Below are positions 1 through 64,000 of a DNA stretch of 64,000 bases, one piece after another (the first letter of the stretch is position 1; every line of letters starts with the position of its first letter). The notes beneath the pieces were generated by a model. It had not been told where the DNA came from, ran no database searches, and worked only from the letters and a program-made list of their open reading frames with translations. The DNA is from Actinomycetota bacterium (lineage in GTDB: Bacteria > Actinomycetota > Thermoleophilia > Solirubrobacterales > 70-9): the NCBI GenBank assembly GCA_018268675.1, contig JAFDWB010000009.1:62001-126000 (forward strand), in the 5' to 3' direction. The position numbers and the translations under genes were made by a program.

Positions 1-110
1 CCCGTTGCGCCCTCGCCAATCTCGAGCGGCGGCGCCGGCTCGCCGCGCAGCCGGTAGACGTGCCGCAGGCGCAGGGTCGGCAGCGCCAGGGACGAGATCT
101 CGGATTCCAT
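1..110 (-). CDS. DUF3237-like protein, 5' part only (cut by window start)
   Basis: The reverse strand reads an open frame from an ATG at 110 to the window edge, giving 36 residues that begin MESEISSLALPTLRLRHVYR and continue with GEPAPPLEIGEG. The N-terminal strand followed by an APPLEIGE motif resembles the start of DUF3237 proteins, small beta-barrel proteins of unknown function. The gene is divergent from the hydrolase at 231. Only about a quarter of a DUF3237 protein is visible, so the family call is tentative; a real gene is likely because codon usage is strongly GC3-biased. Confidence 0.5.
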   Translation of the reverse strand, partial: MESEISSLALPTLRLRHVYRLRGEPAPPLEIGEGAT

Positions 111-230
111 CGGGTTCCTTCCTGGGTGAGAGACGGCGGCGTGATCCGCGTTCTCAAGCCGATGATGACACCCGGTCCCGCCTCGGCTAGGTTCCGGCCA
201 GACCCCGAAGCGGACAGAAAGAGGAGCGAG

Positions 231-1079
231 ATGGCGGCGACGACGATCACCGAGCACGAGGCTGAGCAGGTCGAGAAGGCGAACGCGACCGGGAAACAGC
301 CGGTCGTCTTCATCCACGGGCTGTGGTTGCTGCCGAGCAGTTGGGACCGCTGGGCCGCGGTCTTCAAAAAAGCCGGCTACGTGGCATTGACGCCGGGCTG
401 GCCGGACGACCCGGAGACGGTCGAGGAGGCGCGGGAGCACCCGGAGGCGCTCGCCCACAAGTCGATCGGCCAGATCGCCGACCACTTCGAGGAGGTGATC
501 GGCGGCCTCGACAAGAAGCCCGCCGTGATCGGCCACTCCTTCGGCGGCCTGCTCACCCAGATCCTCGCCGGGCGCGGGGTCTCCGCCGCCTCTGTCGCCT
601 TCGACTCGGCGCCCTTCCGCGGCATCCTGCCGCTGCCGATCTCCTCGCTGAAATCGGGGAAACCGGTGCTCGGGAACCCGGCCAACCGCAGCCGCGCGGT
701 GCCGCTCACCTACGACCAGTTCCGCTACTCGTTCGCCAACACGGTCGACGAGGAGGAGGCGAAGCAGCTCTTCAACGAGTTCGCGGTCCCCGGATCGGGG
801 GTGCCGCTCTTCCAGGCGGCGAGCGCCAACCTCAACCCCTGGACCGAGGCCAAGGTCGACACCAAGAACCCCGACCGCGGGCCGCTGCTGATCGTCTACG
901 GGACCGCCGACCACGTCTCGCCGAAGGCGATCAACGAGGCGATCTACAAGAAACAGGAGAAGAACAAGGGTGTGACCGAGCTCACCGCGATCGAGGGCGC
1001 GAGCCACGGTCTGACCATCGACCACACCTGGCGCAAGTCCTGCGACACCGCGCTCGAGTTCGTCAAGCGGTTCGTCTGA
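231..1079 (+). CDS. alpha/beta hydrolase
   Basis: A 282-residue cytoplasmic alpha/beta-hydrolase. The oxyanion HG motif is at residues 29-30, the nucleophile elbow GHSFGG puts Ser at 103, and the acid and base are likely Asp227 (GTADH) and His259 (GASHG), so the triad looks complete. No signal peptide is present. I chose the ATG at 231 because GAGGAGCGAG lies directly upstream; the open frame extends further 5' but that part is not conserved-looking. The substrate cannot be told from sequence; relatives include non-haem-peroxidase-like esterases and lactonases. The TGA overlaps the start of an SDR remnant. Confidence 0.88.
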   Translation: MAATTITEHEAEQVEKANATGKQPVVFIHGLWLLPSSWDRWAAVFKKAGYVALTPGWPDDPETVEEAREHPEALAHKSIGQIADHFEEVIGGLDKKPAVIGHSFGGLLTQILAGRGVSAASVAFDSAPFRGILPLPISSLKSGKPVLGNPANRSRAVPLTYDQFRYSFANTVDEEEAKQLFNEFAVPGSGVPLFQAASANLNPWTEAKVDTKNPDRGPLLIVYGTADHVSPKAINEAIYKKQEKNKGVTELTAIEGASHGLTIDHTWRKSCDTALEFVKRFV

Positions 1080-1153
1080 TGGACCTCGGCCCCGGCAGGT
1101 CCTACATCACCGGCGAGGCGCTGGCCGTCAACGGGGGGACGGTGATGGACTGA
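1079..1153 (+). pseudogene. C-terminal remnant of a short-chain dehydrogenase (SDR)
   Basis: The 24 codons from the ATG at 1079 to the TGA at 1151-1153 encode MDLGPGRSYITGEALAVNGG followed by TVMD. The YITGEALAVNGG core is the classical C-terminal signature of FabG-type SDR enzymes, which normally follows about 230 residues of Rossmann domain. Upstream in the same frame lies only the shadow of the hydrolase, so the rest of the SDR is missing. The remnant overlaps the 3' end of the LLM pseudogene on the other strand. It probably marks an old deletion that brought the hydrolase up to the SDR stop. Confidence 0.7.
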
Positions 1154-2197
1154 CGTCGAGCAGCTCGCGCACGCGGGGGATCACCTCGCGGCCGAAGAGC
1201 TCGATCGCGGCGCGGCGCTGCTCGTGGGGGACCGCGCCGACGGCGTAGTGGAGGTCGAAGCGGCTCAGGCTGAGGGTGCCGGCCACCTCGGCGATCCGCC
1301 GCGCCACGGTCTCCGGGGAGCCCACGTAAAGCGAGCCGTGCTCGACTTCGGCGAGGAAGTGCTCGTAGGTCGGCGGCGCCCAGCCGCGCTCGCGGGAAGC
1401 GGCGGCGAACGCGTCCCTGTAGTGGGGCCACTGGATCGCGATCGCCTCCTCGTCGGTCTCGGCGACGAAGCCGAGGGAGTGGAGGCCGACCGGGAGCTGG
1501 GGCTGCCCGGTCTCCTCGAGCGCCCGCCGGTAGAGGTCGACGAGGGGGCGAAGCGCTCGGGGCTGCCGCCGATCACGGCCAGCATCAGCGGCAGGCCGAA
1601 GCGCGCCGCGCGCAGGACCGACTGGGGGCTGCCGCCGACCCCGACCCAGGTGGGGATGTTGCCGGGCGGGATCGGCGGGCTGACCGACTGCGCGGTGAGC
1701 GGCGGGCGGTGCCTGCCCGACCAGGTGACCGGCTGGTCGCGGAGCAGGCGCACGAGGAGGTCGAGCTTCTCCTCGAAGAGCTCCTCGTAGTCGGCGAGGT
1801 CGTAGCCGAACAGGGGGAAGGAGTCGGTCAGCGAGCCGCGGCCGACGATCAGCTGCGCGCGGCCGTCCGAGACCGCGTCGAGCGTGGCGAAGTTCGTGTA
1901 GAGGCGCACCGGGTCCTGGGTGCTGAGCACGGTGACAGCGGTGCCGAGCCGAATCCGCTCGGTCTGGGCGGCGATCGCCGCCAGCACCACGTGGTTGGCC
2001 GAGTCCATCATCTCGGTCCGGTAGTGCTCACCGATGTTGAACGAGTCGATCCCCACCGCCTCCGCGAGCACCCCTTCGGCGACGGTGTCGCGGACCACCT
2101 GGTCGCCGCCGATCGGGGCGCCCGAGGCGTCCATCGTGACCGGCATGAAGTTGTCGAGGCCGAACTCGAAGTCGTCAACATCGCGGTAATTAACCAT
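1128..2197 (-). pseudogene. LLM class flavin-dependent oxidoreductase, single frameshift
   Basis: From the ATG at 2197 the frame encodes an LLM (bacterial-luciferase-like) F420/FMN oxidoreductase: DNFMPVT near the N terminus, IGEHYRTE, LGTAVTVLSTQDPVRLYTNF, ISDGR-like VSDGRAQLIVGRGS, then NIPTWVGVGGSPQS. After GGSPERFAP the frame is lost, and the missing C-terminal half (GSPETVARRIAEVAG, then FDLHYAVGAVP) continues one base out of phase to the TGA at 1128-1130. Adding one G to the G5 run at 1544-1548 would give an intact 356-residue protein of normal family length. This is either a recent inactivation or a homopolymer sequencing error. Confidence 0.85.
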
Positions 2198-2198
2198 A

Positions 2199-2213
2199 GT
2201 GGTAGTTTACCAC
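2199..2213. promoter_or_regulatory. palindromic operator over a leaderless-type promoter
   Basis: GTGGTA-GTT-TACCAC is a perfect 6-bp inverted repeat ending one base before the ATG of the LLM gene at 2197. On the minus strand it contains TAAACT, a plausible -10 box, six bases ahead of the ATG, and there is no Shine-Dalgarno sequence, so the transcript is probably leaderless and the palindrome is placed to block it. A MarR- or TetR-type protein could bind here; the MarR gene at 2859 is the nearest candidate. Confidence 0.5.
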
Positions 2214-2251
2214 AAGTTAGGGGTCCGGGGCGCTTGCGCCCGTCCGAGATG

Positions 2252-2311
2252 CGTCCTGGGCGTCTCATGTGGGTCCTGGCAGGCTGTGACCCCCATGAGA
2301 CGCCCAGGACG
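2252..2311. repeat. palindrome, 17-bp arms
   Basis: CGTCCTGGGCGTCTCAT at 2252-2268 is exactly complementary to 2295-2311. A second short stem, GGGTC/GACCC (2271-2275 and 2288-2292), is nested inside, leaving a small loop. Not followed by a T tract and lying between divergent promoters, so not an ordinary terminator. Confidence 0.85.
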
Positions 2312-2343
2312 TGAGGGGTGCGTGGGGGAGCGTGCGCGGGGAC

Positions 2344-2367
2344 GTCACGAAGTCGGACTTCCGTGAC
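2344..2367. repeat. imperfect palindrome GTCACGAAGT / ACTTCCGTGAC
   Basis: Ten-base arms with one bulged base around CGG. A related element, GTCACGA...TTCGGTGAC, occurs in the reverse complement of about 53987-54011 in the second composite array. Confidence 0.6.
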
Positions 2368-2413
2368 CGCCCCGTGCGGAAGTGAGGCCGAGGAGACTCG
2401 GGACCGAGGCCCC

Positions 2414-2471
2414 GGGACGCGCTGCAAGGATTTAGGTCGCCATAGCGACACCAATCCTTGCAGCGCGTCCC
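2414..2471. repeat. palindrome family A (GCGCTGCAAGGATT arm)
   Basis: GGGACGCGCTGCAAGGATT (2414-2432) is a perfect 19-bp match to the complement of 2453-2471. A nested GTCGC-CAT-AGCGAC stem sits in the loop. The same outer arm with the same nested GTCGC/GCGAC stem recurs at 34420-34466 and 54058-54119. Confidence 0.9.
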
Positions 2472-2531
2472 GAGCGTCTGAGGAAGACGGGAGGAACGTG
2501 AACGATCTCCCCTTTCCTCGCCCCGACCTCC

Positions 2532-2578
2532 TCCAGCTGTTCCTTATGGCCGACATACCGGCATAAGGAACAGCTGGA
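2532..2578. repeat. palindrome family B (CTGTTCCTTA arm)
   Basis: TCCAGCTGTTCCTTATG at 2532-2548 pairs perfectly with 2562-2578, with a short CCG/CGG stem in the loop. The CTGTTCCTT arm recurs at 30629 and, as GTGTTCCTTACTTG, at 52411. Confidence 0.85.
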
Positions 2579-2612
2579 CGGAGGGCGTCCTTCGCGCGCA
2601 CCGTCCCCTCCC

Positions 2613-2661
2613 GGTGAGTTCGCACTTTCCCGCGCATGGCGCGGGTTTCTGCGAACTCATC
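2613..2661. repeat. palindrome family C (GTGAGTTCGCA arm)
   Basis: TGAGTTCGCA (2615-2624) pairs with TGCGAACTCA (2650-2659), and a separate perfect stem CCCGCGC/GCGCGGG is nested inside. The outer arm recurs, with paired changes, at 30688, 47427, 47503, 47564 and 60833, each time with a different nested stem. Confidence 0.85.
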
Positions 2662-2712
2662 GGGCCGTGGCCCCTGGAGCGGCGTGCCGACCCTTCCTCT
2701 CCCCCCGGACCC

Positions 2713-2762
2713 GGCCGTCTCGGCCACGGCCACAGCCCGCCAGGGCCGTGGCCGAGACGGCC
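2713..2762. repeat. palindrome family D (GCCGTCTCGGCCACG arm)
   Basis: Perfect 19-bp arms, 2713-2731 against 2744-2762, around a 12-base loop. A second member with the same arm lies at 53883-53934. Confidence 0.85.
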
Positions 2763-2858
2763 CGTCCCTTGCGCTTCGGGCGCCAGCTCCTCAGGGCCCC
2801 ATCCCTCCCTGGCCCCCACCCACCCCGAATCCCCCAACCAACCCTCTAGCCTGGGCCG

Positions 2859-3323
2859 ATGACCACTGCGGGCACCGACGGCGACCGGGTCCCGACCTCG
2901 ACCCTGCTCTCGAGCCTCGGCCGCGACGCGACCGCGCGCGTCCGCCTGGCGCTACGCCCGCTCTCGCTCACCGCGCAGCAGTTCCTCGTCCTCGAGCAAC
3001 TGCGGCTGACCGGCCCGACGAGCCAGGCCGACCTCGCCGACGCGGTCGGCATCGACCGCAGCAACCTGGCGACGATCGCCGCCGGGCTCTGCGACCGCGG
3101 GCTCGCCGAGCGCAGCCGCGACCCGGCCGACCGCCGCCGCTACCTGCTCGGCCTGAGTGCCGCCGGCGAGCGCCTCCTGGGTCGCGCCGAGACCGCCGTC
3201 GCGGCAGCCGAGGAGGAGCTGCTCGCCCCGCTCGACCCCGCCCGCCGCGCGCAGCTCCACGGCCTGCTGCGCCGGCTCGCCGACGGCGCCCGGCTCTGCC
3301 CGACCGAACGGGAGGACGGGTAG
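2859..3323 (+). CDS. MarR family transcriptional regulator
   Basis: A 154-residue winged-helix DNA-binding protein. The core runs LSLTAQQFLVLEQLRLTGPT, then SQADLADAVGIDRSNLATIA as the recognition helix region, then the wing DPADRRRYLLGLSAAG, which is the diagnostic MarR D-x-R-D/R signature. A C-terminal helix for dimerisation follows. MarR proteins usually bind short palindromes and release them on binding phenolic ligands or on oxidation. It lies downstream of a palindrome array and upstream of a flavoprotein; the GTGGTAGTTTACCAC site before the LLM gene is a candidate operator, but this is inference. Confidence 0.9.
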   Translation: MTTAGTDGDRVPTSTLLSSLGRDATARVRLALRPLSLTAQQFLVLEQLRLTGPTSQADLADAVGIDRSNLATIAAGLCDRGLAERSRDPADRRRYLLGLSAAGERLLGRAETAVAAAEEELLAPLDPARRAQLHGLLRRLADGARLCPTEREDG

Positions 3324-3410
3324 TCGAAGGGGCTGCGCGCCGCCGCCAGCTCCCCCCGAGAGCTGACCCCGAGCTTGGAAAAGACCTACGCACCGCTACG
3401 GTCCTTCCCG

Positions 3411-5117
3411 ATGAGCGACGAGCACCCGCCCGACCGATCTCGAGGCCGCACCCAGGTGGCGGGCGAGAGCGACGTCGTCTTCCCGCGGCTCGAGGAGGCG
3501 CAGATCGCGACGCTGCGCGCGGTCGGCCGGACCGAGCGGGTGAGCGCCGGTGACATTCTCTACTCGCCCGGCGAGCTCGACTACGAGCTGATCGTCGTGG
3601 TCAGCGGCTGCGTCGAGATCATCGACGGCATCGGCACCGAGAGCGAGTCGGTCCTGGTCAGCTACGGCGCCCGCCAGTTCGCCGGCGAGCTCAACCTGAT
3701 CACGCTCGAACCGGTGCTCCTCACCGCCCGGGTGGCCGACGACGGCGAGGTGATCTTCGTCGACCGGGAGGCGCTCCGGGGCGTGATCTCCCGCGACACC
3801 CGCCTCGGCGACCTGATCATGAACGCGCTGGTCAGCCGGCGGGCGATCATCATCGAGGCCGAGGGCGGGGCGCGGCTGATCGGCAACGGCACCGATCCGG
3901 CGACCCGCGAGCTGCGCGAGTTCCTCACCCGCAACCGGGTCCCGCACCGCTTCGTCGACCTCGACGGCTCCGAGCCGACCGCCATGACCGGCGACGGCCT
4001 GTCGCTCGCCGACGGCGACCTGCCGCTGTTGCTCAGCGGTCGGCAGGTGCTGCGCGCGCCGAGCGTCCTCGAGGCGGCGACCGCGCTCAACCTGCGGGCG
4101 CCCAACAAGACCGCGAAGGTCGCCTGGGACTGTCTCATCGTCGGTGGCGGACCGGGCGGCCTCGGCGCCGCGGTCTACGCCGCGACCGAGGGTCTCGCGA
4201 CGATCATGATCGACGCCGTCGCCCTGGGTGGGCAGGCGAGCACCTCCTCGCGGATCGAGAACTACCTCGGCTTCCCGGCCGGCATCTCGGGCTCGGACCT
4301 GGCCGAGCGGGCCATCGCGCAGGCACGGCGCTTCGGGCTGCGCACCGCGGTGCCCGAGCGGGCGCTGTCGCTGCGCACCGAGGGTGGCCGCTATGTGATC
4401 GCGCTCGACAGCGGCGACGAGCTGGCGGCGCACACCGTGGTCCTGGCGACCGGCGCCAGCTACCGGCAGCTGCCAGTCGAGGGCTGCGAACGGCTGAACG
4501 GGGCAGGCGTCTTCTACGCGGCGACGCTGGTGGAGGCGCGGATGTGCGGCGGCGCCGCGGTGGCCGTGGTCGGCGGCGGCAACTCGGCGGGGCAGGCGGC
4601 GGTCTTCCTCTCCGGCACCGCCGAGCGGGTCTCGCTGCTGCTCCGCGGCGGCGAGCTGGGTGCTTCGATGTCGCAGTACCTGGTCGACCAGATCGAGGCG
4701 ATCGAGAACATCGACGTACTGCTCCACACCGAGGTGCGGGAGATCCACGGCGACGCCGCCCTCGCTGGGCTGACGGTCGAGGAGAATCGGGGCGGCGAGC
4801 GGCGTGACCTCGAGGTCGGCGGCCTCTTCGTCTTCATCGGTGCCGATCCTTGCACGGAGTGGCTCGACGGCCAGGTCGCCAAGGACGACGACGGGTTCCT
4901 CCTCACCGGGGGCGAGCTCGACGTCACCCATCTCGACGTCGACCCGATCAACGGCGGCCGCCCGGCGATGCCGCTGGAGACGAGCCTGCCCGGCGTCTTC
5001 GCGGTCGGCGACGGCCGCACCGGGTCGATCAAGCGGGTCGCCTCGGCGGTCGGCGAGGGGTCGATGTCGGTGCGCCTCGTGCACCAGTACCTCTCGCTTC
5101 ACCGCAATGGAACCTGA
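3411..5117 (+). CDS. cyclic-nucleotide-binding domain fused to thioredoxin-reductase-like flavoprotein
   Basis: A 568-residue fusion. Residues 20-145 form a cNMP-binding/CRP-type beta-barrel (LEEAQIATLRAVG, YSPGELDYELIVVVSGCVEI). A thioredoxin-like segment follows (residues about 165-230). The C-terminal half is an FAD/NAD(P) reductase: GGGPGGLGAAVYAATEG near 244, the NAD(P) motif VVGGGNSAGQAA near 385, and the FAD motif VFAVGDGRTGSIKRVASAVG at the end. At the position of the redox-active CxxC of true thioredoxin reductases the sequence is GVFYAATLVEARMC, so both cysteines are absent; disulfide reduction is unlikely and electron transfer to another acceptor is possible. Start at the ATG after a TTG alternative at 3375. 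Confidence 0.85.
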   Translation: MSDEHPPDRSRGRTQVAGESDVVFPRLEEAQIATLRAVGRTERVSAGDILYSPGELDYELIVVVSGCVEIIDGIGTESESVLVSYGARQFAGELNLITLEPVLLTARVADDGEVIFVDREALRGVISRDTRLGDLIMNALVSRRAIIIEAEGGARLIGNGTDPATRELREFLTRNRVPHRFVDLDGSEPTAMTGDGLSLADGDLPLLLSGRQVLRAPSVLEAATALNLRAPNKTAKVAWDCLIVGGGPGGLGAAVYAATEGLATIMIDAVALGGQASTSSRIENYLGFPAGISGSDLAERAIAQARRFGLRTAVPERALSLRTEGGRYVIALDSGDELAAHTVVLATGASYRQLPVEGCERLNGAGVFYAATLVEARMCGGAAVAVVGGGNSAGQAAVFLSGTAERVSLLLRGGELGASMSQYLVDQIEAIENIDVLLHTEVREIHGDAALAGLTVEENRGGERRDLEVGGLFVFIGADPCTEWLDGQVAKDDDGFLLTGGELDVTHLDVDPINGGRPAMPLETSLPGVFAVGDGRTGSIKRVASAVGEGSMSVRLVHQYLSLHRNGT

Positions 5118-5208
5118 CTCGCGGGGGCTCATGCCCGCGATCGCCGCCGCGCGCTCGTTCAATATCGGCCGCGGCCCGGACGCCGATCCCGAGGAGAGGA
5201 AGCTGAGC

Positions 5209-5664
5209 ATGGCCCCAGGCACCGACATCTTTCACTACCAGCCTCACCCGAGGGTGGCGCAACGCAAGCAGACGCGGCCGCCGAAGATCGACGACGAGCA
5301 CGTCGGCTTCAACGGGCACCTCGCCGCTCTGATCACCAAGGGCGTCGGGAACATGTGGGCTTTCTACGCGGTCGCCGTCGCGATGGGCCTGTGGATGGCC
5401 GGGCTCGGCGCGGCCGTCTTCGGCGATGTCTATCCCTGGTCGCTGATGCTGCTGATCTTCGGCGGCATCCTCCAGATGCTGCTGATGATCGCGATCATGG
5501 TCGGTCAGCAGGTGCTGGGCGGGGCGGCCGACAAACGCGCCGTGCAGACCTACTCGGACGCCGAGGCGATCCTCCACGAATGCCGGCAGCTCCAGGCTCA
5601 TCTCCAGACCCAGGACGGGGTGATGGTCGAACTTGCCGACAAGGTCGGTCTGAAGCTGCCCTAG
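5209..5664 (+). CDS. DUF1003 membrane protein
   Basis: A 151-residue protein with a cytosolic N terminus and two transmembrane segments, NMWAFYAVAVAMGLWMAGLG and a second starting WSLMLLIFGGILQMLLMIAI, followed by a C-terminal helical stretch (EAILHECRQLQAHLQTQDGV). This arrangement, with GQQV and A-D-K-R after the second segment, is typical of DUF1003 proteins, which have no assigned function. The ATG at 5209 has GGAGAGGAAG upstream; an earlier in-frame ATG near 5107 overlaps the previous gene and is less likely. Confidence 0.8.
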   Translation: MAPGTDIFHYQPHPRVAQRKQTRPPKIDDEHVGFNGHLAALITKGVGNMWAFYAVAVAMGLWMAGLGAAVFGDVYPWSLMLLIFGGILQMLLMIAIMVGQQVLGGAADKRAVQTYSDAEAILHECRQLQAHLQTQDGVMVELADKVGLKLP

Positions 5665-5717
5665 GCGTGGTCCATCGGACGCCCGCCGAACGCGCCGGCA
5701 CCGTTTGCGCGCCTGTT

Positions 5718-6686
5718 TCAGCCCAGGCGCTTGAGGACGAGTGAGCCCTTGGCGGTGAGGGGGCCGGCGGCGGCGGTCAGCGAGACCGTCGACTTCGGTT
5801 TTGCCTTCGGGGTCAGCTGAACCTTCGCCGAGACCGTCCAGGTGCCGCCGGCGTTGAGGACGGGAAGCTTCTGTCTTGCCGGCTTGACGAGGACGCCGGT
5901 CGACGGTTTCAGGCGCAGCGAGCCCGGGAGCGTGGCGGAGCCGCCGGGGTTGGCGACGTTGATCCGGACCGTCGTCCACTTGCCGGCCTTCAGCTTCAGC
6001 GGCTTTGTCCCCGGGATCGAGAGCGCCGCGGGGGCGTGCTGGGGGGCGGTCACCGGCGGCGGGGCCTGGTTCTGGGTCGGAGTCGCGGGCGGCGCGGGGG
6101 GCGGCGGGACCGCGATCGGGAAGATCAGCGGTTGCCCTTGCGTCGCGTTACCGATGTGCACCTCGACCAGGGCGCAGCTGAAGGGAAGGTTGGCGGCTTT
6201 GGGCGCTATGCCTTCGAAGGTCGTCGTCGTCACGCCGGCCGTCCTCGCGGCCAGGCCGCCGGTCCCGTTTTCGAATTTGGGTACCGACACGGACGATTCG
6301 AGGATCGACCAGGTCACGAAACCCGGCTGCCTGTATTGATAGTCGAAGATGAAGGCCGGATAGACGCTGCCGCCGCCTTCGATCACGGCGGAGGAGCAGT
6401 TGCTCGTACTGGCCAGCGCGGCCGCCATTTCCAGTTCGTTCGGTTCCGCTTCGGTCCCGGGCGACGGCAACGCCGCCGTGGTCACCTTGAAGGTCACCGC
6501 CCCGGTGTTCGACTCGTATTCCGCCTTCGCGCCGATGATGTCGGCTTCCGCCTTGAGCGCGGGGTTCACCGGCGCCGTCGCTTCGCCGACCCGGATCTCG
6601 GCCGAGGCCGTCGCCGCGAGGGCGAGCGCCGCCAGCAGGGCGCAGGCGAGGATGGACGGGACGAGGAGTCTGCGCGCACGGTTCAT
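5718..6686 (-). CDS. secreted protein with C-terminal beta-sandwich domain, function unknown
   Basis: A 322-residue protein with a clear Sec signal peptide (MNRARRLLVPSILACALLAA, cleavage after ATASA). The N-terminal domain (residues about 30-180) has no family I recognise; it contains two cysteines that could form a disulfide. A proline-rich linker (IAVPPPPAPPATPTQNQAPP) leads to a C-terminal domain (about 235-322) with KPLKLKAGKWTTVRINVANP and VSAKVQLTPKAKP, which looks like a CARDB/NEW3-type immunoglobulin-like fold. It is convergent with the DUF1003 gene. Probably extracellular or wall-associated. Confidence 0.75.
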   Translation of the reverse strand: MNRARRLLVPSILACALLAALALAATASAEIRVGEATAPVNPALKAEADIIGAKAEYESNTGAVTFKVTTAALPSPGTEAEPNELEMAAALASTSNCSSAVIEGGGSVYPAFIFDYQYRQPGFVTWSILESSVSVPKFENGTGGLAARTAGVTTTTFEGIAPKAANLPFSCALVEVHIGNATQGQPLIFPIAVPPPPAPPATPTQNQAPPPVTAPQHAPAALSIPGTKPLKLKAGKWTTVRINVANPGGSATLPGSLRLKPSTGVLVKPARQKLPVLNAGGTWTVSAKVQLTPKAKPKSTVSLTAAAGPLTAKGSLVLKRLG

Positions 6687-6723
6687 GTAGGGGGCACGCT
6701 GCCAGGGCCGCGCGGCGAATTGA

Positions 6724-6741
6724 AGGGGACCCAGGTCCCCT
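6724..6741. terminator. short hairpin downstream of the response regulator
   Basis: AGGGGAC-CCAG-GTCCCCT forms a 7-bp stem just past the TGA of the minus-strand response regulator. There is no clear T run, so it could equally be a simple palindrome; position suggests termination or mRNA 3' end protection. Confidence 0.4.
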
Positions 6742-6752
6742 CTGGACGGGGC

Positions 6753-7400
6753 TCAGGTCCCCGCGAGGTACCGCACGACCGCTCGCACCCGCCGGTGGTC
6801 CTCGGGCGCCGGCACGAGATCGAGCGCCTCGTACACGTGCGAGACATGCCGGACGACGGCCTTCTCGGTGATCACCAGGCGCGCCGCGATCGCCGCGTTG
6901 CTGCGTCCCTCCGCCATCAGCTCCAGGACCTCCCGCTGGCGCGCGGTGAGCCTCGCGAGCCCCGACGACTCGCTGCGCCCGAGCAGCGCCGCGACCACCT
7001 CGGGGTCGAGCACCCTGCCGCCCTCGCCCACCCGGCGGACGTCGGCGGCGAAGCCGCGCCGGTCGACGACCCGCTGCTTAAGCAGGTAGCCGACCCCGCC
7101 ACCGTCGTCACCACCGACCAGCTCCGTCGCGTGCCCGCGGACGACGTGGCGCGACAGCACCAGCACGCCGATCTCCGGCAGCTCGCGGCGGATCGCCAGC
7201 CCGGCGCGCAGGCCCTCGTCGCTCTGCGTCGGCGGCATCCTGATGTCGGTGACGACGACGTCGGGTCGGTGCGCCCGGGCCTTGCGGAGCAGATCCTCGG
7301 CGTCGGCGGCGAGGCCGACCACCTCGAAGCCCTCGTCGGCGAGCAGCGCCGCCAGCGCGTCGCGAAGCAGCGGCTCGTCCTCGGCGATCAGGACCCGCAT
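6753..7400 (-). CDS. NarL/LuxR-type response regulator
   Basis: A 215-residue two-domain regulator. The receiver has the acidic pocket (AEDEP at 6-10), the phosphoacceptor Asp52 in VVVTDIRMPP, and the conserved Ser and Lys (VLSRH, YLLKQR). The output domain has the LuxR helix-turn-helix LTARQREVLELMAEGRSNAA. Its ATG lies inside the 3' end of the sensor kinase gene (13-base overlap), so the pair is translationally coupled. The target genes are not evident from the window. Confidence 0.92.
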   Translation of the reverse strand: MRVLIAEDEPLLRDALAALLADEGFEVVGLAADAEDLLRKARAHRPDVVVTDIRMPPTQSDEGLRAGLAIRRELPEIGVLVLSRHVVRGHATELVGGDDGGGVGYLLKQRVVDRRGFAADVRRVGEGGRVLDPEVVAALLGRSESSGLARLTARQREVLELMAEGRSNAAIAARLVITEKAVVRHVSHVYEALDLVPAPEDHRRVRAVVRYLAGT

Positions 7401-9094
7401 GGGAGCTCCGCCCGCAGCACGGTGCCGCCGCCGGGCGGGCTGCGCACCTCGATCCGGCCGCCCAGCGCGTCGACCCGGTCCCTGATCCCGCCCCGCGGGG
7501 CGGCGCCGCCCCGGCCGTCGTCCTCGACCTCGATCGTCAGGGTGCCGTTCGCCCGCGCCAGCCCGATCCGCACCCGCTCGGCGCCGGCGTGCTTGAGCGC
7601 GTTGGCGAGCGCCTCGGAGAGGACGAAGTACGCCGTCGTCTCGACCGCGGCCGGCGGCCGCTCGGCGCCGAGGTCGATCTGCCGTTCGACGACGCCGGGG
7701 TAGGAGCCGGCGAGCTCGTCCACCGCCGCGTAGATGCCGCGCTCGACCAGCACCGCCGGCAGGATCCCGTGGGCGAAGGTGCGCAGCTCCTCGACCGCCC
7801 CGGCGAGCCCGCGCTCGAGCTGCGCCAGCCGCTCGCGGTCCGCGGCGCCCGCGGCCGGCCCCTCGCGCAGCTCGTTCGCCGACATCGCCAGCAGCAGCAG
7901 GCGGGTCTGCAGGCCATCGTGGAGGTCGCGGGCGAGGCGCCTGCGCTCGTCGTCGCGCGCCGTCACCGCCCTGGTGCGCAGGTCGTCGGCGAGGCGCTGG
8001 CGGTCGAGGGCGAGGGCGACGACCCGCGCCGCCGCCTCGACCAGGCCCCGGTCGCCGATCAGCGTCGCGTCGTAGACGATCGCCCCGAGCGGCTCCGCGT
8101 CGTCCCCGGCGACCTCGACCGCGACCCGCCCGGGCCGCTCCGGCGGCACCGCGACCGGCTCGCCGGCCGCGTCGACGAACGCCCCGCGCGCCGGGAGCCA
8201 GAGCCCGAACTCGAGCGTCGGGTCGCCGAGCGTCGCGGCGAGCGCCTCGGTGACCGAGGGCCGGCCGCCGTCGCCGGCGGCGATCCTGGCGGGCAGTTCG
8301 TCGATCGCCAGGGTGCGACCGAAGCCGCCACCGAGCATCGTCGCGAGGAAGGCGAGCGGCACGGCGGCGACCGCGGCGAGCTGGGCCGTGATCGCCCACG
8401 GCAGCCAGGGGTCGGAGACCGACAGTTCGCTGATGAAGTGGCCGCTGACGGGGACCGAGAGGACGGCGAAGATCCCGTAGCCGAGCACCGGCGCGACGCC
8501 GTGCCGCCGAGCGGGGGCGACCGCGCGCCAGCGCTGCCAGAGGATCGCCGCGGTGGTCACCATGACAACCGAGCCGGCCGCCCACTGCGCCCACTGCGCG
8601 ATTTCGGCGACGCGGGGCTCATAGGCGACCTGGAGCACGGTCGCGGGGCCTTCGGGACCGCCGCCGAAGAGAAACTGCGGCGCCTGCATGGCCGTGCAGA
8701 CGAAGTAGCCGGCGGCGACGGTGGCGAGGCTCGCGCGCCCCCGGATCCGGCCCGAGGCGAAGGCGTGGAGCAGGTGGACGACGATCGCGAGGGGCACCGT
8801 CTGGACGATCAGCCCGGCGGCGACGAGCGGGGCCCGGCCGGTGTTGACGAGCCCCGCGATCAGCCAGACGAGCCCGCCGAAGATCATCAGCGGCCCCATC
8901 CGGTTGGCGGGACGGCGCAGCGCCGCGGCGATCCCGGCGCCGAAATAGACGACGGCGACCGCCGGCACGATCACCGCCATCCAGCCCGGAAGAGGCGACG
9001 GCGCCGCCGCCGACAGCGCCAGCTCGACGCAGGCGAAGGCGAAGGCGGTGGCCGCGAGGAGGCCGTACGCCAGGACGAGTGAGGCGCGGTTCAC
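7388..9094 (-). CDS. membrane sensor histidine kinase, HisKA_3 type
   Basis: A 568-residue sensor. The N-terminal half holds about eight hydrophobic helices (for example LAYGLLAATAFAFACVELAL and VAVVYFGAGIAAALRR) and no large extracellular loop, so it probably senses a membrane signal. A short cytoplasmic linker leads to the dimerisation box RRRLARDLHDGLQTRLLLLA with phosphoacceptor His at about 392, and a HATPase domain with N-box SEALANALKHA and G-box DDGRGG and GRIEVRSPPGGGT. This layout is the NarX/DesK-like family partner of NarL regulators. The GTG at 9094 is chosen because it precedes the first membrane helix; the open frame upstream is a shadow of the SIS gene. Confidence 0.9.
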   Translation of the reverse strand: MNRASLVLAYGLLAATAFAFACVELALSAAAPSPLPGWMAVIVPAVAVVYFGAGIAAALRRPANRMGPLMIFGGLVWLIAGLVNTGRAPLVAAGLIVQTVPLAIVVHLLHAFASGRIRGRASLATVAAGYFVCTAMQAPQFLFGGGPEGPATVLQVAYEPRVAEIAQWAQWAAGSVVMVTTAAILWQRWRAVAPARRHGVAPVLGYGIFAVLSVPVSGHFISELSVSDPWLPWAITAQLAAVAAVPLAFLATMLGGGFGRTLAIDELPARIAAGDGGRPSVTEALAATLGDPTLEFGLWLPARGAFVDAAGEPVAVPPERPGRVAVEVAGDDAEPLGAIVYDATLIGDRGLVEAAARVVALALDRQRLADDLRTRAVTARDDERRRLARDLHDGLQTRLLLLAMSANELREGPAAGAADRERLAQLERGLAGAVEELRTFAHGILPAVLVERGIYAAVDELAGSYPGVVERQIDLGAERPPAAVETTAYFVLSEALANALKHAGAERVRIGLARANGTLTIEVEDDGRGGAAPRGGIRDRVDALGGRIEVRSPPGGGTVLRAELPCGS

Positions 9095-9215
9095 ACGTAA
9101 AGGATGGTGGATCGCGGGCTGAGGAACCTGTCTCGAAACCTCCGCGCACTCTGGCGCAATGTCCTGTGCCAGGTCCCCCGCGGAACCCTCACTTGCCTGA
9201 GCTGCTCTCCGAGGA

Positions 9216-9230
9216 GACATGTAGGATGTC
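9216..9230. promoter_or_regulatory. possible operator GACAT-GTAGG-ATGTC
   Basis: A 15-bp inverted repeat about 55 bases before the SIS gene, overlapping TAGGAT, a possible -10 box. The GntR regulator encoded downstream is a natural candidate to bind here, but no second copy was found to support this. Confidence 0.3.
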
Positions 9231-9283
9231 CGACAAGCTCCTGGCTTGAGCCGCTGCCACTCCCCCGAACGCAAGGAATACCG

Positions 9284-10297
9284 ATGCTGAACTTTGACGA
9301 GCCGCGCTTCATCTCGATCCAGAGTGGTGCGGTCGGCCTCGCTGCGCCGCTCGACCGGAAGGTGGGCGAGCTTCTCGCGGACGGGAGGGAAAACCTGTAC
9401 TTCCTCGGCGCCGGCGGGGCGGGGGTGCTGATGCTCCCGGCCGCCCAGCTGCTCGAGCGCAGCGGCGCGTTTCCGGTCCACCTCCAGCACGCCGCCGAGA
9501 TCGTCGCGATGGGCGCCGCCGACCTCGGCGAGAAGTCGATCGTCGTCATCCCCTCGCTCTCCGGCACCACCAAGGAGAGCGTCGAGGTGCTCGAGTACGC
9601 CCAGGCCCGCGGCGCCCACGTGATCGCCCTCACCGGCCACGCCGACTCGCCGGTCGCCGACCAGGCCGACTCCAACTTCACCAACTTCGCCGCGGACGAC
9701 ACCTCCTCGGAGTCCTTCTTCCTGCAGTCGCTGCTGCTCGTCCTCTCGGTCATGCGCGCCCGTGGCCGCTGCGACCGCCACGCGGAGACCGTCGCCCAGT
9801 TGGCCACCCTGCCGGAGCTGCTGCTCGAGGTGAAGCGCGCCTTCGAGCCGCGCGCCGCCGAGCTCGCCGAGGCCTTCCGCGACGAGCCGTTCCACATCAT
9901 CACCGGGGCCGGCTCGACCTGGGCCGAGGCGTGGTACTACGGCACCTGCATCCTCGAGGAGATGCAGTGGATCCGCACCCGGCCGATCCACTCCTCCGAC
10001 TTCTTCCACGGCACGCTCGAGCTGGTCGAGCCCGGCGTCAGCGTGGTCGTCTTCAAGGGCGAGGACGCGGCGCGCCCGCTGGCCGAGCGGGTCGAGGCCT
10101 TCGCCCCGACCGTCACCGAGAAGGTGACCGTCCTCGACACCGCCGACTTCGACCTGCCCGGGATCGACGCCGAGGTCCGCGCCCTGATCTCCCCGGTCCT
10201 GCTCGCCACCGTGCTGGAGCGGTTGAGCGCCCACCTCGAGGTCCTCCGCGATCACCCGCTCACCACCCGTCGCTACTACCGCCGGGTCGAGTACTGA
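9284..10297 (+). CDS. SIS-domain sugar isomerase/deglycase, FrlB-like
   Basis: A 337-residue protein with two SIS domains. The first contains YFLGAGGAGVLMLPAAQLLE and VVIPSLSGTTKESVEVLEYA, the second contains FHIITGAGSTWAEAWYYGTC and SDFFHGTLELVEPGVSVVVF. The FFHGTLE segment and overall length resemble fructosamine-6-phosphate deglycases (FrlB) and AgaS-type enzymes, which split or isomerise phosphorylated amino sugars. Together with a GntR regulator and a PfkB kinase nearby it suggests breakdown of a phosphorylated Amadori compound or amino sugar. The exact substrate is inference. Confidence 0.8.
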   Translation: MLNFDEPRFISIQSGAVGLAAPLDRKVGELLADGRENLYFLGAGGAGVLMLPAAQLLERSGAFPVHLQHAAEIVAMGAADLGEKSIVVIPSLSGTTKESVEVLEYAQARGAHVIALTGHADSPVADQADSNFTNFAADDTSSESFFLQSLLLVLSVMRARGRCDRHAETVAQLATLPELLLEVKRAFEPRAAELAEAFRDEPFHIITGAGSTWAEAWYYGTCILEEMQWIRTRPIHSSDFFHGTLELVEPGVSVVVFKGEDAARPLAERVEAFAPTVTEKVTVLDTADFDLPGIDAEVRALISPVLLATVLERLSAHLEVLRDHPLTTRRYYRRVEY

Positions 10298-10330
10298 GGG
10301 CCGCGCCAGACCCTTTCCTATGATCGGGCG

Positions 10331-11086
10331 ATGAACCCGCCCGGCGATCTGCTCCGCGAGGATCGCCGGCCGATCCCGCTTCAGCTGGTCGACCGCCTGC
10401 GCGCCCTGATCCGCGACGAGGACCTGCAGCCCGGCGACAAACTCCCCTCCGAGCCGGAACTGGCGGCGCGCTTCGGGGCCGCCCGCGGCAGCGTCCGCGA
10501 GGCGCTGAAGCTGCTCGAGCAGGACGGGACGGTCGACGTCCGCCACGGCCTCGGCCGTTTCGTCGCGGCGGGCGCGGGGCTCGCCGTCGACCGCCCGGTG
10601 ACGATCTTCGAGAGCGCCACCGAGATGCTCCAGTCGCGCGGCTTCAGGCCGACCACCCGGGTGCTCTCGGTCGAGGCCGCCGCGGCGACCCGCGAGGAGG
10701 CGGCTGGCCTCGGCCTCGCCGGCGGCGCGCCGATCGTCCGCCTGCGCCGCCTGCGCCTCCACCGCAAGCAGCTCCTGATCTACTCGGTCGCCGCCTTCCC
10801 GGCCGCCTATCTCGACGGCGAAGACCCCGCGGCCGCCGACCTCGGCGGCTCGCTGACCCTGTGGCTCGCCGGTCGCGACCACCGCCCCGTCTCCTCCGCC
10901 GCCCAGCTCCAGGCGACCGGGCTGCCGGAGGAGATCGCCGCCCTACCCGAGGCGGGGGGCCACGCCGAGTGGCTGCTGATCGCCGAGCGCTGCGTCGACG
11001 GGGCCGGCCGCCTCTGCCTCTTCTCGCGCGACTATCACCGCGGCGACGTCTTCACCTTCACCGTGCTCCGCCGGCGCGAGGGCTGA
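10331..11086 (+). CDS. GntR family regulator, HutC subfamily (UTRA domain)
   Basis: A 251-residue repressor with an N-terminal GntR winged helix (PLQLVDRLRALIRDEDLQPG, then DKLPSEPELAARFGAARGSV and REALKLLEQDG) and a C-terminal UTRA ligand domain (ATREEAAGLGLAGGAPIVRL, YSVAAFPAAYL, SRDYHRGDVFTFTV). UTRA regulators commonly bind phosphorylated sugars or sugar amines, which fits the SIS gene 34 bases upstream; the two are probably co-transcribed. Its last 52 bases overlap the 3' end of the convergent lacI-type gene. Confidence 0.9.
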   Translation: MNPPGDLLREDRRPIPLQLVDRLRALIRDEDLQPGDKLPSEPELAARFGAARGSVREALKLLEQDGTVDVRHGLGRFVAAGAGLAVDRPVTIFESATEMLQSRGFRPTTRVLSVEAAAATREEAAGLGLAGGAPIVRLRRLRLHRKQLLIYSVAAFPAAYLDGEDPAAADLGGSLTLWLAGRDHRPVSSAAQLQATGLPEEIAALPEAGGHAEWLLIAERCVDGAGRLCLFSRDYHRGDVFTFTVLRRREG

Positions 11087-12114
11087 GCCCCGCCCGCGCC
11101 GCACGAGCTGCGGACGACGAGCTCGGTCGGCAGCACGACCTGCCGGGGCGGCCCGTCGTCGCCGCGGAGGCGGTCGAGGAGGAGCTCCCCCGCGCGCCTG
11201 CCGACCTCGATCACCGGCTGCGCGACGACCGTGATCGGCGGGTCGACCAGGGTCGTCCAGTCGAGGTCGTCGAAGCCCGCCAGCGCGACGTCGTCGGGGA
11301 CCCGCAGGCCGAGGTCGCGGATCGCGTGGAACGCCCCGGCGGTCATGAAGTTGGAGGCGGTGAAGATCGCCCGCGGCCGGCCCGGCCCGGCGAGCATCTC
11401 CCTGGCGACCCGATAGGCACTGTCCTGGGTCGGCGAGGCGACCGCGACGAGACGGTCGTCGACCGCCATGCCGAGGCCCGCGATCGCGGCCCGGTAGCCC
11501 TCGAGGCGCTCGGCGGTCGAGGAGATCTCGGCCGGCTCGGAGAGGATCCCGATCGGCCGGTGCCCGCAGGCGGCGAGGTGGCGGACCGCCGCTTCGGCCC
11601 CGGCGCGGTTGTCGACGACCACCGAGTCGACCGAGAGGTCGTCGACCACGCGGTCGATCTGGACCAGCGGCCCCGCCCAGCTGAGCGGGGCGCGGTTGGT
11701 GTGCGTGACCGGGCTGATCACGATGCCGTCGAGCTGGCGCGTGGCGAAGGCCCGCATCGCCTGTTCCTCGCGGCCCACGTCTTCGTCGGAGTTCGCCAGG
11801 AGCAGGGTGTAGCCGCCCTGCTCGAGCGTGTCGGCGAGACCCCGCGCGGCGGTGGCGAAGAAGGGGTTCTCGACGTCGCCGACGACCAGGCCGACCGTCC
11901 GCGAGCTGCCCGAGGCGAGCGTGCGCGCGGCGTGGTTGGCGACGTAGCCCAGCTCCTGGGCGGCGGCCGCGACCCGCTCGCGGGTGGCCTCGCTGGCGTG
12001 GCCGTACTCGCCCAGCACCCGCGCCGCGGTCGCCTGGCCGACTCCGGCCCGTTCGGCGACCTGCTTGATCGTCACCGGCTTGGCCGGGCGCGGCCTGTCC
12101 CTGCGCTCGCTCAC
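11035..12114 (-). CDS. LacI family transcriptional regulator
   Basis: A 359-residue repressor. The N terminus has the LacI headpiece VTIKQVAERAGVGQATAARV with the hinge AARTLASGSS; the rest is a periplasmic-binding-protein-like ligand domain (TVGLVVGDVENPFFATAARG, DGIVISPVTHTN, FDDLDWTTLVDPPIT). It is divergent from the PfkB/ABC operon, and two matching operators lie in the gap. The GTG start at 12114 follows a TTGAGA-N16-TAGGAT promoter by seven bases, so the message is probably leaderless and is likely autorepressed because one operator covers its -35 box. Confidence 0.92.
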   Translation of the reverse strand: MSERRDRPRPAKPVTIKQVAERAGVGQATAARVLGEYGHASEATRERVAAAAQELGYVANHAARTLASGSSRTVGLVVGDVENPFFATAARGLADTLEQGGYTLLLANSDEDVGREEQAMRAFATRQLDGIVISPVTHTNRAPLSWAGPLVQIDRVVDDLSVDSVVVDNRAGAEAAVRHLAACGHRPIGILSEPAEISSTAERLEGYRAAIAGLGMAVDDRLVAVASPTQDSAYRVAREMLAGPGRPRAIFTASNFMTAGAFHAIRDLGLRVPDDVALAGFDDLDWTTLVDPPITVVAQPVIEVGRRAGELLLDRLRGDDGPPRQVVLPTELVVRSSCGAGGAQPSRRRSTVKVKTSPR

Positions 12115-12134
12115 GAGGCGAATCCTAGCGATCC

Positions 12135-12192
12135 TGATAGCGCTCTCAAGATCTGCTACCTTCTTCGCCCGTGGGAGCTGATAACGCTCTCA
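12135..12192. promoter_or_regulatory. paired LacI-type operators
   Basis: TGATAGCGCTCTCA at 12135-12148 and TGATAACGCTCTCA at 12179-12192 are near-identical 14-mers in the same orientation, 44 bases apart (about four helical turns). Both fit the LacI-family consensus with a central CG step. The first overlaps TTGAGA (12144-12149, minus strand), the -35 box of the lacI-type gene; the second lies 20 bases before the kinase ATG. Spacing on one face of the helix suggests cooperative or looped repression of both directions. Confidence 0.8.
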
Positions 12193-12212
12193 CAAGGGTT
12201 GGAGAGGACCGG

Positions 12213-13067
12213 ATGACGGCAGACGAGACGATGGCTCAGCAGACCCCCGACACGGCGGCGGGCGCACCCGACCTGGTCGCCGTCGGCCAGTGCTGCATCG
12301 ACGTCTACGAGGACGGGGCCGAGTTCGCCGGCGGCAACGCGCTCAACGTCGCCGTCGCCTGGCAGCGGGCCGGACACGCCGCGGCCTTCGCGGGCGCGGT
12401 CGGCGAGGACGACGACGGCGCCCGTCTGCGGGCCGCCGCGGCGGCCACCGGGGTCGATCTCGACGCGCTCGAGACCCGACCCGGCGCCACCGCCGTCACC
12501 CGGATCGCGCTCGCCGGCGCGGGCGAGCGCGTGCTCGCCGAGGAGAACCTCGGGGTGTCGGCCGCGTACCGGTTCTCCGCCGCCGCCTCGGATCTGGTCG
12601 CCGCGGCGTGCTGGGTCCACGGCGTGACCTCGCCGACCCCCGCCGACCTGCGCGCCGCGGCCGGTCGCGGCCCCGGCCTCTCCTACGATTTCTCCAACCT
12701 CCACATGACCGACGGCCTCGACGGCTACGACGTCGTCTTCTACGCCTGGGAGGGCGAGCAGGACGCGCAGATGGCCCGGCTGCTCGACGCCGCCCTGGCC
12801 GGCGGCGCCGAGCTGGCGGTCGCCCTCTGCGGCCGCCACGGCAGCGCCGCCCGCGGCGCCGGGGTCGAGGTGACCCGGGCCGCCGGCGAGATCGACCCGG
12901 TCGACACCTGCGGCGCCGGCGACGCCTTCATCGCCGCCTTCGTCCTCGCCCGGCTCGGCGGCGCCGCGGTCGAGCGGGCGATGGCCGAGGGCGCCGCGGC
13001 CGCGGAGCGGACCTGCGAGATCCGCGGCGCCTTCGCCCAGGAGCCGCTGGGGGTGAAGGCGCGATGA
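12213..13067 (+). CDS. PfkB family sugar kinase, FrlD-like
   Basis: A 284-residue ribokinase-family kinase. The N-terminal signature VAVGQCCIDVYEDGAEFAGG with GGNALNVAVAWQRAG binds substrate, and the C-terminal signature DTCGAGDAF near 231 holds the catalytic Asp and anion hole. Compared with ribokinase the protein is short and lacks part of the lid, as does fructoselysine 6-kinase FrlD, which it resembles in the IDVYEDG region. It heads an operon with the ABC transporter genes; GGAGAGG precedes the ATG at 12213. Role proposed: phosphorylation of the imported sugar or sugar amine at C6. Confidence 0.85.
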   Translation: MTADETMAQQTPDTAAGAPDLVAVGQCCIDVYEDGAEFAGGNALNVAVAWQRAGHAAAFAGAVGEDDDGARLRAAAAATGVDLDALETRPGATAVTRIALAGAGERVLAEENLGVSAAYRFSAAASDLVAAACWVHGVTSPTPADLRAAAGRGPGLSYDFSNLHMTDGLDGYDVVFYAWEGEQDAQMARLLDAALAGGAELAVALCGRHGSAARGAGVEVTRAAGEIDPVDTCGAGDAFIAAFVLARLGGAAVERAMAEGAAAAERTCEIRGAFAQEPLGVKAR

Positions 13068-13861
13068 ACACGCCCGTCCCGCTGCTCGCCGCGCGCGGGA
13101 TCCGCAAGCGCTACGGCCAGGTCGAAGCCCTGCGCGGCGCCGACCTCGAGGTCGGCGAGGGCGAAGTGCACGCCCTGATCGGCGACAACGGGGCCGGCAA
13201 GTCGACCCTGGTCAAGGCCCTCTCCGGCGTCGTCACCCCCGACGAGGGGACGATCGAGCTGCGCGGCGAGCGGGTCGCCTTCGGCGGTCCGCGCGACGCC
13301 CAGGGGGCCGGGATCGAGACCGTCTACCAGGACCTCGCGCTCGCCCCGTCGCTCGACGCGGGCGCCAACATCTTCCTCGGCCGCGAGCCGCTGCGGGGCG
13401 GGTTCCGCGGCCGGATCGGCTTCCTCGACCGGCCGCGGATGCGCCGCGAGGCGGCCCACGCGCTCGAGGACCTCGGCGTCGAGCTGCCCTCGCTGGAGGC
13501 GGAGGTCGGGACGATGTCGGGCGGCCAGCGCCAGGCCGTCGCCGTCGCCCGCGCCGCCGTCTGGGGCACCGCGCTGATCATCATGGACGAGCCGACCGCG
13601 GCGCTCGGCGTCCGCCAGACGGAGGTCGTCCTCTCGCTGATCCGCCGGGTCTGCGAGCAGAAAGGCGTCTCCGTCCTGCTCATCTCCCACAACATGGCGC
13701 ACGTCCTCAGGGTCGCCGACACGATCACCGTGCTGCGGCTCGGGCGGCGGGCGGCGGTGCGCCGCGCGCTCGACACCAGCCTCGAAGAGCTGACCCTGCT
13801 GATGGCGGGGCTCGGCAACGAGGCGGATGTCGATCCCGAAGACGAGGAGGACGAGGAGTGA
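13064..13861 (+). CDS. ribose-type ABC importer, single-domain ATPase
   Basis: A 265-residue ATPase with Walker A GDNGAGKST at 40-48, Q-loop VYQDLALAPSLDAG, signature MSGGQRQAVAVARA near 148, Walker B LIIMDEPTAA and switch His in LLISHNMAHV. Unlike RbsA it has only one nucleotide-binding domain, so it probably acts as a homodimer, as FrcA-type ATPases do. The ATG overlaps the kinase stop and its own stop overlaps the permease GTG. The acidic C terminus (DVDPEDEEDEE) is unusual but short. Confidence 0.92.
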   Translation: MNTPVPLLAARGIRKRYGQVEALRGADLEVGEGEVHALIGDNGAGKSTLVKALSGVVTPDEGTIELRGERVAFGGPRDAQGAGIETVYQDLALAPSLDAGANIFLGREPLRGGFRGRIGFLDRPRMRREAAHALEDLGVELPSLEAEVGTMSGGQRQAVAVARAAVWGTALIIMDEPTAALGVRQTEVVLSLIRRVCEQKGVSVLLISHNMAHVLRVADTITVLRLGRRAAVRRALDTSLEELTLLMAGLGNEADVDPEDEEDEE

Positions 13862-14892
13862 AGGCGATCGCCGCACTCCGCGCCCGCGCCTTCTCCCAGA
13901 GCCGGCGTTCCGAGGACCTGACGATCGGGTTCATCCTCCTGGCGCTCGTCGTCGGCTTCTGGATCCTCAGCCCGCCCGGCAGCTTCCTCTCCACCGAAAA
14001 CATCAAGAACATCGGCGTCGACGCGTCCGAGCTGATGATCCTCTCGGCCGGGATGACGCTGCTCCTGATCGCCGGCGGTCTCGACCTCTCGATCGGCTCG
14101 GTCGTCGTCTTCGCCGCCGTCCTCAGCGCCAAGACGATCGACGCCGTGGCGGGCACCTCGCCGACCACGGGACCGCTCGTGTATCACGACCTCGGCCTCG
14201 CGATCGCCGCCGGCGTCGCCGTCGCGATCGCCTCCGGCGTGGCCTGGGGCCTCTTCAACTCGTTCGTGATCCTGCGGATGAAGGTGCCGCCGTTTATCGC
14301 CACGCTGGCGAGCCTCGGGATGGCGCTCGGCCTCGCCGAGGTGATCTCCCACGGCACCAACGTCAGCAGCCTGCCCCTGCCGCTGCAGGAAGACTACGGG
14401 CTCGGCGAAGCGCTCGGGATCGTCCCCTGGCCGATCGTCACCGCCGCGGCGGTGACCGCGGTGCTCTGGATCCTGCTGTCGAAAACGCGCTTCGGCCTGC
14501 GCACCTACGCGATCGGCGCCAACCCCGAGTCGGCCCGCCGCGCGGGCATCCGCGTCGACCGCCACATGCTCACCCTCTACGTGCTGATGGGGGCGCTGGC
14601 GGGGATCGTCTCGGTGGTCGACGTCGCCCGCTTCGGCACCGCCACCCTCGCCGCCCACTCGCAGGACGCCCTCTCGGCGATCTCCGCCGTGGTGATCGGT
14701 GGCACCAGCCTCTTCGGCGGCCGCGGCCGGATGTTCGGCACCGTGATCGGCGTCCTCATCCCGGCCGTCCTCCTCAACGGCTTCGTGATCCTGCAGATCG
14801 AAAGCTTCTGGCAGAACGTCGCCGTCGGCGCGGTCCTGATCGTCGCCGTCTACATCGACCAAATGCGCCGCCAGGCCGGCCCCTCGACCTGA
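13858..14892 (+). CDS. ribose-type ABC importer permease
   Basis: A 344-residue RbsC/FrcB-type permease with about nine to ten membrane helices (TIGFILLALVVGFWILSPPG, ILSAGMTLLLIAGGLDLSIG). The GGLDLSIGS motif and the cytoplasmic EAA-like loop ESARRAGIRVDRH are typical of the carbohydrate uptake 2 family. GTG start overlaps the ATPase stop by four bases. Works with the ATPase upstream and the lipoprotein downstream to import a monosaccharide or derivative. Confidence 0.92.
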   Translation: MKAIAALRARAFSQSRRSEDLTIGFILLALVVGFWILSPPGSFLSTENIKNIGVDASELMILSAGMTLLLIAGGLDLSIGSVVVFAAVLSAKTIDAVAGTSPTTGPLVYHDLGLAIAAGVAVAIASGVAWGLFNSFVILRMKVPPFIATLASLGMALGLAEVISHGTNVSSLPLPLQEDYGLGEALGIVPWPIVTAAAVTAVLWILLSKTRFGLRTYAIGANPESARRAGIRVDRHMLTLYVLMGALAGIVSVVDVARFGTATLAAHSQDALSAISAVVIGGTSLFGGRGRMFGTVIGVLIPAVLLNGFVILQIESFWQNVAVGAVLIVAVYIDQMRRQAGPST

Positions 14893-14920
14893 CCCAACGC
14901 CATCAAGACAGGAGAGTGAC

Positions 14921-15946
14921 ATGAGGTATCCGTTCAAAGTGATTTCGACGCTCGCGGTGGCGGTTGTGGTCGCGCTCGGCGTCGCCGCCTGCGGCTCGAG
15001 CAGCAGCTCGAGCTCGACCACCGGCGGTGGGAGCACCGGCGGTGAAGAAAGCTCCTCCGGCGGGACCACCAGGAAGGTCGCCCTCGAGCTCGCCGAGCAG
15101 ACCGGCTGTCCGTTCTGCATCGCGATCCAGCACGGCGCCGAAGCCGCCGCCAAGGAAGAAGGGGTCGAACTCGCGGTGACCTCGCCGACCAAGGTGGACA
15201 CCACGGCCCAGGTCTCGCAGCTCTCCAGCGTGCTGGCGACGAAGCCGGAAATGCTGATCCTCGAGCCGCTCGACGCCAACGCCCTGATCGCTCCGGTGAA
15301 CCAGTTCAAACAGGCGGGGATCCCGACGATCATGGTCGACACCACCGTCAACGACCCGAGCCTGCCGCTCTCGGTGATCACCTCCAACAACAAGACCGGC
15401 GGCGAACTGGCGGCCGAACAGCTCAGCGAACTGACCGGCGCCAAGGGCCAGGTCATGTACCTCGGCTACACCCCCGGCGCCTCGACCACCGACCAGCGCC
15501 AGGAAGGCTTCGACGAAAAGCTGAAGGCCTACCCCGGCCTCGAACAGGTGCAGCCGCAGTACTCGCCCGACGAACCGACCGAAGCGGCGGCGAAGGTCCA
15601 GGCGACCCTGCAGGCGAACCCGGAACTGAAAGGCATCTTCGCCTCCGACGAGCTGGTCGCGATCGGCGCCGCCAACGCGCTGAAGGCGGCGGGCAAGGTC
15701 GGCAAGGTGAAGGTGGTCGCCTTCGACGGCGCCCCGGACGAGGTCGAAGCCCTCGAAAACGGGACCTTCAACACGCTGATCGTGCAGAAGGCCTACGAAA
15801 TGGGCCAGGAAGCGGTCCGCCAGGCGGCCGCCTACCTGAACGAAGGCACGAAACCGCCGAAAGAAACGAACCCCGAATACGTGGTGGCGACGAAGAAGAA
15901 CCTGAACTCGCCTGAAATCCAGAAGTACCTCTATCCGGAACGCTGA
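14921..15946 (+). CDS. sugar ABC transporter substrate-binding lipoprotein
   Basis: A 341-residue periplasmic-binding protein of the RbsB class. The signal peptide ends in the lipobox LGVAAC, followed by a Ser/Thr/Gly-rich tether (SSSSSSTTGGGSTGG). The mature part has two lobes with hinge motifs VDTTVNDPSLPLSVITSNNK and GIFASDELVAIGAANALKAA. Its high Glu/Lys content and frequent gaa codons differ from the gag preference of nearby genes, matching the second binding protein at 44240. It catches the ligand outside the membrane and delivers it to the permease. Confidence 0.93.
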   Translation: MRYPFKVISTLAVAVVVALGVAACGSSSSSSSTTGGGSTGGEESSSGGTTRKVALELAEQTGCPFCIAIQHGAEAAAKEEGVELAVTSPTKVDTTAQVSQLSSVLATKPEMLILEPLDANALIAPVNQFKQAGIPTIMVDTTVNDPSLPLSVITSNNKTGGELAAEQLSELTGAKGQVMYLGYTPGASTTDQRQEGFDEKLKAYPGLEQVQPQYSPDEPTEAAAKVQATLQANPELKGIFASDELVAIGAANALKAAGKVGKVKVVAFDGAPDEVEALENGTFNTLIVQKAYEMGQEAVRQAAAYLNEGTKPPKETNPEYVVATKKNLNSPEIQKYLYPER

Positions 15947-15951
15947 ACCGG

Positions 15952-18537
15952 ATGGAGCACCGACCGTGGCGGGCCCGCGCGGTGGCAGGGGAGACCCTGC
16001 CGCCGCCGGACCGTGCCCGGTCGTTCGACGTGGCGGTGGTCGGCGGCGGGCTGGTCGGGTTGCAGGCGGCGCTGCGGATCGTCGCCGAGGCGCCGGGGAC
16101 CGGCGTGGCGGTGCTCGAGCGGGATGTCTGCGGCGCCGGTGCGTCGGGGCGTAACGGGGGTCAGCTCCACTCCTGGTGGGACCGGGCCGGCGCGCTGGAG
16201 GTGGCGTGCGGCGAAGCCGAGGCGGTGCGGCTGGCGCGGGCGACCGAGGCGGGCATCGACGAGCTGGTCGAGCTCGCCCGGCGCCGGCCCGAGGTCGGGC
16301 TGCGCCAGGACGGCTGGGTCTGGACCGCGGCGAGCGCGGCGCAGGTCGGCAGCTGGGACGCGGTGGTCGCCAGGGCGCGTGAGCTCGGCGGGGACCCGTA
16401 CCGCGAGGTGCCGGCACCGGAGCTCGAGCGGCGCAGCGGATCGCCGCTGGTGCGGGCCGCGATCGAGGAGCCGCGCGGCGGCTCGCTCTTCCCGCCGGGG
16501 CTGGTCGCGGCGCTGCGCGAGGAGGCGCTCGCCGCGGGGGTCGAGATCTTCGAGCGCACGCCGGTGCGGGGGCTGTGGGCCGGATCGCGGTCGCGGCTCG
16601 CCACCGCGGCGGGCGAGATCACGGCCGGCGCCGTGGTGCTGGCGACGAACGCCTGGGCGGCCCGACTGCCGGCGCTGCGCAGGCGCCTCTTCGTGGTCGG
16701 CAGCGACATGGTGCTGACGGCCCCCGTCCCCGATCTTCTCGCCGCGCGGGGGTGGAGCGGTGGAGAGGCGGTCTGCGATTCGCAGGCCCGCGTCCTCTAC
16801 TGGACCGCGACGCCCGACGGCCGGGTCGCGTTCGGCCGCGGTGGCGGCCGGATCGCCCCGTTCAACCGGATCGCCACGCGCTTCGAGGGCGCCTCGCGCT
16901 GGAGCGAGGACGCGGCGGCGGCGATGCGCCGCACGCTCCCTTATATGGATGGGGTCGAGATCGAGGCGTCCTGGAGCGGCGCCGTCGACCGGACCGTCGA
17001 CGGCCTGCCGCTGCTGGGCCGGCTCGAGGCCGGCGCGAACGTCTTCTACGGGGTCGGCTGGAGCGGTTCGGGCGTCGTGCCGTCGATCGTCGGCGGCCGG
17101 GTGCTGGCCGGGCTCGCGCTGGGGCGCGAGGACGAGTGGACCCGCTCGCCGCTCGTCGACCGCGCGGCGCCGGCGTTCCCCCCCGAGCCGCTGCGCACCC
17201 TCGGCGCCGGCCTCGTCCGCGAAGGCGTGCGGCGGGTGGCGGCGGCCGAGGACGAGGGACGGGAGCCGTCGCGCCCCGCCCGCGCGCTGGCGTCGCTTAC
17301 CCCGACCGCGCCGGCGCGCGGCGCTCCACCCACGCCCCCCGCCTCCCAAGCTTCCGAGCTTTGCCGCCACATATGGCCGAAAAGCTCGGAAGCAGGTGGG
17401 GCGGCCCCGGAGCCCTTCGATGCTGCGGCGGCGGCCGCCTATGTCGCGGGCCACCCCTTGTTGGCCCCGCGGGTCGGCGCGGTCGAGTCGGTCGAACGGC
17501 CCGACGAAGGCAACATCAACGAGGTCTACCTGGTCCGCGGCGAGCGCGGCGGGGTGGTGTTGAAGCAGGGCCTGCCCTGGGTGCGGATCCTCCGCGACTG
17601 GCCGCTGAGCGCCGAGCGCACCGCCCGCGAGGCGCACCTGATGGCGACCTGGGAGCCGTTCGGCGAGGGCCTCGTCCCGGAGCTGATCGACTACGACGCC
17701 GAGCGCCACGTGCTGACGATGGAACTGGTCGAGGACCACCTGATCTACCGCGAGGCGCTGGCCCAGGGGGAGGTGCACGCCGATGCCGCCGCGGCGCTCG
17801 GCGCCCTGCTCGCCCGGGCGGCCTTCCACACCTCGAGCTTCCGACTCGATCCGCCGCAGCTCGCCGCCGCCGCGGCGGCGGCCGAGAACCCGGAGATGCA
17901 CCAGCTGATGGAGCAGGTCGTCTACGAGCAGCCCTACGCGGGCGATCCGCGCAACACCTACGACGAGGAGGTGGCGCCGACGGTCGCGGCGCTCGCCCGC
18001 GACCGCGCCTACCGCCGCGGCATCGGGGCCCTGAAGATCGCCCACCGCACGCGCGGCGAAGCGCTCCTGCACGGCGACCTCCACACCGGCAGCGTGATGG
18101 TCGCGCCCGGCTCGGTGCGGGTGATCGACGCCGAGTTCGCCCGCTACGGCCCGGTCGCCTGGGACGTCGGCGAGCTGTGGGCCCACGAGCGGATCGCCGC
18201 CGTCTGCCTGGCGGCGCGGGGCGAGCCGGCCGCGGCGGCCGCGGCGACGCTGGTGGCGACGACCTGGGAGGGGTTCGGCGCGCAGCTCCGTGAGCTGTGG
18301 CCCGAGCGCCGCGACCGGACCTTCGCCGACGACTTCGTCGAGGACTGGCTGGCGGAGGTCCGCGCGCCGGCGGTGCGCTTCGCCGGCGCCGAGATCGCTC
18401 GCCGGGTGATCGGGATCGGCAAGGCCGACGAGGTCGAGGAACTGCCACGCGAGCTGCGCGCCGCGGTCGCCGCGCAGCTGCTCGAGGAAGCGCACGCGGC
18501 GGTCTGCCGCGGGGAGGGGGCGGCGTGGCCGACCTGA
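15952..18537 (+). CDS. fusion: FAD-dependent DadA-like oxidase + MtnK-like kinase
   Basis: One open frame of 861 residues. Residues 1-455 are a D-amino-acid-oxidase-fold flavoprotein (dinucleotide motif VAVVGGGLVGLQAALR, GASGRNGGQLHSW, C-terminal FAD motif NVFYGVGWSGSGVVPSIVGG). Residues about 482-861 are a methylthioribose-kinase-like phosphotransferase (DEGNINEVYLVRG, VVLKQGLPWVRILRDWPLSA, catalytic loop LLHGDLHTGS near 704-713, metal-binding VIDAEFARYG). Between them a Pro/Ala linker is encoded partly by a perfect palindrome (17351-17392). There is no stop or good internal start, so the two are translated as one polypeptide. It likely oxidises an amine or amino sugar and phosphorylates a sugar in the same pathway; substrate unknown. 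Confidence 0.85.
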   Translation: MEHRPWRARAVAGETLPPPDRARSFDVAVVGGGLVGLQAALRIVAEAPGTGVAVLERDVCGAGASGRNGGQLHSWWDRAGALEVACGEAEAVRLARATEAGIDELVELARRRPEVGLRQDGWVWTAASAAQVGSWDAVVARARELGGDPYREVPAPELERRSGSPLVRAAIEEPRGGSLFPPGLVAALREEALAAGVEIFERTPVRGLWAGSRSRLATAAGEITAGAVVLATNAWAARLPALRRRLFVVGSDMVLTAPVPDLLAARGWSGGEAVCDSQARVLYWTATPDGRVAFGRGGGRIAPFNRIATRFEGASRWSEDAAAAMRRTLPYMDGVEIEASWSGAVDRTVDGLPLLGRLEAGANVFYGVGWSGSGVVPSIVGGRVLAGLALGREDEWTRSPLVDRAAPAFPPEPLRTLGAGLVREGVRRVAAAEDEGREPSRPARALASLTPTAPARGAPPTPPASQASELCRHIWPKSSEAGGAAPEPFDAAAAAAYVAGHPLLAPRVGAVESVERPDEGNINEVYLVRGERGGVVLKQGLPWVRILRDWPLSAERTAREAHLMATWEPFGEGLVPELIDYDAERHVLTMELVEDHLIYREALAQGEVHADAAAALGALLARAAFHTSSFRLDPPQLAAAAAAAENPEMHQLMEQVVYEQPYAGDPRNTYDEEVAPTVAALARDRAYRRGIGALKIAHRTRGEALLHGDLHTGSVMVAPGSVRVIDAEFARYGPVAWDVGELWAHERIAAVCLAARGEPAAAAAATLVATTWEGFGAQLRELWPERRDRTFADDFVEDWLAEVRAPAVRFAGAEIARRVIGIGKADEVEELPRELRAAVAAQLLEEAHAAVCRGEGAAWPT
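17351..17392. repeat. palindrome inside the oxidase-kinase fusion
   Basis: CTTCCGAGCTTT at 17351-17362 is exactly complementary to AAAGCTCGGAAG at 17381-17392, with GCC/GGC nested and CATATG in the loop. It is 42 bases (14 codons), keeps the frame open and supplies the linker residues around SELCRHIWPKSSE. It has the same architecture as the intergenic palindromes; the CATATG loop is shared with the element at 34349. Confidence 0.85.
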
Positions 18538-19274
18538 GCGACGACTTGGCGGCGGCGGTCGAGATCGCGGCGGCGGCGGGCGCCCTGCTGCGGGAGCGCT
18601 TCCACGCCGGCCTCGACACGCCGAGCTTCAAGGGCTCGCGGCGCGACGTCGTCACCGCCGCCGACACCGACGCCGAGCAGCTGATCCTGGCGGCGATCGC
18701 GGACCGCTGGCCCGGGGATTCGGTGCTCGCCGAGGAGAGCGGCTCGACCGACCGCGGCTCGGAGCGCGTCTGGTGCGTCGACCCGCTCGACGGGACGACG
18801 AACTTCGCCGCCGGGGTGCCGCACTTCGCCGTCGCCCTCTGCCTCGCGGTGGCGGGGGAGCCGCGGCTCGCCGTGACCCACGACCCGCTGCGCGGCGAGA
18901 CCGGCGCGGCGGCGCTCGGCGAGCCGACCCGGCTGGACGGCGCGCCGGTGCGGGTCCGCCGGCCGCTGCATCTCGAAGAATCGGTGATCGCCGACAACCT
19001 GCCGACCGAGGCCGCGGGCGGCGGCGCGCTGCGCCGGCCGCTCGAACCGGCGCGCGGCCTACGCGAGACCGGCTCGATGGCGCTCGACCTGCTCTGGGTC
19101 GCCGCCGGTCGCTTCGACGCGATGGCCTACCGCCGCTCCGACCGCCTCTGGGACTACCTGGGCGGCGAGCTGCTGGTCCGTGGCGCGGGCGGCGCGGTGC
19201 GCGAGCTTGAGCACATCCCTGGCTTCGCCCTCGCCGGCGACGCCGCGTTCATCGCCGAGATCGGAGGCCCCTGA
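18525..19274 (+). CDS. inositol-monophosphatase-family phosphatase
   Basis: A 249-residue metal-dependent phosphatase. Motif 1 appears as VLAEESGSTDRG followed by motif 2 VWCVDPLDGTTNFAAGVPHF, with the metal-binding Asp residues and the GTTNF loop intact; motif 3 appears as DRLWDYLGGELLVRGAGG, where Trp-Asp-Tyr replaces the usual WDxAAG. GTG start at 18525 has GGGGAGGGGG upstream and lies inside the end of the fusion gene. Family members remove phosphate from inositol, fructose or histidinol phosphates; here a sugar phosphate from the same operon is the likely substrate. Confidence 0.85.
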   Translation: MADLSDDLAAAVEIAAAAGALLRERFHAGLDTPSFKGSRRDVVTAADTDAEQLILAAIADRWPGDSVLAEESGSTDRGSERVWCVDPLDGTTNFAAGVPHFAVALCLAVAGEPRLAVTHDPLRGETGAAALGEPTRLDGAPVRVRRPLHLEESVIADNLPTEAAGGGALRRPLEPARGLRETGSMALDLLWVAAGRFDAMAYRRSDRLWDYLGGELLVRGAGGAVRELEHIPGFALAGDAAFIAEIGGP

Positions 19275-20749
19275 TGACGACCACCGCGACCGACTGGCGC
19301 GCCCGCGCCGCGGCGCTGCCGCTGCCCGCCCACGCGTTCCTCGACGGCGAGCCGTTCGTCGGGACGGGGGAGAGGCTGGCGGCGACCAGCCCGCTGCGCA
19401 CGGGGGCGCTGGCCGAGCTGCCGCTCTGTGACGAGCGCGAGGTCGACGCCGCGGTCGCCGCGGCGCGGCGCGCCTTCGATGGCGGTGCCTGGTCGCAGGC
19501 CGGGCCGCGCGAGCGCAAGCGGGTGATGCACGCCTTCGTCGACCTGCTGGCGGCGCACCGCGAGGAGCTGGCGCTGCTGATCACGCTGGAGACCGGCAAG
19601 GCGATCCGCGACGCGCTGCGGGAGATCGACTCGGCGGGCCGGGAGCTGCGGTTCTTCGCCGAGGCCGTCGACAAGGTCTACGGCGACGTGGTGCCGACCC
19701 CGCCGGAGGCGTTCGGCTACTCGGCCCGCGAGCCGGTCGGCGTCGTCGCCGCGGTCACCCCCTGGAACTTCCCGGTGATGATGCCGGTGTACAAGCTCGG
19801 CCCGGCGCTCGCGGCGGGCAACTCGGTGGTGCTGAAGCCGGCCGAGGAGTCGAGCCTGGCGGGCGTGCGGCTGGTCGAATTGGGCGCCGAGGCGGGCCTC
19901 CCGGACGGGGTCCTGAACGCGGTCACCGGCAGCGGCGAGGTGACCGGCCGGGCGCTCGGCCTCCACCCCGACGTCGACGTCGTGACCTTCACCGGCTCGA
20001 CCGCGGTCGGCAAGCTGTTCCTCCGCTACGCGGGCGAATCGAACATGAAGTCGGTCTGGCTCGAGTGCGGCGGCAAGTCGCCGCAGATCGTCCTCGCCGA
20101 CGCGCCCGACCTCGAGCGCGCCGCCGCCTTCGTCGCCGAGGGGATCTTCCACGGGGCCGGGGAGGTCTGCAACGCCGGCTCGCGACTGATCGTCGAGGAG
20201 GGGATCCACGACGACTTCGTCGAGCTGGTCGTGCGCGAGAGCGCGAGCTGGGCGCCCGGCGACCCGCTCGACGAGGCGACCGTGGTCGGCCCGCTGGTCG
20301 ACCGCACCCAGTTCGAGCGGGTGGTCGACTACATCGGCGTCGGGCGCGCCGAAGGGGCGGTCGTCGCCACCGGTGGCGGCCCGGCCGCGGTCGAGCTGGG
20401 GGTCGAGCCGACCGTGCTCACCGGCGTCGACCCGGCGATGCGGGTCGCCCGCGAGGAGATCTTCGGGCCCGTCCTGGCGACGATCGGCACCGCCGCCGAC
20501 GATGTCGCCGCCGTCGCCAACGATTCGATCTTCGGCCTCGCCGCCGGCGTCTGGACCAGCGACGTCCGCCGCGCCCACCGCCTCGCCCGCGAACTGGACG
20601 CCGGCTCGGTCTACGTCAACACCTACGACCGGGGCGAAAACTCCCTCCCCTTCGGCGGCTACAAGCAGTCCGGCATCGGCGTCGACCGCTCCCTCCACGC
20701 GTTCGAGAAGTACACCCGCCTGAAGACCGTCTGGTTCGACCTGAGTTGA
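19274..20749 (+). CDS. NAD(P)-dependent aldehyde dehydrogenase
   Basis: A 491-residue ALDH of normal length. Cofactor-binding TPWNFPVMMPVYKLGPALAA, catalytic Glu264 in LECGGKSPQ, catalytic Cys299 in GEVCNAG, and the C-terminal NTYDRGENSLPFGGYKQSGI are all present. The ATG overlaps the phosphatase stop, so it is the last gene of the operon. Likely oxidises an aldehyde released by the oxidase of the fusion protein to the acid; closest in look to gamma-glutamyl-gamma-aminobutyraldehyde or betaine aldehyde dehydrogenases. Confidence 0.9.
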   Translation: MTTTATDWRARAAALPLPAHAFLDGEPFVGTGERLAATSPLRTGALAELPLCDEREVDAAVAAARRAFDGGAWSQAGPRERKRVMHAFVDLLAAHREELALLITLETGKAIRDALREIDSAGRELRFFAEAVDKVYGDVVPTPPEAFGYSAREPVGVVAAVTPWNFPVMMPVYKLGPALAAGNSVVLKPAEESSLAGVRLVELGAEAGLPDGVLNAVTGSGEVTGRALGLHPDVDVVTFTGSTAVGKLFLRYAGESNMKSVWLECGGKSPQIVLADAPDLERAAAFVAEGIFHGAGEVCNAGSRLIVEEGIHDDFVELVVRESASWAPGDPLDEATVVGPLVDRTQFERVVDYIGVGRAEGAVVATGGGPAAVELGVEPTVLTGVDPAMRVAREEIFGPVLATIGTAADDVAAVANDSIFGLAAGVWTSDVRRAHRLARELDAGSVYVNTYDRGENSLPFGGYKQSGIGVDRSLHAFEKYTRLKTVWFDLS

Positions 20750-20947
20750 GCGAGGGTCTGCGACCGCCGAGGAGACCCACGCCCTGAAGGATGGTGGATC
20801 GCGCGCCGTGCCGATCAGCGGCCTGCGGGCGTAGGGGTGTAGTGCGCAGAATGCGAAGTTCAGATCAGGTGGCACCAACAGGTGCCGGTAGAAGGAGCTG
20901 TCGCCGGCGCCGCCACCCGGCCCACGCCCGCCCGAAAGCGGGTTGTG

Positions 20948-21235
20948 TCAGGCGCGGGCGGCTTCGAGGCCGGCGACGATCTCTTCCAGACGCGGCCGCT
21001 TCTCGGCCTCGGTGACGAAGCCGACGATCGGGGGCTGCTCGAAGGTCAGGGTGACCTGGACCATCTTCACCTTCTCGCCGCCGAACAGCTTCTTGCGCTT
21101 CTCGAATTCGTTCCAGTCCACGCTCTTGAAGGAGGCGATCGGGAGGCGGCTCTTGGGGTCGCCGCCGCGCTGCTTTTCGAGCCACTCGCCGTCGAGCACG
21201 AGGCTCTCGTTGCTTTCACCCTGGACGGAGATCAC
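20948..21235 (-). CDS. small hypothetical protein
   Basis: A 95-residue protein starting VISVQGESNESLVLDGEWLE. It is rich in Lys and Glu with hydrophobic strands (KVKMVQVTLTFEQPPIVGFV) and a C-terminal helix (RPRLEEIVAGLEAARA). No signal peptide or membrane segment. I recognise no family. The GTG at 21235 is uncertain, since the frame is open upstream and no clear ribosome site is visible. It is divergent from the P1 peptidase, with 42 bases between. Codon use fits its neighbours, so it is probably real. Confidence 0.6.
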   Translation of the reverse strand: MISVQGESNESLVLDGEWLEKQRGGDPKSRLPIASFKSVDWNEFEKRKKLFGGEKVKMVQVTLTFEQPPIVGFVTEAEKRPRLEEIVAGLEAARA

Positions 21236-21277
21236 GCGGCGAACATATCCCACGGCGTGGCGGATAGGTTCTCCGAC

Positions 21278-22420
21278 ATGGCCGGCGACCCGCTGCTCCG
21301 CACCCCCGCCGGCCGGGAGCGTGCCCGGGGCCTCGGGGTCCCGTTCGAGGGGCGGCCCGGCGCGTTCGGGGCCATCACCGACGTGCCGGGGGTCGAGGTC
21401 GGGCACGCGACGGTGATCGCGGGCGAGGGCGCGCGGACCGGGGTCACGGCGATCCATCCGCGGGGGCGGGCGGACCCTGGAGATCCGTGCGCGGCCGGGA
21501 TGTTCTCCTTCAACGGCAACGGGGAGATGACCGGGGCGGCCTGGGTGGAGGAGTCCGGCACGGCCTCGCTGCCGATCACGCTGACGAACACCCACGCGGT
21601 TGGGGCCGCGCACGCCGGGACCGTCGCCTGGGTGGCGCGCCACCACCCAGCCCTGGCGGAGCTGTGGCTGCTGCCGATCGTGGCGGAGACCTGGGACGGC
21701 GTGCTGAACGACATCAACGGCGGGCATGTGACCGAGGAGGTGGTGCACGCGGCGCTGGACGGGGCGCGGCCGGGGCCGGTGGAGGAGGGTTCGGTGGGCG
21801 GCGGCACCGGGATGGTCTGTTACGGCTTCAAGGGCGGGGCGGGGACGGCGTCGCGGCTGGTGGCGGTCGACGGGGTCGACTACACCTTCGGCGCCTACGT
21901 GCAGGCCAACTTCGGCGCGCCGGGCGAGTTCGTCCTCGCCGGCGTCCCGGTCGGTCGCGCGCTCGCCGAGGGGGCGCCCGGGGACGGGGCCCCGAGGGGC
22001 GGGCCGCCGCCGGGGGCCGGCTCGGTGATCGTGGTGCTCGCGACCGACGCGCCGCTGCTGGCGCCGCAGTGCAAGGCCCTGGCGCGCCGCGCGGTGCTCG
22101 GGCTCGGCCGCACCGGGACGTCGGGCTCGCACTTCTCGGGCGATCTCGTGCTCGCCTTCTCGACCGCCAACCCCGGCGCGTTCCGGCGCGGGATCCCCGG
22201 CGGCTCGGAGGGCGCGGCGGGTCGGCTCGATTTCCTCCAGTGGGATGCCCTCGACCCCTGCTACCGCGCCGTGGTCGAAGCGGTCGAGGAGGCGGTGCTG
22301 AACGCCCTCGTCGCCAACCAGCCGATGACGGGGAAGGGCGGCGCGACCGTCCCGGCGCTCCCCCACGACCGGGTGCGGGCGCTGCTCGCCGCCGCCGGTC
22401 GCCTCGACGGTCCCGCCTGA
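21278..22420 (+). CDS. P1 family (DmpA-like) peptidase
   Basis: A 380-residue Ntn-fold, self-cleaving aminopeptidase family member. The autocleavage site and nucleophile lie in EEGSVGGGTGM, with Ser at about 172; other family marks are ITDVPGVEVGHATV, GMFSFNGNGEMTGAAWVEES, ITLTNTHAVG and the C-terminal PMTGKGGATVPALP. The protein should split before the Ser into alpha and beta chains. DmpA enzymes cut D- or beta-amino acid amides and N-terminal residues. It stands alone, so its physiological substrate is not indicated. Confidence 0.92.
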   Translation: MAGDPLLRTPAGRERARGLGVPFEGRPGAFGAITDVPGVEVGHATVIAGEGARTGVTAIHPRGRADPGDPCAAGMFSFNGNGEMTGAAWVEESGTASLPITLTNTHAVGAAHAGTVAWVARHHPALAELWLLPIVAETWDGVLNDINGGHVTEEVVHAALDGARPGPVEEGSVGGGTGMVCYGFKGGAGTASRLVAVDGVDYTFGAYVQANFGAPGEFVLAGVPVGRALAEGAPGDGAPRGGPPPGAGSVIVVLATDAPLLAPQCKALARRAVLGLGRTGTSGSHFSGDLVLAFSTANPGAFRRGIPGGSEGAAGRLDFLQWDALDPCYRAVVEAVEEAVLNALVANQPMTGKGGATVPALPHDRVRALLAAAGRLDGPA

Positions 22421-22574
22421 CCCGTCTGGCGGCGCTCGCCGACCTCGCGGCCGGCCGAGCGGCGCCGGGTGGCCGCGCCGGCCAAGAGGAGACCGCAGAG
22501 TCATCCACCGCGCCCGCCTCCTTGTTCTAGGCTCGATATAGGTCGATTTGGGCGATCGCGGAGGAGGGCTTGAG

Positions 22575-24266
22575 ATGAGGAAGATCTGGGTTTCGCTGAC
22601 GGCGCTGTTCGTGGTGGCAGGGCTCGCGGCGTTCGGGGCTCCCGCCGCGCCCGCGGCGGAATCGCTGGTCAACACCGGCAGCCCGGCCTCGCCGTTCCCG
22701 CAGAACAAGCAGAACGAGCCGTCGATCGCGGTGGATCCCCTGCATCCGGAAGTGATGGTGGCCGGGTCCAATGACGAGATCGACGAGGGGCCGTGCGCAG
22801 GCAGCGAATGTCCGTTCGTGCAGGGCGTCGGCAACTCGGGCGTCTACTTCTCCTTCGACGGCGGCGCCGCCTGGACGCAGCCCACCTACACCGGCTACAG
22901 CGATCGCACCGGGACCCCCGGGACGGGCCCGATCGGGACGCTCCCGCACTACGACACCAACGGCCTCGTCTCCGACGGCGACCCGTCCCTGGCCTTCGGG
23001 CCGGCCCCGAGCGGCAACGGCTTCTCCTGGGCGGCGGGCTCCCGCCTCTACTACACGAACCTGGCCTCGAACTTCGCCACCAAACGCAACGAGTTCACGT
23101 TCAAGGGTGTCGAGGCGATCGCCGTCTCCCACACCGACAACCTGGCCGCGGCGGCGGCGGGCGAAGCCTCGGCCTGGAGCGAACCCTCCATCGTCACCAC
23201 CCAGTTCCAGACTTCGGCGACCTTCTCCGACAAGCCCGCCTTCACCGCCGACGACGCGGCGACCAGCCCGTACTTCGGCTACGCCTACGTCTGCTACAGC
23301 CGCTTCCAGGGCGAAGGCCCGGGGGTGACGATCTCCTTCAGCCGCTCCCGCGACGGCGGCGAAACCTGGTCCATGCCGCTGCGGCTGAGCAAACACAACG
23401 ACCCGAAAAAGCCGCCCGACCGCCAGGGATGCGCGGTCAAGACCGACAGCGAAGGCAACGTGTACGTCGTCTGGGAGGACGTGATCAAGGGGAAGAGCGT
23501 CTTCGAGATGGCGCGCTCGTCCGACGGAGGCGCCACCTTCGCGAAGCCGACCGTCGTCGCCAACGTCACCGACGTCGGCACCTTCGACGGCGTCCGCTCG
23601 ATCTCGTTCGACGGCATCGCCGGGGCCCGGACCAGCTCGTTCCCCAGCCTCAGCATCGCCAACGGCGCCCCCAGCGGCATCGGCGCCCCGAACACGATCG
23701 CGCTCGGCTGGTCCGACGGCTCCGAAGGGCTGAACCACGAGCACGCGCTGGTGCAGCTCTCCTCCGACGGCGGCGCCGAATGGTCGACGCCGACCGCGGT
23801 CGAGGAACCCGGCGAACGGCCCGACTTCGCCTTCGTCGGCATCTCGCCGAACGGCACCGACCTCTACACGGTCTACGACTCGTTCCTCGACCCGTTCCGC
23901 GCAGACACGACGTCGACCCGCCGCTTCCAGGGCGTGGTCAGGCACACCGACTTGAACGGGACGACCCTCGGCGCCACGACCACGCTCTACCGCGGCCCGA
24001 TCGGCGACTCGCGGGCCTCGAGCTCGAACGCCCTGATCGACGGATTCCTCGGCGACTACAACAGCGTCACCGCGACCGACGAAGGCTGGATCGCCGTCTT
24101 CAACGACGCCCGCGCCGCGGCCGTCTGCCCGGCGATCGACACCTTCCGCCAGGAAATCGCCGCCGGCGTCAAAGGCGCGAAAGCCCCGGCCCCCGGGACG
24201 GAATGCCCCCCGACTTTCGGCAACACCGACATCTGGTCGGCGAGCGGGGCCGACCCGACGCCCTGA
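22575..24266 (+). CDS. secreted sialidase-like beta-propeller protein
   Basis: A 563-residue exported protein with a Sec signal peptide (RKIWVSLTALFVVAGLAAFG, cleavage after APAAPAA). The mature part carries BNR/Asp-box repeats spaced along the chain: YFSFDGGAAWTQP, FSRSRDGGETWSMP, ARSSDGGATF and QLSSDGGAEWSTP, as in a six-bladed propeller. The catalytic Arg triad of true sialidases cannot be assigned, so carbohydrate binding or glycosidase activity on another polymer is possible. No wall anchor is visible. It is a single gene with its own ribosome site (GGAGGGCTTGAG). Confidence 0.85.
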   Translation: MRKIWVSLTALFVVAGLAAFGAPAAPAAESLVNTGSPASPFPQNKQNEPSIAVDPLHPEVMVAGSNDEIDEGPCAGSECPFVQGVGNSGVYFSFDGGAAWTQPTYTGYSDRTGTPGTGPIGTLPHYDTNGLVSDGDPSLAFGPAPSGNGFSWAAGSRLYYTNLASNFATKRNEFTFKGVEAIAVSHTDNLAAAAAGEASAWSEPSIVTTQFQTSATFSDKPAFTADDAATSPYFGYAYVCYSRFQGEGPGVTISFSRSRDGGETWSMPLRLSKHNDPKKPPDRQGCAVKTDSEGNVYVVWEDVIKGKSVFEMARSSDGGATFAKPTVVANVTDVGTFDGVRSISFDGIAGARTSSFPSLSIANGAPSGIGAPNTIALGWSDGSEGLNHEHALVQLSSDGGAEWSTPTAVEEPGERPDFAFVGISPNGTDLYTVYDSFLDPFRADTTSTRRFQGVVRHTDLNGTTLGATTTLYRGPIGDSRASSSNALIDGFLGDYNSVTATDEGWIAVFNDARAAAVCPAIDTFRQEIAAGVKGAKAPAPGTECPPTFGNTDIWSASGADPTP

Positions 24267-24342
24267 GGTCGATCCGACGCGCCGGGATCGGCGGCGGCCG
24301 CCGTCCGCCGGGACACGGCTCCGCGGCCCCAGATGTGGTTAG

Positions 24343-24366
24343 ATAACGGACGGTACCGTCCGATAA
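24343..24366. promoter_or_regulatory. palindromic operator CGGACGGTACCGTCCG
   Basis: A perfect 16-bp palindrome (24347-24362) flanked by ATAA and ATAA, giving two inverted TAWCGGAC half-sites. It lies 14 bases before the TTG of the first LLM gene. The half-site recurs at 31777 and 35858. The IclR protein encoded at 35986 is the best candidate to bind. Confidence 0.7.
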
Positions 24367-24379
24367 GCGGGGTGAGTAG

Positions 24380-25705
24380 TTGGCCGAACTCGAGTTCATC
24401 TGCACGATCGACAACCCCTACGTCTACATCCCGCCGCAGTTGGAGGAGCGGGAGTCGGTGGGGATCGATCTGTCGACCGAGCACTACGACCGGGATCTCG
24501 GGCAGCTGACGCTGGAAGAGGTCGGGGAGAGCGTCGAATGGTTGGAGCGGCTGGGGTTCGACGGGGCGCTGGTCTTCGAGCAGCACAACCATCCGGTCGG
24601 GCTGATCGGGAACGCGATGGTCGGGGCCGCGTGGCTGGCGTCGATCACGCGGGGGATCCGGATCTGTGCGGTCGGGCCGCTGATCAACTCCTACGCGACG
24701 CCGCTGCGGCTGGCGGAGGAGGTGGCGCTGGTCGACAACATCTGCGGCGGCCGCCTGACCCTGGGGCTGCCGCTGGGGATCGGCACCCAGTACCACTCGA
24801 TCGGGGTGATGAACCCGGCGACGGCGCGGGCGCGGCACCTGGAGGCGACCGAACTGCTGATCGAGGCGATGACGAAGCCCGGGCCGTTCGCCTGGGAAGG
24901 TGACTTCTTCGACATCCCCTACGTCAACCTCTGGCCGCGGCCCCTGCAGCAGCCGCACCCGCCGATCTTCCTCCCCGCCGCGGGCTCGCGCGAGACCCTC
25001 GAGATGGCGGCGCGCTTCCGCTTCACCTACCAGGCGACGCTGACCCCCCGCCCGGTCCTCCTGCGCAACTGCGACATCTTCCGCGAACTCTGTGTCGAGC
25101 ACGGGTACGAGGCCGACCGCAAGCAGATCGCCTGCGTCGTCCCCGTCCACGTCGCCGAGACCGACGAGCAGGCGCGGCGCGAGCTCGAGCACCACCTCGC
25201 CTGGCGCTTCCAGAACGTCTTCCGCTTCCCCTTCCACGTCTCCTTCCCGCCCGGCCACGTCTCCGACCGCTCGCTGCGGGCGATGATGGCGGGCGGCTAC
25301 CGCAGCCCCGGCAACGATCCCGGCGGCATGTCCTACGACGAGATCCGCGACCGCGGCCTGCTCATCGCGGGCTCTCCGGAGACGGTGATCGAAGAGCTGG
25401 CCGAGCTGACCGACGCGATGGGGGCGGGCCGCGTGATCACCTCGATCCAAGGCTCGATGCCCCGCTGGATGCAGCTGAAGGCGCTGACGCTCTTCGCCCA
25501 GGAGGTGATCCCCGCCTTCCGCCCGCCCGACGGGCTCGCCGTCTGGCAGCGCGAGGAGCGGCCCGCCTACGAGACCCGCACCGAGCTCGCCGCCCGCCTC
25601 CCGGCCCCGCCCGACCGGCCCACCGCGGTGATGGCCGACGGCACCGAGGTCGACGTGCGCACCGCCCACCTCCCCGAGTCGCCCGCGCGGAGGCCGCTGC
25701 TGTGA
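24380..25705 (+). CDS. LLM class flavin-dependent monooxygenase (copy 1)
   Basis: A 441-residue luciferase-like monooxygenase: LTLEEVGESVEWLERLGFDG, a NPVGLIGNAM-like flavin pocket, RGIRICAVGPLINSYATPLR, EVALVDNICGGRLTLGLPLG and PIFLPAAGSRETL. The paralogue at 39915 shares the same order of motifs and also starts with TTG followed by a -LEF- strand, which supports the TTG at 24380 over later starts. Such enzymes use FMNH2 from a separate reductase; the flavin reductase at 33257 could serve. The downstream hydrolase overlaps by GTGA. Probably oxygenates a cyclic ketone or similar substrate; the target is unknown. Confidence 0.88.
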   Translation: MAELEFICTIDNPYVYIPPQLEERESVGIDLSTEHYDRDLGQLTLEEVGESVEWLERLGFDGALVFEQHNHPVGLIGNAMVGAAWLASITRGIRICAVGPLINSYATPLRLAEEVALVDNICGGRLTLGLPLGIGTQYHSIGVMNPATARARHLEATELLIEAMTKPGPFAWEGDFFDIPYVNLWPRPLQQPHPPIFLPAAGSRETLEMAARFRFTYQATLTPRPVLLRNCDIFRELCVEHGYEADRKQIACVVPVHVAETDEQARRELEHHLAWRFQNVFRFPFHVSFPPGHVSDRSLRAMMAGGYRSPGNDPGGMSYDEIRDRGLLIAGSPETVIEELAELTDAMGAGRVITSIQGSMPRWMQLKALTLFAQEVIPAFRPPDGLAVWQREERPAYETRTELAARLPAPPDRPTAVMADGTEVDVRTAHLPESPARRPLL

Positions 25706-26526
25706 GCGACGCCCCCGCCCTGCCCGCCTTCTACACCGAGCCCGCGATCGTCGAGGTCGACGGGGTCGAGCTCCGCTACCGCCGCCGCGGCTCCGGCGAG
25801 CCGCTCGTCTATCTAGGCGGCGCCGAGATGACCCGCCGCTGGCTGCCGCTGTTCGAGGAGCTGGCGGGCGGCTGCGACCTGATCGCGCTCGAGGGCCCGG
25901 GCTTCGGCGACACCCCGGCGCCGCCCTGGCTGGAGGGGATGGACGACCTGGCGATCTTCTACCGCCGCGTCCTCGACGCCCTCGACCTCGAAGCGGTGCA
26001 CCTGGTCGGCTACTCGCTCGGCGCCTGGATCGCCGCCGAGTTCGCCGTCTTCAACCCGGGCCGGCTGCGCTCGCTGGCGCTGATCGCGCCGCAGGGCGTC
26101 CGCGTCCGCGGCGTCCCCCGGGCCGACCTCTTCAACATCTCCACCACCGACCGCGCCCAGCTCCTCTTCAACGGCGCCGCCGAGCGCTTCGCCGGCTTCG
26201 TCGGCGAGGGCGACGAGCAGGAGACCTTCTTCCGCGCCTACGCCGCCGCCGGGACCGAGGCGCTCCTCGCCTGGAACCCGCGCTACGACCGCAAGCTCGA
26301 CCACCGCCTGCCGGCCCTCGGGTGCCCGGCGCTGGTGCTCTGCGCCGAGGAGGACCGGGTGGTCCCGCGCGCCCACGCCGAGCGCTACGCGGAGCTCCTC
26401 GGGGCGCGGCTGGTGACGATCGCCGGGCGGGAGGAACCGACCGCGCACGGCCTCGTCGCGCAGGAGCCCGAGGCGATCGCCGCCGCCCTGCTCGAGCTGG
26501 TCGGCGCCGTTCCCGCCCGTCCCTGA
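25702..26526 (+). CDS. alpha/beta hydrolase
   Basis: A 274-residue hydrolase coupled to the LLM gene. Nucleophile elbow VGYSLGAW with Ser near 102, acid in LVLCAEEDRVVP, but the base is probably the His in EEPTAHGLVAQ. The fold matches meta-cleavage-product hydrolases (BphD/HsaD class) and lactone hydrolases. It is clearly related to the hydrolase at 38950, sharing MTRRWLPLFEEL-like and PQGVRV segments. Coupling to a monooxygenase suggests it opens an ester or lactone made by the oxygenase. Confidence 0.87.
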   Translation: MSDAPALPAFYTEPAIVEVDGVELRYRRRGSGEPLVYLGGAEMTRRWLPLFEELAGGCDLIALEGPGFGDTPAPPWLEGMDDLAIFYRRVLDALDLEAVHLVGYSLGAWIAAEFAVFNPGRLRSLALIAPQGVRVRGVPRADLFNISTTDRAQLLFNGAAERFAGFVGEGDEQETFFRAYAAAGTEALLAWNPRYDRKLDHRLPALGCPALVLCAEEDRVVPRAHAERYAELLGARLVTIAGREEPTAHGLVAQEPEAIAAALLELVGAVPARP

Positions 26527-26587
26527 CCACCCACCTTCGAACGCAACGACCACCGATCCCCCGCCGCGGGGAGCAAGGAGAAGAGCA

Positions 26588-26875
26588 ATGTCAATCGTCG
26601 TCACCGTGAACATCGATTCCGACGTCGAGCGGGTCGAGCAGGTCGAGCGTGACAACCCCGACGTCATGGCGACGATCGGCGGCGCCGCGCGGAAGTACAT
26701 GACCTCCCACCGGCGCACCTTCCGTGACGGGCACGTGATGGACCTCGACGAATTCGCCTCCAAGGCCGACTACGACGCCTTCTTCGCCGAGGCCGGGGGC
26801 GCGATCAAGCGCTACGGGGAGCTGATCGGGGTCGCGCCCCGCGACACGCTCTGGACCCTGCACGAGGACGCCTGA
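26588..26875 (+). CDS. small protein, probable ferredoxin-like (ABM-type) fold
   Basis: A 95-residue cytosolic protein beginning MSIVVTVNIDSDVERVEQVE, with an alternating strand-helix pattern and a C-terminal ALWTLHEDA-like strand. It ends VAPRDTLWTLHEDA. It looks like a dimeric alpha/beta barrel protein of about 95 residues, but I recognise no named family. GCAAGGAGAAGAGCA provides a strong ribosome site. It follows an LLM-hydrolase pair, and another small protein follows the second LLM gene at 41231, so a role with the oxygenase is plausible. Confidence 0.7.
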   Translation: MSIVVTVNIDSDVERVEQVERDNPDVMATIGGAARKYMTSHRRTFRDGHVMDLDEFASKADYDAFFAEAGGAIKRYGELIGVAPRDTLWTLHEDA

Positions 26876-26893
26876 GCGGCGCGCTGCCCCCGC

Positions 26894-26922
26894 TTGACGA
26901 TGTTCGCGCTCTCGCCTATGAT
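26894..26922 (+). promoter_or_regulatory. sigma-70-type promoter
   Basis: TTGACG (26894-26899), a 17-base spacer and TATGAT (26917-26922) form the best housekeeping promoter in the window. The predicted +1 is near 26929, which rules out the ATG at 26926 as start of the VOC gene and leaves a leader of about 70 bases. TATTCGGAC at 26947-26955, just after +1, matches the cluster motif. Confidence 0.75.
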
Positions 26923-26997
26923 CGTATGACGAACACAACTTCACGATATTCGGACACTAGCTCCGGAGTGTCGGCGTCAAGGAAGAGGGGGCCCGCG

Positions 26998-27555
26998 TTG
27001 CTGGAAGGGGTTAAGAAGATCGGTCATGTCGGACTCGCGGTCCGCGATCTCGATCGCGCGGTGGACTTCTACTGCGACGTCCTCGGGCTCGACCTGACCG
27101 AGCGCTTCGAGTACCCGGAGGACGAGGTCGGCCACGGCGTGGCGGTTCGCGCCGGCGCCTTCCTGCGCTGCAGCAGCACCCACCACTGCCTCTCGATCTT
27201 CGTCCTCAAGGACGAGCTCGACGGCCCCCCGCCGGGAACGGTCGGCTACGGCCTCCACCACATCGCCTTCGAGATCGCGACGCCGGAACAGCTGCTCGCC
27301 CGCTACCGGGACTTCAAGGCGCGCGGGGTGGAGATCGTCAACGCCCGCGAGGGCGGCCCCGGCAACCAGCCGCGCTTCTACGCCCGCGACCCCGACGGCA
27401 ACCTGCTCGAGTTCTACTGGGGCATCGACGAGATCGGCTGGGACGGGCGCGCCCGCGAGTACCAGCCGATCACCGAGATCGAGCTCGAGGACTTCGACTT
27501 CGAGCAGTTCGTCGAGGCGCGCCGGGTGGCCGCCGACGCGGCGCGGGTGCGCTAG
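26998..27555 (+). CDS. VOC family dioxygenase/glyoxalase-like protein
   Basis: A 185-residue vicinal-oxygen-chelate protein: KKIGHVGLAVRDLDRAVDFY, then VGYGLHHIAFEIATPEQLL and RDPDGNLLEFYW. The metal ligands His (GHVGL), His (LHHIAF) and Glu (LLEFYW) are all present, as in extradiol catechol dioxygenases. I set the start at the TTG at 26998 because AGGAAGAGGGGG lies six bases upstream and the promoter's +1 falls after the earlier ATG. It probably cleaves a catechol-like or alpha-keto intermediate made by the neighbouring oxygenases. Confidence 0.82.
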   Translation: MLEGVKKIGHVGLAVRDLDRAVDFYCDVLGLDLTERFEYPEDEVGHGVAVRAGAFLRCSSTHHCLSIFVLKDELDGPPPGTVGYGLHHIAFEIATPEQLLARYRDFKARGVEIVNAREGGPGNQPRFYARDPDGNLLEFYWGIDEIGWDGRAREYQPITEIELEDFDFEQFVEARRVAADAARVR

Positions 27556-27597
27556 CGGCTCGGGCCGCCAGCGCGCGTGGGCGACGGGGTGGAGGGC

Positions 27598-28359
27598 ATG
27601 GAGGCAGGGTTCCGGGCGGCCGGGGAGGTCGCCCTCACCGAGCAGTTCGACAACCACGACGGGTACCGGCCGCGGGCGAGCGCGGCGCTCGCGGGGGCGG
27701 TGAGGACCTTCGTCCCAGCGGCGGGCGGGGCGGCGGTGACGGTCGAGTTCGGGGCCGACGGGAGCGCCGCGTGGCGCCGTGGGGAGGCGAGCGGCACGGC
27801 AAGCTACGAGGCGCTCGAGCTGCGCGCCGACGCCCTCGCGCTCGCCGTCCGCCTCGACCCCGACCGCAGCGTCTTCGCCGTCCTCGTCGGGGAGCGCGGC
27901 ATCGCCGCGGTGACGACGCTGGCGCGGGACGGGAGCGGTGGCGCAGACGAGCGCACCGAGTACGTCCAGTTCGGGGTCGACGGCCCGCCCGGCGCGCCCT
28001 TCGAGTCGACGGCCGACCTGGTCGGCAAGCGGATCCAGTGGCGCTACAGCTCGACCCACTCCTTCGAGCACATCTACCTCAACCCCTCGGCCTACTGCTG
28101 GCACTGCATCGAGGGCCCGGAGCGCTGGATCGGCGACGTCGATCCCTGCGTCCATCACGCGATCGCGCCCGGGCTCTACCTCTTCGCCTGGTCGGAGACG
28201 GTGGTGCCGTTCAACGGCGCGGTGGCGATCGACCTCGACTCGATGACCTCGGCCGGCCGCTTCTTCGGCTGGGACACGGAGCGCGCCGAGCCGGGCCAGA
28301 TCGTCGTCGGCGCGCGCGGCACGCTGCTCAACGAGACCGCCTACGTCCCGGCCCGGTGA
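27598..28359 (+). CDS. MoaF-like protein
   Basis: A 253-residue protein with two similar beta-rich halves. The second half contains WRYSSTHSFEHIYLNPSAYC, then WHCIEGPERWIG and LYLFAWSETVVPFNGAVAID, the pattern I associate with MoaF, a lipocalin-like protein named from a molybdenum gene cluster. No other molybdopterin gene is present here, and the gene is co-transcribed with an OYE-type reductase. Binding a small hydrophobic ligand or acting on it is therefore more likely than cofactor synthesis. A GTG at 27577 is an alternative start. Confidence 0.65.
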   Translation: MEAGFRAAGEVALTEQFDNHDGYRPRASAALAGAVRTFVPAAGGAAVTVEFGADGSAAWRRGEASGTASYEALELRADALALAVRLDPDRSVFAVLVGERGIAAVTTLARDGSGGADERTEYVQFGVDGPPGAPFESTADLVGKRIQWRYSSTHSFEHIYLNPSAYCWHCIEGPERWIGDVDPCVHHAIAPGLYLFAWSETVVPFNGAVAIDLDSMTSAGRFFGWDTERAEPGQIVVGARGTLLNETAYVPAR

Positions 28360-30509
28360 GCGCCGCCCCCGACTCCCGCTACGCGGTCCTCTTCGAGCCG
28401 CTCGAGATCGGCCCGCGGGAGCTGCCGAACCGCTTCTTCCAGGTCCCCTACCTGCCGGGGTTCACCGCCTCGGGACGGCCGCGCGTCAACGCCGCGCACC
28501 GCGCGGTGAAGGCGGAAGGCGGGTGGGGCGCGGTCTGCACCGAGTGGTGCATGGTCGCGCCGGACGCCGACCCGGCGCCCGAGCAGGCCTCGACCCTGCT
28601 CGACGATGCCGACGAGCGCAACCTCGCCTCCTGGTGCGCGCAGGTGCAGGCGCACGGGGCGCTGGCCGGGATCGAGCTCGCCCACGACGGCGCCAACGCG
28701 GGCGGTGAGTCCTCGCGCTGGCCCGCCGTCGCCCCGAGCCAGCTGCGCTCCGACGCCTGGCTCTTCAGCGAAGCGACGCCGAAGGAGATGGAGCGCGCCG
28801 ACATCGAGCGCATCCAGGCGGCCTGGGCGGCGGCCGCTGCGCGGGCGGTGCGGGCCGGGTTCGACATCGTCTACGTATACGGGGCGGCGAGCATGCTGCC
28901 GATGCAGTTCCTCTCGCCCTTCACCAACAAACGGACCGACGGGTACGGGGGGAGCTTCGAGAACCGGGCGCGCTTCTGGCTCGAGACCCTGGAGGCGGTG
29001 CGGGGGGCGGTCGCCGGGCGCGCCGTGGTCGCGGCGCGGATCGGGGTCGACCAGCTCGGGCCGTCGGGGCTCGGGGTCGAGGAGGTGAGCCGGCTCGTCG
29101 GGCTGGCCGATCCGCTGGTCGACCTCTGGGACGTGAACGTCGGCGGTCTCGCCAACTCCGACATGGACCTGACCCCGTCGCGGGTCTTCGAGGAGGGGTA
29201 CTCGTTGCAGTGGACGACGCGGATCAAGGCGGCGACGCGGAAGCCGTTGGTCACCGTCGGGCGGCTCACCAACGCCGACCTGATGGCGGACCTGGTGCGG
29301 CAGGGGAAGGTCGACATCATCGGCGCCGCGCGGCCCTCGATCGCCGACCCGTTCCTGCCCGCGAAGGTGCGGGCGGGGCGCTTCGAGGACATCCGCGAGT
29401 GCATCGGCTCCAACCACTGCGCGCTGAAAGCGACGACCGGGCACCTGGCGTGCAGCCAGAACGCGACGGCGGGGGAGGAGCACCGGCGCGGCTGGCACCC
29501 GGAGCGCTTCCCGCGCCTCGCCGACACCTCGCCGCCGGTGGCGGTGATCGGGGCGGGGCCGGCGGGGCTCGAGTGCGCGAAGGTGCTCGGGCGGCGGGGG
29601 ATGGAGCTGGTCCACATGGTCGACGCGGAGCGGGAGATGGGCGGGCACCTGGGGTGGTTCGGGCGGCTGCCCGGGTTCCAGCCGTGGCTGCGCCTGGTCG
29701 ACTACCGCCGCACGCAGATCGAGAAGCTGCCGGGGGTCACCTTCGTGCCGGGGACGCGGTTGGAGGTCGAGGACGTGCTCGACTACGGGGCGAGCATCGT
29801 CGTCTGCGCGACCGGCTCGCGCTGGTCGGCGGACGGGATCAACCTGCTGACGCACGCGCCGATCCCGGGGGCGGGGGCGGGGTTGGCGCACGTGCTGACG
29901 CCGGAGCAGATCGTGGTGGAGGGGAAGCGGCCGCCGGGGCCGGAGGTGGTGATCTACGACTGCGAGGGATACCTGACCGGGCTCGGGATCGCCCAGTTCC
30001 TGCAGCGCGAGGGCTGCCGGCCGACGATCGTGACGCCGGTCCACGAGGCGGGCGCCCACGCCTTCCACAGCGGCGAGGGCCCGGTGATGCGGCGCGAGGT
30101 CCACGCCGCGGGCGGAGCCTTCCGCCACGGGCTGAGGCTGGTGGGGATCGAGCCGGGCGGGGCGCGCTGCGAGGACGAGTTCGGCGGCGCGGTCGAGATC
30201 GACGCCGACGCCGTCGTCCTCGTCACCCAGCGCCTCTCCGAGGACCGCCTCTACCGCGACCTCCTGGCGGACCCCGACCGCCTCGCGGCGGCAGGCATCG
30301 AGGCCGTCTACCGCGCCGGCGATTGCGTCGCCCCCCGCCTCCTTCCCGACGCGATCTTCGACGGCCACCGCCTGGCGATGGAGATCGACGGCCCCGACCC
30401 GGCGACCCCGCAGCCGCTGCGCCGGGATGACGAGGAGCCGCCGACCTACCCGGACGGCCCGGGCGCCGGGATCGGGCGCGAGGCGCTGGGGTTGGGGACC
30501 GCCGGCTGA
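28356..30509 (+). CDS. OYE-type NADH:flavin oxidoreductase (TMADH/dienoyl-CoA reductase family)
   Basis: A 717-residue multidomain flavoprotein. The N-terminal TIM barrel binds FMN (LFEPLEIGPRELPNRFFQVP, GIELAHDGANAG, FTNKRTDGYGGSFENRARFW, IIGAARPSIADPFLP). The C-terminal half has the FAD/NAD motif VAVIGAGPAGLECAKVLGRR and a YRAGDCVAPRL end. Between them the 4Fe-4S motif reads C-I-G-S-N-H-C with a later Cys at 366, so Cys349, Cys355 and Cys366 remain but the usual second Cys is Ser352. GTG start overlaps the MoaF-like stop. Likely reduces or dehydrogenates an enone or amine intermediate. Confidence 0.88.
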   Translation: MSAAPDSRYAVLFEPLEIGPRELPNRFFQVPYLPGFTASGRPRVNAAHRAVKAEGGWGAVCTEWCMVAPDADPAPEQASTLLDDADERNLASWCAQVQAHGALAGIELAHDGANAGGESSRWPAVAPSQLRSDAWLFSEATPKEMERADIERIQAAWAAAAARAVRAGFDIVYVYGAASMLPMQFLSPFTNKRTDGYGGSFENRARFWLETLEAVRGAVAGRAVVAARIGVDQLGPSGLGVEEVSRLVGLADPLVDLWDVNVGGLANSDMDLTPSRVFEEGYSLQWTTRIKAATRKPLVTVGRLTNADLMADLVRQGKVDIIGAARPSIADPFLPAKVRAGRFEDIRECIGSNHCALKATTGHLACSQNATAGEEHRRGWHPERFPRLADTSPPVAVIGAGPAGLECAKVLGRRGMELVHMVDAEREMGGHLGWFGRLPGFQPWLRLVDYRRTQIEKLPGVTFVPGTRLEVEDVLDYGASIVVCATGSRWSADGINLLTHAPIPGAGAGLAHVLTPEQIVVEGKRPPGPEVVIYDCEGYLTGLGIAQFLQREGCRPTIVTPVHEAGAHAFHSGEGPVMRREVHAAGGAFRHGLRLVGIEPGGARCEDEFGGAVEIDADAVVLVTQRLSEDRLYRDLLADPDRLAAAGIEAVYRAGDCVAPRLLPDAIFDGHRLAMEIDGPDPATPQPLRRDDEEPPTYPDGPGAGIGREALGLGTAG

Positions 30510-30537
30510 CGCCTCGGCGCCGGCCGGCGCCCCGCGC

Positions 30538-30585
30538 CGCGGCCATCCCCCTCATGCTCCGGCTGTTATGAGGGGGATGGCCGCG
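30538..30585. repeat. palindrome family E (GCCATCCCCCTCAT arm)
   Basis: Arms of 18 bp (30538-30555 and 30568-30585) with core GGCCATCCCCCTCAT. The same core occurs at 47365, and the flanking GC-rich sequence CGGCCGGCGCC is also shared, so the repeat unit is longer than the hairpin. Confidence 0.85.
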
Positions 30586-30628
30586 CCTTGGCCTGCGCCG
30601 GCCCGGGGCGCGGGCGGGGTCCTCGGTC

Positions 30629-30669
30629 AGCTGTTCCTTATGCCGGAGGGGTCGGCAGAAGGAACAGCC
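30629..30669. repeat. palindrome family B
   Basis: AGCTGTTCCTTATGCCG is followed by CGGCAGAAGGAACAGC; the outer 10 bp (GCTGTTCCTT) pair perfectly and the loop has a short CCG/CGG stem. Same arm as 2532-2578. Confidence 0.8.
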
Positions 30670-30686
30670 GGCGGCCCGTCTCCCCC

Positions 30687-30735
30687 CGTGAGTTCGCAGT
30701 TTGCCGTACCGGTTACGGCAAAGTGCGAACTCACC
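30687..30735. repeat. palindrome family C
   Basis: GTGAGTTCGCA (30688-30698) pairs with TGCGAACTCAC (30724-30734); nested TTTGCCGTA/TACGGCAAA replaces the CCCGCGC stem of the 2613 copy. Families B and C keep the same order here and at 2532-2661. Confidence 0.85.
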
Positions 30736-30786
30736 GGAGGTGGCCGGGGGCTCCCCGGCCCGGCGCGGGCCGAGGCGGCGGCCGGC

Positions 30787-31761
30787 CTACTCCCCGGTGA
30801 CGATCGCGGCGACGCCCAGGTCGCGGAGGATCTGGCGGATCAGGTGGGCGCGGCGGGCGCGGGCGACCGGTGGGTCGAGGTCGAGGTCGGTGGGGTTCGG
30901 GGCGAGGTAGAGGAGCACGCCGCGGCCGGTGGCGGCGATCTTGGCGACGGCTTCGCGAGGGGCGGGCCCGCCGAAGGCGTCGAGGGGCGGGTCCTGGACG
31001 ACGGTCTCGAGGCGGATCGGCTCGGGCTGGGCGGGGTCGCCGTGGACGAGGGCGAAGTGGCGGTCGCCGTCGAGGCCGCGGTAGGCGACGCAGCGGAAGG
31101 GGCCGGAGGCGGTCTCGAGGATCCGCTCGTCGCCGTCGCGGGCGACCAGGCGGCTGTCGCGGAGGCGGCGCTCGACCACCTCGAGGCGCTCGGCCTGGGG
31201 GAGACCGAGGCGGGCGGCGAGGGCTTCGGCGTCGGCGACGCTCGCGGGGGCGCCGGCGGCATCGAGGACCTGGCAGAGGGCGGCGCCACCGGGGCTGCCG
31301 GCGAAGGCGGCGAGCTCGAGCGCCGCGGCCGGGGCGTCGGCGCGGGTGACGATGCGGTCGGCGGCGATCCGGATCGGCAGCACGTGGCCGGGCTCGACCA
31401 CGTCCGCGCCGGTGTAGGTCGGGCCCGAGGCAACCCGCATGGTCAGCGCCCGGTCGGCCGCCGAGATGCCGGTCGTGGTGCCGTCGCGCGCCTCGATCGT
31501 CACCATCATGTCGCCGCCGGCGCCGATCGCGTGGAGGCCGAGGGCCAGGCAGCGCTCCTCGGCGAGGGCCAGGAACGGCATCCCGGTCGCCTCGCGTAGC
31601 ATCGTCGCCACGGTCTCGGCGGTGATCGGCTCGCCTGCCGCGACCAGGTGGCCGCCACCGTCCTCGCCGCGATCGAGGAGCATCGCCATCCCGCCCCGCC
31701 GCAGCGCCTCGATCGCCTCGCGCAGCCGGCTCCCCGTCGCTTCGACGCTTGCAAGCTCCAT
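30787..31761 (-). CDS. RibBA-like protein with degenerate active sites
   Basis: A 324-residue protein. The first 200 residues follow 3,4-dihydroxy-2-butanone 4-phosphate synthase: ALRRGGMAMLLD, then GTTTGISAADRALTM and PGHVLPIRIAADRIVTRAD. The last 120 resemble GTP cyclohydrolase II. However the catalytic acidic loop DRExEGD reads DRGEDGGG, the GHTEA histidine region reads RADAPAAA, and the zinc cysteines of cyclohydrolase II are missing. So riboflavin synthesis activity is doubtful and a new function is likely. A leaderless promoter drives it, divergent from an aldehyde dehydrogenase. Confidence 0.75.
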   Translation of the reverse strand: MELASVEATGSRLREAIEALRRGGMAMLLDRGEDGGGHLVAAGEPITAETVATMLREATGMPFLALAEERCLALGLHAIGAGGDMMVTIEARDGTTTGISAADRALTMRVASGPTYTGADVVEPGHVLPIRIAADRIVTRADAPAAALELAAFAGSPGGAALCQVLDAAGAPASVADAEALAARLGLPQAERLEVVERRLRDSRLVARDGDERILETASGPFRCVAYRGLDGDRHFALVHGDPAQPEPIRLETVVQDPPLDAFGGPAPREAVAKIAATGRGVLLYLAPNPTDLDLDPPVARARRAHLIRQILRDLGVAAIVTGE

Positions 31762-31767
31762 CGGCAG

Positions 31768-31796
31768 AGGGTAGAATATCGGACGCTCAAGGTCAA
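31768..31796 (-). promoter_or_regulatory. leaderless promoter with cluster motif
   Basis: On the minus strand TTGACC (31791-31796), a 17-base spacer and TACCCT (31768-31773) end six bases before the ATG at 31761, so transcription should begin at the start codon. The spacer contains TATCGGACG (31777-31785, plus strand), and TATCGGATT lies at 31798-31806, placing the shared motif over both divergent promoters. Confidence 0.65.
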
Positions 31797-31824
31797 TTAT
31801 CGGATTACCGCACACCCTCACGTC

Positions 31825-33276
31825 ATGATCAACCTCCCGAAGCTGCAGCTGTTCCTCGCCGGCCGCTGGGTCGACCCGGCCGACGGCGCGACCTTCGTCG
31901 ACCTCAACCCCGCCACCGAGGCCGAGCTCGCCCAGGTCGCCGCCGCCGGCGCCGCCGAGGTCGACGCCGCGGTCGCCGCCGCCCGCGCCCAGTTCGAGGG
32001 CGGCGAGTGGTCGCGCCTCGCGGGCGGCGATCGCGGCCGCCTCCTCACCCGCCTCGCCGAGGCGGTCGAGCGCGAGGCCGACCACCTCGCCGACCTCGAG
32101 GCCCTCGACGTCGGCAAGCCCCGCGCCGAGGCGCGCTTCGCCGACATCCCGCAGGCGATCGAGACCTTCCACCACTTCGCCGGCTGGGCCGACAAGGTGC
32201 AGGGCACGACGATCCCGCTGCCGCCGCTGAACGGCCGCCCGCAGCTCTCCTACACGCTGCGCGAGCCGGTCGGCGTGGTCGGCGCGATCACGCCCTGGAA
32301 CGCGCCGACGATGATCGCCGCCTGGAAGCTCGCGCCGGCCCTGGCGGTCGGCTGCACCGTCGTCCTGAAGCCGCCGGAGGACGCGCCGCTGACCGCGCTC
32401 CGTCTCGCCGAGCTGATCGAGGAGGTCGGCTTCCCGCCCGGCACCGTCAGCGTCCTGCCCGGCATCGGCGCGATCGCCGGCGCCGCCCTCGTCGCCCACC
32501 CCGGGGTCGACAAGGTCAGCTTCACCGGCAGCCCCGAGGTCGGCGCCGAGATCGCCCGCGTCGCCGGCCCGGCGCTGCGCCGCGTCACCCTCGAGCTCGG
32601 CGGCAAGTCGCCGCAGCTGATCTTCCCGGACGCCGACCTCGACGCGCTGCTGCCGACCGCGGCGCTCTCGCTGTTCGCCAACCAGGGCGAGGTCTGCGCG
32701 GCGGGCACCCGCGTGCTCGTCCACGAGAGCCTGCGCGAGGAGGTCGGGGAGCGGCTCGCCGCCGCGGCCGCCGCGCTCGTCGTCGGCGACCCCTTCGACC
32801 CCGCCACCGAGATGGGCGCCCTCGTCAACCGGCGCCAGCTCGAGCGTGTGCTCGCCTACGTCGAGGCGGGCCACCGGGACGGCGCCGAGCTGCTCGCCGG
32901 CGGCGCCCGCCTCGAGCGCTCCGGCTTCTTCGTCGAGCCGACGGTCTTTGGCGGCCACAACCAGATGCAGATCGCCCGCGAGGAGATCTTCGGCCCGGTC
33001 GGGACCGTGATCCCGTTCGCCGACGAGGAGGAGGCGATCCGGCTCGCCAACGAGACCCGCTACGGGCTGACCGCGGTCGTCTGGACCGGCAGCCTCTCGC
33101 GCGCCCACCGCGTCGCCGCGGCGCTGCGGGTGGGCAAGGTGTGGGTCAACGGCTGGGGACCGCCGGACCCGCGGCTGCCGTGGGGCGGGGTGAAGACGAG
33201 CGGCATCGGTCGCGAGCTCGGGGTGGCCGGGCTGCACGCGAACACGGAGGAGAAGGTTGTCTCCGTCGTCCTCTGA
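31825..33276 (+). CDS. NAD-dependent aldehyde dehydrogenase
   Basis: A 483-residue ALDH: LFLAGRWVDPADGATFVDLN at the N terminus, TPWNAPTMIAAWKLAPALAV in the cofactor cleft, Glu in LELGGKSPQ, Cys291 in GEVCAAG, and PWGGVKTSGIGRELGVAGLH at the end. It resembles hydroxymuconic semialdehyde or betaine aldehyde dehydrogenases. No ribosome site is visible before the ATG. It overlaps the flavin reductase gene by 20 bases. In this cluster it probably oxidises an aldehyde produced by ring cleavage. Confidence 0.9.
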   Translation: MINLPKLQLFLAGRWVDPADGATFVDLNPATEAELAQVAAAGAAEVDAAVAAARAQFEGGEWSRLAGGDRGRLLTRLAEAVEREADHLADLEALDVGKPRAEARFADIPQAIETFHHFAGWADKVQGTTIPLPPLNGRPQLSYTLREPVGVVGAITPWNAPTMIAAWKLAPALAVGCTVVLKPPEDAPLTALRLAELIEEVGFPPGTVSVLPGIGAIAGAALVAHPGVDKVSFTGSPEVGAEIARVAGPALRRVTLELGGKSPQLIFPDADLDALLPTAALSLFANQGEVCAAGTRVLVHESLREEVGERLAAAAAALVVGDPFDPATEMGALVNRRQLERVLAYVEAGHRDGAELLAGGARLERSGFFVEPTVFGGHNQMQIAREEIFGPVGTVIPFADEEEAIRLANETRYGLTAVVWTGSLSRAHRVAAALRVGKVWVNGWGPPDPRLPWGGVKTSGIGRELGVAGLHANTEEKVVSVVL

Positions 33277-33811
33277 GCCGGCGGCGGACGAGGAGCTCGT
33301 CGATCGGGTCAAGGAGGTCCACCGGCGCTTCCCGACCGGGGTGACGATCGTCGCCACGACGGTCGCCGGGCGGCCCTATGGGCTCGCCGTCAACGCCTTC
33401 TCGAGCCTCTCGCTGGAGCCGCCACTGGTGCTCGCCTGCGTTGCCGCCACCTCCTCCACCTACCCGCGCCTGTTCGAGGTCGACGCGGTCTCGGTCAACA
33501 TCCTCGCCCACGACCAGGCGGCGGTGGCGGGCGCCTTCGCCCGCTCCGGCGGCGACAAGTTCGAGGGCCTCGAGTGGCGCCCCGGCGCCGGCGGCGCGCC
33601 GCTCCTCGCCGGGGTGAGCGCCCAGCTCGAGCTGGCGGTCGAGCACCGCATCCCGGCCGGGACCCACACGATCTTCGTCGGCCGGGTGCTGGCCGCGAGC
33701 GCCGGCGACAAGGCGCCGCTCCTCTACCTCGGCGGCGGATTCTTCGACGGCGGCGCGCTGCGCGCGGCCGATCTGCAGGCGACGACGAGAGGGGATGTCC
33801 GCGGTGAGTGA
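33257..33811 (+). CDS. flavin reductase (HpaC-like)
   Basis: A 184-residue flavin reductase domain protein: RFPTGVTIVATTVAGRPYGL, then NAFSSLSLEPPLVLACVAAT, VNILAHDQAAVAGAF and a C-terminal LLYLGGGFFDGG. Such proteins supply FMNH2 to two-component monooxygenases, and the two LLM enzymes in this cluster are obvious partners. The TTG at 33257 has GGAGGAGAAGG directly upstream, which supports this unusual start. Confidence 0.9.
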   Translation: MSPSSSEPAADEELVDRVKEVHRRFPTGVTIVATTVAGRPYGLAVNAFSSLSLEPPLVLACVAATSSTYPRLFEVDAVSVNILAHDQAAVAGAFARSGGDKFEGLEWRPGAGGAPLLAGVSAQLELAVEHRIPAGTHTIFVGRVLAASAGDKAPLLYLGGGFFDGGALRAADLQATTRGDVRGE

Positions 33812-34214
33812 CCGAAGCGAGTTCATCGTCCGCGCCTGGCGCGTGCTGGACGTCGAGCGGAGGCTGGAGGCGATGCCCGAGTTCTTCGCCGAGGACTACG
33901 TGCGCCACTCGAGCGAGGGCGACTACACCCGCGCCGAGTTCGGCGAGATCCTGACCGCGCTCCACGCGGGCTTCCCCGACCTCGAGTCGCGCACCGAGGA
34001 AACGATCAGCGAGGGCGACCGGGTGGCCTACCGCTGGACCACCGAAGGCGTCCACGCCGGCGAGTACCTCGGCGTGCCGCCGACCAACCGCCGCGTGACC
34101 GCGACCGGGATCACGATCAGCCGCTTCGGCCCCGACGGCCGCATCGTCGAGGACTGGGCGTCCTGGAACAAAGCCAGCGTGCTGCACACGCTGGGGATCA
34201 TCCCGCTGGGCTGA
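33795..34214 (+). CDS. SnoaL-like protein
   Basis: A 139-residue protein of the nuclear-transport-factor-2 fold: FIVRAWRVLDVERRLEAMPE, FFAEDYVRHSSEGDYTRAEF, then RVAYRWTTEGVHAGEYLGVP and SRFGPDGRIVEDWASWN. This pattern is the SnoaL/polyketide cyclase-like group, which includes cyclases, isomerases and non-catalytic binders. It overlaps the flavin reductase gene and is the last gene of this operon. Isomerisation or hydration of a pathway intermediate is possible. Confidence 0.82.
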   Translation: MSAVSDRSEFIVRAWRVLDVERRLEAMPEFFAEDYVRHSSEGDYTRAEFGEILTALHAGFPDLESRTEETISEGDRVAYRWTTEGVHAGEYLGVPPTNRRVTATGITISRFGPDGRIVEDWASWNKASVLHTLGIIPLG

Positions 34215-34348
34215 GGGTCGGGAGCGGGGCCGGCGGGCGCCTTGGCGTGCGCCGGTCCCGGCCGTCCCGGCACAGCGATGTAAGGGGCGGTGCGCCTTCC
34301 CCCGACAACTGCGCGCATCCCGTGACCCTTCCCCCATGCCCCGATGTT

Positions 34349-34391
34349 GATGGGCCGAAAACCTGACATATGGGCGGGTTTTCGGCCCATC
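34349..34391. repeat. palindrome with GATGGGCCGAAAACC arms
   Basis: Perfect 15-bp arms, 34349-34363 and 34377-34391, with CATATG in the 13-base loop, as in the palindrome inside the oxidase-kinase gene. Confidence 0.85.
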
Positions 34392-34419
34392 GATCTGGCG
34401 GGCGGCAGGGGGACGGTCA

Positions 34420-34466
34420 CGCTGCAGCGATCTTGGTCGCTCTGGCGACCCAAATCCTTGCAGCGC
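34420..34466. repeat. palindrome family A, degenerate
   Basis: CGCTGCAGCGATCTTGGTCGC and its partner ending AAATCCTTGCAGCG keep the outer CGCTGCA/TGCAGCG pairing and the nested GGTCGC/GGCGACC stem of family A but have mismatches between. It lies between convergent genes. Confidence 0.75.
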
Positions 34467-34495
34467 GTGGGAGGACCCACCCGGCCTGACGGGCG

Positions 34496-34888
34496 TCAGC
34501 TTGCGGGCTCTTCGGCCTCGACCGCGTCGAAGACCTCGCGGGCGAGGCGGAAGGCCTCGACGCCGGCGGGGATGCCGGCGTAGATGGCGAGCTGCATCAG
34601 GGTCTCGCGGATCTCGTCTTTGGTGCAGCCGTTGCGGAGGGCGCCGCGGAGGTGGAGCTTGAACTCGGCAGGGCGGTTGAGGGCGCCGAGCATCGCGAGG
34701 TTGAGGAGGCTGCGGTCGCGGCGGGAGAGGCCGTCGCGGCTCCAGCCGGCGCCCCAGCAGTACTCGGTGACCAGGTGCTGGAAGTCGCGGGAGAAGTCGT
34801 CGGCGTTGGCGAGCGCGGCGTCGACGTACTCGGCCCCGACGACCTCGCGGCGGATCGCCAGGCCCGCCTCGTAGAGCTCCTCACTCAT
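34496..34888 (-). CDS. carboxymuconolactone decarboxylase family protein (PcaC-like)
   Basis: A 130-residue all-helical protein: YEAGLAIRREVVGAEYVDAA, then FQHLVTEYCWGAGWSRDGLS, LLNLAMLGALNRPAEFKLHL and TKDEIRETLMQLAIYAGIPA. Length and motifs match 4-carboxymuconolactone decarboxylase (PcaC) rather than AhpD, as there is no CxxC pair. It overlaps the FAH-family gene by ATGA. In aromatic catabolism it decarboxylates a lactone; the remaining pca genes are absent, so the substrate here may be different. Confidence 0.88.
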   Translation of the reverse strand: MSEELYEAGLAIRREVVGAEYVDAALANADDFSRDFQHLVTEYCWGAGWSRDGLSRRDRSLLNLAMLGALNRPAEFKLHLRGALRNGCTKDEIRETLMQLAIYAGIPAGVEAFRLAREVFDAVEAEEPAS

Positions 34889-35832
34889 GCCTCGACCTCC
34901 TCGACGACCGGGTTCTCGAGCACGCCGAGGCCCGGGATCTCCACCTTCACCGTCTCGCCCGGCTGGAGGAAGCGGGGCGGCTCGCGCTTGAAGCCGACGC
35001 CGCTCGGCGTCCCCATCGGGATCACGTCGCCCGGCTCCAGCTGGATGAACTGGGAGATGTGGGAGACGATCGTCGGGACGTCGAAGATCATGTCGCTGGT
35101 CTCCGCGTCCTGCATCACCTCCTCGCCGACCTGGGTGGTGATCCGCAGCGCGCCCGGGTCGGGCACCTCGTCCTTCAGCACCAGGTAGGGGCCGAACGGC
35201 CCGGAGGCCTGGAAGTTCTTGCCCTCGGTGTACTGGGTGACGCGGAACTGGTAGTCGCGGACGGTGATGTCGTTGAAGATCGAGTAGCCGACGACGTGGT
35301 CCATCGCCGCCTCCTTGGCGACCCGTTTGCCGCCCTTCCCGATCACCACCGCGAGCTCCCCCTCCCAGTCGAGCTGCTCGGAGACGAGCGGGCGCAGCAC
35401 CGGGTCACCGGCCGCGACCAGGGTGGCCGGGAAGCGGGCGAAGAGGATCGGGATCTCCGAGACCTCGAGCCCCGCCTCCTTGGCGTGGGCGCCGTAGTTG
35501 CGGGCGACGCAGACGATCTTCGGCGGCTCCGGCACCGGCGGCAGCAGCTTCACCGCGGCGAGCGGGGCGCGCAGGAGGGCGTGCGCGGACTCCTCGAGGC
35601 CGAGCTCCTCGGCGTGCGCGAGCGCCGCCGCCGCGGCCTCGAGCGCCGGCTCCCCGAGCCGCAGGAAGTCGAGCACGTCGGCGGGCACGGTGGCGTCGGC
35701 GACCGCCTCGCCCACCGGGCTCCCGGCGGCCGTCGCCTGCGCGGCGCGGGCGCGGTTGAGGTCGATCACGTCGTCGCCGCTGACCGCGCCGAGGCGGCGC
35801 CGGCCTGCTTGCAAATAGGTCGCTAGCTTCAT
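34885..35832 (-). CDS. fumarylacetoacetate hydrolase family protein
   Basis: A 315-residue FAH-fold enzyme: KIVCVARNYGAHAKEAGLEV, FARFPATLVAAGDPV, DWEGELAVVIGKGG with metal-binding acidic residues, GYSIFNDITVRDYQ, KNFQASGPFGPYLV and IPMGTPSGVGFKR. Members hydrolyse C-C bonds of beta-diketones or hydrate/decarboxylate 2-oxo acids in aromatic meta-cleavage pathways. It starts divergently from the IclR gene, whose product likely controls it through the palindromes between them. Confidence 0.9.
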   Translation of the reverse strand: MKLATYLQAGRRRLGAVSGDDVIDLNRARAAQATAAGSPVGEAVADATVPADVLDFLRLGEPALEAAAAALAHAEELGLEESAHALLRAPLAAVKLLPPVPEPPKIVCVARNYGAHAKEAGLEVSEIPILFARFPATLVAAGDPVLRPLVSEQLDWEGELAVVIGKGGKRVAKEAAMDHVVGYSIFNDITVRDYQFRVTQYTEGKNFQASGPFGPYLVLKDEVPDPGALRITTQVGEEVMQDAETSDMIFDVPTIVSHISQFIQLEPGDVIPMGTPSGVGFKREPPRFLQPGETVKVEIPGLGVLENPVVEEVEA

Positions 35833-35857
35833 GTGTGCCCTTCGTCTGCTCTTCACT

Positions 35858-35897
35858 GTCCGTTAATCGGAGTTTATAGTTCGACTATAGCTAATCC
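35858..35897. promoter_or_regulatory. divergent promoter/operator between FAH and iclR genes
   Basis: TATAGT-TCG-ACTATA (35875-35889) is a perfect 15-bp palindrome that offers a TATAGT -10 box in both directions. It is flanked by GTCCGTTA (35858-35865, complement TAACGGAC), TAATCGGA (35864-35871) and TAATCCGAA (35891-35899), all variants of the cluster motif. The layout suggests autoregulation by the IclR protein. Confidence 0.6.
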
Positions 35898-35985
35898 GAA
35901 GGCCGCCTGAACTAGCGGTACGCTTCCGCATCGTCGGGCGTCCGATTGCCGGTCAGCGCGCTTCACCACAAGAGAGGAACAAGCT

Positions 35986-36726
35986 TTGCCGGAGACTTCC
36001 AAGACGGCTGACCAGGCGCTCACGATCCTGCTCGAGCTGACCAAGAGCGGTCCGACCACGCCCGCCGAGCTGGCGCGGCGCCTCTCGATGAACCGCACCG
36101 TCGTCCACCGCCTGCTGGCGACCCTGCACGGGCGCGGCTTCGTCACCCGCACCGCCGCGGGATACGCGCCCGGCGCGATCCTCGTCAGCCTCGCCGAACG
36201 GGTGCAGCCGGAGCTGCGCGCCGCCGCCGCCTCGGTGATGTCGGAGCTCGGCCGCAAGATCGGCGAGACCGTCGTCATGCACATCGCCGACGGCGAAGAC
36301 GCGATGGTGCTCGAGCAGTACGTCGCCACCGGCCACGTGGTCCGGGTAGAGCACGAGATCGGCTCCCGCCACCCGCTCGCCAAAGGCGCCAGCGGCCGCG
36401 CGCTGCTCGCCTTCCTCGGCGAGCCGGCGATCCAGCGGGTGCTGCGCAAGGCGGAGAGCCCCGAGGCGCTGCAGCGCCAGCTGGAGATGGTCCGCCAGCT
36501 CGGCTACGCGCTCTCCCACGACGAGCTGCAGGAAGGCGTCCACGGCCTCGCGGTGCCGGTCTTCGACCAGCCCGACCACGCGGTCGCGAGCCTCGCGATC
36601 ATCGCCCCGACGACCCGCGCCGCCGGCATCTCCGACCACCTCGACGAGCTGCTCGAGGCGAGCCGGCGGGTCGGCACCTCGCTCTACGGCGAACCGGTCG
36701 CCGCCCGGTCGACCGCCTCGCGCTGA
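35986..36726 (+). CDS. IclR family transcriptional regulator
   Basis: A 246-residue IclR protein. The winged helix is TADQALTILLELTKSGPTTP, AELARRLSMNRTVVHRLLAT and LHGRGFVTRT; the effector domain has GETVVMHIADGEDAMVLEQY, HPLAKGASGRALLAF and LGYALSHDELQEGVHGLAVP. IclR proteins sense small aromatic or organic acids. TTG start with AGAGAGGAAC upstream. It sits in the middle of the catabolic cluster and is the likely controller of the genes carrying the TAWCGGAC-type sites. Its 3' end overlaps the convergent HDAC-like gene by 43 bases. Confidence 0.92.
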   Translation: MPETSKTADQALTILLELTKSGPTTPAELARRLSMNRTVVHRLLATLHGRGFVTRTAAGYAPGAILVSLAERVQPELRAAAASVMSELGRKIGETVVMHIADGEDAMVLEQYVATGHVVRVEHEIGSRHPLAKGASGRALLAFLGEPAIQRVLRKAESPEALQRQLEMVRQLGYALSHDELQEGVHGLAVPVFDQPDHAVASLAIIAPTTRAAGISDHLDELLEASRRVGTSLYGEPVAARSTASR

Positions 36727-37778
36727 TGCGCCTGTAGGTCCTGGCCGGGCATCCCGGCGAGCGGCTCGCGGAACGGATCGACGACCGCGGTCGGCTCCCC
36801 GGCCAGCCGTTCGAGCACGGCCAGCGCGCAGAACGGGACGGTGCCGGTGTGGTAGCCGCCCTCGTGCGTCATCACCAGGCGCCCGTCGCAGTGGGCGTCG
36901 GCGACCGCCATCGCCGCCGCGGTCATCGCCGCGAACGCCCCCGAGTGCAGCAGCTGGCGGCTCATCGGGTCGAAGCCGTTGGCGTCGAACCCGCAGGCGA
37001 CCAGGACCAGCTGCGGGGCGAAGCGCTCCAGCGCCGGCAGCACGACCCGCTCGAACGCGTACTCGTAGGCGCCCGCGCCGCTCCCCGGCGGCAGCGGCAC
37101 GTTCAGGTTCGCGCCGAGCCCCTCGCCGCTCCCTCGCTCCGCCACCGCCCCCGATCCGGGCGGGAACACCCCGTCCTGGTGGATCGAGATCGTCAGCACC
37201 GAGGGGTCGTCGTAGAAGGCGGCCTGGGCGCCGTTGCCGTGGTGGACGTCCCAGTCGAGGATCGCGACCCGCTCGAGCCCGCGGTCGCGGCGCGCGTGGC
37301 GGGCGGCGAGGACGACGTTGTTGAAGATGCAGAAGCCCTTCCCCTCGTCGGCCTCGGCGTGGTGGCCGGGGGGACGGACGAGCGCGTAGCAGTTGTCCAC
37401 CTCGCCGTCGAGGACCGCGTCGACGGCGCCGATCGCCGCCCCCGCCGCCAGCGCCGCGATCTCATACGACCCCGGCGGTACCCAGGCGTCGAGGCCGAGC
37501 GGCCCGCCCGCCCCGGCCGAGAGCTCGCGCACCTGGGCGATGTGGCGCTCGGTGTGGAACAGGGCCAGCTCCTCCTCTCCCGCCGGCCGCGCGGGCAGGC
37601 GCGTCAGCCGCTCGAGCAGCCCCGACTCCTCGACCAGCGAGTAGATCCGCCGCTTGGTCGCCGCGTGCTCGGCGTGCGGCTCGCCCGGCTCGATCCAGCC
37701 GCCCGCCCGCAGCGGCCCCGCCCCCGCCCCGAGGTCGTGCCAGCCGAAACGCTCCCTCCAGATGAATCCGGTGCTCAT
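36684..37778 (-). CDS. class II histone-deacetylase-like amidohydrolase
   Basis: A 364-residue zinc amidohydrolase of the HDAC/acetylpolyamine amidohydrolase fold. The catalytic region is VRPPGHHAEADEGKGFCIFN, followed by AILDWDVHHGNG (zinc Asp and His) and VACGFDANGFDPMSRQLL, and GGYH near the end. All zinc ligands and the His-His pair are visible. Bacterial members deacetylate polyamines or other N-acyl compounds. The MFS gene downstream overlaps by four bases. In this cluster it may remove an acyl group from a nitrogen-containing substrate; this is inference. Confidence 0.88.
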   Translation of the reverse strand: MSTGFIWRERFGWHDLGAGAGPLRAGGWIEPGEPHAEHAATKRRIYSLVEESGLLERLTRLPARPAGEEELALFHTERHIAQVRELSAGAGGPLGLDAWVPPGSYEIAALAAGAAIGAVDAVLDGEVDNCYALVRPPGHHAEADEGKGFCIFNNVVLAARHARRDRGLERVAILDWDVHHGNGAQAAFYDDPSVLTISIHQDGVFPPGSGAVAERGSGEGLGANLNVPLPPGSGAGAYEYAFERVVLPALERFAPQLVLVACGFDANGFDPMSRQLLHSGAFAAMTAAAMAVADAHCDGRLVMTHEGGYHTGTVPFCALAVLERLAGEPTAVVDPFREPLAGMPGQDLQAHQREAVDRAATGSP

Positions 37779-38926
37779 GTCGTCGTCCCTCCTCGGGTTC
37801 GGATTTGGGTCAGGGCGCAGGCCCCGATCAGCGCGCAGGTGAGGAGCGACGGCAGCGCCGCCCCGAAGAGCTCGGCGAGCGCCGCGCCGCCGCTCGCGCC
37901 GATTGCCTGGCCGCCCGCCCAGGCCATGTTGAAGAGCGCGAAGGCGTGGCCCTCGTCGACCCCCGAGCGGCGCATCGCGTCGCCGAGGCCGATCGTCAGT
38001 GGCACCCAGCCGAGGCCGAAGCAGCCGAGCACGGCCATCGTCGTGAGGGCGAGCCCGACCGCGCCGAGCGGCAGCGCGAAGATGGCGAAGGCGGCGCTCG
38101 TGCCGAGGAAGGAGGCGAGCAGCAGCCGCCGCGTCCCGCGCCGGTCGGCGATCCGCCCGGACAGCGGGTTGGCGCCGGCCTCGATCGCGCTGGCGAGGAT
38201 GAAGGTGAGCGCGATCGCGCCCGCGCTCGCCCCGGCCGCCGCCAGCCGCAGCGGCGAGAGGACGAACAGCAGGCCGAAGCCGATCGAGGGGATCAGGGTG
38301 AGGACGAAGGCGCGCGCGGTGCGCCGGCGGTGCTCGGGCCGCACCGCGCCGCGCAGGGACGGGTGCGCGTCGCGCGGCCGCGGCGCCTCGGCGGCGGTGG
38401 CGATGATCGCGGCGAGCGGCACCATCGCCACCGCGAGCGCGAGGAAGACGAGGGTGGGGGAGGTGGCGACCGCGAGCCCGCCGAGCAGCGGCCCGAACGG
38501 CGCGCCGGCGATCCCGACCCCGAGCAGCGTCCCGATCACGGTGCCGCGCCGGTCCGCGGTCGCGGTGTCGGAGGCCCAGGTGAGCCCGCCCGCCCAGAGC
38601 ACCGAGCCGCCGGCGCCCTGGACGAAGCGCGCCGCGTCGAGCAGCAGGACGTCGCGGCCGAAGGCGAAGACGACGCTCGCCGCCATCAGCCCGCCGAGCC
38701 CGATCAGCAGCGTGCGCCGGCCGCCGAGCCGCGCCGCCAGCGCCCCGCCCGGCAGGCCGAAGACGAGGTTGCCGACCGCGAACGACGCGGTGAGGACGCC
38801 CGCCGCGGTGGTGCTGAGCCCGAGTTCGTCGACGTAGTGGGGGAGCAGCGGCGCCAGCGCCGCGTACAGCATCCCCTCGACGAAGAGGGCCGGGGCGACG
38901 ATCGTCGCCACCCTTCGCATCGGCAC
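37775..38926 (-). CDS. MFS transporter
   Basis: A 383-residue protein with 12 predicted membrane helices in two six-helix halves, the conserved loop GALAARLGGRRTLLIGLGGL between helices 2 and 3, and an equivalent SGRIADRRGTRRLLLASFL in the second half. The middle cytoplasmic loop is short (EAPRPRDAHPSLRGAVRPEH). It looks like a drug/metabolite:H+ antiporter group member, so export of a toxic intermediate or uptake of the growth substrate are both possible. GTG at 38926 and ATG at 38920 are alternative starts. Confidence 0.88.
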   Translation of the reverse strand: MPMRRVATIVAPALFVEGMLYAALAPLLPHYVDELGLSTTAAGVLTASFAVGNLVFGLPGGALAARLGGRRTLLIGLGGLMAASVVFAFGRDVLLLDAARFVQGAGGSVLWAGGLTWASDTATADRRGTVIGTLLGVGIAGAPFGPLLGGLAVATSPTLVFLALAVAMVPLAAIIATAAEAPRPRDAHPSLRGAVRPEHRRRTARAFVLTLIPSIGFGLLFVLSPLRLAAAGASAGAIALTFILASAIEAGANPLSGRIADRRGTRRLLLASFLGTSAAFAIFALPLGAVGLALTTMAVLGCFGLGWVPLTIGLGDAMRRSGVDEGHAFALFNMAWAGGQAIGASGGAALAELFGAALPSLLTCALIGACALTQIRTRGGTTT

Positions 38927-38949
38927 CCCCGTCCCGGCCGCGGCGCCGC

Positions 38950-39762
38950 TCAGGCCGACTGCGCGTGCGCGGCGATCCGCGCGGCGATCTCCTCCGGCTG
39001 CTGGATGATCGCCAGGTGCCCGGCCGGCTCGCCCCCCGTCCCCTCGAGCAGCTCGAAGCGCGCCCCCGGGATCAGCTCGGCGAAGCGTTCGGAGTGCGAG
39101 CGCGGGATCACCCGGTCGTCGGCCGGGTGGAGGACCAGGGTCGGCGCCGCGATCCGCGCCAGCCGCCAGTCGAAGCGGACGTCGTAGCGCGGGTTCCAGG
39201 TGAGGCGGGCGAAGGTGATCGCCTCGCTGTACTCGTGCAGCGTCTGCTCGATCGGGTCACCCTGCTGCAGCAGGTCCAGGTACTGCCCGGCGGTGCCGTT
39301 GAGCAGCATCTCGCCCGCCGTCTCCGGCGACCAGCGGAAGGCGTCGGCGGTCGGCTCGTCCTCGACCCGGACCCCGAGCGGCGCGATCAGGCCGAGGCTC
39401 GCGAACCGCCGCGGGTAGAAGATCGCCATGCTGGCGGCGATCCAGCCACCCATGCTGTGGCCGACGACGTGGGCGCCGTCGAGGTCGAGCTCCCGGATCA
39501 GCGTGTCGTAATGGAGGACGAGGTCGCTGAAGTCCCGCAGCGTCTCCGGCATCTTCGTGTCGCCGAAGCCGGGGTGCTCGGGGACCACCACGTCGAAGCT
39601 CCGCGAGAGCTCCTCGTACAGCGGCAGCCAGCTGCGGGTCAGCCCGGCGCCGTGCAGGTAGAGGAGCTTCGGCCCCGTCCCCTTGCGGCGGTAGGCGGTG
39701 GCGAGGCCGTCGACCTCGAGCCACGATGGCTCGGTCCAGTGGGCCCACGTCCGCTCCTGCAA
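38950..39762 (-). CDS. alpha/beta hydrolase
   Basis: A 270-residue hydrolase: LLYLHGAGLTRSWLPLYEEL, VVPEHPGFGDTKMPE, nucleophile VGHSMGGWIA (Ser), acid in LVLHPADDRVIP and His in GEPAGHLAIIQ. It is a paralogue of the hydrolase at 25702 and resembles meta-cleavage hydrolases. I prefer the TTG at 39762 because AGGAGAG lies about nine bases upstream; a TTG at 39783 is also open. Divergent from the second LLM gene and followed by the MFS and HDAC-like genes, probably as one operon. Confidence 0.85.
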   Translation of the reverse strand: MQERTWAHWTEPSWLEVDGLATAYRRKGTGPKLLYLHGAGLTRSWLPLYEELSRSFDVVVPEHPGFGDTKMPETLRDFSDLVLHYDTLIRELDLDGAHVVGHSMGGWIAASMAIFYPRRFASLGLIAPLGVRVEDEPTADAFRWSPETAGEMLLNGTAGQYLDLLQQGDPIEQTLHEYSEAITFARLTWNPRYDVRFDWRLARIAAPTLVLHPADDRVIPRSHSERFAELIPGARFELLEGTGGEPAGHLAIIQQPEEIAARIAAHAQSA

Positions 39763-39802
39763 TTCCTGGCTCTCCTGTGGCAACTGTTTTCCTCCGCCGA
39801 AG

Positions 39803-39832
39803 TTGGCAAACCGAATATCGTGCTGCTATGTT
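39803..39832 (+). promoter_or_regulatory. promoter of the second LLM gene
   Basis: TTGGCA (39803-39808), an 18-base spacer and TATGTT (39827-39832). CCGAATA at 39811-39817 (complement TATTCGG) lies in the spacer, the same motif found after the promoter at 26894. The leader to the TTG start is about 75 bases. Confidence 0.6.
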
Positions 39833-39914
39833 CGGCTAACGGTACGTGGTACGGCCATGCTCGTCAAGCTTCCCCGTCGCGAAGGCCGGTCGCCGGGGGT
39901 CGGAAAGGAACGTC

Positions 39915-41234
39915 TTGAGCGCTCTCGAGTTTCATCTCTTCCTCTACGGGGCCTACCCGGACATACCGCATGCCGAGGAGCTCGACAACTCGGTCTACAT
40001 CGATCTGCCCAACGACCACTACGAGCCGCTGCGCGGCCAGTGGTACATGGACTCCTACCTCGACCTGCTCGCCTTCGGCGAGAAGCTCGGCTACGACGGC
40101 ATCCACACCACCACGCAGATGGGCGGGCCGGTCGGCATGACCCCCTCGGCGAACCTCACCGCGGCCTACCTGGCGGCGCGCACCGAGCGGATCATGATCG
40201 GCACCCTCGGCCCGATCATGAACGTGTACTCCTCGCCGATGCGCCTCGCCGAGGAGGTGGCGATGCTGGACAACTTCAGCGGCGGCCGGATCATCCTCGG
40301 CTTGCCGATGGGGCACGGGATGAACTACCACTCGGCCGCGGTGATGAACCCCTCGCTGGCGCGGCAGCGCTACTGGGAGGGGCACGACCTGATGGTGAAG
40401 GCGTTCACCTCGCCGGGCCCCTTCCACTGGCAGGGCGAGTTCTTCGACGTCCCCTACGCGAACCTCTGGCCGCGGCCGATCCAGAAGCCCTATCCGGAGG
40501 TGTGGATCCCGGCCGCCGGGTCGAAGATCACGCTCGACAAGTGTGCCGAGCACCGTTACACCTACCAGGCCCTGTTCTCGCCGCGGAAGGTGTTGATCCG
40601 CAACGTCAACACCTTCCGTGAGGCGGCCCGCGGCCACGGCTACGAGCCCGACCCGCGCCAGATCGCCGCGGTCAGCTTCATCCACGTCGCCGAGAGCGAC
40701 AGGCAGGCGCGCCAGGAGGCCGAGGCCCATCTGATGTTCCTGTTCCAGAACCTCAACCGCTCGCCCCAGCACGACGCCTTCCCGCCCGGGCACTTCAGCG
40801 TCGACTCGCTGCGCGGGTTCATGAAGGGCGGCGGCTACCGCGACCGCGACTTCGGCGCGATGTCCTACCAGGAGCTGCTCGACGAGGACTGGGCGATCGT
40901 CGGCTCGCCGGCGACGGTGCGGGAGAAGCTCGAGGAGCTGGTCGCCGACCTCGGCGCCGGCCGCATCGTCCACGCCGCCGACTTCGGCGCGATGCCCAAC
41001 TGGATGGTCCGCAAGAGCCTCACGCTGATGGCGGAAGAGGTGATCCCGCACTTCCGCGGGCCCGGCGCGGCGCCGATCTGGGCCGAGGACCCACGGCCGG
41101 CGCCGACGATCGCCCAGATGGCCGCCAACGCGGGGCCGCGGAAGGCGGTCCCGCAGGCCCGGGTGGAGGGCGAGGGCGTGCTCGACGTGCGCACCGCCCA
41201 CACCGTCGACCTCCGCGACCCCCTCCGTCCGTGA
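39915..41234 (+). CDS. LLM class flavin-dependent monooxygenase (copy 2)
   Basis: A 439-residue luciferase-like monooxygenase paralogous to the one at 24380 (shared FDVPYANLWPRP-type, EVWIPAAGS-type and FRFP/FLFQN segments). It contains LAFGEKLGYDGIHTTTQMGG, ERIMIGTLGPIMNVYSSPMR, EVAMLDNFSGGRIILGLPMG and YPEVWIPAAGSK. TTG start with GGAAAGGAA upstream. It needs reduced flavin from another protein. The two copies differ enough (roughly half the residues) to act on different intermediates of one pathway. Confidence 0.88.
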   Translation: MSALEFHLFLYGAYPDIPHAEELDNSVYIDLPNDHYEPLRGQWYMDSYLDLLAFGEKLGYDGIHTTTQMGGPVGMTPSANLTAAYLAARTERIMIGTLGPIMNVYSSPMRLAEEVAMLDNFSGGRIILGLPMGHGMNYHSAAVMNPSLARQRYWEGHDLMVKAFTSPGPFHWQGEFFDVPYANLWPRPIQKPYPEVWIPAAGSKITLDKCAEHRYTYQALFSPRKVLIRNVNTFREAARGHGYEPDPRQIAAVSFIHVAESDRQARQEAEAHLMFLFQNLNRSPQHDAFPPGHFSVDSLRGFMKGGGYRDRDFGAMSYQELLDEDWAIVGSPATVREKLEELVADLGAGRIVHAADFGAMPNWMVRKSLTLMAEEVIPHFRGPGAAPIWAEDPRPAPTIAQMAANAGPRKAVPQARVEGEGVLDVRTAHTVDLRDPLRP

Positions 41235-41545
41235 ACGGCGCCGACGCCGGCGCGACGCCGGTCCAGGAACTGATCCGCTTCCGCATCGAGGCGGGCGCCG
41301 AGGAGGCGCTGCTGGCCGGGCGGGCGGCCGCGGTCGCCGCCCTGCGCGAGCGCTTCGGCCTGCTCGACTCGCGCCTCTGCCGCACCGCCGAGGAGGGCGT
41401 CTGGCTCGACACGATGCTGTTCCCGAGCGCCGCCGCGGCCGACCTGGCGCTGGCCGAGGAGATGGAGCTGCCGGCCTTCGCGGGCTGGGTCGCGAACGTC
41501 GCCGAGCTGCTCTCGACCGAGCGCGTCGAGCTCGTCGGTCCCTGA
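41231..41545 (+). CDS. small protein, probable ferredoxin-like fold
   Basis: A 104-residue protein coupled by GTGA overlap to the LLM gene. Core ELIRFRIEAGAEEALLAGRA, then VWLDTMLFPSAAAADLALAE and a terminal strand TERVELVGP suggest a dimeric alpha/beta barrel (antibiotic-biosynthesis-monooxygenase-like) fold. No catalytic motif is evident. Its position mirrors that of the small protein at 26588 after the other LLM-hydrolase pair. Confidence 0.7.
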   Translation: MNGADAGATPVQELIRFRIEAGAEEALLAGRAAAVAALRERFGLLDSRLCRTAEEGVWLDTMLFPSAAAADLALAEEMELPAFAGWVANVAELLSTERVELVGP

Positions 41546-41565
41546 CCGAGAGGCCGTGGCGGAGC

Positions 41566-41594
41566 TTGACATCGGGGTCCCTACTCCTTAGCTT
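41566..41594 (+). promoter_or_regulatory. promoter of the second sugar ABC operon
   Basis: TTGACA (41566-41571) with TAGCTT (41589-41594) at 17-base spacing. The +1 should fall near 41601, next to an ATG at 41602 that opens a 16-codon frame ending TAG at 41650-41652; this is in a different frame from the ATPase. Confidence 0.6.
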
Positions 41595-43169
41595 GTGCAC
41601 GATGAGCGAACGTCCCCGTCCGAAAAACGGAGCTTTTCGATCATCGAGGTAGCCCCACAAGCGAGCGCCCCGGCAGCCGTCCACGTCGCTCTCGACCGGG
41701 TCGAGAAGCGGTTCGGCGGCGTCCACGCGGTGCGCGGCGTCAGCCTCGAGGTGCGGCGCGGGGAAATCCACGCGCTGGTCGGCGAGAACGGCGCGGGCAA
41801 GTCGACGCTGGCGAAGATCGTCGCCGGCGTCCACCGGCCGACCGCGGGCCGGGTCGTCGTCGACGGGCGCGAGGTCAACTACCGCTCGCCCCGCCACGCG
41901 CTCGCCGACGGCATCGCGATGATCGAGCAGGAGCTGGCGCTCCTCCCCGCCCGCTCGGTGATCGACAACGTCTTCCTCAGCACCGAAAACTCGCGCGCCG
42001 GGCTGTTGCGGCGGCGGCAGATCCGGGCGCGCTTCGCCGCCCTGGTCGAGCGCACCGGCTTCGACCTGGACCCGGACCGCACGGTCGGCTCGATGCGGGT
42101 CGCCGAGCAGCAGAAGGTCGAGATCATGCGGGCGCTGGCGCGGACCGCGCGGCTGATCGTGATGGACGAGCCGACCGCGCCGCTGACCCCGGTCGAGGCG
42201 GAGAGCCTCTACACGGTGATGCGCTCGCTCCGCGACGAAGGGGTGACGATCGTCTTCGTCTCCCACTTCCTCAGCGAGGTGATCGCGCTCTCCGACACGA
42301 TCACGGTGATGCGCGACGGCTTCCACGTCCGCACCGCGCCGGCCGCCGCGGAGACGCCGGGCAGCCTGGTCGAGGGGATGCTCGGGCGCAGCCTCGACTC
42401 GACCTTCCCGCCGCGCCCGGAGCGGGTCGGCGAGGCGCCGCGGCTCGAGGTGCGCGGCCTCTCCGCCGCGGGGCGCTTCGAGGACGTCTCCTTCACCGTC
42501 AACGCGGGTGAGATCGTCGGCCTCGCCGGGCTGATCGGCAGCGGCCGGACCGAGATCGCGCGGGCGATCTTCGGCGCCGACCGGGTCGATTCCGGCGAGA
42601 TCCTGGTCGACGGCGAGCCGGTCTCGCCGCGCTCGCCGCGCCAGGCGATCGGCAAGGGCATCGCGCTGTTGCCGGAGAGCCGCAAGGAGCAGGGCCTCTT
42701 GATGCGGCGCTCGATCGTCGAGAACATCATGCTTCCCCACCTCGGCGACGTCAGCAGCGGCGGGGTGCTGCGCTTCGGCCGCGAGCGGCGCGAGGTCGGC
42801 GCGGCGATGGAGAGCCTCTCGGTGCGGGCGGCCGGGCCGCGGGCGAGCGTCGACACCCTCTCCGGCGGCAACCAGCAGAAGGTGCTGTTCGGCAAGTGGC
42901 TGCTGCGGACGCCGCGGGTGATGATCGTCGACGAGCCGACCCGCGGCGTCGACGTCGGCGCCAAGCGGGCGATCTACGAGCTGATCGACGAGCTGACCGC
43001 GGGCGGCACCGCCGTCCTCTTCATCTCCAGCGACCTCGAGGAGGTGCTGGGGATGGCGCACCGGATCTTCGTCATGCGGCGGGGCCGGGTCGCCGCCGAG
43101 TTCGCGGGCAGGCAAGCAGAGCGCGCCGCCGTCCTGGCGGCCGCCTTCGGAACGGAGGGAAGCGGGTGA
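41595..43169 (+). CDS. ribose-type ABC importer ATPase (two domains, RbsA-like)
   Basis: A 524-residue tandem ATPase. Domain 1 has intact Walker A GENGAGKST, Walker B LIVMDEPTAP but a poor signature (RVAEQQKVEI). Domain 2 has the degenerate Walker A GLIGSGRTE typical of RbsA, signature LSGGNQQK and Walker B MIVDEPTRG. The start is uncertain: the GTG at 41595 is the only canonical start in frame before the first domain, yet it lies ahead of the predicted +1. ABC importers of this class take up pentoses, inositol or similar sugars. Confidence 0.88.
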   Translation: MHDERTSPSEKRSFSIIEVAPQASAPAAVHVALDRVEKRFGGVHAVRGVSLEVRRGEIHALVGENGAGKSTLAKIVAGVHRPTAGRVVVDGREVNYRSPRHALADGIAMIEQELALLPARSVIDNVFLSTENSRAGLLRRRQIRARFAALVERTGFDLDPDRTVGSMRVAEQQKVEIMRALARTARLIVMDEPTAPLTPVEAESLYTVMRSLRDEGVTIVFVSHFLSEVIALSDTITVMRDGFHVRTAPAAAETPGSLVEGMLGRSLDSTFPPRPERVGEAPRLEVRGLSAAGRFEDVSFTVNAGEIVGLAGLIGSGRTEIARAIFGADRVDSGEILVDGEPVSPRSPRQAIGKGIALLPESRKEQGLLMRRSIVENIMLPHLGDVSSGGVLRFGRERREVGAAMESLSVRAAGPRASVDTLSGGNQQKVLFGKWLLRTPRVMIVDEPTRGVDVGAKRAIYELIDELTAGGTAVLFISSDLEEVLGMAHRIFVMRRGRVAAEFAGRQAERAAVLAAAFGTEGSG

Positions 43170-44164
43170 CCGCCACCGATCTTCGCGACCAGGGGAAAGC
43201 CGAGCCGACGAAGGAGGTGAGGCCGCGCTCGACCGCCCGGTTCGACCGGCTGCGGGACTTCGGCATCGCCGGCGTGCTGCTGGCCCTGTTCGTCGGGCTG
43301 TCGTTCGGCAGCAGCGTCTTCCTCACCTCGGAGAACCTGAAGAACGTCGCCGAACAGTCGGTCGCCGTGGGCCTGCTGGCGACGGCCGGGTCGCTGGTGA
43401 TCATCGCCGGCGGGTTCGACCTCTCGGCGGGGGCGATCTTCGCGGTCAGCGCGATCGTCGGCGCCAAGCTCGCCAACAGCACCGGGATCGTCGAGGGGTA
43501 CCTGATCGGGATCCTGGTCGGCGCGCTGCTCGGGCTGATCAACGGGATCATCTGCACGGTCGGGCGGATCAACCACTTCGTCGGCACCCTCGCCACCTCG
43601 ATTGTCTTCTTCGGCGTGGCGACCAAGATCAGCGGCGGCGCCCTGATCGTGGTGCCGAACCAGGGCTTCTCCGACCTCGCCAACACGCAGATCCTGGGGC
43701 TCAAAAGCTCGACCTGGATCTTCGTCGCCTTCGCCCTGCTCTGCGGTTTCATCCTCAACTTCACCGTCCTCGGGCGCTACATCTTCGCCACCGGGGGGAA
43801 CATCCAGGCGGCGCGCCTCTCGGGCGTCCCGACCGCGGTGACGCAGGCGTTCACCTACGTGCTGTCGGGGGGCGCCGCGGGCCTCGCCGGGCTGATCGTC
43901 GCCAGCCGCACCCTCTCGGTCAACGCGCAGACCGGCAACGGGATCATCTACAACGCGCTCGCCGCGATCCTGATCGGCGGCAACTCCGTGTTAGGCGGTG
44001 AGGGGGCGATCTGGCGCACCGTGTGCGGTGTGCTGATCCTCACCCTGATCGCCAACGGCTTCAACCTGCTCGGCATCGATCCGCTCTACCAGCAGATCGT
44101 CACCGGCCTGATCATCCTGCTCGCCGTCGGGCTCGACGCCTGGACGCGTCGCACCCGGACCTGA
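43166..44164 (+). CDS. ribose-type ABC importer permease
   Basis: A 332-residue permease with about ten helices: FGIAGVLLALFVGLSFGSSV, LLATAGSLVIIAGGFDLSAG, GNIQAARLSGVPTAVTQAFT and LAAILIGGNSVLGGEGAIWR. The GGFDLSAGA motif is the usual permease signature of the RbsC class. GTG start overlaps the ATPase stop. It forms the channel with the ATPase and the lipoprotein at 44240. Confidence 0.92.
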   Translation: MTATDLRDQGKAEPTKEVRPRSTARFDRLRDFGIAGVLLALFVGLSFGSSVFLTSENLKNVAEQSVAVGLLATAGSLVIIAGGFDLSAGAIFAVSAIVGAKLANSTGIVEGYLIGILVGALLGLINGIICTVGRINHFVGTLATSIVFFGVATKISGGALIVVPNQGFSDLANTQILGLKSSTWIFVAFALLCGFILNFTVLGRYIFATGGNIQAARLSGVPTAVTQAFTYVLSGGAAGLAGLIVASRTLSVNAQTGNGIIYNALAAILIGGNSVLGGEGAIWRTVCGVLILTLIANGFNLLGIDPLYQQIVTGLIILLAVGLDAWTRRTRT

Positions 44165-44239
44165 GCGGGCCGCCGTCGTCGCAGTGACACACCAAGCACC
44201 TTTCCCCGAAATACCGCACCCATCACTCAGGAAGGAACC

Positions 44240-45286
44240 ATGAACAGACTGAACTCGTCCTCTTCGCTTCTGGCCCTGCTCGGCCTGGCCCTGGCGGTGG
44301 TGATCGCCGGCTGCGGCTCGAGTGGGTCGAGCAGCAGCAGTGGCGGCGGCAGCGAAGGCGGGGAAAGCTCCGGCGAAGCGCCGAAGGCGGCGCTCCTGCT
44401 CAACACCTACACCGACTTCACCCAGGCCGGCCGCGAAGGGGTGGAAAAGGTGATCACGGCGGCGGGCGGCAGCGTCACCCCGTCGAACGCCGAATTCGAA
44501 CCGCAGAAGCAGCTCGCCCAGTGCCAGGACGCGATCACCTCGCAGCGGTACAACGTGATCATCCTCGGCCCCGCCGACAGCCCGTCCTCGGTGCCGTGCG
44601 CGGTCCAGGCCGGTGAAGCGGGGCTGCCGGTGATCGCGTTCGAAAACCCGGTCGGGCCGTCGCGCTCGAAGGTGCCGCCGCAGGTCCCGCAGGTGCAGGG
44701 CTCGGTCGTGATCGCGCCGATGGTCGACGCCGAAACCACCTTCGAATTGGTACAGGAAGCGTGCAAGGGGCTGCCGAAGTGTGTGTGGATCGACGAGATC
44801 GGCTCGCGCAGCAGCTCGCTCGACGAGACCAAGATCAAGTACTTCGAAGAACAGCTGAAGTCGAACCCGAAGATCGAACTGGCGCAGCTGATCGAAGGCA
44901 ACTACCTGCCGAGCGAAACGGTGCAGAAGCTGCCGAACGCGCTCGCCGCCAACCCGAACGTGAACGTCGTCTCCTTCGAGAGCGACACCAACGCGGTCGC
45001 CGCGGTGCCGCTGCTGAAGTCGGCCGGGCTGGAAGGCAAGGCGAAGCTGATCGGCGATGGCGGCTCGGTCGCCGGGGCGGCCGCGATCAAGGCCGGGACC
45101 TTGTTCGGCTCGGTCGCCTCGTTCCCGAAATCGATGGGTGAAAAGGCCGCCGAAATGGCGGTCCAGGCGCTGGCCAAGGAAAAGATCTCGCCCGCGGGCG
45201 TCGACATGTTCTCGCTCGGCGAACCGATCAAGTTGACGAAGGCGAACATCGGCGAATACACGCCGCAGTTCGGCGCCAAGGAATAA
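44240..45286 (+). CDS. sugar ABC transporter substrate-binding lipoprotein
   Basis: A 348-residue RbsB-class protein with signal peptide and lipobox VIAGC, then a Ser/Gly tether (SSGSSSSSGGGSEGG). Ligand lobes show LLNTYTDFTQAGREGVEKVI and VIILGPADSPSSVPCAVQAG. Two extra cysteines in CKGLPKC could form a disulfide. Like the other binding protein it favours gaa codons. AGGAAGGAACC precedes the ATG. It defines the importer's substrate, which I cannot identify. Confidence 0.92.
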   Translation: MNRLNSSSSLLALLGLALAVVIAGCGSSGSSSSSGGGSEGGESSGEAPKAALLLNTYTDFTQAGREGVEKVITAAGGSVTPSNAEFEPQKQLAQCQDAITSQRYNVIILGPADSPSSVPCAVQAGEAGLPVIAFENPVGPSRSKVPPQVPQVQGSVVIAPMVDAETTFELVQEACKGLPKCVWIDEIGSRSSSLDETKIKYFEEQLKSNPKIELAQLIEGNYLPSETVQKLPNALAANPNVNVVSFESDTNAVAAVPLLKSAGLEGKAKLIGDGGSVAGAAAIKAGTLFGSVASFPKSMGEKAAEMAVQALAKEKISPAGVDMFSLGEPIKLTKANIGEYTPQFGAKE

Positions 45287-45288
45287 GG

Positions 45289-45930
45289 ATGCGGGTGGCG
45301 ATCCTCGGGGCCGGCGGGACGATCGGCTCGCAGCTGGTCCGGGAGGCGCTCGACCGTGGTCACTCGGTGATCGCGGTCGTGCGCCGGCCCGAGGCGGCGG
45401 CGGGCCTGCCGGAGGAGGCCGAGGTGCGGCTTGCCGACGTCGAGGACGGTGGCGCGTTGGGCGACGCGGTGGCGGGCGCCGACGCCGTCGTCTCGGCGCT
45501 CGGCGGCGTCGCCTCGGGCCGCCCCGAGGTGGTGGTCGCGGCGGCGCCGGTGCTGCTCCAGGCGCTGCCGGAGGCGGGCGTGCCGCGCCTCCTGGTGGTC
45601 GGCGGGGCGGGCAGCCTCGAAGCGGACGGCGTGCAGCTGGTCGACTCGCCGGAGTTCCCGGAGGCGTGGAAGCCGGGCTCGCTGGCGCAGCGCGACGCGC
45701 TCGCGGTGTATCGCGCCTACGAGGGGCCGCTGGAGTGGACCTACCTGAGCCCGGCAGACGTGATCGAACCCGGCGAGCGCACCGGGAGCTACGCGACCGG
45801 CGGCGACCGGCCGGTCCGCGACGCCGCCGGCGCGAGCCGGATCTCGGTCGAGGACTACGCGGTGGCGATGGTCGACGAGCTCGAGCGGCCGCGCCACACC
45901 GGCACCCGGTTCACGGTGGGGTACGCATGA
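45289..45930 (+). CDS. NAD(P)H-binding atypical SDR protein
   Basis: A 213-residue Rossmann protein: VAILGAGGTIGSQLVREALD as the dinucleotide motif, then VRRPEAAAGLPEEAEVRLAD, GADAVVSALGG and a C-terminal GTRFTVGYA. This is the NmrA/BLVRB-like group, without the YxxxK of classical SDRs. Members act as reductases or redox sensors. It begins two bases after the binding-protein stop and overlaps the oxidase gene by four, so all five genes from 41595 are one operon. Confidence 0.87.
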   Translation: MRVAILGAGGTIGSQLVREALDRGHSVIAVVRRPEAAAGLPEEAEVRLADVEDGGALGDAVAGADAVVSALGGVASGRPEVVVAAAPVLLQALPEAGVPRLLVVGGAGSLEADGVQLVDSPEFPEAWKPGSLAQRDALAVYRAYEGPLEWTYLSPADVIEPGERTGSYATGGDRPVRDAAGASRISVEDYAVAMVDELERPRHTGTRFTVGYA

Positions 45931-47336
45931 GCGTGCGGGGGGCGGAGGTCTCGCACTGGTTCGCGCAGCTCTTCGGCGACGAGGGCGAGGTCCCGCGGCG
46001 GCCGGCGCTGGCCGGGTCCCGCGAGGCCGACGTCTGCATCGTCGGCGCCGGGTACACCGGGCTCTGGACCGCGTACTACCTGCGCCGGCTCGCGCCGGAG
46101 CTGGACGTGGTCGTGCTCGAGGCGGAGGCGGCCGGCTTCGGCGCCTCGGGTCGCAACGGCGGCGCCGTGATCGCGCAGATGAACGGCTCGCGCGACTACT
46201 GGCGGCGGCGCGGCGGGGCCGACGGGGCGCTGGCGCTGGAGCGGGCGCTGCAGGCGACGGTCGACGAGATCGGCGCGGTCACCGCGAGCGAGGGGATCGA
46301 CTGCGACTTCGCCAAGAACGGGGTGACGATCTGCGCCCGGACCGAGCTCGAGCTGGGGCGGCTGCGCGAGTCGGTCGCCACCGACCACCGGGCCGGGTTC
46401 GGCGACGCTGACGCGCGCATCCTCGACCGCGAGGAGACGTTGGCGCGGATCCGGGTCGCCGGGGCGCTCGGGGCGCGGTTCAGCCCGCACTGCGCGAGCA
46501 TGCATCCCGGCAAGCTGGTGCGCGGGCTCGCCGAGGCGGCCGAGCGGGCGGGGGCGACGATCTACGAGGGCACGCGGGTGACCGCGGTCGAGCCCCACCT
46601 GGCGCGGACCGCGCGGGCGGACGTGCGGGCGCGGTTCGTCGTGCGGGCGACCGAGGCCTACAGCGAGAGCGTCGAGGGGTACCAGCGGCGGATCGTCCCG
46701 GTCCATACCTCGATGCTGGCGACCGCGGCGATCGACGACGCGCTCTGGGCCGAGATCGGCTGGGAGGGCCGCGAAGCGCTGCTCGCCGAGCACCCGTTCC
46801 TGCACCTCCAGCACACCGCCGACCGCCGGATCACGATCGGCGGCGACGACAACCGCGTCCCCTACCACTGGGGCTCGCGCGTGGACGCGCTGGGCCCGGC
46901 GCCGCAGCGTGTGGCGGCGATGTACCACGGCGAGCTGCTGCGGCTCTTCCCGGCGCTCCGCGAGGTGCCGATCGAACACACCTGGCAGGGCGTCTTCGGC
47001 GCCCCCCGCGCCTGGGCGCCGGGGGTCGGCGTCGACCGGGTCACCGGCCTCGCCTGGGCGGGCGGCTATGTCGGCGAGGGCGTCGCGCCCTCCAACCTCG
47101 CCGCCCGCGTCCTCTGCGACGTCCTGCTCGAGCGCGACACGGACCTCGCTCGCCTCCCCCTCGTCCAGACCACCGAGGGCCGCCGCTGGGAGCCCGAGCC
47201 CCTGCGCACCGTCGGCGCCGGCGTCGTCTGGTCGATGCGCTCCTTCGGCGACGAGCTGGAGCGCCGCCGCAACAAGCCCTCGCGAACCCTGGAGCTCGGC
47301 AACAGGCTGGCCGGCTACGGCGGGCACCTGGGGTAG
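45927..47336 (+). CDS. FAD-dependent oxidoreductase, DadA/PuuB-like
   Basis: A 469-residue oxidase with DAO fold: ADVCIVGAGYTGLWTAYYLR, GFGASGRNGGAVIAQMNGSR, and C-terminal FAD loop GLAWAGGYVGEGVAPSNLAA. The C terminus (RWEPEPLRTVGAGVVWSMRS) resembles that of the oxidase half of the fusion at 15952, so the two flavoproteins are related and each is paired with its own sugar importer. It likely oxidises an N-alkylated or secondary amine such as a glycated or gamma-glutamyl amine. Confidence 0.88.
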   Translation: MSVRGAEVSHWFAQLFGDEGEVPRRPALAGSREADVCIVGAGYTGLWTAYYLRRLAPELDVVVLEAEAAGFGASGRNGGAVIAQMNGSRDYWRRRGGADGALALERALQATVDEIGAVTASEGIDCDFAKNGVTICARTELELGRLRESVATDHRAGFGDADARILDREETLARIRVAGALGARFSPHCASMHPGKLVRGLAEAAERAGATIYEGTRVTAVEPHLARTARADVRARFVVRATEAYSESVEGYQRRIVPVHTSMLATAAIDDALWAEIGWEGREALLAEHPFLHLQHTADRRITIGGDDNRVPYHWGSRVDALGPAPQRVAAMYHGELLRLFPALREVPIEHTWQGVFGAPRAWAPGVGVDRVTGLAWAGGYVGEGVAPSNLAARVLCDVLLERDTDLARLPLVQTTEGRRWEPEPLRTVGAGVVWSMRSFGDELERRRNKPSRTLELGNRLAGYGGHLG

Positions 47337-47364
47337 GGCGCCGCCGGCCGGCGCCCGCGGCGCC

Positions 47365-47405
47365 GCCATCCCCCTCATAGTTCGGCTGATTATGAGGGGG
47401 ATGGC
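47365..47405. repeat. palindrome family E
   Basis: GCCATCCCCCTCATA and TATGAGGGGGATGGC pair over 15 bp (47365-47379 and 47391-47405). Same core and GC-rich flank as the copy at 30538. Confidence 0.85.
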
Positions 47406-47426
47406 CGCGCTTTGGCGTGCGCCACG

Positions 47427-47479
47427 CCGGTGCGTTCGCAGTTGGCCACAACAGTTGTGGATAAGTGCGAACGCACCGG
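47427..47479. repeat. palindrome family C
   Basis: CCGGTGCGTTCGCA (47427-47440) pairs with 47466-47479; nested CCACAA-CAG-TTGTGG. The change of GAG to GCG in the arm is matched on the other side. Confidence 0.85.
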
Positions 47480-47502
47480 TTCCGGGCCCCGGCGGGGGCT
47501 CG

Positions 47503-47551
47503 GGTGCGTTCGCACTTATCGTCGCCATCCGACGATTACTGCGAACTCACC
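47503..47551. repeat. palindrome family C, one arm mismatch
   Basis: GGTGCGTTCGCA pairs with TGCGAACTCACC with one mismatch, so one arm is the GAG and the other the GCG variant. Nested ATCGTCG/CGACGAT. Confidence 0.8.
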
Positions 47552-47563
47552 AGGGGCGCCGCG

Positions 47564-47610
47564 GTGCGTTCGTCGTTAGGGCTCCTATTCCGAACTAACG
47601 ACGAACGCAC
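47564..47610. repeat. palindrome family C, extended
   Basis: GTGCGTTCGTCGTTAG (47564-47579) pairs perfectly with 47595-47610. The 5' part GTGCGTTCG is family C; the rest replaces the nested stem by a longer outer one. Confidence 0.8.
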
Positions 47611-47648
47611 GCCGCGGCCTGTGCCCTCCGGTCACCGGATACGCACGA

Positions 47649-47702
47649 GGCGCGCCCGTCCCGCCCTCATGGCCGCCGTAGTGAGGGTGGGACGGGCGCG
47701 CC
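47649..47702. repeat. palindrome, 21-bp arms, one mismatch
   Basis: GGCGCGCCCGTCCC-G-CCCTCA at 47649-47669 pairs with 47682-47702 apart from one G-T position; the CCCTCA part recalls family E. Loop TGGCCGCCGTAG. Confidence 0.8.
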
Positions 47703-47731
47703 GACGGCGTCAGCCGGCCGGCTCTCGACCC

Positions 47732-48085
47732 TTAAGCGTCGTCCCGCCGCGGAAGCGGTTCGTAGAAGACGACCGGGTGGCCGCCGGGGGCGGTCGCCAC
47801 GGCGCGGACCTCGTGGGCGCCCTCGGCGCGGGGGCCGAGGGATTCCTCGCGGGCGGCGAGGGCGTCGGCGGCGGTGTCGAGGTCGTCGACCTTGAGCATC
47901 ACCCCGGCCTCGTCAGCGGCGCGGTCGGTCCCGGCAAGGGCCAGCTTGGTGTCGCCGAGGCGGAACTCCGCCCAGCGGTCGCCGTCGACGAAGGTCGGTG
48001 GGACGCCGAGCGCGTCGGTCCAGAAGGCGACCGCCTCGGCGAGGTTCGGGACCGGCAGGACCGGGGTCACGGAGAGCGCCGCCAT
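47732..48085 (-). CDS. VOC family protein
   Basis: A 117-residue single-module glyoxalase/bleomycin-resistance-fold protein: VTPVLPVPNLAEAVAFWTDA, LGVPPTFVDGDRWAEFRLGD and GGHPVVFYEPLPR. Metal ligands are partly lost (no N-terminal His), so it may bind a ligand rather than catalyse. It would dimerise to form a full cavity. Adjacent to the palindrome array and divergent from the dipeptidase. Function unknown. Confidence 0.82.
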   Translation of the reverse strand: MAALSVTPVLPVPNLAEAVAFWTDALGVPPTFVDGDRWAEFRLGDTKLALAGTDRAADEAGVMLKVDDLDTAADALAAREESLGPRAEGAHEVRAVATAPGGHPVVFYEPLPRRDDA

Positions 48086-48222
48086 CGCCCGATCCTACCC
48101 GGGACTCGGCCGCGGCGGTCGGGCGCGAACCGATCCCGGCCGCGTAGACACAGACGCCGAGGCCGCCCGCCGCCGCGCGGCTCGTGCGATCGCCGGCCCG
48201 GTGGGCGGCTAACCTGGCCCGC

Positions 48223-49248
48223 GTGATCGCGGTCTTCGACGGGCACAACGACGCGCTGACCCGGGCCGACCACGAGCGGTTCGCGGGCGGGCGCGACGGC
48301 GGCCATCTCGACCTGCCGCGGATGCGGGCGGGCGGGATGCGCGGCGGCATCTTCGCGCTCTTCACCCCCTCCCCCGGGGACGAGGACGAGGAGAAACCCT
48401 TCGGCGGCGCCGGCTTCTCCGAGCCGCTGGCCGAGCCGGTCGCGCACGAGGTCGCGGCGGCGGACGCGATGGCCGCGGCGGGGCGCCTCCTCGCGCTCGA
48501 GCGCGCCGGCGCGCTGAGCGTGGCGCGGCGGATCGAGGACGTCGACGCGGCGCTCGCCGAGGGTGCGCCGCCGGTCGCCGTCCTCCACCTCGAGGGCGCC
48601 GAGGCGATCGACCCCGACCTCGAGTCGCTGCCCGCCTGGTACGCGCTGGGCCTGCGCTCGCTCGGCCCGGTGTGGAGCCGCGCCAACGCCTTCGCCACCG
48701 GCGTCCGGTTCGCGATGCCCTCCTCGCCCGACCTCGGCCCGGGCCTCAGCGACGCCGGCGTCGCCCTGGTCCGCGCGTGCGCCGAGCTCGGCATCCTGGT
48801 CGACCTCAGCCACCTGAACGAGAAGGGGTTCTGGGACGTGGCAAGGCTCGAGCCCGGCCCGCTGGTCGCCAGCCACTCCGGCGCGCACGCCGTCGCCGCC
48901 GCCTCCCGCAACCTGACCGACGCCCAGCTCGACGCGATCGGCGCCAGCGGCGGCCTGGTCGGGATCGTCTACGCGACCGCCTTCGTCCGCCCCGACTTCG
49001 CCGACGACGCCGACACGCCGCTGTCGGTGATCGTCGACCACGCGCGCCACGTCGCCGAGCGGATCGGCCCCGAGCACGTCGCCCTCGGCTCCGACTTCGA
49101 CGGCGCCGTGATCCCCGCCGCGCTCGGCGACGCCGCCGGCCTGCCGCGCCTCCTCGACGCCCTCCGCGCCGCCGGCTTCACCGCGCCCGAGCTCGAGGCG
49201 ATCGCCTGGCACAACTGGCGCCGCGTCCTCGACGCCTGGTGGCGCTGA
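48223..49248 (+). CDS. membrane-dipeptidase-like zinc peptidase (M19)
   Basis: A 341-residue M19 family enzyme: FDGHNDALTRA with the first zinc ligands, LHLEGAEAID with the bridging Glu, LGPVWSRANAFATGV, LVDLSHLNEKGFWD, VASHSGAHAVAAASRNLTDA and LGSDFDGAVIP. These are the metal and substrate residues of renal dipeptidase. There is no signal peptide, so it is cytoplasmic, as in other actinobacteria. It cleaves dipeptides, including those with D-residues. GTG start at 48223. Confidence 0.92.
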   Translation: MIAVFDGHNDALTRADHERFAGGRDGGHLDLPRMRAGGMRGGIFALFTPSPGDEDEEKPFGGAGFSEPLAEPVAHEVAAADAMAAAGRLLALERAGALSVARRIEDVDAALAEGAPPVAVLHLEGAEAIDPDLESLPAWYALGLRSLGPVWSRANAFATGVRFAMPSSPDLGPGLSDAGVALVRACAELGILVDLSHLNEKGFWDVARLEPGPLVASHSGAHAVAAASRNLTDAQLDAIGASGGLVGIVYATAFVRPDFADDADTPLSVIVDHARHVAERIGPEHVALGSDFDGAVIPAALGDAAGLPRLLDALRAAGFTAPELEAIAWHNWRRVLDAWWR

Positions 49249-49267
49249 CCTGATCCGCCCGCTCCCT

Positions 49268-49300
49268 CGACGCTTGTCTTCCATACGAAGACAAGCGTCG
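49268..49300. terminator. bidirectional hairpin between convergent genes
   Basis: CGACGCTTGTCTTC (49268-49281) pairs perfectly with 49287-49300 around a five-base loop. It lies 20 bases past the dipeptidase stop and 19 before the end of the hydrolase on the other strand, a good place for a two-way terminator, although there is no U tract. In architecture it is one of the window's palindromes. Confidence 0.6.
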
Positions 49301-49318
49301 GTGGGGGTGGCGGCCTCG

Positions 49319-50164
49319 TCAGGGCAGGAAGGCGAGGAGGAGGCGCTCGACCTCGGCCGGGTCGTCGGCGAAGGGCCAGTGGCCGCTGTGGGGGAGGACG
49401 TGGACCTCGGCGCGGGGGAGGAACTCGCGCTGGCGCTCGGCGTAGCTCGAGGGCAGGTAGGGGTCGCCGCCGCCCCAGATCACCAGCGTCGGCGGGTCGG
49501 CGGCCCGCAGCGCCGCGACCAGCTCGGGCGGGGGATCGCCGGGGTCGTCGGTCGCCCGGTAGAGCCTGAGGACGGCGCGCCGGGTGCGGCGGTCGTAGTG
49601 GTCGTACATCCGTTCGAGGAAGGGGCGGGGGAGGCCGCGCGGCTCGGCGCGCGAGATGGTCGCGCGGAAGGCGCGCCGCGTCGTCGTCGCCTGGAAGAGC
49701 TCGCCGAGCACCGGCGTGCGCCAGATCCGCGCCATGCGGTGCCACCGGTAGCCGGGCAGGATGCCGATGTCGATCAGCGTGAGGCTGTCGAGGCGCGCCG
49801 CCTCGGGGGCCGCCCAGGCAAGGCCGATCGGGCCGCCGAAATCATGGACGACGAGGTGGACGCGCTCGACCCCGAGCGCGCCGAGCGCCTCCCCGACGAA
49901 GGCCGCGTAGCCGAACACGGTGTGCTCGAAGCCGGCCGGCGCGTCGGTCTCGCCGAAGTCGGGGAGGTCGAAGGCGAGCGCCCGCCGGCCGCTCGCGCCG
50001 ACGGCGCCGACCAGCGGCTCCCAGTCGTCCGCCGACCCCGGGTTGCCGTGGACGAAGACGACCGCGGTGCTCGCCTCCTCCGGCCCCGCTTCGACGAGGC
50101 GGGTGGAGGTCCCGGCCGCGGCGAGGCGCCGGCGCCGCACGCCCGCGGCGGCCTCGGTCGCCAT
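49319..50164 (-). CDS. alpha/beta hydrolase, haloalkane-dehalogenase/epoxide-hydrolase type
   Basis: A 281-residue hydrolase: VVFVHGNPGSADDWEPLVGA, DLPDFGETDAP, and an Asp rather than Ser nucleophile in LVVHDFGGPIGLAWA, which is the mark of dehalogenases and epoxide hydrolases. Acid in VIWGGGDPYLP and His in HSGHWPFADDP. A bulky cap domain lies in the middle. Coupled by TGATG to the FAD enzyme upstream, so it may open an epoxide formed by that enzyme. Confidence 0.87.
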   Translation of the reverse strand: MATEAAAGVRRRRLAAAGTSTRLVEAGPEEASTAVVFVHGNPGSADDWEPLVGAVGASGRRALAFDLPDFGETDAPAGFEHTVFGYAAFVGEALGALGVERVHLVVHDFGGPIGLAWAAPEAARLDSLTLIDIGILPGYRWHRMARIWRTPVLGELFQATTTRRAFRATISRAEPRGLPRPFLERMYDHYDRRTRRAVLRLYRATDDPGDPPPELVAALRAADPPTLVIWGGGDPYLPSSYAERQREFLPRAEVHVLPHSGHWPFADDPAEVERLLLAFLP

Positions 50165-51465
50165 CAGGCGGCCTTCCCGAGGTCGGCCCCGACCCGCGCC
50201 GCCGGGCCGCGTCCCCGCCCCAGCGCGTGGCGCGCGTTGGCGAGGAGCGCCAGCGGCACCCCGGTCGCCATCATCCGCGCCGGGCCGATCTGCCGCGTCC
50301 CGAAGGCGTCGAAGATCGCCGCCACCCGCGGGTCGCGCGCCGCGCCGGAGAACAGCAGCCGTTCGGGGGGCTGGAGCTTCCGGCCGGTCGAATAGTCGTG
50401 GATCATCCGGGCGTGGCCGCGCAGCCGGCGCGAGTGGAGGCGGCGGTACCGGCGCAGGCCCGCGTCGAGCGCCTCTTCGCCGCGCAGCGCCGGCGCCACC
50501 GAGTCGGCCAGCCACTCGGCCGACTGGAACGCCCAACCGCAGCCGACGCCGAAGAGCGGGTCGGTGGCGAGCGCCGCGTCGCCGACCAGCGCCAGCCCGG
50601 GGGCGGTCGGGGTGCGCATCCGGTTGGTCATGTCGAGCTTGCCCAGCATCGGCCCGGCCAGGCGCCCGGCGCGGAGCGAGGGCGCTTCCGGCAGCCGCTC
50701 GAAGTAATCGACCACGGCCGCCGCCGGGTCGGGCTTGAACTCGGGGAGGCGGTCGTGGGTCGGCATCACCGCGTAGAAGACGAGGCCGTCGTCGGTCGGG
50801 AAGGCGGCCGCCCAGTCGGGGTCCATCATCCACACCGTGGCGTCGGGGGCGCGTTCGGGCACCGCGCCTTCGAAGTACCCGCCGTAGGCGAAGCGGCCGT
50901 GCGGGTAGGTCTTGACCTCGACGCCGGAGAGCTCGGCGATGCGCGAGTCGCGGCCGTCGGCACCGATCGTCAGCGGCGCCTCGAACGCCGCCTCGACCCC
51001 GTCGCGGTCGTGCGCCACGACCCCGGTGACCGCGCCGGCGTCGCGGCGGAGCGCGCTCACCGTCTGGCCGAGCAGCACCTCGACTCCGGGCGTCGACGCC
51101 GCCAGCCCGCGCACCAGCGGGTCGAGCTTCGCCCGCCGCAGGTTGACGCCGCGCGCGGCGCGCTCCGGCGGCGGCGCGATCCACCCCCAGGGCACCCGCG
51201 CGTTGAAGCGGGGGCGGAGGGCGCCCGCGTCCAGCATCGGCTCGAGCAGGTCGAGCCGCTCGAGCGTCGGCACCGCCGAGGCCTGGATGAAGTGCGAGCA
51301 GATCCGCTTGAAGGCCGCCGGGTCGGGACTCTTCTCCACCACCGCGACCCGGGCGCCCGCCCGGCCCAGCAGCGTCGCCGCCGCGCAGCCCGCCAGGCTG
51401 CCGCCTACGATCACCGCGTCATAGGAGCGCGTCGCGCGCGTGCCGTCTCGCTCTGATCCCGCCAT
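50164..51465 (-). CDS. FAD-dependent monooxygenase/geranylgeranyl-reductase-like
   Basis: A 433-residue flavoprotein: YDAVIVGGSLAGCAAATLLG for FAD, ICSHFIQASAVPTLERL, TIGADGRDSRIAELSGV and the second FAD motif LALVGDAALATDPLFGVGCG. This is the PHBH-like class A monooxygenase/halogenase/lycopene-type reductase group. The gene is divergent from padR with a palindromic operator between, and together with the hydrolase it forms a two-gene operon likely induced through PadR. Confidence 0.87.
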   Translation of the reverse strand: MAGSERDGTRATRSYDAVIVGGSLAGCAAATLLGRAGARVAVVEKSPDPAAFKRICSHFIQASAVPTLERLDLLEPMLDAGALRPRFNARVPWGWIAPPPERAARGVNLRRAKLDPLVRGLAASTPGVEVLLGQTVSALRRDAGAVTGVVAHDRDGVEAAFEAPLTIGADGRDSRIAELSGVEVKTYPHGRFAYGGYFEGAVPERAPDATVWMMDPDWAAAFPTDDGLVFYAVMPTHDRLPEFKPDPAAAVVDYFERLPEAPSLRAGRLAGPMLGKLDMTNRMRTPTAPGLALVGDAALATDPLFGVGCGWAFQSAEWLADSVAPALRGEEALDAGLRRYRRLHSRRLRGHARMIHDYSTGRKLQPPERLLFSGAARDPRVAAIFDAFGTRQIGPARMMATGVPLALLANARHALGRGRGPAARVGADLGKAA

Positions 51466-51491
51466 CTTCGCCTCCTGCCAGAGGTAGCTGG

Positions 51492-51524
51492 ATAGTTCGT
51501 CTGGAACTATACGCCCGGAACTAT
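51492..51524. promoter_or_regulatory. PadR-type operator
   Basis: ATAGTTC-GTCTG-GAACTAT (51492-51510) is a perfect 7-bp inverted repeat with a five-base spacer, and GAACTAT is repeated at 51518-51524, running into the padR ATG. It lies between two divergent start codons and so can control both. Confidence 0.7.
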
Positions 51525-52050
51525 GAAAAGCAAGCCGCTCAAACTCACCCCGACCTCGTACGCGTTGCTGGCGTTGCTCGACCGCTTCGGCGAACTGACC
51601 TCCTACGAGATCAAAGACGCGCTCGAGAGCTCGATCGAGAACTTCTGGCCCGTCCCCCACACGACCGCCTACCAGGAGCCCGCGCGCCTGGCGGCGGGCG
51701 GCTATCTCTCGGCGCGGCAGGAGAAGGGCGGGCGACGCCGCCGCCGCTACACGCTCACCGATGCGGGCCGCGAGGCGCTCCGCGCCTGGGCCGACGAGCC
51801 GGTCGCCGCGCCGCCCCAGCTGCGCGACGAGATGCTGCTGAAAATCTTCGCCGGCGCCGATCCCGACCCGCTGGTGGAGGAGCGCATCGCCTGGTACCGG
51901 GAGAAGATCGAGGAGTACGAACGCCTCCTCGCCGCGGTCAGGCTGGCGCCGGGCTGGACCGGCCCCGAACTGACCCTGCGCGCGGGCGTCGACTACTACA
52001 CCAAGATGATCGAGATGATCGAGCGGCTCGCCGCCGAGGAGGACCGCTAG
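51523..52050 (+). CDS. PadR family transcriptional regulator
   Basis: A 175-residue PadR protein: LTPTSYALLALLDRFGELTS and YEIKDALESSIENFWPVPHT form the winged helix, RRRRYTLTDAGREALRAW the wing; the C-terminal helices (YREKIEEYERLLAAVR) dimerise, as in the Vir-type subfamily. PadR proteins are usually repressors released by phenolics or drugs. The first bases overlap a GAACTAT half-site, indicating autorepression. Divergent target: the FAD enzyme-hydrolase operon. Confidence 0.9.
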   Translation: MKSKPLKLTPTSYALLALLDRFGELTSYEIKDALESSIENFWPVPHTTAYQEPARLAAGGYLSARQEKGGRRRRRYTLTDAGREALRAWADEPVAAPPQLRDEMLLKIFAGADPDPLVEERIAWYREKIEEYERLLAAVRLAPGWTGPELTLRAGVDYYTKMIEMIERLAAEEDR

Positions 52051-52073
52051 CCACGCCGCCGAACACCGGGGGA

Positions 52074-52355
52074 ATGCGGATCGACCTCAACGACCTCGAC
52101 CGCCTCACCGGCATCGCCGAGGCGCTCGGGCGGCTCTTCTGGTGCCTCATGCCCCTGGCCTTCCTAGCCGCGCTGCTCGGCTCCCCCGGCACCGGCCTCC
52201 TCGCCCTGATCCTCGGCGCCGCCGCCTTCGTCGTCCGCGCCGGCCTCGAAGACTTCGTCCGCACCCGCAGCGCCCCGCCCAAGCTCCGCCTCGAGCCCGA
52301 GGTCACGATCCACCGCGCCGCCCGGCGGCCGCGGCGGCCGAAGTCCACGGTCTGA
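52074..52355 (+). CDS. small membrane protein
   Basis: A 93-residue protein with a cytosolic N terminus (MRIDLNDLDRLTGIAEALGR), two hydrophobic stretches LFWCLMPLAFLAALLG and TGLLALILGAAAFVVRAG, and a basic C-terminal tail (HRAARRPRRPKSTV). No family recognised. It begins 23 bases after padR and may be co-transcribed. No ribosome site is obvious except GGGGGAATG, which is close to ideal. Confidence 0.6.
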   Translation: MRIDLNDLDRLTGIAEALGRLFWCLMPLAFLAALLGSPGTGLLALILGAAAFVVRAGLEDFVRTRSAPPKLRLEPEVTIHRAARRPRRPKSTV

Positions 52356-52410
52356 GGCGCGGGAAGCCGGCGCGCCTCGGCCCGCGCCGGGCCGGGGACC
52401 TCCGGCCTTC

Positions 52411-52451
52411 CGGTGTTCCTTACTTGCATATATGACAAGTAAGGAACACCG
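52411..52451. repeat. palindrome family B
   Basis: CGGTGTTCCTTACTTG (52411-52426) pairs perfectly with 52436-52451; loop CATATATGA. The GTTCCTTA core is that of family B. Confidence 0.85.
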
Positions 52452-52553
52452 CAGGGATCCGACCCCCCGGGGGGACCCTCGTCAGCCAACCGAGAACCCC
52501 GCAGGCGCTCCGGGCCGCGCCGCCGGGCGCAAGCCGGTCCCGCCATCGACCCT

Positions 52554-52973
52554 CTACGGCGCCCCCTCGTCGTACCGCGCCAACCCGTCGTCCGGGATCG
52601 GCTCCCAGGGGGCGGCGGAGGAGAGCCACTGGCGGAGCTGGGGGCGTATGCCGGGGTCGCCTTCGATCGCGCCGAGGCGGACGAAGATCGCGTCGGCGTC
52701 GAGGGAGCCGGCGAAGAGGTGGCTGCCGCAGTTGGCGCAGTAGGCCTTCGGCAGGCCGCCGGTCGGTTCCCAGGAGCGGATCAGGTCGGCGCCGGCGAGG
52801 AGCGCGAAGTCGGCGCTGGCGATGCGGGCGCTGGCGGAGGCGGCGGTGCCGGTGCGATGCTGGCAGCGGTGGCAGTGGCAGTAGCGGGCGGAGAGGAAGG
52901 GGGCGCGGACCTCGAAGCGGACCGCACCGCAGCCGCAGCCGCCCTGGAGGGGGAGCTCGGGCGACGCGCTCAC
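52554..52973 (-). CDS. GFA family (CENP-V/GFA) protein
   Basis: A 139-residue zinc protein: GGCGCGAVRFEV, RYCHCHRCQHRTG and YCANCGSHLF hold the seven cysteines of the GFA fold (C-x-C, C-x-C-x2-C and C-x2-C). Members include glutathione-dependent formaldehyde-activating enzyme and many proteins of unknown role. GTG start at 52973 overlaps the upstream membrane-protein stop. The convergent neighbour is separated by a family B hairpin. Confidence 0.88.
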   Translation of the reverse strand: MSASPELPLQGGCGCGAVRFEVRAPFLSARYCHCHRCQHRTGTAASASARIASADFALLAGADLIRSWEPTGGLPKAYCANCGSHLFAGSLDADAIFVRLGAIEGDPGIRPQLRQWLSSAAPWEPIPDDGLARYDEGAP

Positions 52974-53299
52974 GCGGGGACGGGCCTCCGCCGCGGCAGG
53001 CGCGCGCACCAGAGCGCGAAGAGGACGACCGCGATCACCTCGCCCACGGTGTGGACGCCGAGGAGGACGCAGATCGCGCTCGGGATCCCGGCCAGGAGGG
53101 CGCCGAGGAGGGTGCTCCCCCGCGGCAGGTGGAGCACCCGCGCGGTGAGGGCGGCGCAGAGCAGCCAGGCGACCGGGCCGGTCACCCAGCCCCAGGTATC
53201 GAAGAAGGAGTGGGGGAGGAGGATCGCGAGGACGATCGAGAGGGCCGCGACCGCGACCAGCTGGACGAGCGCCGAGCGCCAGAGGAGGGAGGTGTCCAT
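52970..53299 (-). CDS. small integral membrane protein
   Basis: A 109-residue protein with three to four transmembrane helices (ALVQLVAVAALSIVLAILLP, VTGPVAWLLCAALTARVLHL, LLGALLAGIPSAICVLLG, VIAVVLFALWCARLP) and a basic end. This resembles DUF3054/DoxX-like small membrane proteins but I cannot assign a family. It is sandwiched by overlaps: its ATG abuts the collagen-like gene stop and its stop overlaps the GFA start, so the three form one operon. Confidence 0.7.
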   Translation of the reverse strand: MDTSLLWRSALVQLVAVAALSIVLAILLPHSFFDTWGWVTGPVAWLLCAALTARVLHLPRGSTLLGALLAGIPSAICVLLGVHTVGEVIAVVLFALWCARLPRRRPVPA

Positions 53300-53685
53300 C
53301 AGCAGATAAGGCTGCCTTCGCCGCAGAGTTCCTTGGCGATGCCGGAGAAGCCCGCGGTTTCTTCTTCCAGCTTTTCGATCCGTTCTTCGAGTTCGCCGAC
53401 CTGGCCCGATTCGCCGCCGGCTTCTTCGACCTGTTCACGCAGTTCCGCCACTTCGGCTTCGAGGCCGCTCAGTTCTTCCCCGGCCGATTCGCCCGCCGGG
53501 CCCTGCGGCCCCCGCTTGCCGGTGTGCCCGCGCGGCCCCTGCTTGCCCGGCGGCCCTTCCGGCCCGGTCTGCGCGATCAGCGCCAGCCCCGACCCGATCG
53601 CCGCGCTCAGCACGCAGACGCCGATCACCAGCGCGATGAACTGGTTGCGGGGCAGGGAGATGGCGGGCTTCTGCTCGGGTGGCAT
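53299..53685 (-). CDS. membrane-anchored collagen-like coiled-coil protein
   Basis: A 128-residue protein. Residues 15-37 form one membrane helix (NQFIALVIGVCVLSAAIGSG), residues 41-64 are eight perfect Gly-X-Y triplets (GPEGPPGKQGPRGHTGKRGP and so on), residues 72-111 form a heptad coiled coil (LEAEVAELREQVEEAG, ELEERIEKLEEE), and two Cys lie at 121 and 128. The outside part should trimerise as a short collagen rod with a coiled-coil clamp and disulfide-capable end. gaa and ttc-rich codon use differs from neighbours. Function unknown. Confidence 0.8.
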   Translation of the reverse strand: MPPEQKPAISLPRNQFIALVIGVCVLSAAIGSGLALIAQTGPEGPPGKQGPRGHTGKRGPQGPAGESAGEELSGLEAEVAELREQVEEAGGESGQVGELEERIEKLEEETAGFSGIAKELCGEGSLIC

Positions 53686-53730
53686 CGGCGAACCGGGAAC
53701 TCTACGATCCCTGGGGCGCGCGGCGCTCGC

Positions 53731-53803
53731 GGGCGGTTAGCTCAGTTGGGAGAGCGTTCGGTTTACACCCGAAAGGTCACTGGTTCGAGCCCGGTACCGC
53801 CCA
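53731..53803 (+). tRNA. tRNA-Val (anticodon TAC)
   Basis: A complete cloverleaf of 73 bases without encoded CCA. Acceptor GGGCGGT pairs with ACCGCCC, the D stem is GCTC/GAGC, the anticodon stem TTCGG/CCGAA encloses TTTACAC with anticodon TAC at 53764-53766, and the T arm is ACTGG-TTCGAGC-CCGGT. The discriminator is A. No adjacent integrase or attachment-site copy is seen. Confidence 0.95.
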
Positions 53804-53882
53804 TCCGCGCCGGTAATCGACCGGGTGAACCTTGGGCCCCGCTGAAGCCTTCGCCGGCCGGCGCCTGAAGCAGCAAGGGACG

Positions 53883-53934
53883 CGGCCGTCTCGGCCACGA
53901 CCCTGGCAGGCTGTGGCCGTGGCCGAGACGGCCG
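53883..53934. repeat. palindrome family D
   Basis: CGGCCGTCTCGGCCACG (53883-53899) pairs perfectly with 53918-53934. Same arm as 2713-2762, with a longer loop. Confidence 0.85.
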
Positions 53935-54057
53935 GGTCTGTGGGGAGGAGTAAGGGTCGCGTCGGGCTCACGGGAGCGCCACGGATCCGTCACCGAAGTA
54001 AGACCTCGTGACGAAGATCCCGGGAACGTCACGGTTCCTTCCGTCTTCTTCAGACGT

Positions 54058-54119
54058 CTGGGACGCGCTGCAACGATAAGTGTCGCTATGGCGACCTGAA
54101 TCCTTGCAGCGCGTCCCAG
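54058..54119. repeat. palindrome family A
   Basis: CTGGGACGCGCTGCAA (54058-54073) pairs perfectly with 54104-54119; nested GTCGC/GCGAC stem as in the 2414 copy, with the segment between outer and inner stems diverged. Confidence 0.88.
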
Positions 54120-54250
54120 GGGCCTCGATATGGGCCTCCGGAGGGCCAGAGAGTGTGACGTTCCCGGCATCTTCGTCACGACCCGTGCCGTCATCCCGAC
54201 GAACCGCCCAAGACGTCCTCGGACCGGCGCCACGCCCCCACCACAACCCC

Positions 54251-54299
54251 GCCGGCTGAAGCATTGTGGTCGTCAGAGGACCACCAGGCTTCAGCCGGC
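54251..54299. repeat. palindrome GCCGGCTGAAGC
   Basis: Perfect 12-bp arms (54251-54262 and 54288-54299) with a nested perfect GTGGTC/GACCAC stem (54266-54271 and 54279-54284). It lies 27 bases past the end of the aldehyde dehydrogenase gene on the minus strand. Confidence 0.85.
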
Positions 54300-54325
54300 A
54301 ACCTAGGTGCGCGGTGGGGGCGGGG

Positions 54326-55786
54326 TCAGATCGCGAGCGAGGCGTAGCGGAGCGAGAGGTACTCGGCGAGGCCCTCGGGGCCGCCCTCGCGTCCGAGGCC
54401 CGACTGCTTGATGCCGCCGAACGGGGCGGAGGCGTCGGAGATCATGCCGCGGTTGATGCCGACCATGCCGGCTTCGATGCCGTCGATCACGCGCAGGGCG
54501 CGGGACATGTCGGCGGTGAAGACGTAGGAGGCGAGGCCGAAGGGGGTGGCGTTGGCGAGGGCCAGGGCCTCCTCCTCGGTGTCGAAGGCGACGATCGGGG
54601 CGACCGGGCCGAACGCCTCCTCGTGCAGGATGCGGGCGTCGGCGGGGACGTCGGCGAGCACCGCGGGGGCGAAGAAGTGGCCGCGCTCGGGCAGGTCGCG
54701 CTCGGCGCCGAGGAGCATCGTCGCGCCCGCCTCGCAGGCCTCCGCGACCAGGCCGCCGAGGCGCTCGCCGGCCGCCGCGTCGATCAGCGGCCCGACCTCG
54801 GTGCCCGGCTCGAGCCCGTGGCCGATCGGCATCTCCCCGATCGCGGCCGCCAGCCGCGCCCCGAACTCGGCGGCGATCGGGGCGGCGACCAGCATCCGGT
54901 TGGCGGCGACGCACGACTGGCCCGTGTTGCGCATCTTGGCCAGGGTCGCCTCGCGCACCGCGAGGTCGAGGTCGGCGTCCTCGAAGACGACCAGCGGTGC
55001 GTTGCCGCCGAGCTCCATCGAGGTGCGCAGCAGGTTCCCCGCCGCCGCCCGCACGAGCTCCTTGCCGACCTCGGTCGAGCCGGTGAAGGAGACCTTGCGC
55101 AGGCGCGGGTCGGCAAGCAGCGCGGCGACCACCTCGCGCGGCCGCGAGGTCGTGATCACGTTGAGGACGCCAGCGGGCAGCCCCGCCTCTTCCATCAGCT
55201 CGGCCAGCGCCCGGCTCGTCAGCGGCGTCTCGCGGGCCGGCTTCAGCACCGCCGTGCAGCCGGCCGCCAGCGCCGGCCCGATCTTCCGCGTCGCCATCGC
55301 CAGGGGGAAGTTCCAGGGCGCGATCAGGAGGCACGGGCCGACCGGCCGCGGGCTGGTGAGGATGCGGGCGTTGCCCGCCGGCGCCGCCCCGTACCGCCCG
55401 TTGATCCGCACCGCCTCCTCCGCATACCAGCGGAAGAACTCGGCGCCGTAGGCGACCTCCCCCCGCGATTCGGCCAGCGGCCGGCCCATCTCCAGGGTCA
55501 GCAGCCGGGCGAACTCCTCGCCCCGGTCGACCAGCAGGTCGAAGGTCCGCCGCAGCACCTCGCCGCGCTCGCGCGCCGGCGTCGCCGCCCACCCCGCGGC
55601 CGCCGCGCTCGCCGCGTCGAGCGCCGCCAGCGCGTCCTCGACCGCGGCGTCCGCCGCCGTCGTCAGCACCCGCCGGGAGCCCGGGTCCTCGACCTCGATG
55701 CGGCCGCCGCCGGCCGCCGCTCGCCACTCCCCGCCGATCAACAGCTCGACCGGCTCGATCGTCTCAACCTGCACGTCAGTCGTCAT
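54326..55786 (-). CDS. aldehyde dehydrogenase, succinate-semialdehyde type
   Basis: A 486-residue ALDH: APWNFPLAMATRKIGPALAA, Glu in MELGGNAP, catalytic Cys in NTGQSCVAANR, and NRGMISDASAPFGGIKQSGL at the end. The GQSCVAANR and SDASAPFGG segments are characteristic of succinate-semialdehyde dehydrogenase (GabD). Divergent from an omega-aminotransferase gene, so an amine to aldehyde to acid route (for example GABA to succinate) is likely. Confidence 0.88.
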   Translation of the reverse strand: MTTDVQVETIEPVELLIGGEWRAAAGGGRIEVEDPGSRRVLTTAADAAVEDALAALDAASAAAAGWAATPARERGEVLRRTFDLLVDRGEEFARLLTLEMGRPLAESRGEVAYGAEFFRWYAEEAVRINGRYGAAPAGNARILTSPRPVGPCLLIAPWNFPLAMATRKIGPALAAGCTAVLKPARETPLTSRALAELMEEAGLPAGVLNVITTSRPREVVAALLADPRLRKVSFTGSTEVGKELVRAAAGNLLRTSMELGGNAPLVVFEDADLDLAVREATLAKMRNTGQSCVAANRMLVAAPIAAEFGARLAAAIGEMPIGHGLEPGTEVGPLIDAAAGERLGGLVAEACEAGATMLLGAERDLPERGHFFAPAVLADVPADARILHEEAFGPVAPIVAFDTEEEALALANATPFGLASYVFTADMSRALRVIDGIEAGMVGINRGMISDASAPFGGIKQSGLGREGGPEGLAEYLSLRYASLAI

Positions 55787-55897
55787 GGCGGCAAGGATCA
55801 CGGCGGCCGCCCACCACCGACGCGAGCGCCGTGTTGGAACTGACGGCGGACGGTTCGACCACATTGGTGCTATCGCGCAACCCGCCGCCCGGCCAGG

Positions 55898-57163
55898 ATG
55901 GTGGCGATGATGAACGCGCTCTGGCATCCGTTCGCCGACATGTCCGTGTCGGCCGAGAAGAAGGTCGTCCTCCAGCACGGCGAGGGCTGCCACGTCTGGG
56001 ACGAGTCCGGCAACGAGTACCTCGACGCGACCGCCGGGCTCTGGTTCTGCAACGTCGGCTACGGCCGCCGCGACCTGATCGAGCAGGCGACCCAGCAGAT
56101 GGGCCGGCTCCCCGCCTACTCGACCTTCGACGTCTACGCCAACCGGCCGGCGCTAGAGCTCGCCAACCGGATCGCCGCGCTCGCCCCGACCGCGGGCCCG
56201 ACCGGCGTCTTCTTCACCAGCGGCGGCTCCGACGCGGTCGACACCGCGGGCAAGATCGCGCGCCGCTACTGGCAGGTCGCGGGCGCGCCCGAGCGCACCG
56301 TGATCATCTCCCGCGAGCACGCCTACCACGGGGTGAACGCCTACGGCACGAGCCTCTCCGGCATCCAGGTGAACGCCGAGGGCTGGGGACCGCTGGTCGC
56401 CGACACCGTCCGCGTCCCCGCCCACGACACCGCCGCGCTCGAGCGCGCCCTCGCCGAGCACTCCGGCCGCGTCGCCGCCTTCATCGGCGAGCCGGTGATC
56501 GGCGCCGGCGGCGTCCGCCCGCCCGAGGACGGCTACTGGGCGCGGGTGCAGGAGCTCTGCCGCCGCGACGACGTGCTGCTGATCGCCGACGAGGTGATCT
56601 CCGGCTTCGGCCGTCTCGGCACCTGGTTCGCCTGCGAGCACTACGGGATCGAGCCCGACCTCCTCACCGGCGCCAAGGGCGTCACCTCCGGCTACATGCC
56701 GCTCGGCTTCGTCGCCGCCGGCGACCGGGTGCGCTCGCTGCTCTGGGACGACGGCGGCGTCTTCCGCCATGGCTACACCTACTCCGGCCATCCGGTGGCC
56801 TGCGCGGTCGGGCTCGCCAACCTGGAACTGATCGAGATCGAGAGCCTGCGCCCGCGGGTCGAGGCGCTCGCCCCGGTCCTCGCCCAGGTCCTCGACGGCC
56901 TCGTCGGCCGGCCCGGCGTCGCCGCCGTGCGCAGCGCCGGCCTGCTCGGCGCGGTCGACCTCGCGGGGGCCGCCGAGGACCCCTCGCTGCCCGGCCGGGT
57001 GGTCGCGGCGATGCGCGAGCGCGGCGTCCTGATCCGCGCCCTCGCCGGCGGCTCGCTCCAGCTCTCGCCCTCCTTCGTCATCTCCGAGGTGGAGCTGGCG
57101 CGGATCGGGGACACCATCGCGAGCGCGCTCGACGCGGTCGCCGCGGCGGAGGTGGGCAGTTAA
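55898..57163 (+). CDS. class III (omega) aminotransferase
   Basis: A 421-residue PLP enzyme of the acetylornithine/GABA aminotransferase class: SGGSDAVDTAGKIARRYWQV, EPVIGAGGV, LIADEVISGFGRLGTWFACE with the PLP-stacking Asp, and the Schiff-base Lys in LLTGAKGVTSGYMPLG. The N-terminal MNALWHPFADM is common in omega-amino-acid:pyruvate transaminases. ATGs at 55898, 55907 and 55910 are possible; AGGATGG favours the later two. It converts an amine such as beta-alanine, GABA or a polyamine derivative to the semialdehyde. Confidence 0.9.
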   Translation: MVAMMNALWHPFADMSVSAEKKVVLQHGEGCHVWDESGNEYLDATAGLWFCNVGYGRRDLIEQATQQMGRLPAYSTFDVYANRPALELANRIAALAPTAGPTGVFFTSGGSDAVDTAGKIARRYWQVAGAPERTVIISREHAYHGVNAYGTSLSGIQVNAEGWGPLVADTVRVPAHDTAALERALAEHSGRVAAFIGEPVIGAGGVRPPEDGYWARVQELCRRDDVLLIADEVISGFGRLGTWFACEHYGIEPDLLTGAKGVTSGYMPLGFVAAGDRVRSLLWDDGGVFRHGYTYSGHPVACAVGLANLELIEIESLRPRVEALAPVLAQVLDGLVGRPGVAAVRSAGLLGAVDLAGAAEDPSLPGRVVAAMRERGVLIRALAGGSLQLSPSFVISEVELARIGDTIASALDAVAAAEVGS

Positions 57164-57911
57164 CCGCTTCGATGGCAAGGCGGCGCTGGTCACCGGCGCC
57201 ACCGACGGCATCGGGCGCGAGATCAGCGCGCGCCTGATCGCCGAAGGCGCCACCGTGCTCATGGTCGCCCGCCGGGCCGAGCGCGGCGAGGCGCTCGCGG
57301 CGGAGCTCGGCGAGCGCGCCCACTTCCTCGCCGGCGACGTCGCCGACCCGGCCGTCGCCGCGCGCGCCGTGGCGGCGACGGTGGAGCGCGCCGGCGCCCT
57401 CGACGTGCTCGTCAACAACGCCGGCCTCGACCACGTCGCGCCGCTGGCGACGGCCCCCCTCGGCCCCGTCCGCGAGGTCTTCGACGTCAACTTCTTCGGC
57501 GCCCTCCAGTTCATGCAGGCGGCGGCGCCGCTGATGTTCGACCGCGGTGGCGCGATCGTCAACGTGACCTCCCGCCTGGCCTCGATCGGGGTGCCGGAAA
57601 TGGGCCTCTACGGCGCCTCCAAGGGCGCCCTGCTGGCGCTCACCAAGGGCGCCGCGGTGGAGTGGGCGCCGCGCGGCGTGCGCGTCAACGCGGTCGCCCC
57701 GGGGATGACCGAGACGCCGCTCTTCCATGAGTGGAACGAGGCGGCGGCGGACCCGGCGGCGGCGCGCGCCGCGGTCGAGGCCGTGATCCCGCAGGGCCGG
57801 CTCGGCACCACCGCCGAGGTCGCCGCCGCGGTCGCCTACCTCGCCTCCGCCGAAGCGGGCCACGTCACCGGCGCCTCGCTGGCGATCGACGGGGGGTACA
57901 CGGCGACATGA
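57159..57911 (+). CDS. SDR family oxidoreductase without a canonical start codon
   Basis: A FabG-like SDR of about 250 residues: GKAALVTGATDGIGREISAR, VNNAGLDHVAPL, GAIVNVTSRLAS, catalytic Tyr-Lys in YGASKGALLALTKG and HVTGASLAIDGGYTAT. The Rossmann glycine motif starts ten codons into the frame at 57159, but the first ATG/GTG/TTG is at 57255, too late. The position right for starting is GTT at 57159-57161, with GGAGG six bases upstream, giving VNRFDGKAALVTG. It overlaps the stop of the aminotransferase (GTTAA). Rare GTT initiation, or a point change from GTG or ATG, must be considered. Confidence 0.8.
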   Translation, partial: VNRFDGKAALVTGATDGIGREISARLIAEGATVLMVARRAERGEALAAELGERAHFLAGDVADPAVAARAVAATVERAGALDVLVNNAGLDHVAPLATAPLGPVREVFDVNFFGALQFMQAAAPLMFDRGGAIVNVTSRLASIGVPEMGLYGASKGALLALTKGAAVEWAPRGVRVNAVAPGMTETPLFHEWNEAAADPAAARAAVEAVIPQGRLGTTAEVAAAVAYLASAEAGHVTGASLAIDGGYTAT

Positions 57912-59110
57912 GCATCGAGCCCGCCACGCTGCCGTTCGCCGCCCGCGCGGACCGCCTGACCGGGTCGGAGATCGACTCCAGCACCAGCCTGCTGCAGCGC
58001 CAGACCCACGACATCGTGCGCCTCGCGATGGGGAGCCCGGCCGCCGAGGCGATCCCGAGCGAGGTCCTCGGCGCGATCGCCGCCGAGGTCTACGCGGCCG
58101 GCGCGCCCACCTTCGACTACGGCCCGACCGAGGGCGAGGCCGGGTTGCTCGACCAGCTGGAGCGCTTCACCGGCACCGGCCGCGAGCGCCTCCTCGTCAC
58201 CGCCGGCGGCATGCAGGGGCTCGACCTCGTCTGCAAGCTCTTCGTCGACCCCGGCGACGTGGTCGCGGTCGAGGCCCCCACCTACACCAACGGCTCGGCG
58301 ACGATCGCCAGCTACGAGGGCCGCCTGCTCGAGGTGCCGGTGGACGAGGACGGGCTCGTCGTCGACGCCCTCGCCGAGCTCGGCGACGCCCTGCCGCGGC
58401 CGCCGAAGATGATCTACACGATCCCGACCTTCCAGAACCCGAGCGGCAAGACGCTCAGCCTCCGCCGCCGCGGGGAGCTCCTCGCGCTCGCCGAGCGCTG
58501 GGGCGCGGTGGTGCTCGAGGACGACCCGTACGGCCGCCTCGCCTTCGACGGCTCGCCGCCGCCGAGCCTCGTCTCGCTCAGCGACGAGGCGCCCTGGGTC
58601 CTCGGCGTGCAGACCTTCTCGAAGATCGTCGCGCCGGGGCTGCGCTGCGGCTGGATCGAAGCGGCGCCGTCGGTGATCGCGCTGATGATCGCCGCCAAGC
58701 AGTGCATGGACACCTGCTCCAACGTCCCCGCCCAGCTCCTGATGGAACGGTTCCTGGCGCTGGGGGAGATGGACGCTCACCTCGACCGCCTGCGGACGAT
58801 CTACCGACGCCGCAAGGAGGCGATGATGCGCTCGCTGGCGGCCTCGCTCGGCCCGCTCGGGGCGACCTGGACCGACCCCGGCGGCGGCTTCTTCACCTGG
58901 GTCAGCTTCCCGCCGCCGATCGACACGCGGGAGCTCTTCGAGGCGGCGCTGGCGGCCGGCGTCGCCTACATCCCCGGCGACGCGTTCGTCACCGGGCCGG
59001 GCTCTACCGACTCGCTGCGGCTCTGCTTCGCCTCCTGCACCAGCGCCCGGGCGGAGCTCGGAGTGGCGCGGCTGCGGGACGCGATCGTGGCAAGATACAA
59101 CCCCGCCTAG
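57908..59110 (+). CDS. PLP-dependent aminotransferase, MocR/LysN type
   Basis: A 400-residue fold-type I aminotransferase: VRLAMGSPAAEAIPSEVLGA, FDYGPTEGEAGLLDQLERFT, LLVTAGGMQGLDLVCKLFVD, IPTFQNPSGKTLSLRRRGEL, and Lys in GVQTFSKIVAPGLRCGWIEA. This is the 2-aminoadipate aminotransferase/MocR catalytic-domain group, without a GntR domain. ATG overlaps the SDR stop. Probably catalyses a step in an amino-acid or polyamine degradation pathway shared with its neighbours. Confidence 0.9.
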   Translation: MSIEPATLPFAARADRLTGSEIDSSTSLLQRQTHDIVRLAMGSPAAEAIPSEVLGAIAAEVYAAGAPTFDYGPTEGEAGLLDQLERFTGTGRERLLVTAGGMQGLDLVCKLFVDPGDVVAVEAPTYTNGSATIASYEGRLLEVPVDEDGLVVDALAELGDALPRPPKMIYTIPTFQNPSGKTLSLRRRGELLALAERWGAVVLEDDPYGRLAFDGSPPPSLVSLSDEAPWVLGVQTFSKIVAPGLRCGWIEAAPSVIALMIAAKQCMDTCSNVPAQLLMERFLALGEMDAHLDRLRTIYRRRKEAMMRSLAASLGPLGATWTDPGGGFFTWVSFPPPIDTRELFEAALAAGVAYIPGDAFVTGPGSTDSLRLCFASCTSARAELGVARLRDAIVARYNPA

Positions 59111-59166
59111 GCCCCTGGAGAGGGGTCGACCGAACGCGCTTTCGGGCCCCCATTTTGCCTCTGTCG

Positions 59167-60777
59167 ATGCGAGAAATGCTGTCGGCTCCCATCTTCCGGG
59201 AGGCCGAGGTGCTGGGCGGGGACGAGTACCTGGACGAGGCGCAGCTGCGCTGGATCACGGTGATCGAGGGGCCGGTCGAGAACTTCGTCCGGCCCGGCGA
59301 GCTGGTGCTGACGACCTGCGTCGGCTGCGACCAGGCGCGGCTGGTCGAGATGGTCGCCGACATCGCCGCCTCGGGGGCCGCGGCGGTCTGCATCAGCCTG
59401 CCGGAGATGGGGGAGGTCGAGACGGTCCCGCAGGAGGCGCTCGACGCCGCGGCGGCCGGGCGGATGCCGGTGTTGAGCCTGCCCTGGGAGGTGCGCTTCG
59501 CCGACGTGATCATGGCGGTGACCGACCGGATCATCGCCAAGCAGCACGCCGCGGCGCTGGCGGAGCCCGACCAGCTGCTGGCCAGCGTCGCCACCGCGGC
59601 GCTCGAGGGGGCGGGGCTGGCGGCGGTGGCGGAAGCGCTGGAGGCGATGATCGAGCGGGCGATCGTGATCCTCGCCCCGAGCCTCCATCTGCTGGCCCAC
59701 GGCAAGCTGGCGCGGGAGCGGCTGGGCGGCGCGATCGACGAGTGGGAGTCGCGGCTGGCCGAGCTGGGACCGGAGGAGACGGCGCGGATCGAGCTCAGCC
59801 TCAGCACCGAGACCGCGAGCTGGGTCGACGGCGTGCCCGCGCTCGGGCTCGGCGCCGGGATGACGGTCGGCGCGCGCGCGGGGCGGCGGGTGGTCGGCAT
59901 CGTCTACGCGGCGGTCGACGAGGACCGGGCGTTCATCCCCACCCTGGAGGGGCGGGCGCTGACCCAGTCGGCGATCGCGGTGGCGATGGAGATGCTGCGG
60001 ATGCGGGCCGCGGTGGCCGCCGAGGAGCGGCTGATGCAGAGCTTCGTCTGGACGCTGGCCGGCGGCTCCTCGCCCTCGCGCGAGGTCACCGCGCGGGCGG
60101 TCCTGCTCGGCCACGACCTGCGGCGCCCCTTCCGGGTGGCGCTCGGCCGCGCCGCCGACGAGACGACCGCGACGGCGCTGGCCGAGCGGCTCGGCGGCGA
60201 GCTCGGCAAGGAGGCGATCGTCGCCGCGCGCGGTGAGCTGGTGCTGGCCCTGGCGCCGGAGTCGGCGGCGCCGCTGCGCGACCTCCTGGCGGGCTTCCAG
60301 GAGACCCTGCCGGAGGGCGACCGCGCGAGCTGGGGCGTGGTCGAGGAGCCGACCGCGCTGGCCGACCTGCGCGAGCCCTTCCGGCGCGCGGAGCGCCTCG
60401 GCGAGATCGGCCGCGTCCTCCTCGGCCCCGACGCCGTCGCCGACGACGACCGCCTCGGCGCCGCGGTCCTCCTCGGCGCCCTCGCCGAGGACCCCGGCGC
60501 GGTCGCCGCCGCCCGCGCCCGCCTCGAGCCCCTGATCGCCTACGACGCCAAGGCCGGCCGCGACCTCCAGGCCACCCTCGGCGCCTACCTCCGCAACCAC
60601 GGCAACACCAGCGCCGCCGCCCGCGAGCTCTACCTCAACCGCCACTCCCTGATGTACCGGCTGAAGAAAATCGAAACCCTCCTCGATTGCTCCCTGGAGT
60701 CCTACGAGGACCGCTTCACCCTGAACCTGGCACTGCACCTCGTGAACCTGGCCGAGCTGATGGCGAAGCCGAGTTGA
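59167..60777 (+). CDS. PucR family transcriptional regulator
   Basis: A 536-residue activator. The N-terminal PucR ligand domain (residues 1-130) includes VLTTCVGCDQARLVEMVADI and VPQEALDAAAAGRMPVLSLP. A GGDEF-like CdaR module follows. The C-terminal helix-turn-helix is YLRNHGNTSAAARELYLNRH and SLMYRLKKIETLLD, which is the HTH_30 signature of PucR proteins. PucR regulators respond to purine or amine catabolites, for example PucR and GabR-type regulation of GABA use. Adjacent to amine catabolic genes, so it likely controls them. Confidence 0.9.
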   Translation: MREMLSAPIFREAEVLGGDEYLDEAQLRWITVIEGPVENFVRPGELVLTTCVGCDQARLVEMVADIAASGAAAVCISLPEMGEVETVPQEALDAAAAGRMPVLSLPWEVRFADVIMAVTDRIIAKQHAAALAEPDQLLASVATAALEGAGLAAVAEALEAMIERAIVILAPSLHLLAHGKLARERLGGAIDEWESRLAELGPEETARIELSLSTETASWVDGVPALGLGAGMTVGARAGRRVVGIVYAAVDEDRAFIPTLEGRALTQSAIAVAMEMLRMRAAVAAEERLMQSFVWTLAGGSSPSREVTARAVLLGHDLRRPFRVALGRAADETTATALAERLGGELGKEAIVAARGELVLALAPESAAPLRDLLAGFQETLPEGDRASWGVVEEPTALADLREPFRRAERLGEIGRVLLGPDAVADDDRLGAAVLLGALAEDPGAVAAARARLEPLIAYDAKAGRDLQATLGAYLRNHGNTSAAARELYLNRHSLMYRLKKIETLLDCSLESYEDRFTLNLALHLVNLAELMAKPS

Positions 60778-60832
60778 GGGCAACCTGGCGCACACAACTC
60801 ACCAATCGACGCCCGGCCCGGCCCTGCACCCC

Positions 60833-60881
60833 GGTGCGTTCGCACTTATCTACAACTGTTGTGGTCAACTGCGAACTCACC
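60833..60881. repeat. palindrome family C
   Basis: GGTGCGTTCGCA (60833-60844) pairs with TGCGAACTCACC (60870-60881) with one mismatch; nested ACAAC/GTTGT, part of the same sequence as the nested stem at 47446. It lies between two genes read in the same direction. Confidence 0.85.
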
Positions 60882-61005
60882 AGCCGGCCGGGCCGCATGA
60901 CAATGTGTTGCAGTCTTCCGGCCCGTTGCCTCCAGGGTGCGGGCTTGGCGGCGGGGGCGGGGTTCCCTAGGTTGGGGCAAGTTGCCACCCGACCGGAGGT
61001 TGAAC

Positions 61006-62355
61006 GTGGACGTAGGGACCGCCAGAGAGACGGAGGCCGCCGGGCTGCTCGAGCGCGACGCGCGGGTGATCGGGGCGATCGAGAAGCTGCGGTTCTCGCC
61101 GTTGACCGCGGTCGGCGGCGAGGGGTCGGAGCTGATCGACGCCGACGGGCGCCGGGTGCTCGACATGTCGGGGACCTGGGGCGCCGCCAGCCTCGGGTAC
61201 AGCGATCCGGTCTTCGCCGAGGCGGTGGCGGGCGCCGCGGCCTCGATGGCCGGTGCAAGCATCCTCTCCTCGGTCCCCGAGCCGACCGTGCGCCTCGCCG
61301 AGGAGCTGCTGGCGCGCGCGCCCGGGTCGGGCGAGCGCAAGGTCTGGCTCGGCCACTCCGGCTCCGACGCCAACGAGACCGCCGTGCGGGCGATCGAGAT
61401 CGCCACCGGCCGCCCCCGCATGCTCGCCTTCGAGGGCGCCTACCACGGCGGCACCAGCGGCTCGATGGCGGTCTCCGGCCACTCTTCCCAGGAGCACGCC
61501 AAGGCCCACCCGGGCCGGGTCCTCGTCCCCTACCCGGACCCCTACCGCGACCCGTTCGGCGACGGCGATGATCTCGCCGCGGCGGCCCTGGCGCGGATCG
61601 ACGCGGCGCTCGCCGAGCACGGCCCGGAGACCTTCGCCGCCGTCCTGGTCGAGCCGATCATGTCCGACGGCGGCTTGATCGAGCCGCCATCCGGCTTCCT
61701 CCCCGGCCTCGCCGCGCGCTGCGCCCGCCACGGCATCCTGCTGCTCTGCGACGAGGTCAAGGTCGGCGTCGGCCGCACCGGCACCTTCGCCGCCTGCGCC
61801 GCCGAGGGGATCGAGCCCGACGTCGTCACCTTCGGCAAGGGCATCGGCGGCGGCCTGCCGCTCTCCGCCGCCGTCGGCCCCGCCGCGGTGATGGACTGCG
61901 CCACCTCCTTCGCGATCCAGACCACCGCCGGCAACGCCGTCTGCGCCGCCGCCGGGCTCGCCGTGCTCGCCCGCATCGACGAGCTCGACCTCCCCGCCCG
62001 CGCCGCCGAGCGCGGCGCCCAGCTCGCCGCCGGCCTCCGCGAGCTCGCCGCCGAGCGCGAGCTGATCGGCGACGTGCGCGGCCGCGGCCTGGCGCTCGGG
62101 GTCGACCTCGTGCGCGACCGCGAGGCCCGCACCCCGGCCGGGACCGAGGCGGCGAAGACGATCGTCCGCGCGCTCGAGCTCGGCGTCGCCTTCTTCTGCG
62201 TCGGCCCGGAGTCCAACGTGCTCGAGCTGACCCCGCCGCTGACCGTCACCGAGGCCGAGATCGACCGCGCCGTGGAGGTGATCGGCGCCGCCCTCGCCGA
62301 CGTCGAAGCGGGTCGCGTCCCCGACGCCGCGATCGAGGGGTACGCGGGGTGGTGA
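61006..62355 (+). CDS. class III aminotransferase, GABA-type
   Basis: A 449-residue PLP aminotransferase: GSELIDADGRRVLDMSGTWG, GHSGSDANETAVRAIEIATG, EPIMSDGGLIEPPSGFLPGL, LLLCDEVKVGVGRTGTFAAC, Schiff-base Lys in VTFGKGIGGGLPLSAAVGP. GTG start at 61006 follows GGAGG by six bases. It heads an operon with a glutamine-synthetase-like ligase and an amidohydrolase, so it probably transaminates a gamma-glutamylated or free polyamine/omega-amino acid. Confidence 0.9.
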   Translation: MDVGTARETEAAGLLERDARVIGAIEKLRFSPLTAVGGEGSELIDADGRRVLDMSGTWGAASLGYSDPVFAEAVAGAAASMAGASILSSVPEPTVRLAEELLARAPGSGERKVWLGHSGSDANETAVRAIEIATGRPRMLAFEGAYHGGTSGSMAVSGHSSQEHAKAHPGRVLVPYPDPYRDPFGDGDDLAAAALARIDAALAEHGPETFAAVLVEPIMSDGGLIEPPSGFLPGLAARCARHGILLLCDEVKVGVGRTGTFAACAAEGIEPDVVTFGKGIGGGLPLSAAVGPAAVMDCATSFAIQTTAGNAVCAAAGLAVLARIDELDLPARAAERGAQLAAGLRELAAERELIGDVRGRGLALGVDLVRDREARTPAGTEAAKTIVRALELGVAFFCVGPESNVLELTPPLTVTEAEIDRAVEVIGAALADVEAGRVPDAAIEGYAGW

Positions 62356-63671
62356 GCGGGCCCGCGCGGGCGGAGATCACCGCCGCCGGCCTCGTCTTCG
62401 TCGGCCAGGGCGACCTGGTCGGGATGACCCGCGGCAAGTCGCTCCCCGCGGCGCGCCAGCAGGCCGCCGCGAGCGAGGGCGTCGGCTGGGTCCCCGCCAA
62501 CCTCTCGCTCGACCCGTTCGGCGGCATCGCGCCGAACCCCTGGGGCCCGACCGGCGAAATCCGCCTGCGCCCCGACCCCGCCGCCCTGCTGGCGATCGAG
62601 CGCCCCGACGGCCCCTCGCCGTTCCAGCTCGCGCTCGCCGACGCCTACCTCGACGGCGAGCCCTGGGACGCCTGCCCCCGCGGCCTGCTCAAACGCACCC
62701 TGGCCGAGGTCGAGCGGGTCACCGGCTGCGGCGTGCTGAGCGCCTTCGAGCACGAGTTCCAGCTCGACCCCGGCGCCGCCGGCGCCCACCAGGACGCCTT
62801 CAGCCCCCACGCCCTGGCCGCCGCCGAGCCGTTCCCCTCGACCCTCGTCGGCGTCCTCGCCGCGGCCGGCTTCGCCCCCGAGATGGTCTTCTCGGAGTTC
62901 GGCCCGCGCCAGTTCGAGGTCCCCTGCGGCCCGGCCCCGGCCCATGAGGGCGCCGACCGCGCCCTGCTCCTGCGCGAAACCGTGCGCGAGGTCGCCCGCT
63001 GGTCGGGCCGCCGCGCCTCCTTCACCCCGATCGCCCCCGGCGCCGGGGTCGGCAACGGCGTCCACATCCACCTCTCGCTTCGCGGCGAAGGCGGCTTCTC
63101 GCCGCTCGGCGCGCTCGACGAGGAGGGCGGGGCGGGGGACCTGGGGCGGAGCTTCGCCGCCGGGATCGTCGCCCACGGCGAGGCCCTCTGCGCGCTCACC
63201 GCGCCGAGCCCGGTCTCCTACGAGCGCCTCGGCCCGGGCCACTGGAGCGCCGGGTACGCCGCCCTCGGCGGGGTCAACCGCGAGGTCCTGCTGCGGATCG
63301 TCGGCCCCGGCACCAGCTCCGCCCACGTCGAGTTCCGCGCTGCCGACGCGACCGCCAACCCCTACCTGGCGCTGGGAGCGATCCTCGCCGCCGGCCTCGA
63401 CGGCGTGCGCCGCAACCTGCCCCCGGCGGCGCGCCAGGACGAGGATCCGGCGACCCTCGACCCGGCCGAGCGCGAGCGCCGCGGCATCCGCCCGCTGCCC
63501 GCCTCCCTCGAGGACGCGCTGGCCGCGCTGGCGGAGGACGAGGCGCTCTCCGGCTGGCTCCCGCCGGAGCTCCGCGACGCCTACCTGGCGATGAAGCGCC
63601 ACGAGCTCGACCTCGCCGCGGAGCTCGGGTCGCCGGCGGAGATCGGGGAGGCCTATGGGCGCATCTACTGA
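62349..63671 (+). CDS. glutamine-synthetase-like ligase (gamma-glutamylpolyamine synthetase family)
   Basis: A 440-residue GS-fold protein: the beta-grasp domain at the start, SAFEHEFQLDPGAAG with the metal-binding Glu-His-Glu, FSEFGPRQFEVP, GNGVHIHLSL with the Mg/His motif, and RIVGPGTSSAHVEFRAADAT with ANPYLALGA. The short length and FEVP-type motif fit PuuA/GlnA3-type ligases rather than true glutamine synthetase. It would attach glutamate to an amine, using ATP. Overlaps the aminotransferase gene by seven bases and the amidohydrolase gene by 17. Confidence 0.88.
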   Translation: MVSGPARAEITAAGLVFVGQGDLVGMTRGKSLPAARQQAAASEGVGWVPANLSLDPFGGIAPNPWGPTGEIRLRPDPAALLAIERPDGPSPFQLALADAYLDGEPWDACPRGLLKRTLAEVERVTGCGVLSAFEHEFQLDPGAAGAHQDAFSPHALAAAEPFPSTLVGVLAAAGFAPEMVFSEFGPRQFEVPCGPAPAHEGADRALLLRETVREVARWSGRRASFTPIAPGAGVGNGVHIHLSLRGEGGFSPLGALDEEGGAGDLGRSFAAGIVAHGEALCALTAPSPVSYERLGPGHWSAGYAALGGVNREVLLRIVGPGTSSAHVEFRAADATANPYLALGAILAAGLDGVRRNLPPAARQDEDPATLDPAERERRGIRPLPASLEDALAALAEDEALSGWLPPELRDAYLAMKRHELDLAAELGSPAEIGEAYGRIY

Positions 63672-64000
63672 CCTGCCGCTGATCGACCACCACTGCCACG
63701 GCGTGGTGGCGGCGCTCGACCCGGGCGGCTTCGAGCGCTGGATCACCGAGAGCGACCGCCCCCCGGCGCCCGGCACGCGCTGGTTCGACACCCCGCTCGG
63801 CCTCGCGATCCGCGCCTGGTGCGCGCCGTTCCTCGACCTCGAGCCAGGGACCTCCCCGGAAGACTACGTCGCCCGCCGCGGCGAGCTCGGCCAGGAGGAG
63901 GTCGGCCGCCGCCTCTTCGCCGCCTGCGGCCTCGAGCAGATGCTGGTCGACACCGGCATCGCCGGGCTCGGGCTGGCCGGGCCCGACGAGCTCGCCGCGC
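63655..64000 (+). CDS. amidohydrolase, FluG-N-terminal-like (cut by window end)
   Basis: The first 115 residues of a TIM-barrel amidohydrolase start MGASTDLPLIDHHCHGVVAA; DHHCHG is the metal-binding motif of the amidohydrolase-2 superfamily. The 5' end overlaps the glutamine-synthetase-like gene. In fungal FluG an N-terminal amidohydrolase and C-terminal GS-like domain are one protein, so this pair looks like the split form of that fusion. It may hydrolyse a gamma-glutamyl amide. Confidence 0.8.
   Translation, partial: MGASTDLPLIDHHCHGVVAALDPGGFERWITESDRPPAPGTRWFDTPLGLAIRAWCAPFLDLEPGTSPEDYVARRGELGQEEVGRRLFAACGLEQMLVDTGIAGLGLAGPDELAA

Follow-up and report, generated by a model that had tools for sequence, protein, structure and literature searches.

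RUP, Correia and ERIC sequences are simple units with terminal inverted repeats, and the intergenic mosaic elements of Rhizobium (RIME/ABC) are mosaics of successive intergenic palindromes. The BOX repeats of Streptococcus pneumoniae and S. suis consist of a fixed boxA module at the 5' end, a variable number of inner boxB modules and a fixed boxC at the 3' end; S. suis also has the alternative end modules boxE and boxF (PMC3049150). BOX elements are 67-637 bp long, form stem-loops, are intergenic and clade-restricted, and were judged to be non-autonomous and parasitic (PMC3049150). The CGTC group of REPs is without a known dedicated transposase (PMC3733652, PMC2817692).

Region 2252-2762 of the 64-kb stretch of DNA analysed here (the window, GC content 73%) is one copy of a non-coding repeat of about 0.55 kb, a series of at least six DNA hairpins. 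The repeat has multiplied to dozens or hundreds of intergenic copies within a single clade of an uncultured genus of actinobacteria. We consider it probable that it is a non-autonomous, modular interspersed element similar to a small parasite, which spread in trans and whose copies survive beside stop codons. A keyword search of the open literature found no paper on palindromic repeats in this bacterial group.

Architecture of the repeat

The sequence-only reading of the locus had described an array of six inverted repeats within 510 bases. All six (A, X, B, C, D and E) are present, but the repeated unit is about 552 bp long (2236-2787), and what had been missed is that the palindromes at 2252-2762 form a single element with fixed ends which is gained and lost as a unit. 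Similarity between copies in blastn and the alignment reaches beyond this core, to about 2220-2815. The window copy sits in a divergent gap between a luciferase-like gene and a MarR gene (Table 1).

A head motif and hairpin A open the element, inner hairpins that differ between copies follow, and hairpin E and a tail motif close it. The 5' and 3' modules are fixed. Between them both the number and the type of hairpins change, and B, C, D, J or other types are found depending on the copy and the species. The head reads GCGGCCGTCCGAG in the aligned copies, and the window copy has GCGCCCGTCCGAG from 2236. Hairpins A and E carry a nearly invariant asymmetric loop of 14 nt, CCTGGCAGGCTGTG and its reverse complement; the consensus CC[T/G]GGC[A/G]GGCTGTG is found in both of them in opposite orientation. 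Where both hairpins of an inward-facing loop pair could be typed, the pair was A+E in 43 cases out of 44 and A+A in one. The spacing between the A and E loops is 231-673, with eight copies of the source genome at 412-414; these have a median whole-copy identity of 87% and a maximum of 93%.

The predicted fold of the element is very stable (z -15.5) and pairs the head with the tail. Terminal inverted repeats outside the hairpins did not rise above shuffled controls in most copies when flank was compared to flank. In some copies (L146, L151, L153) the head (CCCGTCCGAGATG) and tail (CCATCCCTTGCCCTCCGGGCGACAGC) motifs are present in 2-3 tandem repeats.

Table 1. Coordinates of the element, its parts and neighbours, and of other hairpins in the 64-kb window
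Feature	Position	Strand	Evidence or context
Flanking gene, luciferase-like	1265-2197	-	Pfam
Element core, head to tail (552 bp)	2236-2787	+	Found by blastn; aligned with 17 further copies
Head motif GCGCCCGTCCGAG	2236-2248	+	Common start of 41 compared copies; pairs with tail in predicted fold
Terminal hairpin A, 24-bp arms, loop CTGGCAGGCTGT	2252-2311	+	Inverted-repeat search; covariation
Inner hairpin X, weak, GTCACGAAGTCGGACTTCCGTGAC core	2334-2377	+	
Inner hairpin B, CATA tip	2413-2472	+	Inverted and homogenised forms found at other copies
Inner hairpin C, tip GACATACC	2532-2578	+	
Inner hairpin D, outer arms GTGAGTTCGCA	2610-2664	+	
Terminal hairpin E, loop ACAGCCCGCCAG, inverted relative of A	2713-2762	+	
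Tail motif CGGGCGCCAGC	2777-2787	+	Common end of compared copies
Flanking gene, MarR	2859-3323	+	Pfam
Second composite: F (30538-30585), C type (30630-30668), D type (30682-30740)	30538-30740		
Standalone GATGGGCCGAAAACC hairpin (34349-34391) and B-type hairpin (34420-34465)	34349-34465		Convergent gap
Composite: F (47360-47410), D-type palindromes, hairpin (47564-47610), F-like (47649-47702)	47360-47702		Convergent gap
CGACGCTTGTCTTC hairpin, CATAC tip	49268-49300		Convergent gap; one of a family
GGTGTTCCTTACTTG hairpin, CATATATGA tip	52411-52451		Convergent gap
Partial copy: E (53879-53938) and B (54058-54119), no A end recognised	53857-54127	-	Adjoins tRNA gene
D-type hairpin with one unmatched arm variant	60833-60881		

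Copies and carriers

The source genome is a 4.2-Mb draft in 95 contigs, and its copies were recorded from genome-wide searches and from sampled stretches. For a protein encoded next to the element the best match with a name comes from a Thermoleophilia bin (85% identity), and by this one protein the host is probably a member of the Thermoleophilia. The degenerate loop pattern has 98 matches in this genome against one for the reversed control pattern, far above chance. Hairpin A is present in at least 40 copies, and about 18 near-complete copies of the element plus many partial ones were detected by blastn in 445 kb.

Out of 232 genomes of the order, six genomes of one genus are carriers, with 64 to 314 loop matches (G006, 314; G008, 309; G011, 195; source genome, 98; G007, 86; G003, 64). 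In each of the remaining 226, among them the other six genomes of this genus, the count is 0 to 2. Judging from the loop counts, a genome may have up to about 150 copies. In a tree of the 12 genus genomes built from four loci, one branch splits the six carriers from the six non-carriers with 100% bootstrap and local support of 1.000. One expansion in one clade is the simplest reading of this distribution. The repeat is an abundant, lineage-confined hairpin array in uncultured actinobacteria. Viral, plasmid and phage collections gave no match to the element. Among the 12 genus genomes, assemblies of carriers are 3.8-4.7 Mb in size and those of non-carriers 2.4-3.4 Mb.

Many contigs of the source genome have loop copies within about 400 nt of their ends (C25, C42, C55, C59, C60, C63, C65, C67, C74, C78, C80, C84, C86 and C93). 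Since repeats break contigs, the youngest and most identical copies may be missing from the assembly; no near-identical young copies were found in it, and the many contigs ending in repeats could hide them.

Presence and absence at orthologous gaps

Four sites (S1 to S4) were compared across genomes. At site S3 the source genome holds the element, and five congeners have gaps of 41, 29, 23, 24 and 32 nt. Site S4 is filled in the source genome and in G008, with 2 nt left in G007 and 7 nt in G002, and at site S2 the gaps in G003 and G009 are 36 and 1 nt. Site S1 is occupied in one orientation in the source genome and G006 and in the opposite one in G008, with 70 nt in G010. The reverse case was found as well: locus L161 of G007 is filled and corresponds to a 22-nt gap in the source genome, both flanking genes being present in both. 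Orthologous gaps are thus either empty, at 1-41 nt, or filled, once in the opposite orientation, which means that the element is gained or lost as a unit and without its neighbours.

In principle, deletion of an ancestral unit could explain this pattern, although several gaps are empty in both clades. In the comparison for target-site duplications the empty sites come from other species, and their flanks are too diverged to align well. The sharp split between carriers and non-carriers, together with the empty orthologous sites, makes a direct comparison possible on how palindromic repeats without RAYT move.

Position relative to genes

None of the copies overlaps a called gene. For 34 copies of the source genome both neighbours were called: 15 have convergent neighbours, 11 follow a gene on the same strand, five are in the opposite tandem arrangement and three have divergent neighbours. 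The element is present in 15 of 87 convergent gene pairs and in 21 of 472 other pairs (p=8.5e-5), in regions that were partly picked for holding copies and with genes from a simple codon-usage caller. Copies adjoin stop codons, and hairpin A lies near the stop codon of the upstream gene. Hairpins with a score of at least 12 were absent from shuffled gaps; among real gaps of at least 25 nt, in a sample enriched for elements, they were present in 33 of 60 between convergent genes, 30 of 181 between tandem genes and 6 of 83 between divergent ones.

Such a location, with strong hairpins richest in convergent gaps, the A hairpin close to a stop codon and a very stable predicted fold, would fit a host-functional 3'-end element, i.e., bidirectional terminators or protectors of mRNA 3' ends kept between convergent genes for their function. 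We find this explanation improbable. The orthologous gaps of relatives work with 1-41 nt and no hairpin, six sister genomes do without the element altogether, and several copies, that of the window included, lie between divergent genes. No terminator with a T-tract was found in 1900-3100. Neither is the location specific, as the same one has been reported for REPs in bacteria of other phyla (PMC3733652). It is sufficiently explained by purifying selection against insertions elsewhere.

Pairing of the stems

In the stems of hairpin A (31 distinct sequences) 95.7% of cells are paired, and 9 of the 24 pairs change on both sides. None of 500 shuffles came up to the hairpins in paired fraction or in covariation score, and the signal collapsed in slid controls; half-changed pairs are also common. 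In 110 distinct terminal hairpins from the six genomes 89.5% of cells are Watson-Crick, against 56.5% in shuffles. Paired changes thus exceed those in shuffles, and the outer arms are conserved by family while the inner stems differ yet stay paired, as the sequence-only reading had it. Arm variants (GAG/GCG) are usually matched on both sides as it also claimed, with exceptions such as 60833-60881, where GTGCG stands against CTCAC.

Its further suggestion, selection on structure rather than on sequence, is not supported in that form. The two-tier hairpin design and the covariation are there, but sequence conservation is seen in the terminal loops, outer arms, head and tail, and pairing could also be maintained by mutation. 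The inner stem of hairpin B occurs in forms typical of template-switch products: the orientation is normal in six copies and inverted in three, and in four copies both arms are identical (homogenised). Template switching between inverted repeats has been described to homogenise their arms and to invert the spacer (PMC8604942), and hairpin stems can arise and persist by this process (PMC8794818). Because template switching also keeps pairing, the covariation, real as it is, does not by itself prove selection on a cruciform or an RNA. Homogenised and inverted stems are a warning against taking covariation in DNA palindromes as proof of such function. The same B stem forms would be expected if template switching had produced the palindromes on the spot and no unit had moved, but dozens of unrelated loci share the head, A, E and tail sequences, and an origin of this kind is extremely unlikely.

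That the loops of A and E keep one orientation and one sequence is a better sign of function, because the B stem flips in the same elements. Among interspersed repeats the combination of a constant loop with covarying stems is unusual, and it suggests that folded ends are recognised. Invariant loops on covarying stems could also belong to a dispersed family of structured non-coding RNAs, with their own promoter, acting in trans and using the loops as pairing sites. The A and E loops are complementary, and when both ends are read with the loop CACAGCCTGCCAGG, G-T mismatches outnumber A-C ones (81 vs 37). However, the element gave no Rfam 15 match above the gathering score, tRNA being the only one in the window, no sigma-70-like promoter was found, and the composition of the interior is not conserved. 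Within copies, variants of the A and E loops showed no covariation visible by eye, and the mismatch asymmetry rests largely on one position. An RNA family is therefore quite unlikely. Kissing of the A and E loops was dropped for want of such covariation at the variable loop positions, and the mismatch asymmetry was set aside as a test for RNA.

Further hairpins

The window contains 20 non-overlapping hairpins with a score of at least 13, compared to 1 to 6 in three random sequences matched to it in length and trinucleotide composition. A hairpin search recovered every recurrence that had been proposed from the sequence, at 30.5, 34.4, 47.4-47.7, 52.4, 53.9-54.3 and 60.8 kb. The hairpin at 49.3 kb, earlier taken for a singleton, turned out to belong to a family with four members in 445 kb of the source genome. 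An ATA or TAT tip is present in 66 of 158 distinct inner and standalone hairpins and in 2.8% of nearby 10-mers.

A second type of composite is located at 47337-47731 (convergent gap) and 30538-30740 (tandem gap). Its D-type hairpins are bordered on one or both sides by F hairpins (CCCCCTCAT arms, YCGGCNG in the loops), and it may represent another element family with end loops of its own. Another hairpin family has a conserved 28-nt loop GAGCGAACCTCCCGCAGTTCGTGAGCGA (L017:7834, L019:18979, L028:8483, L153:1727, L203:718-1510); at L203 of G003 two such hairpins, in facing orientation and separated by about 700 bp, flank a gene which looks zinc-peptidase-like by eye. Long hairpins with arms of 25-26 bp at L022:13705-13768 and L023:428-489 have the loop CCCGCAGGGTGT, whose pattern resembles that of CTGGCAGGCTGT in hairpin A, and are possibly a further related end type.

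One palindrome (GCTTCCGAGCTTT..., CATA tip) lies in frame within a gene of the window (17350-17393 in 15952-18537, 861 aa) and is also found at L130:4784. By eye, it follows a FAD oxidoreductase domain and apparently falls into the linker to a C-terminal kinase-like part. It resembles the palindromic insertions into genes reported in Rickettsia.

Search for a mover and possible mode of spread

RAYT, which had already been noted as missing from the window, is missing from the genus too: Y1_Tnp/RAYT (PF01797) was found in none of the 12 genomes, while the control search was positive in five known genomes. REP/BIME elements moved by the RAYT tyrosine transposase would form extragenic palindromes in mosaic clusters at gene 3' ends, as seen here and in REPs (PMC3733652). 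Apart from the missing PF01797, the units are larger and without GTAG or the unpaired CGTC tag of REPs (PMC3733652); the CGTC at the foot of hairpin A is paired. We regard movement by RAYT as very unlikely.

In the 12 genus genomes RVT_1, DDE_Tnp_1 and IS110 (DEDD) did not correlate with carriers. Tyrosine recombinases are present in all 12 and are therefore uninformative. No A-E pair encloses a gene among the loop positions of the source genome, and no recurrent mobile-element family was seen among the 25 families listed for the flanking genes. A zincin-like gene between two GAGCGAACC hairpins at L203 of G003 was considered as an autonomous relative and rejected, as its product is peptidase-like by eye and the same gene adjoins the element in G008. 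A gene-cassette or integron reading was also rejected: two empty sites keep the neighbour genes, so that gene and element presumably do not move together.

We favour a non-autonomous interspersed element, although no autonomous copy or mover was found, the flanks are too diverged to detect a target-site duplication and the gene sample around copies was partly chosen for holding them. The mover could have been lost, missed in unassembled repeats, or belong to a family outside those searched. The element might be spread by a trans-acting recombinase or transposase that recognises the two terminal hairpins, which are inverted to each other and carry the constant asymmetric loop. Insertions elsewhere would disrupt genes, operons or promoters, and copies would last mainly beside stop codons. 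Inner hairpins would be swapped between copies, and replication template switching plus some folding constraint would keep the stems paired. As a by-product, strong RNA hairpins would probably appear at the 3' ends of transcripts.

We also see a small chance that the repeat represents an undescribed class of mobile DNA, the ends of which are recognised as extruded or single-stranded hairpins. The loop on a covarying stem would then be the candidate enzyme site, and at least two further end types with other constant loops in the same genomes (F and the one with the loop GAGCGAACCTCCCGCAGTTCGTGAGCGA) would follow the same principle.

Relation to described repeats

RUP, Correia, ERIC and MITE-like repeats are, like the repeat described here, short non-coding non-autonomous interspersed sequences able to fold (reviewed in PMC2229807), but the latter is an array of six or more hairpins with changing composition. 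With regard to a DDE-type MITE, E resembles A in inverted orientation and the predicted fold joins head and tail, but inverted similarity between the flanks outside them is at control level in most copies. RIME/ABC elements, cited in PMC2873474, share the mosaic of palindromes in another lineage, a likeness by description only.

BIMEs and the GTAG and CGTC REPs are likewise extragenic mosaics of palindromes located by 3' ends, next to convergent or unidirectional genes (PMC3733652, PMC2817692). REPs, however, are 20-40 bp long with short stems and unpaired GTAG/CGTC tags, while here palindromes of 45-60 bp make up a fixed-end unit in a genus without RAYT. The repeat is not a RAYT-driven REP.

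With BOX it shares the fixed ends combined with variable inner modules and the polymorphic insertion at orthologous sites. The similarity is one of architecture, and the host is distant, with a GC content of 73%. BOX has terminal inverted repeats and target-site duplications (PMC3049150). The end modules here are long hairpins with a constant asymmetric loop, and the inner ones are long palindromes, many with ATA or TAT tips. Overall, by analogy, the way the repeat works would place it with non-autonomous interspersed elements of the BOX/BIME type, its nearest counterparts being pneumococcal BOX and BIMEs.
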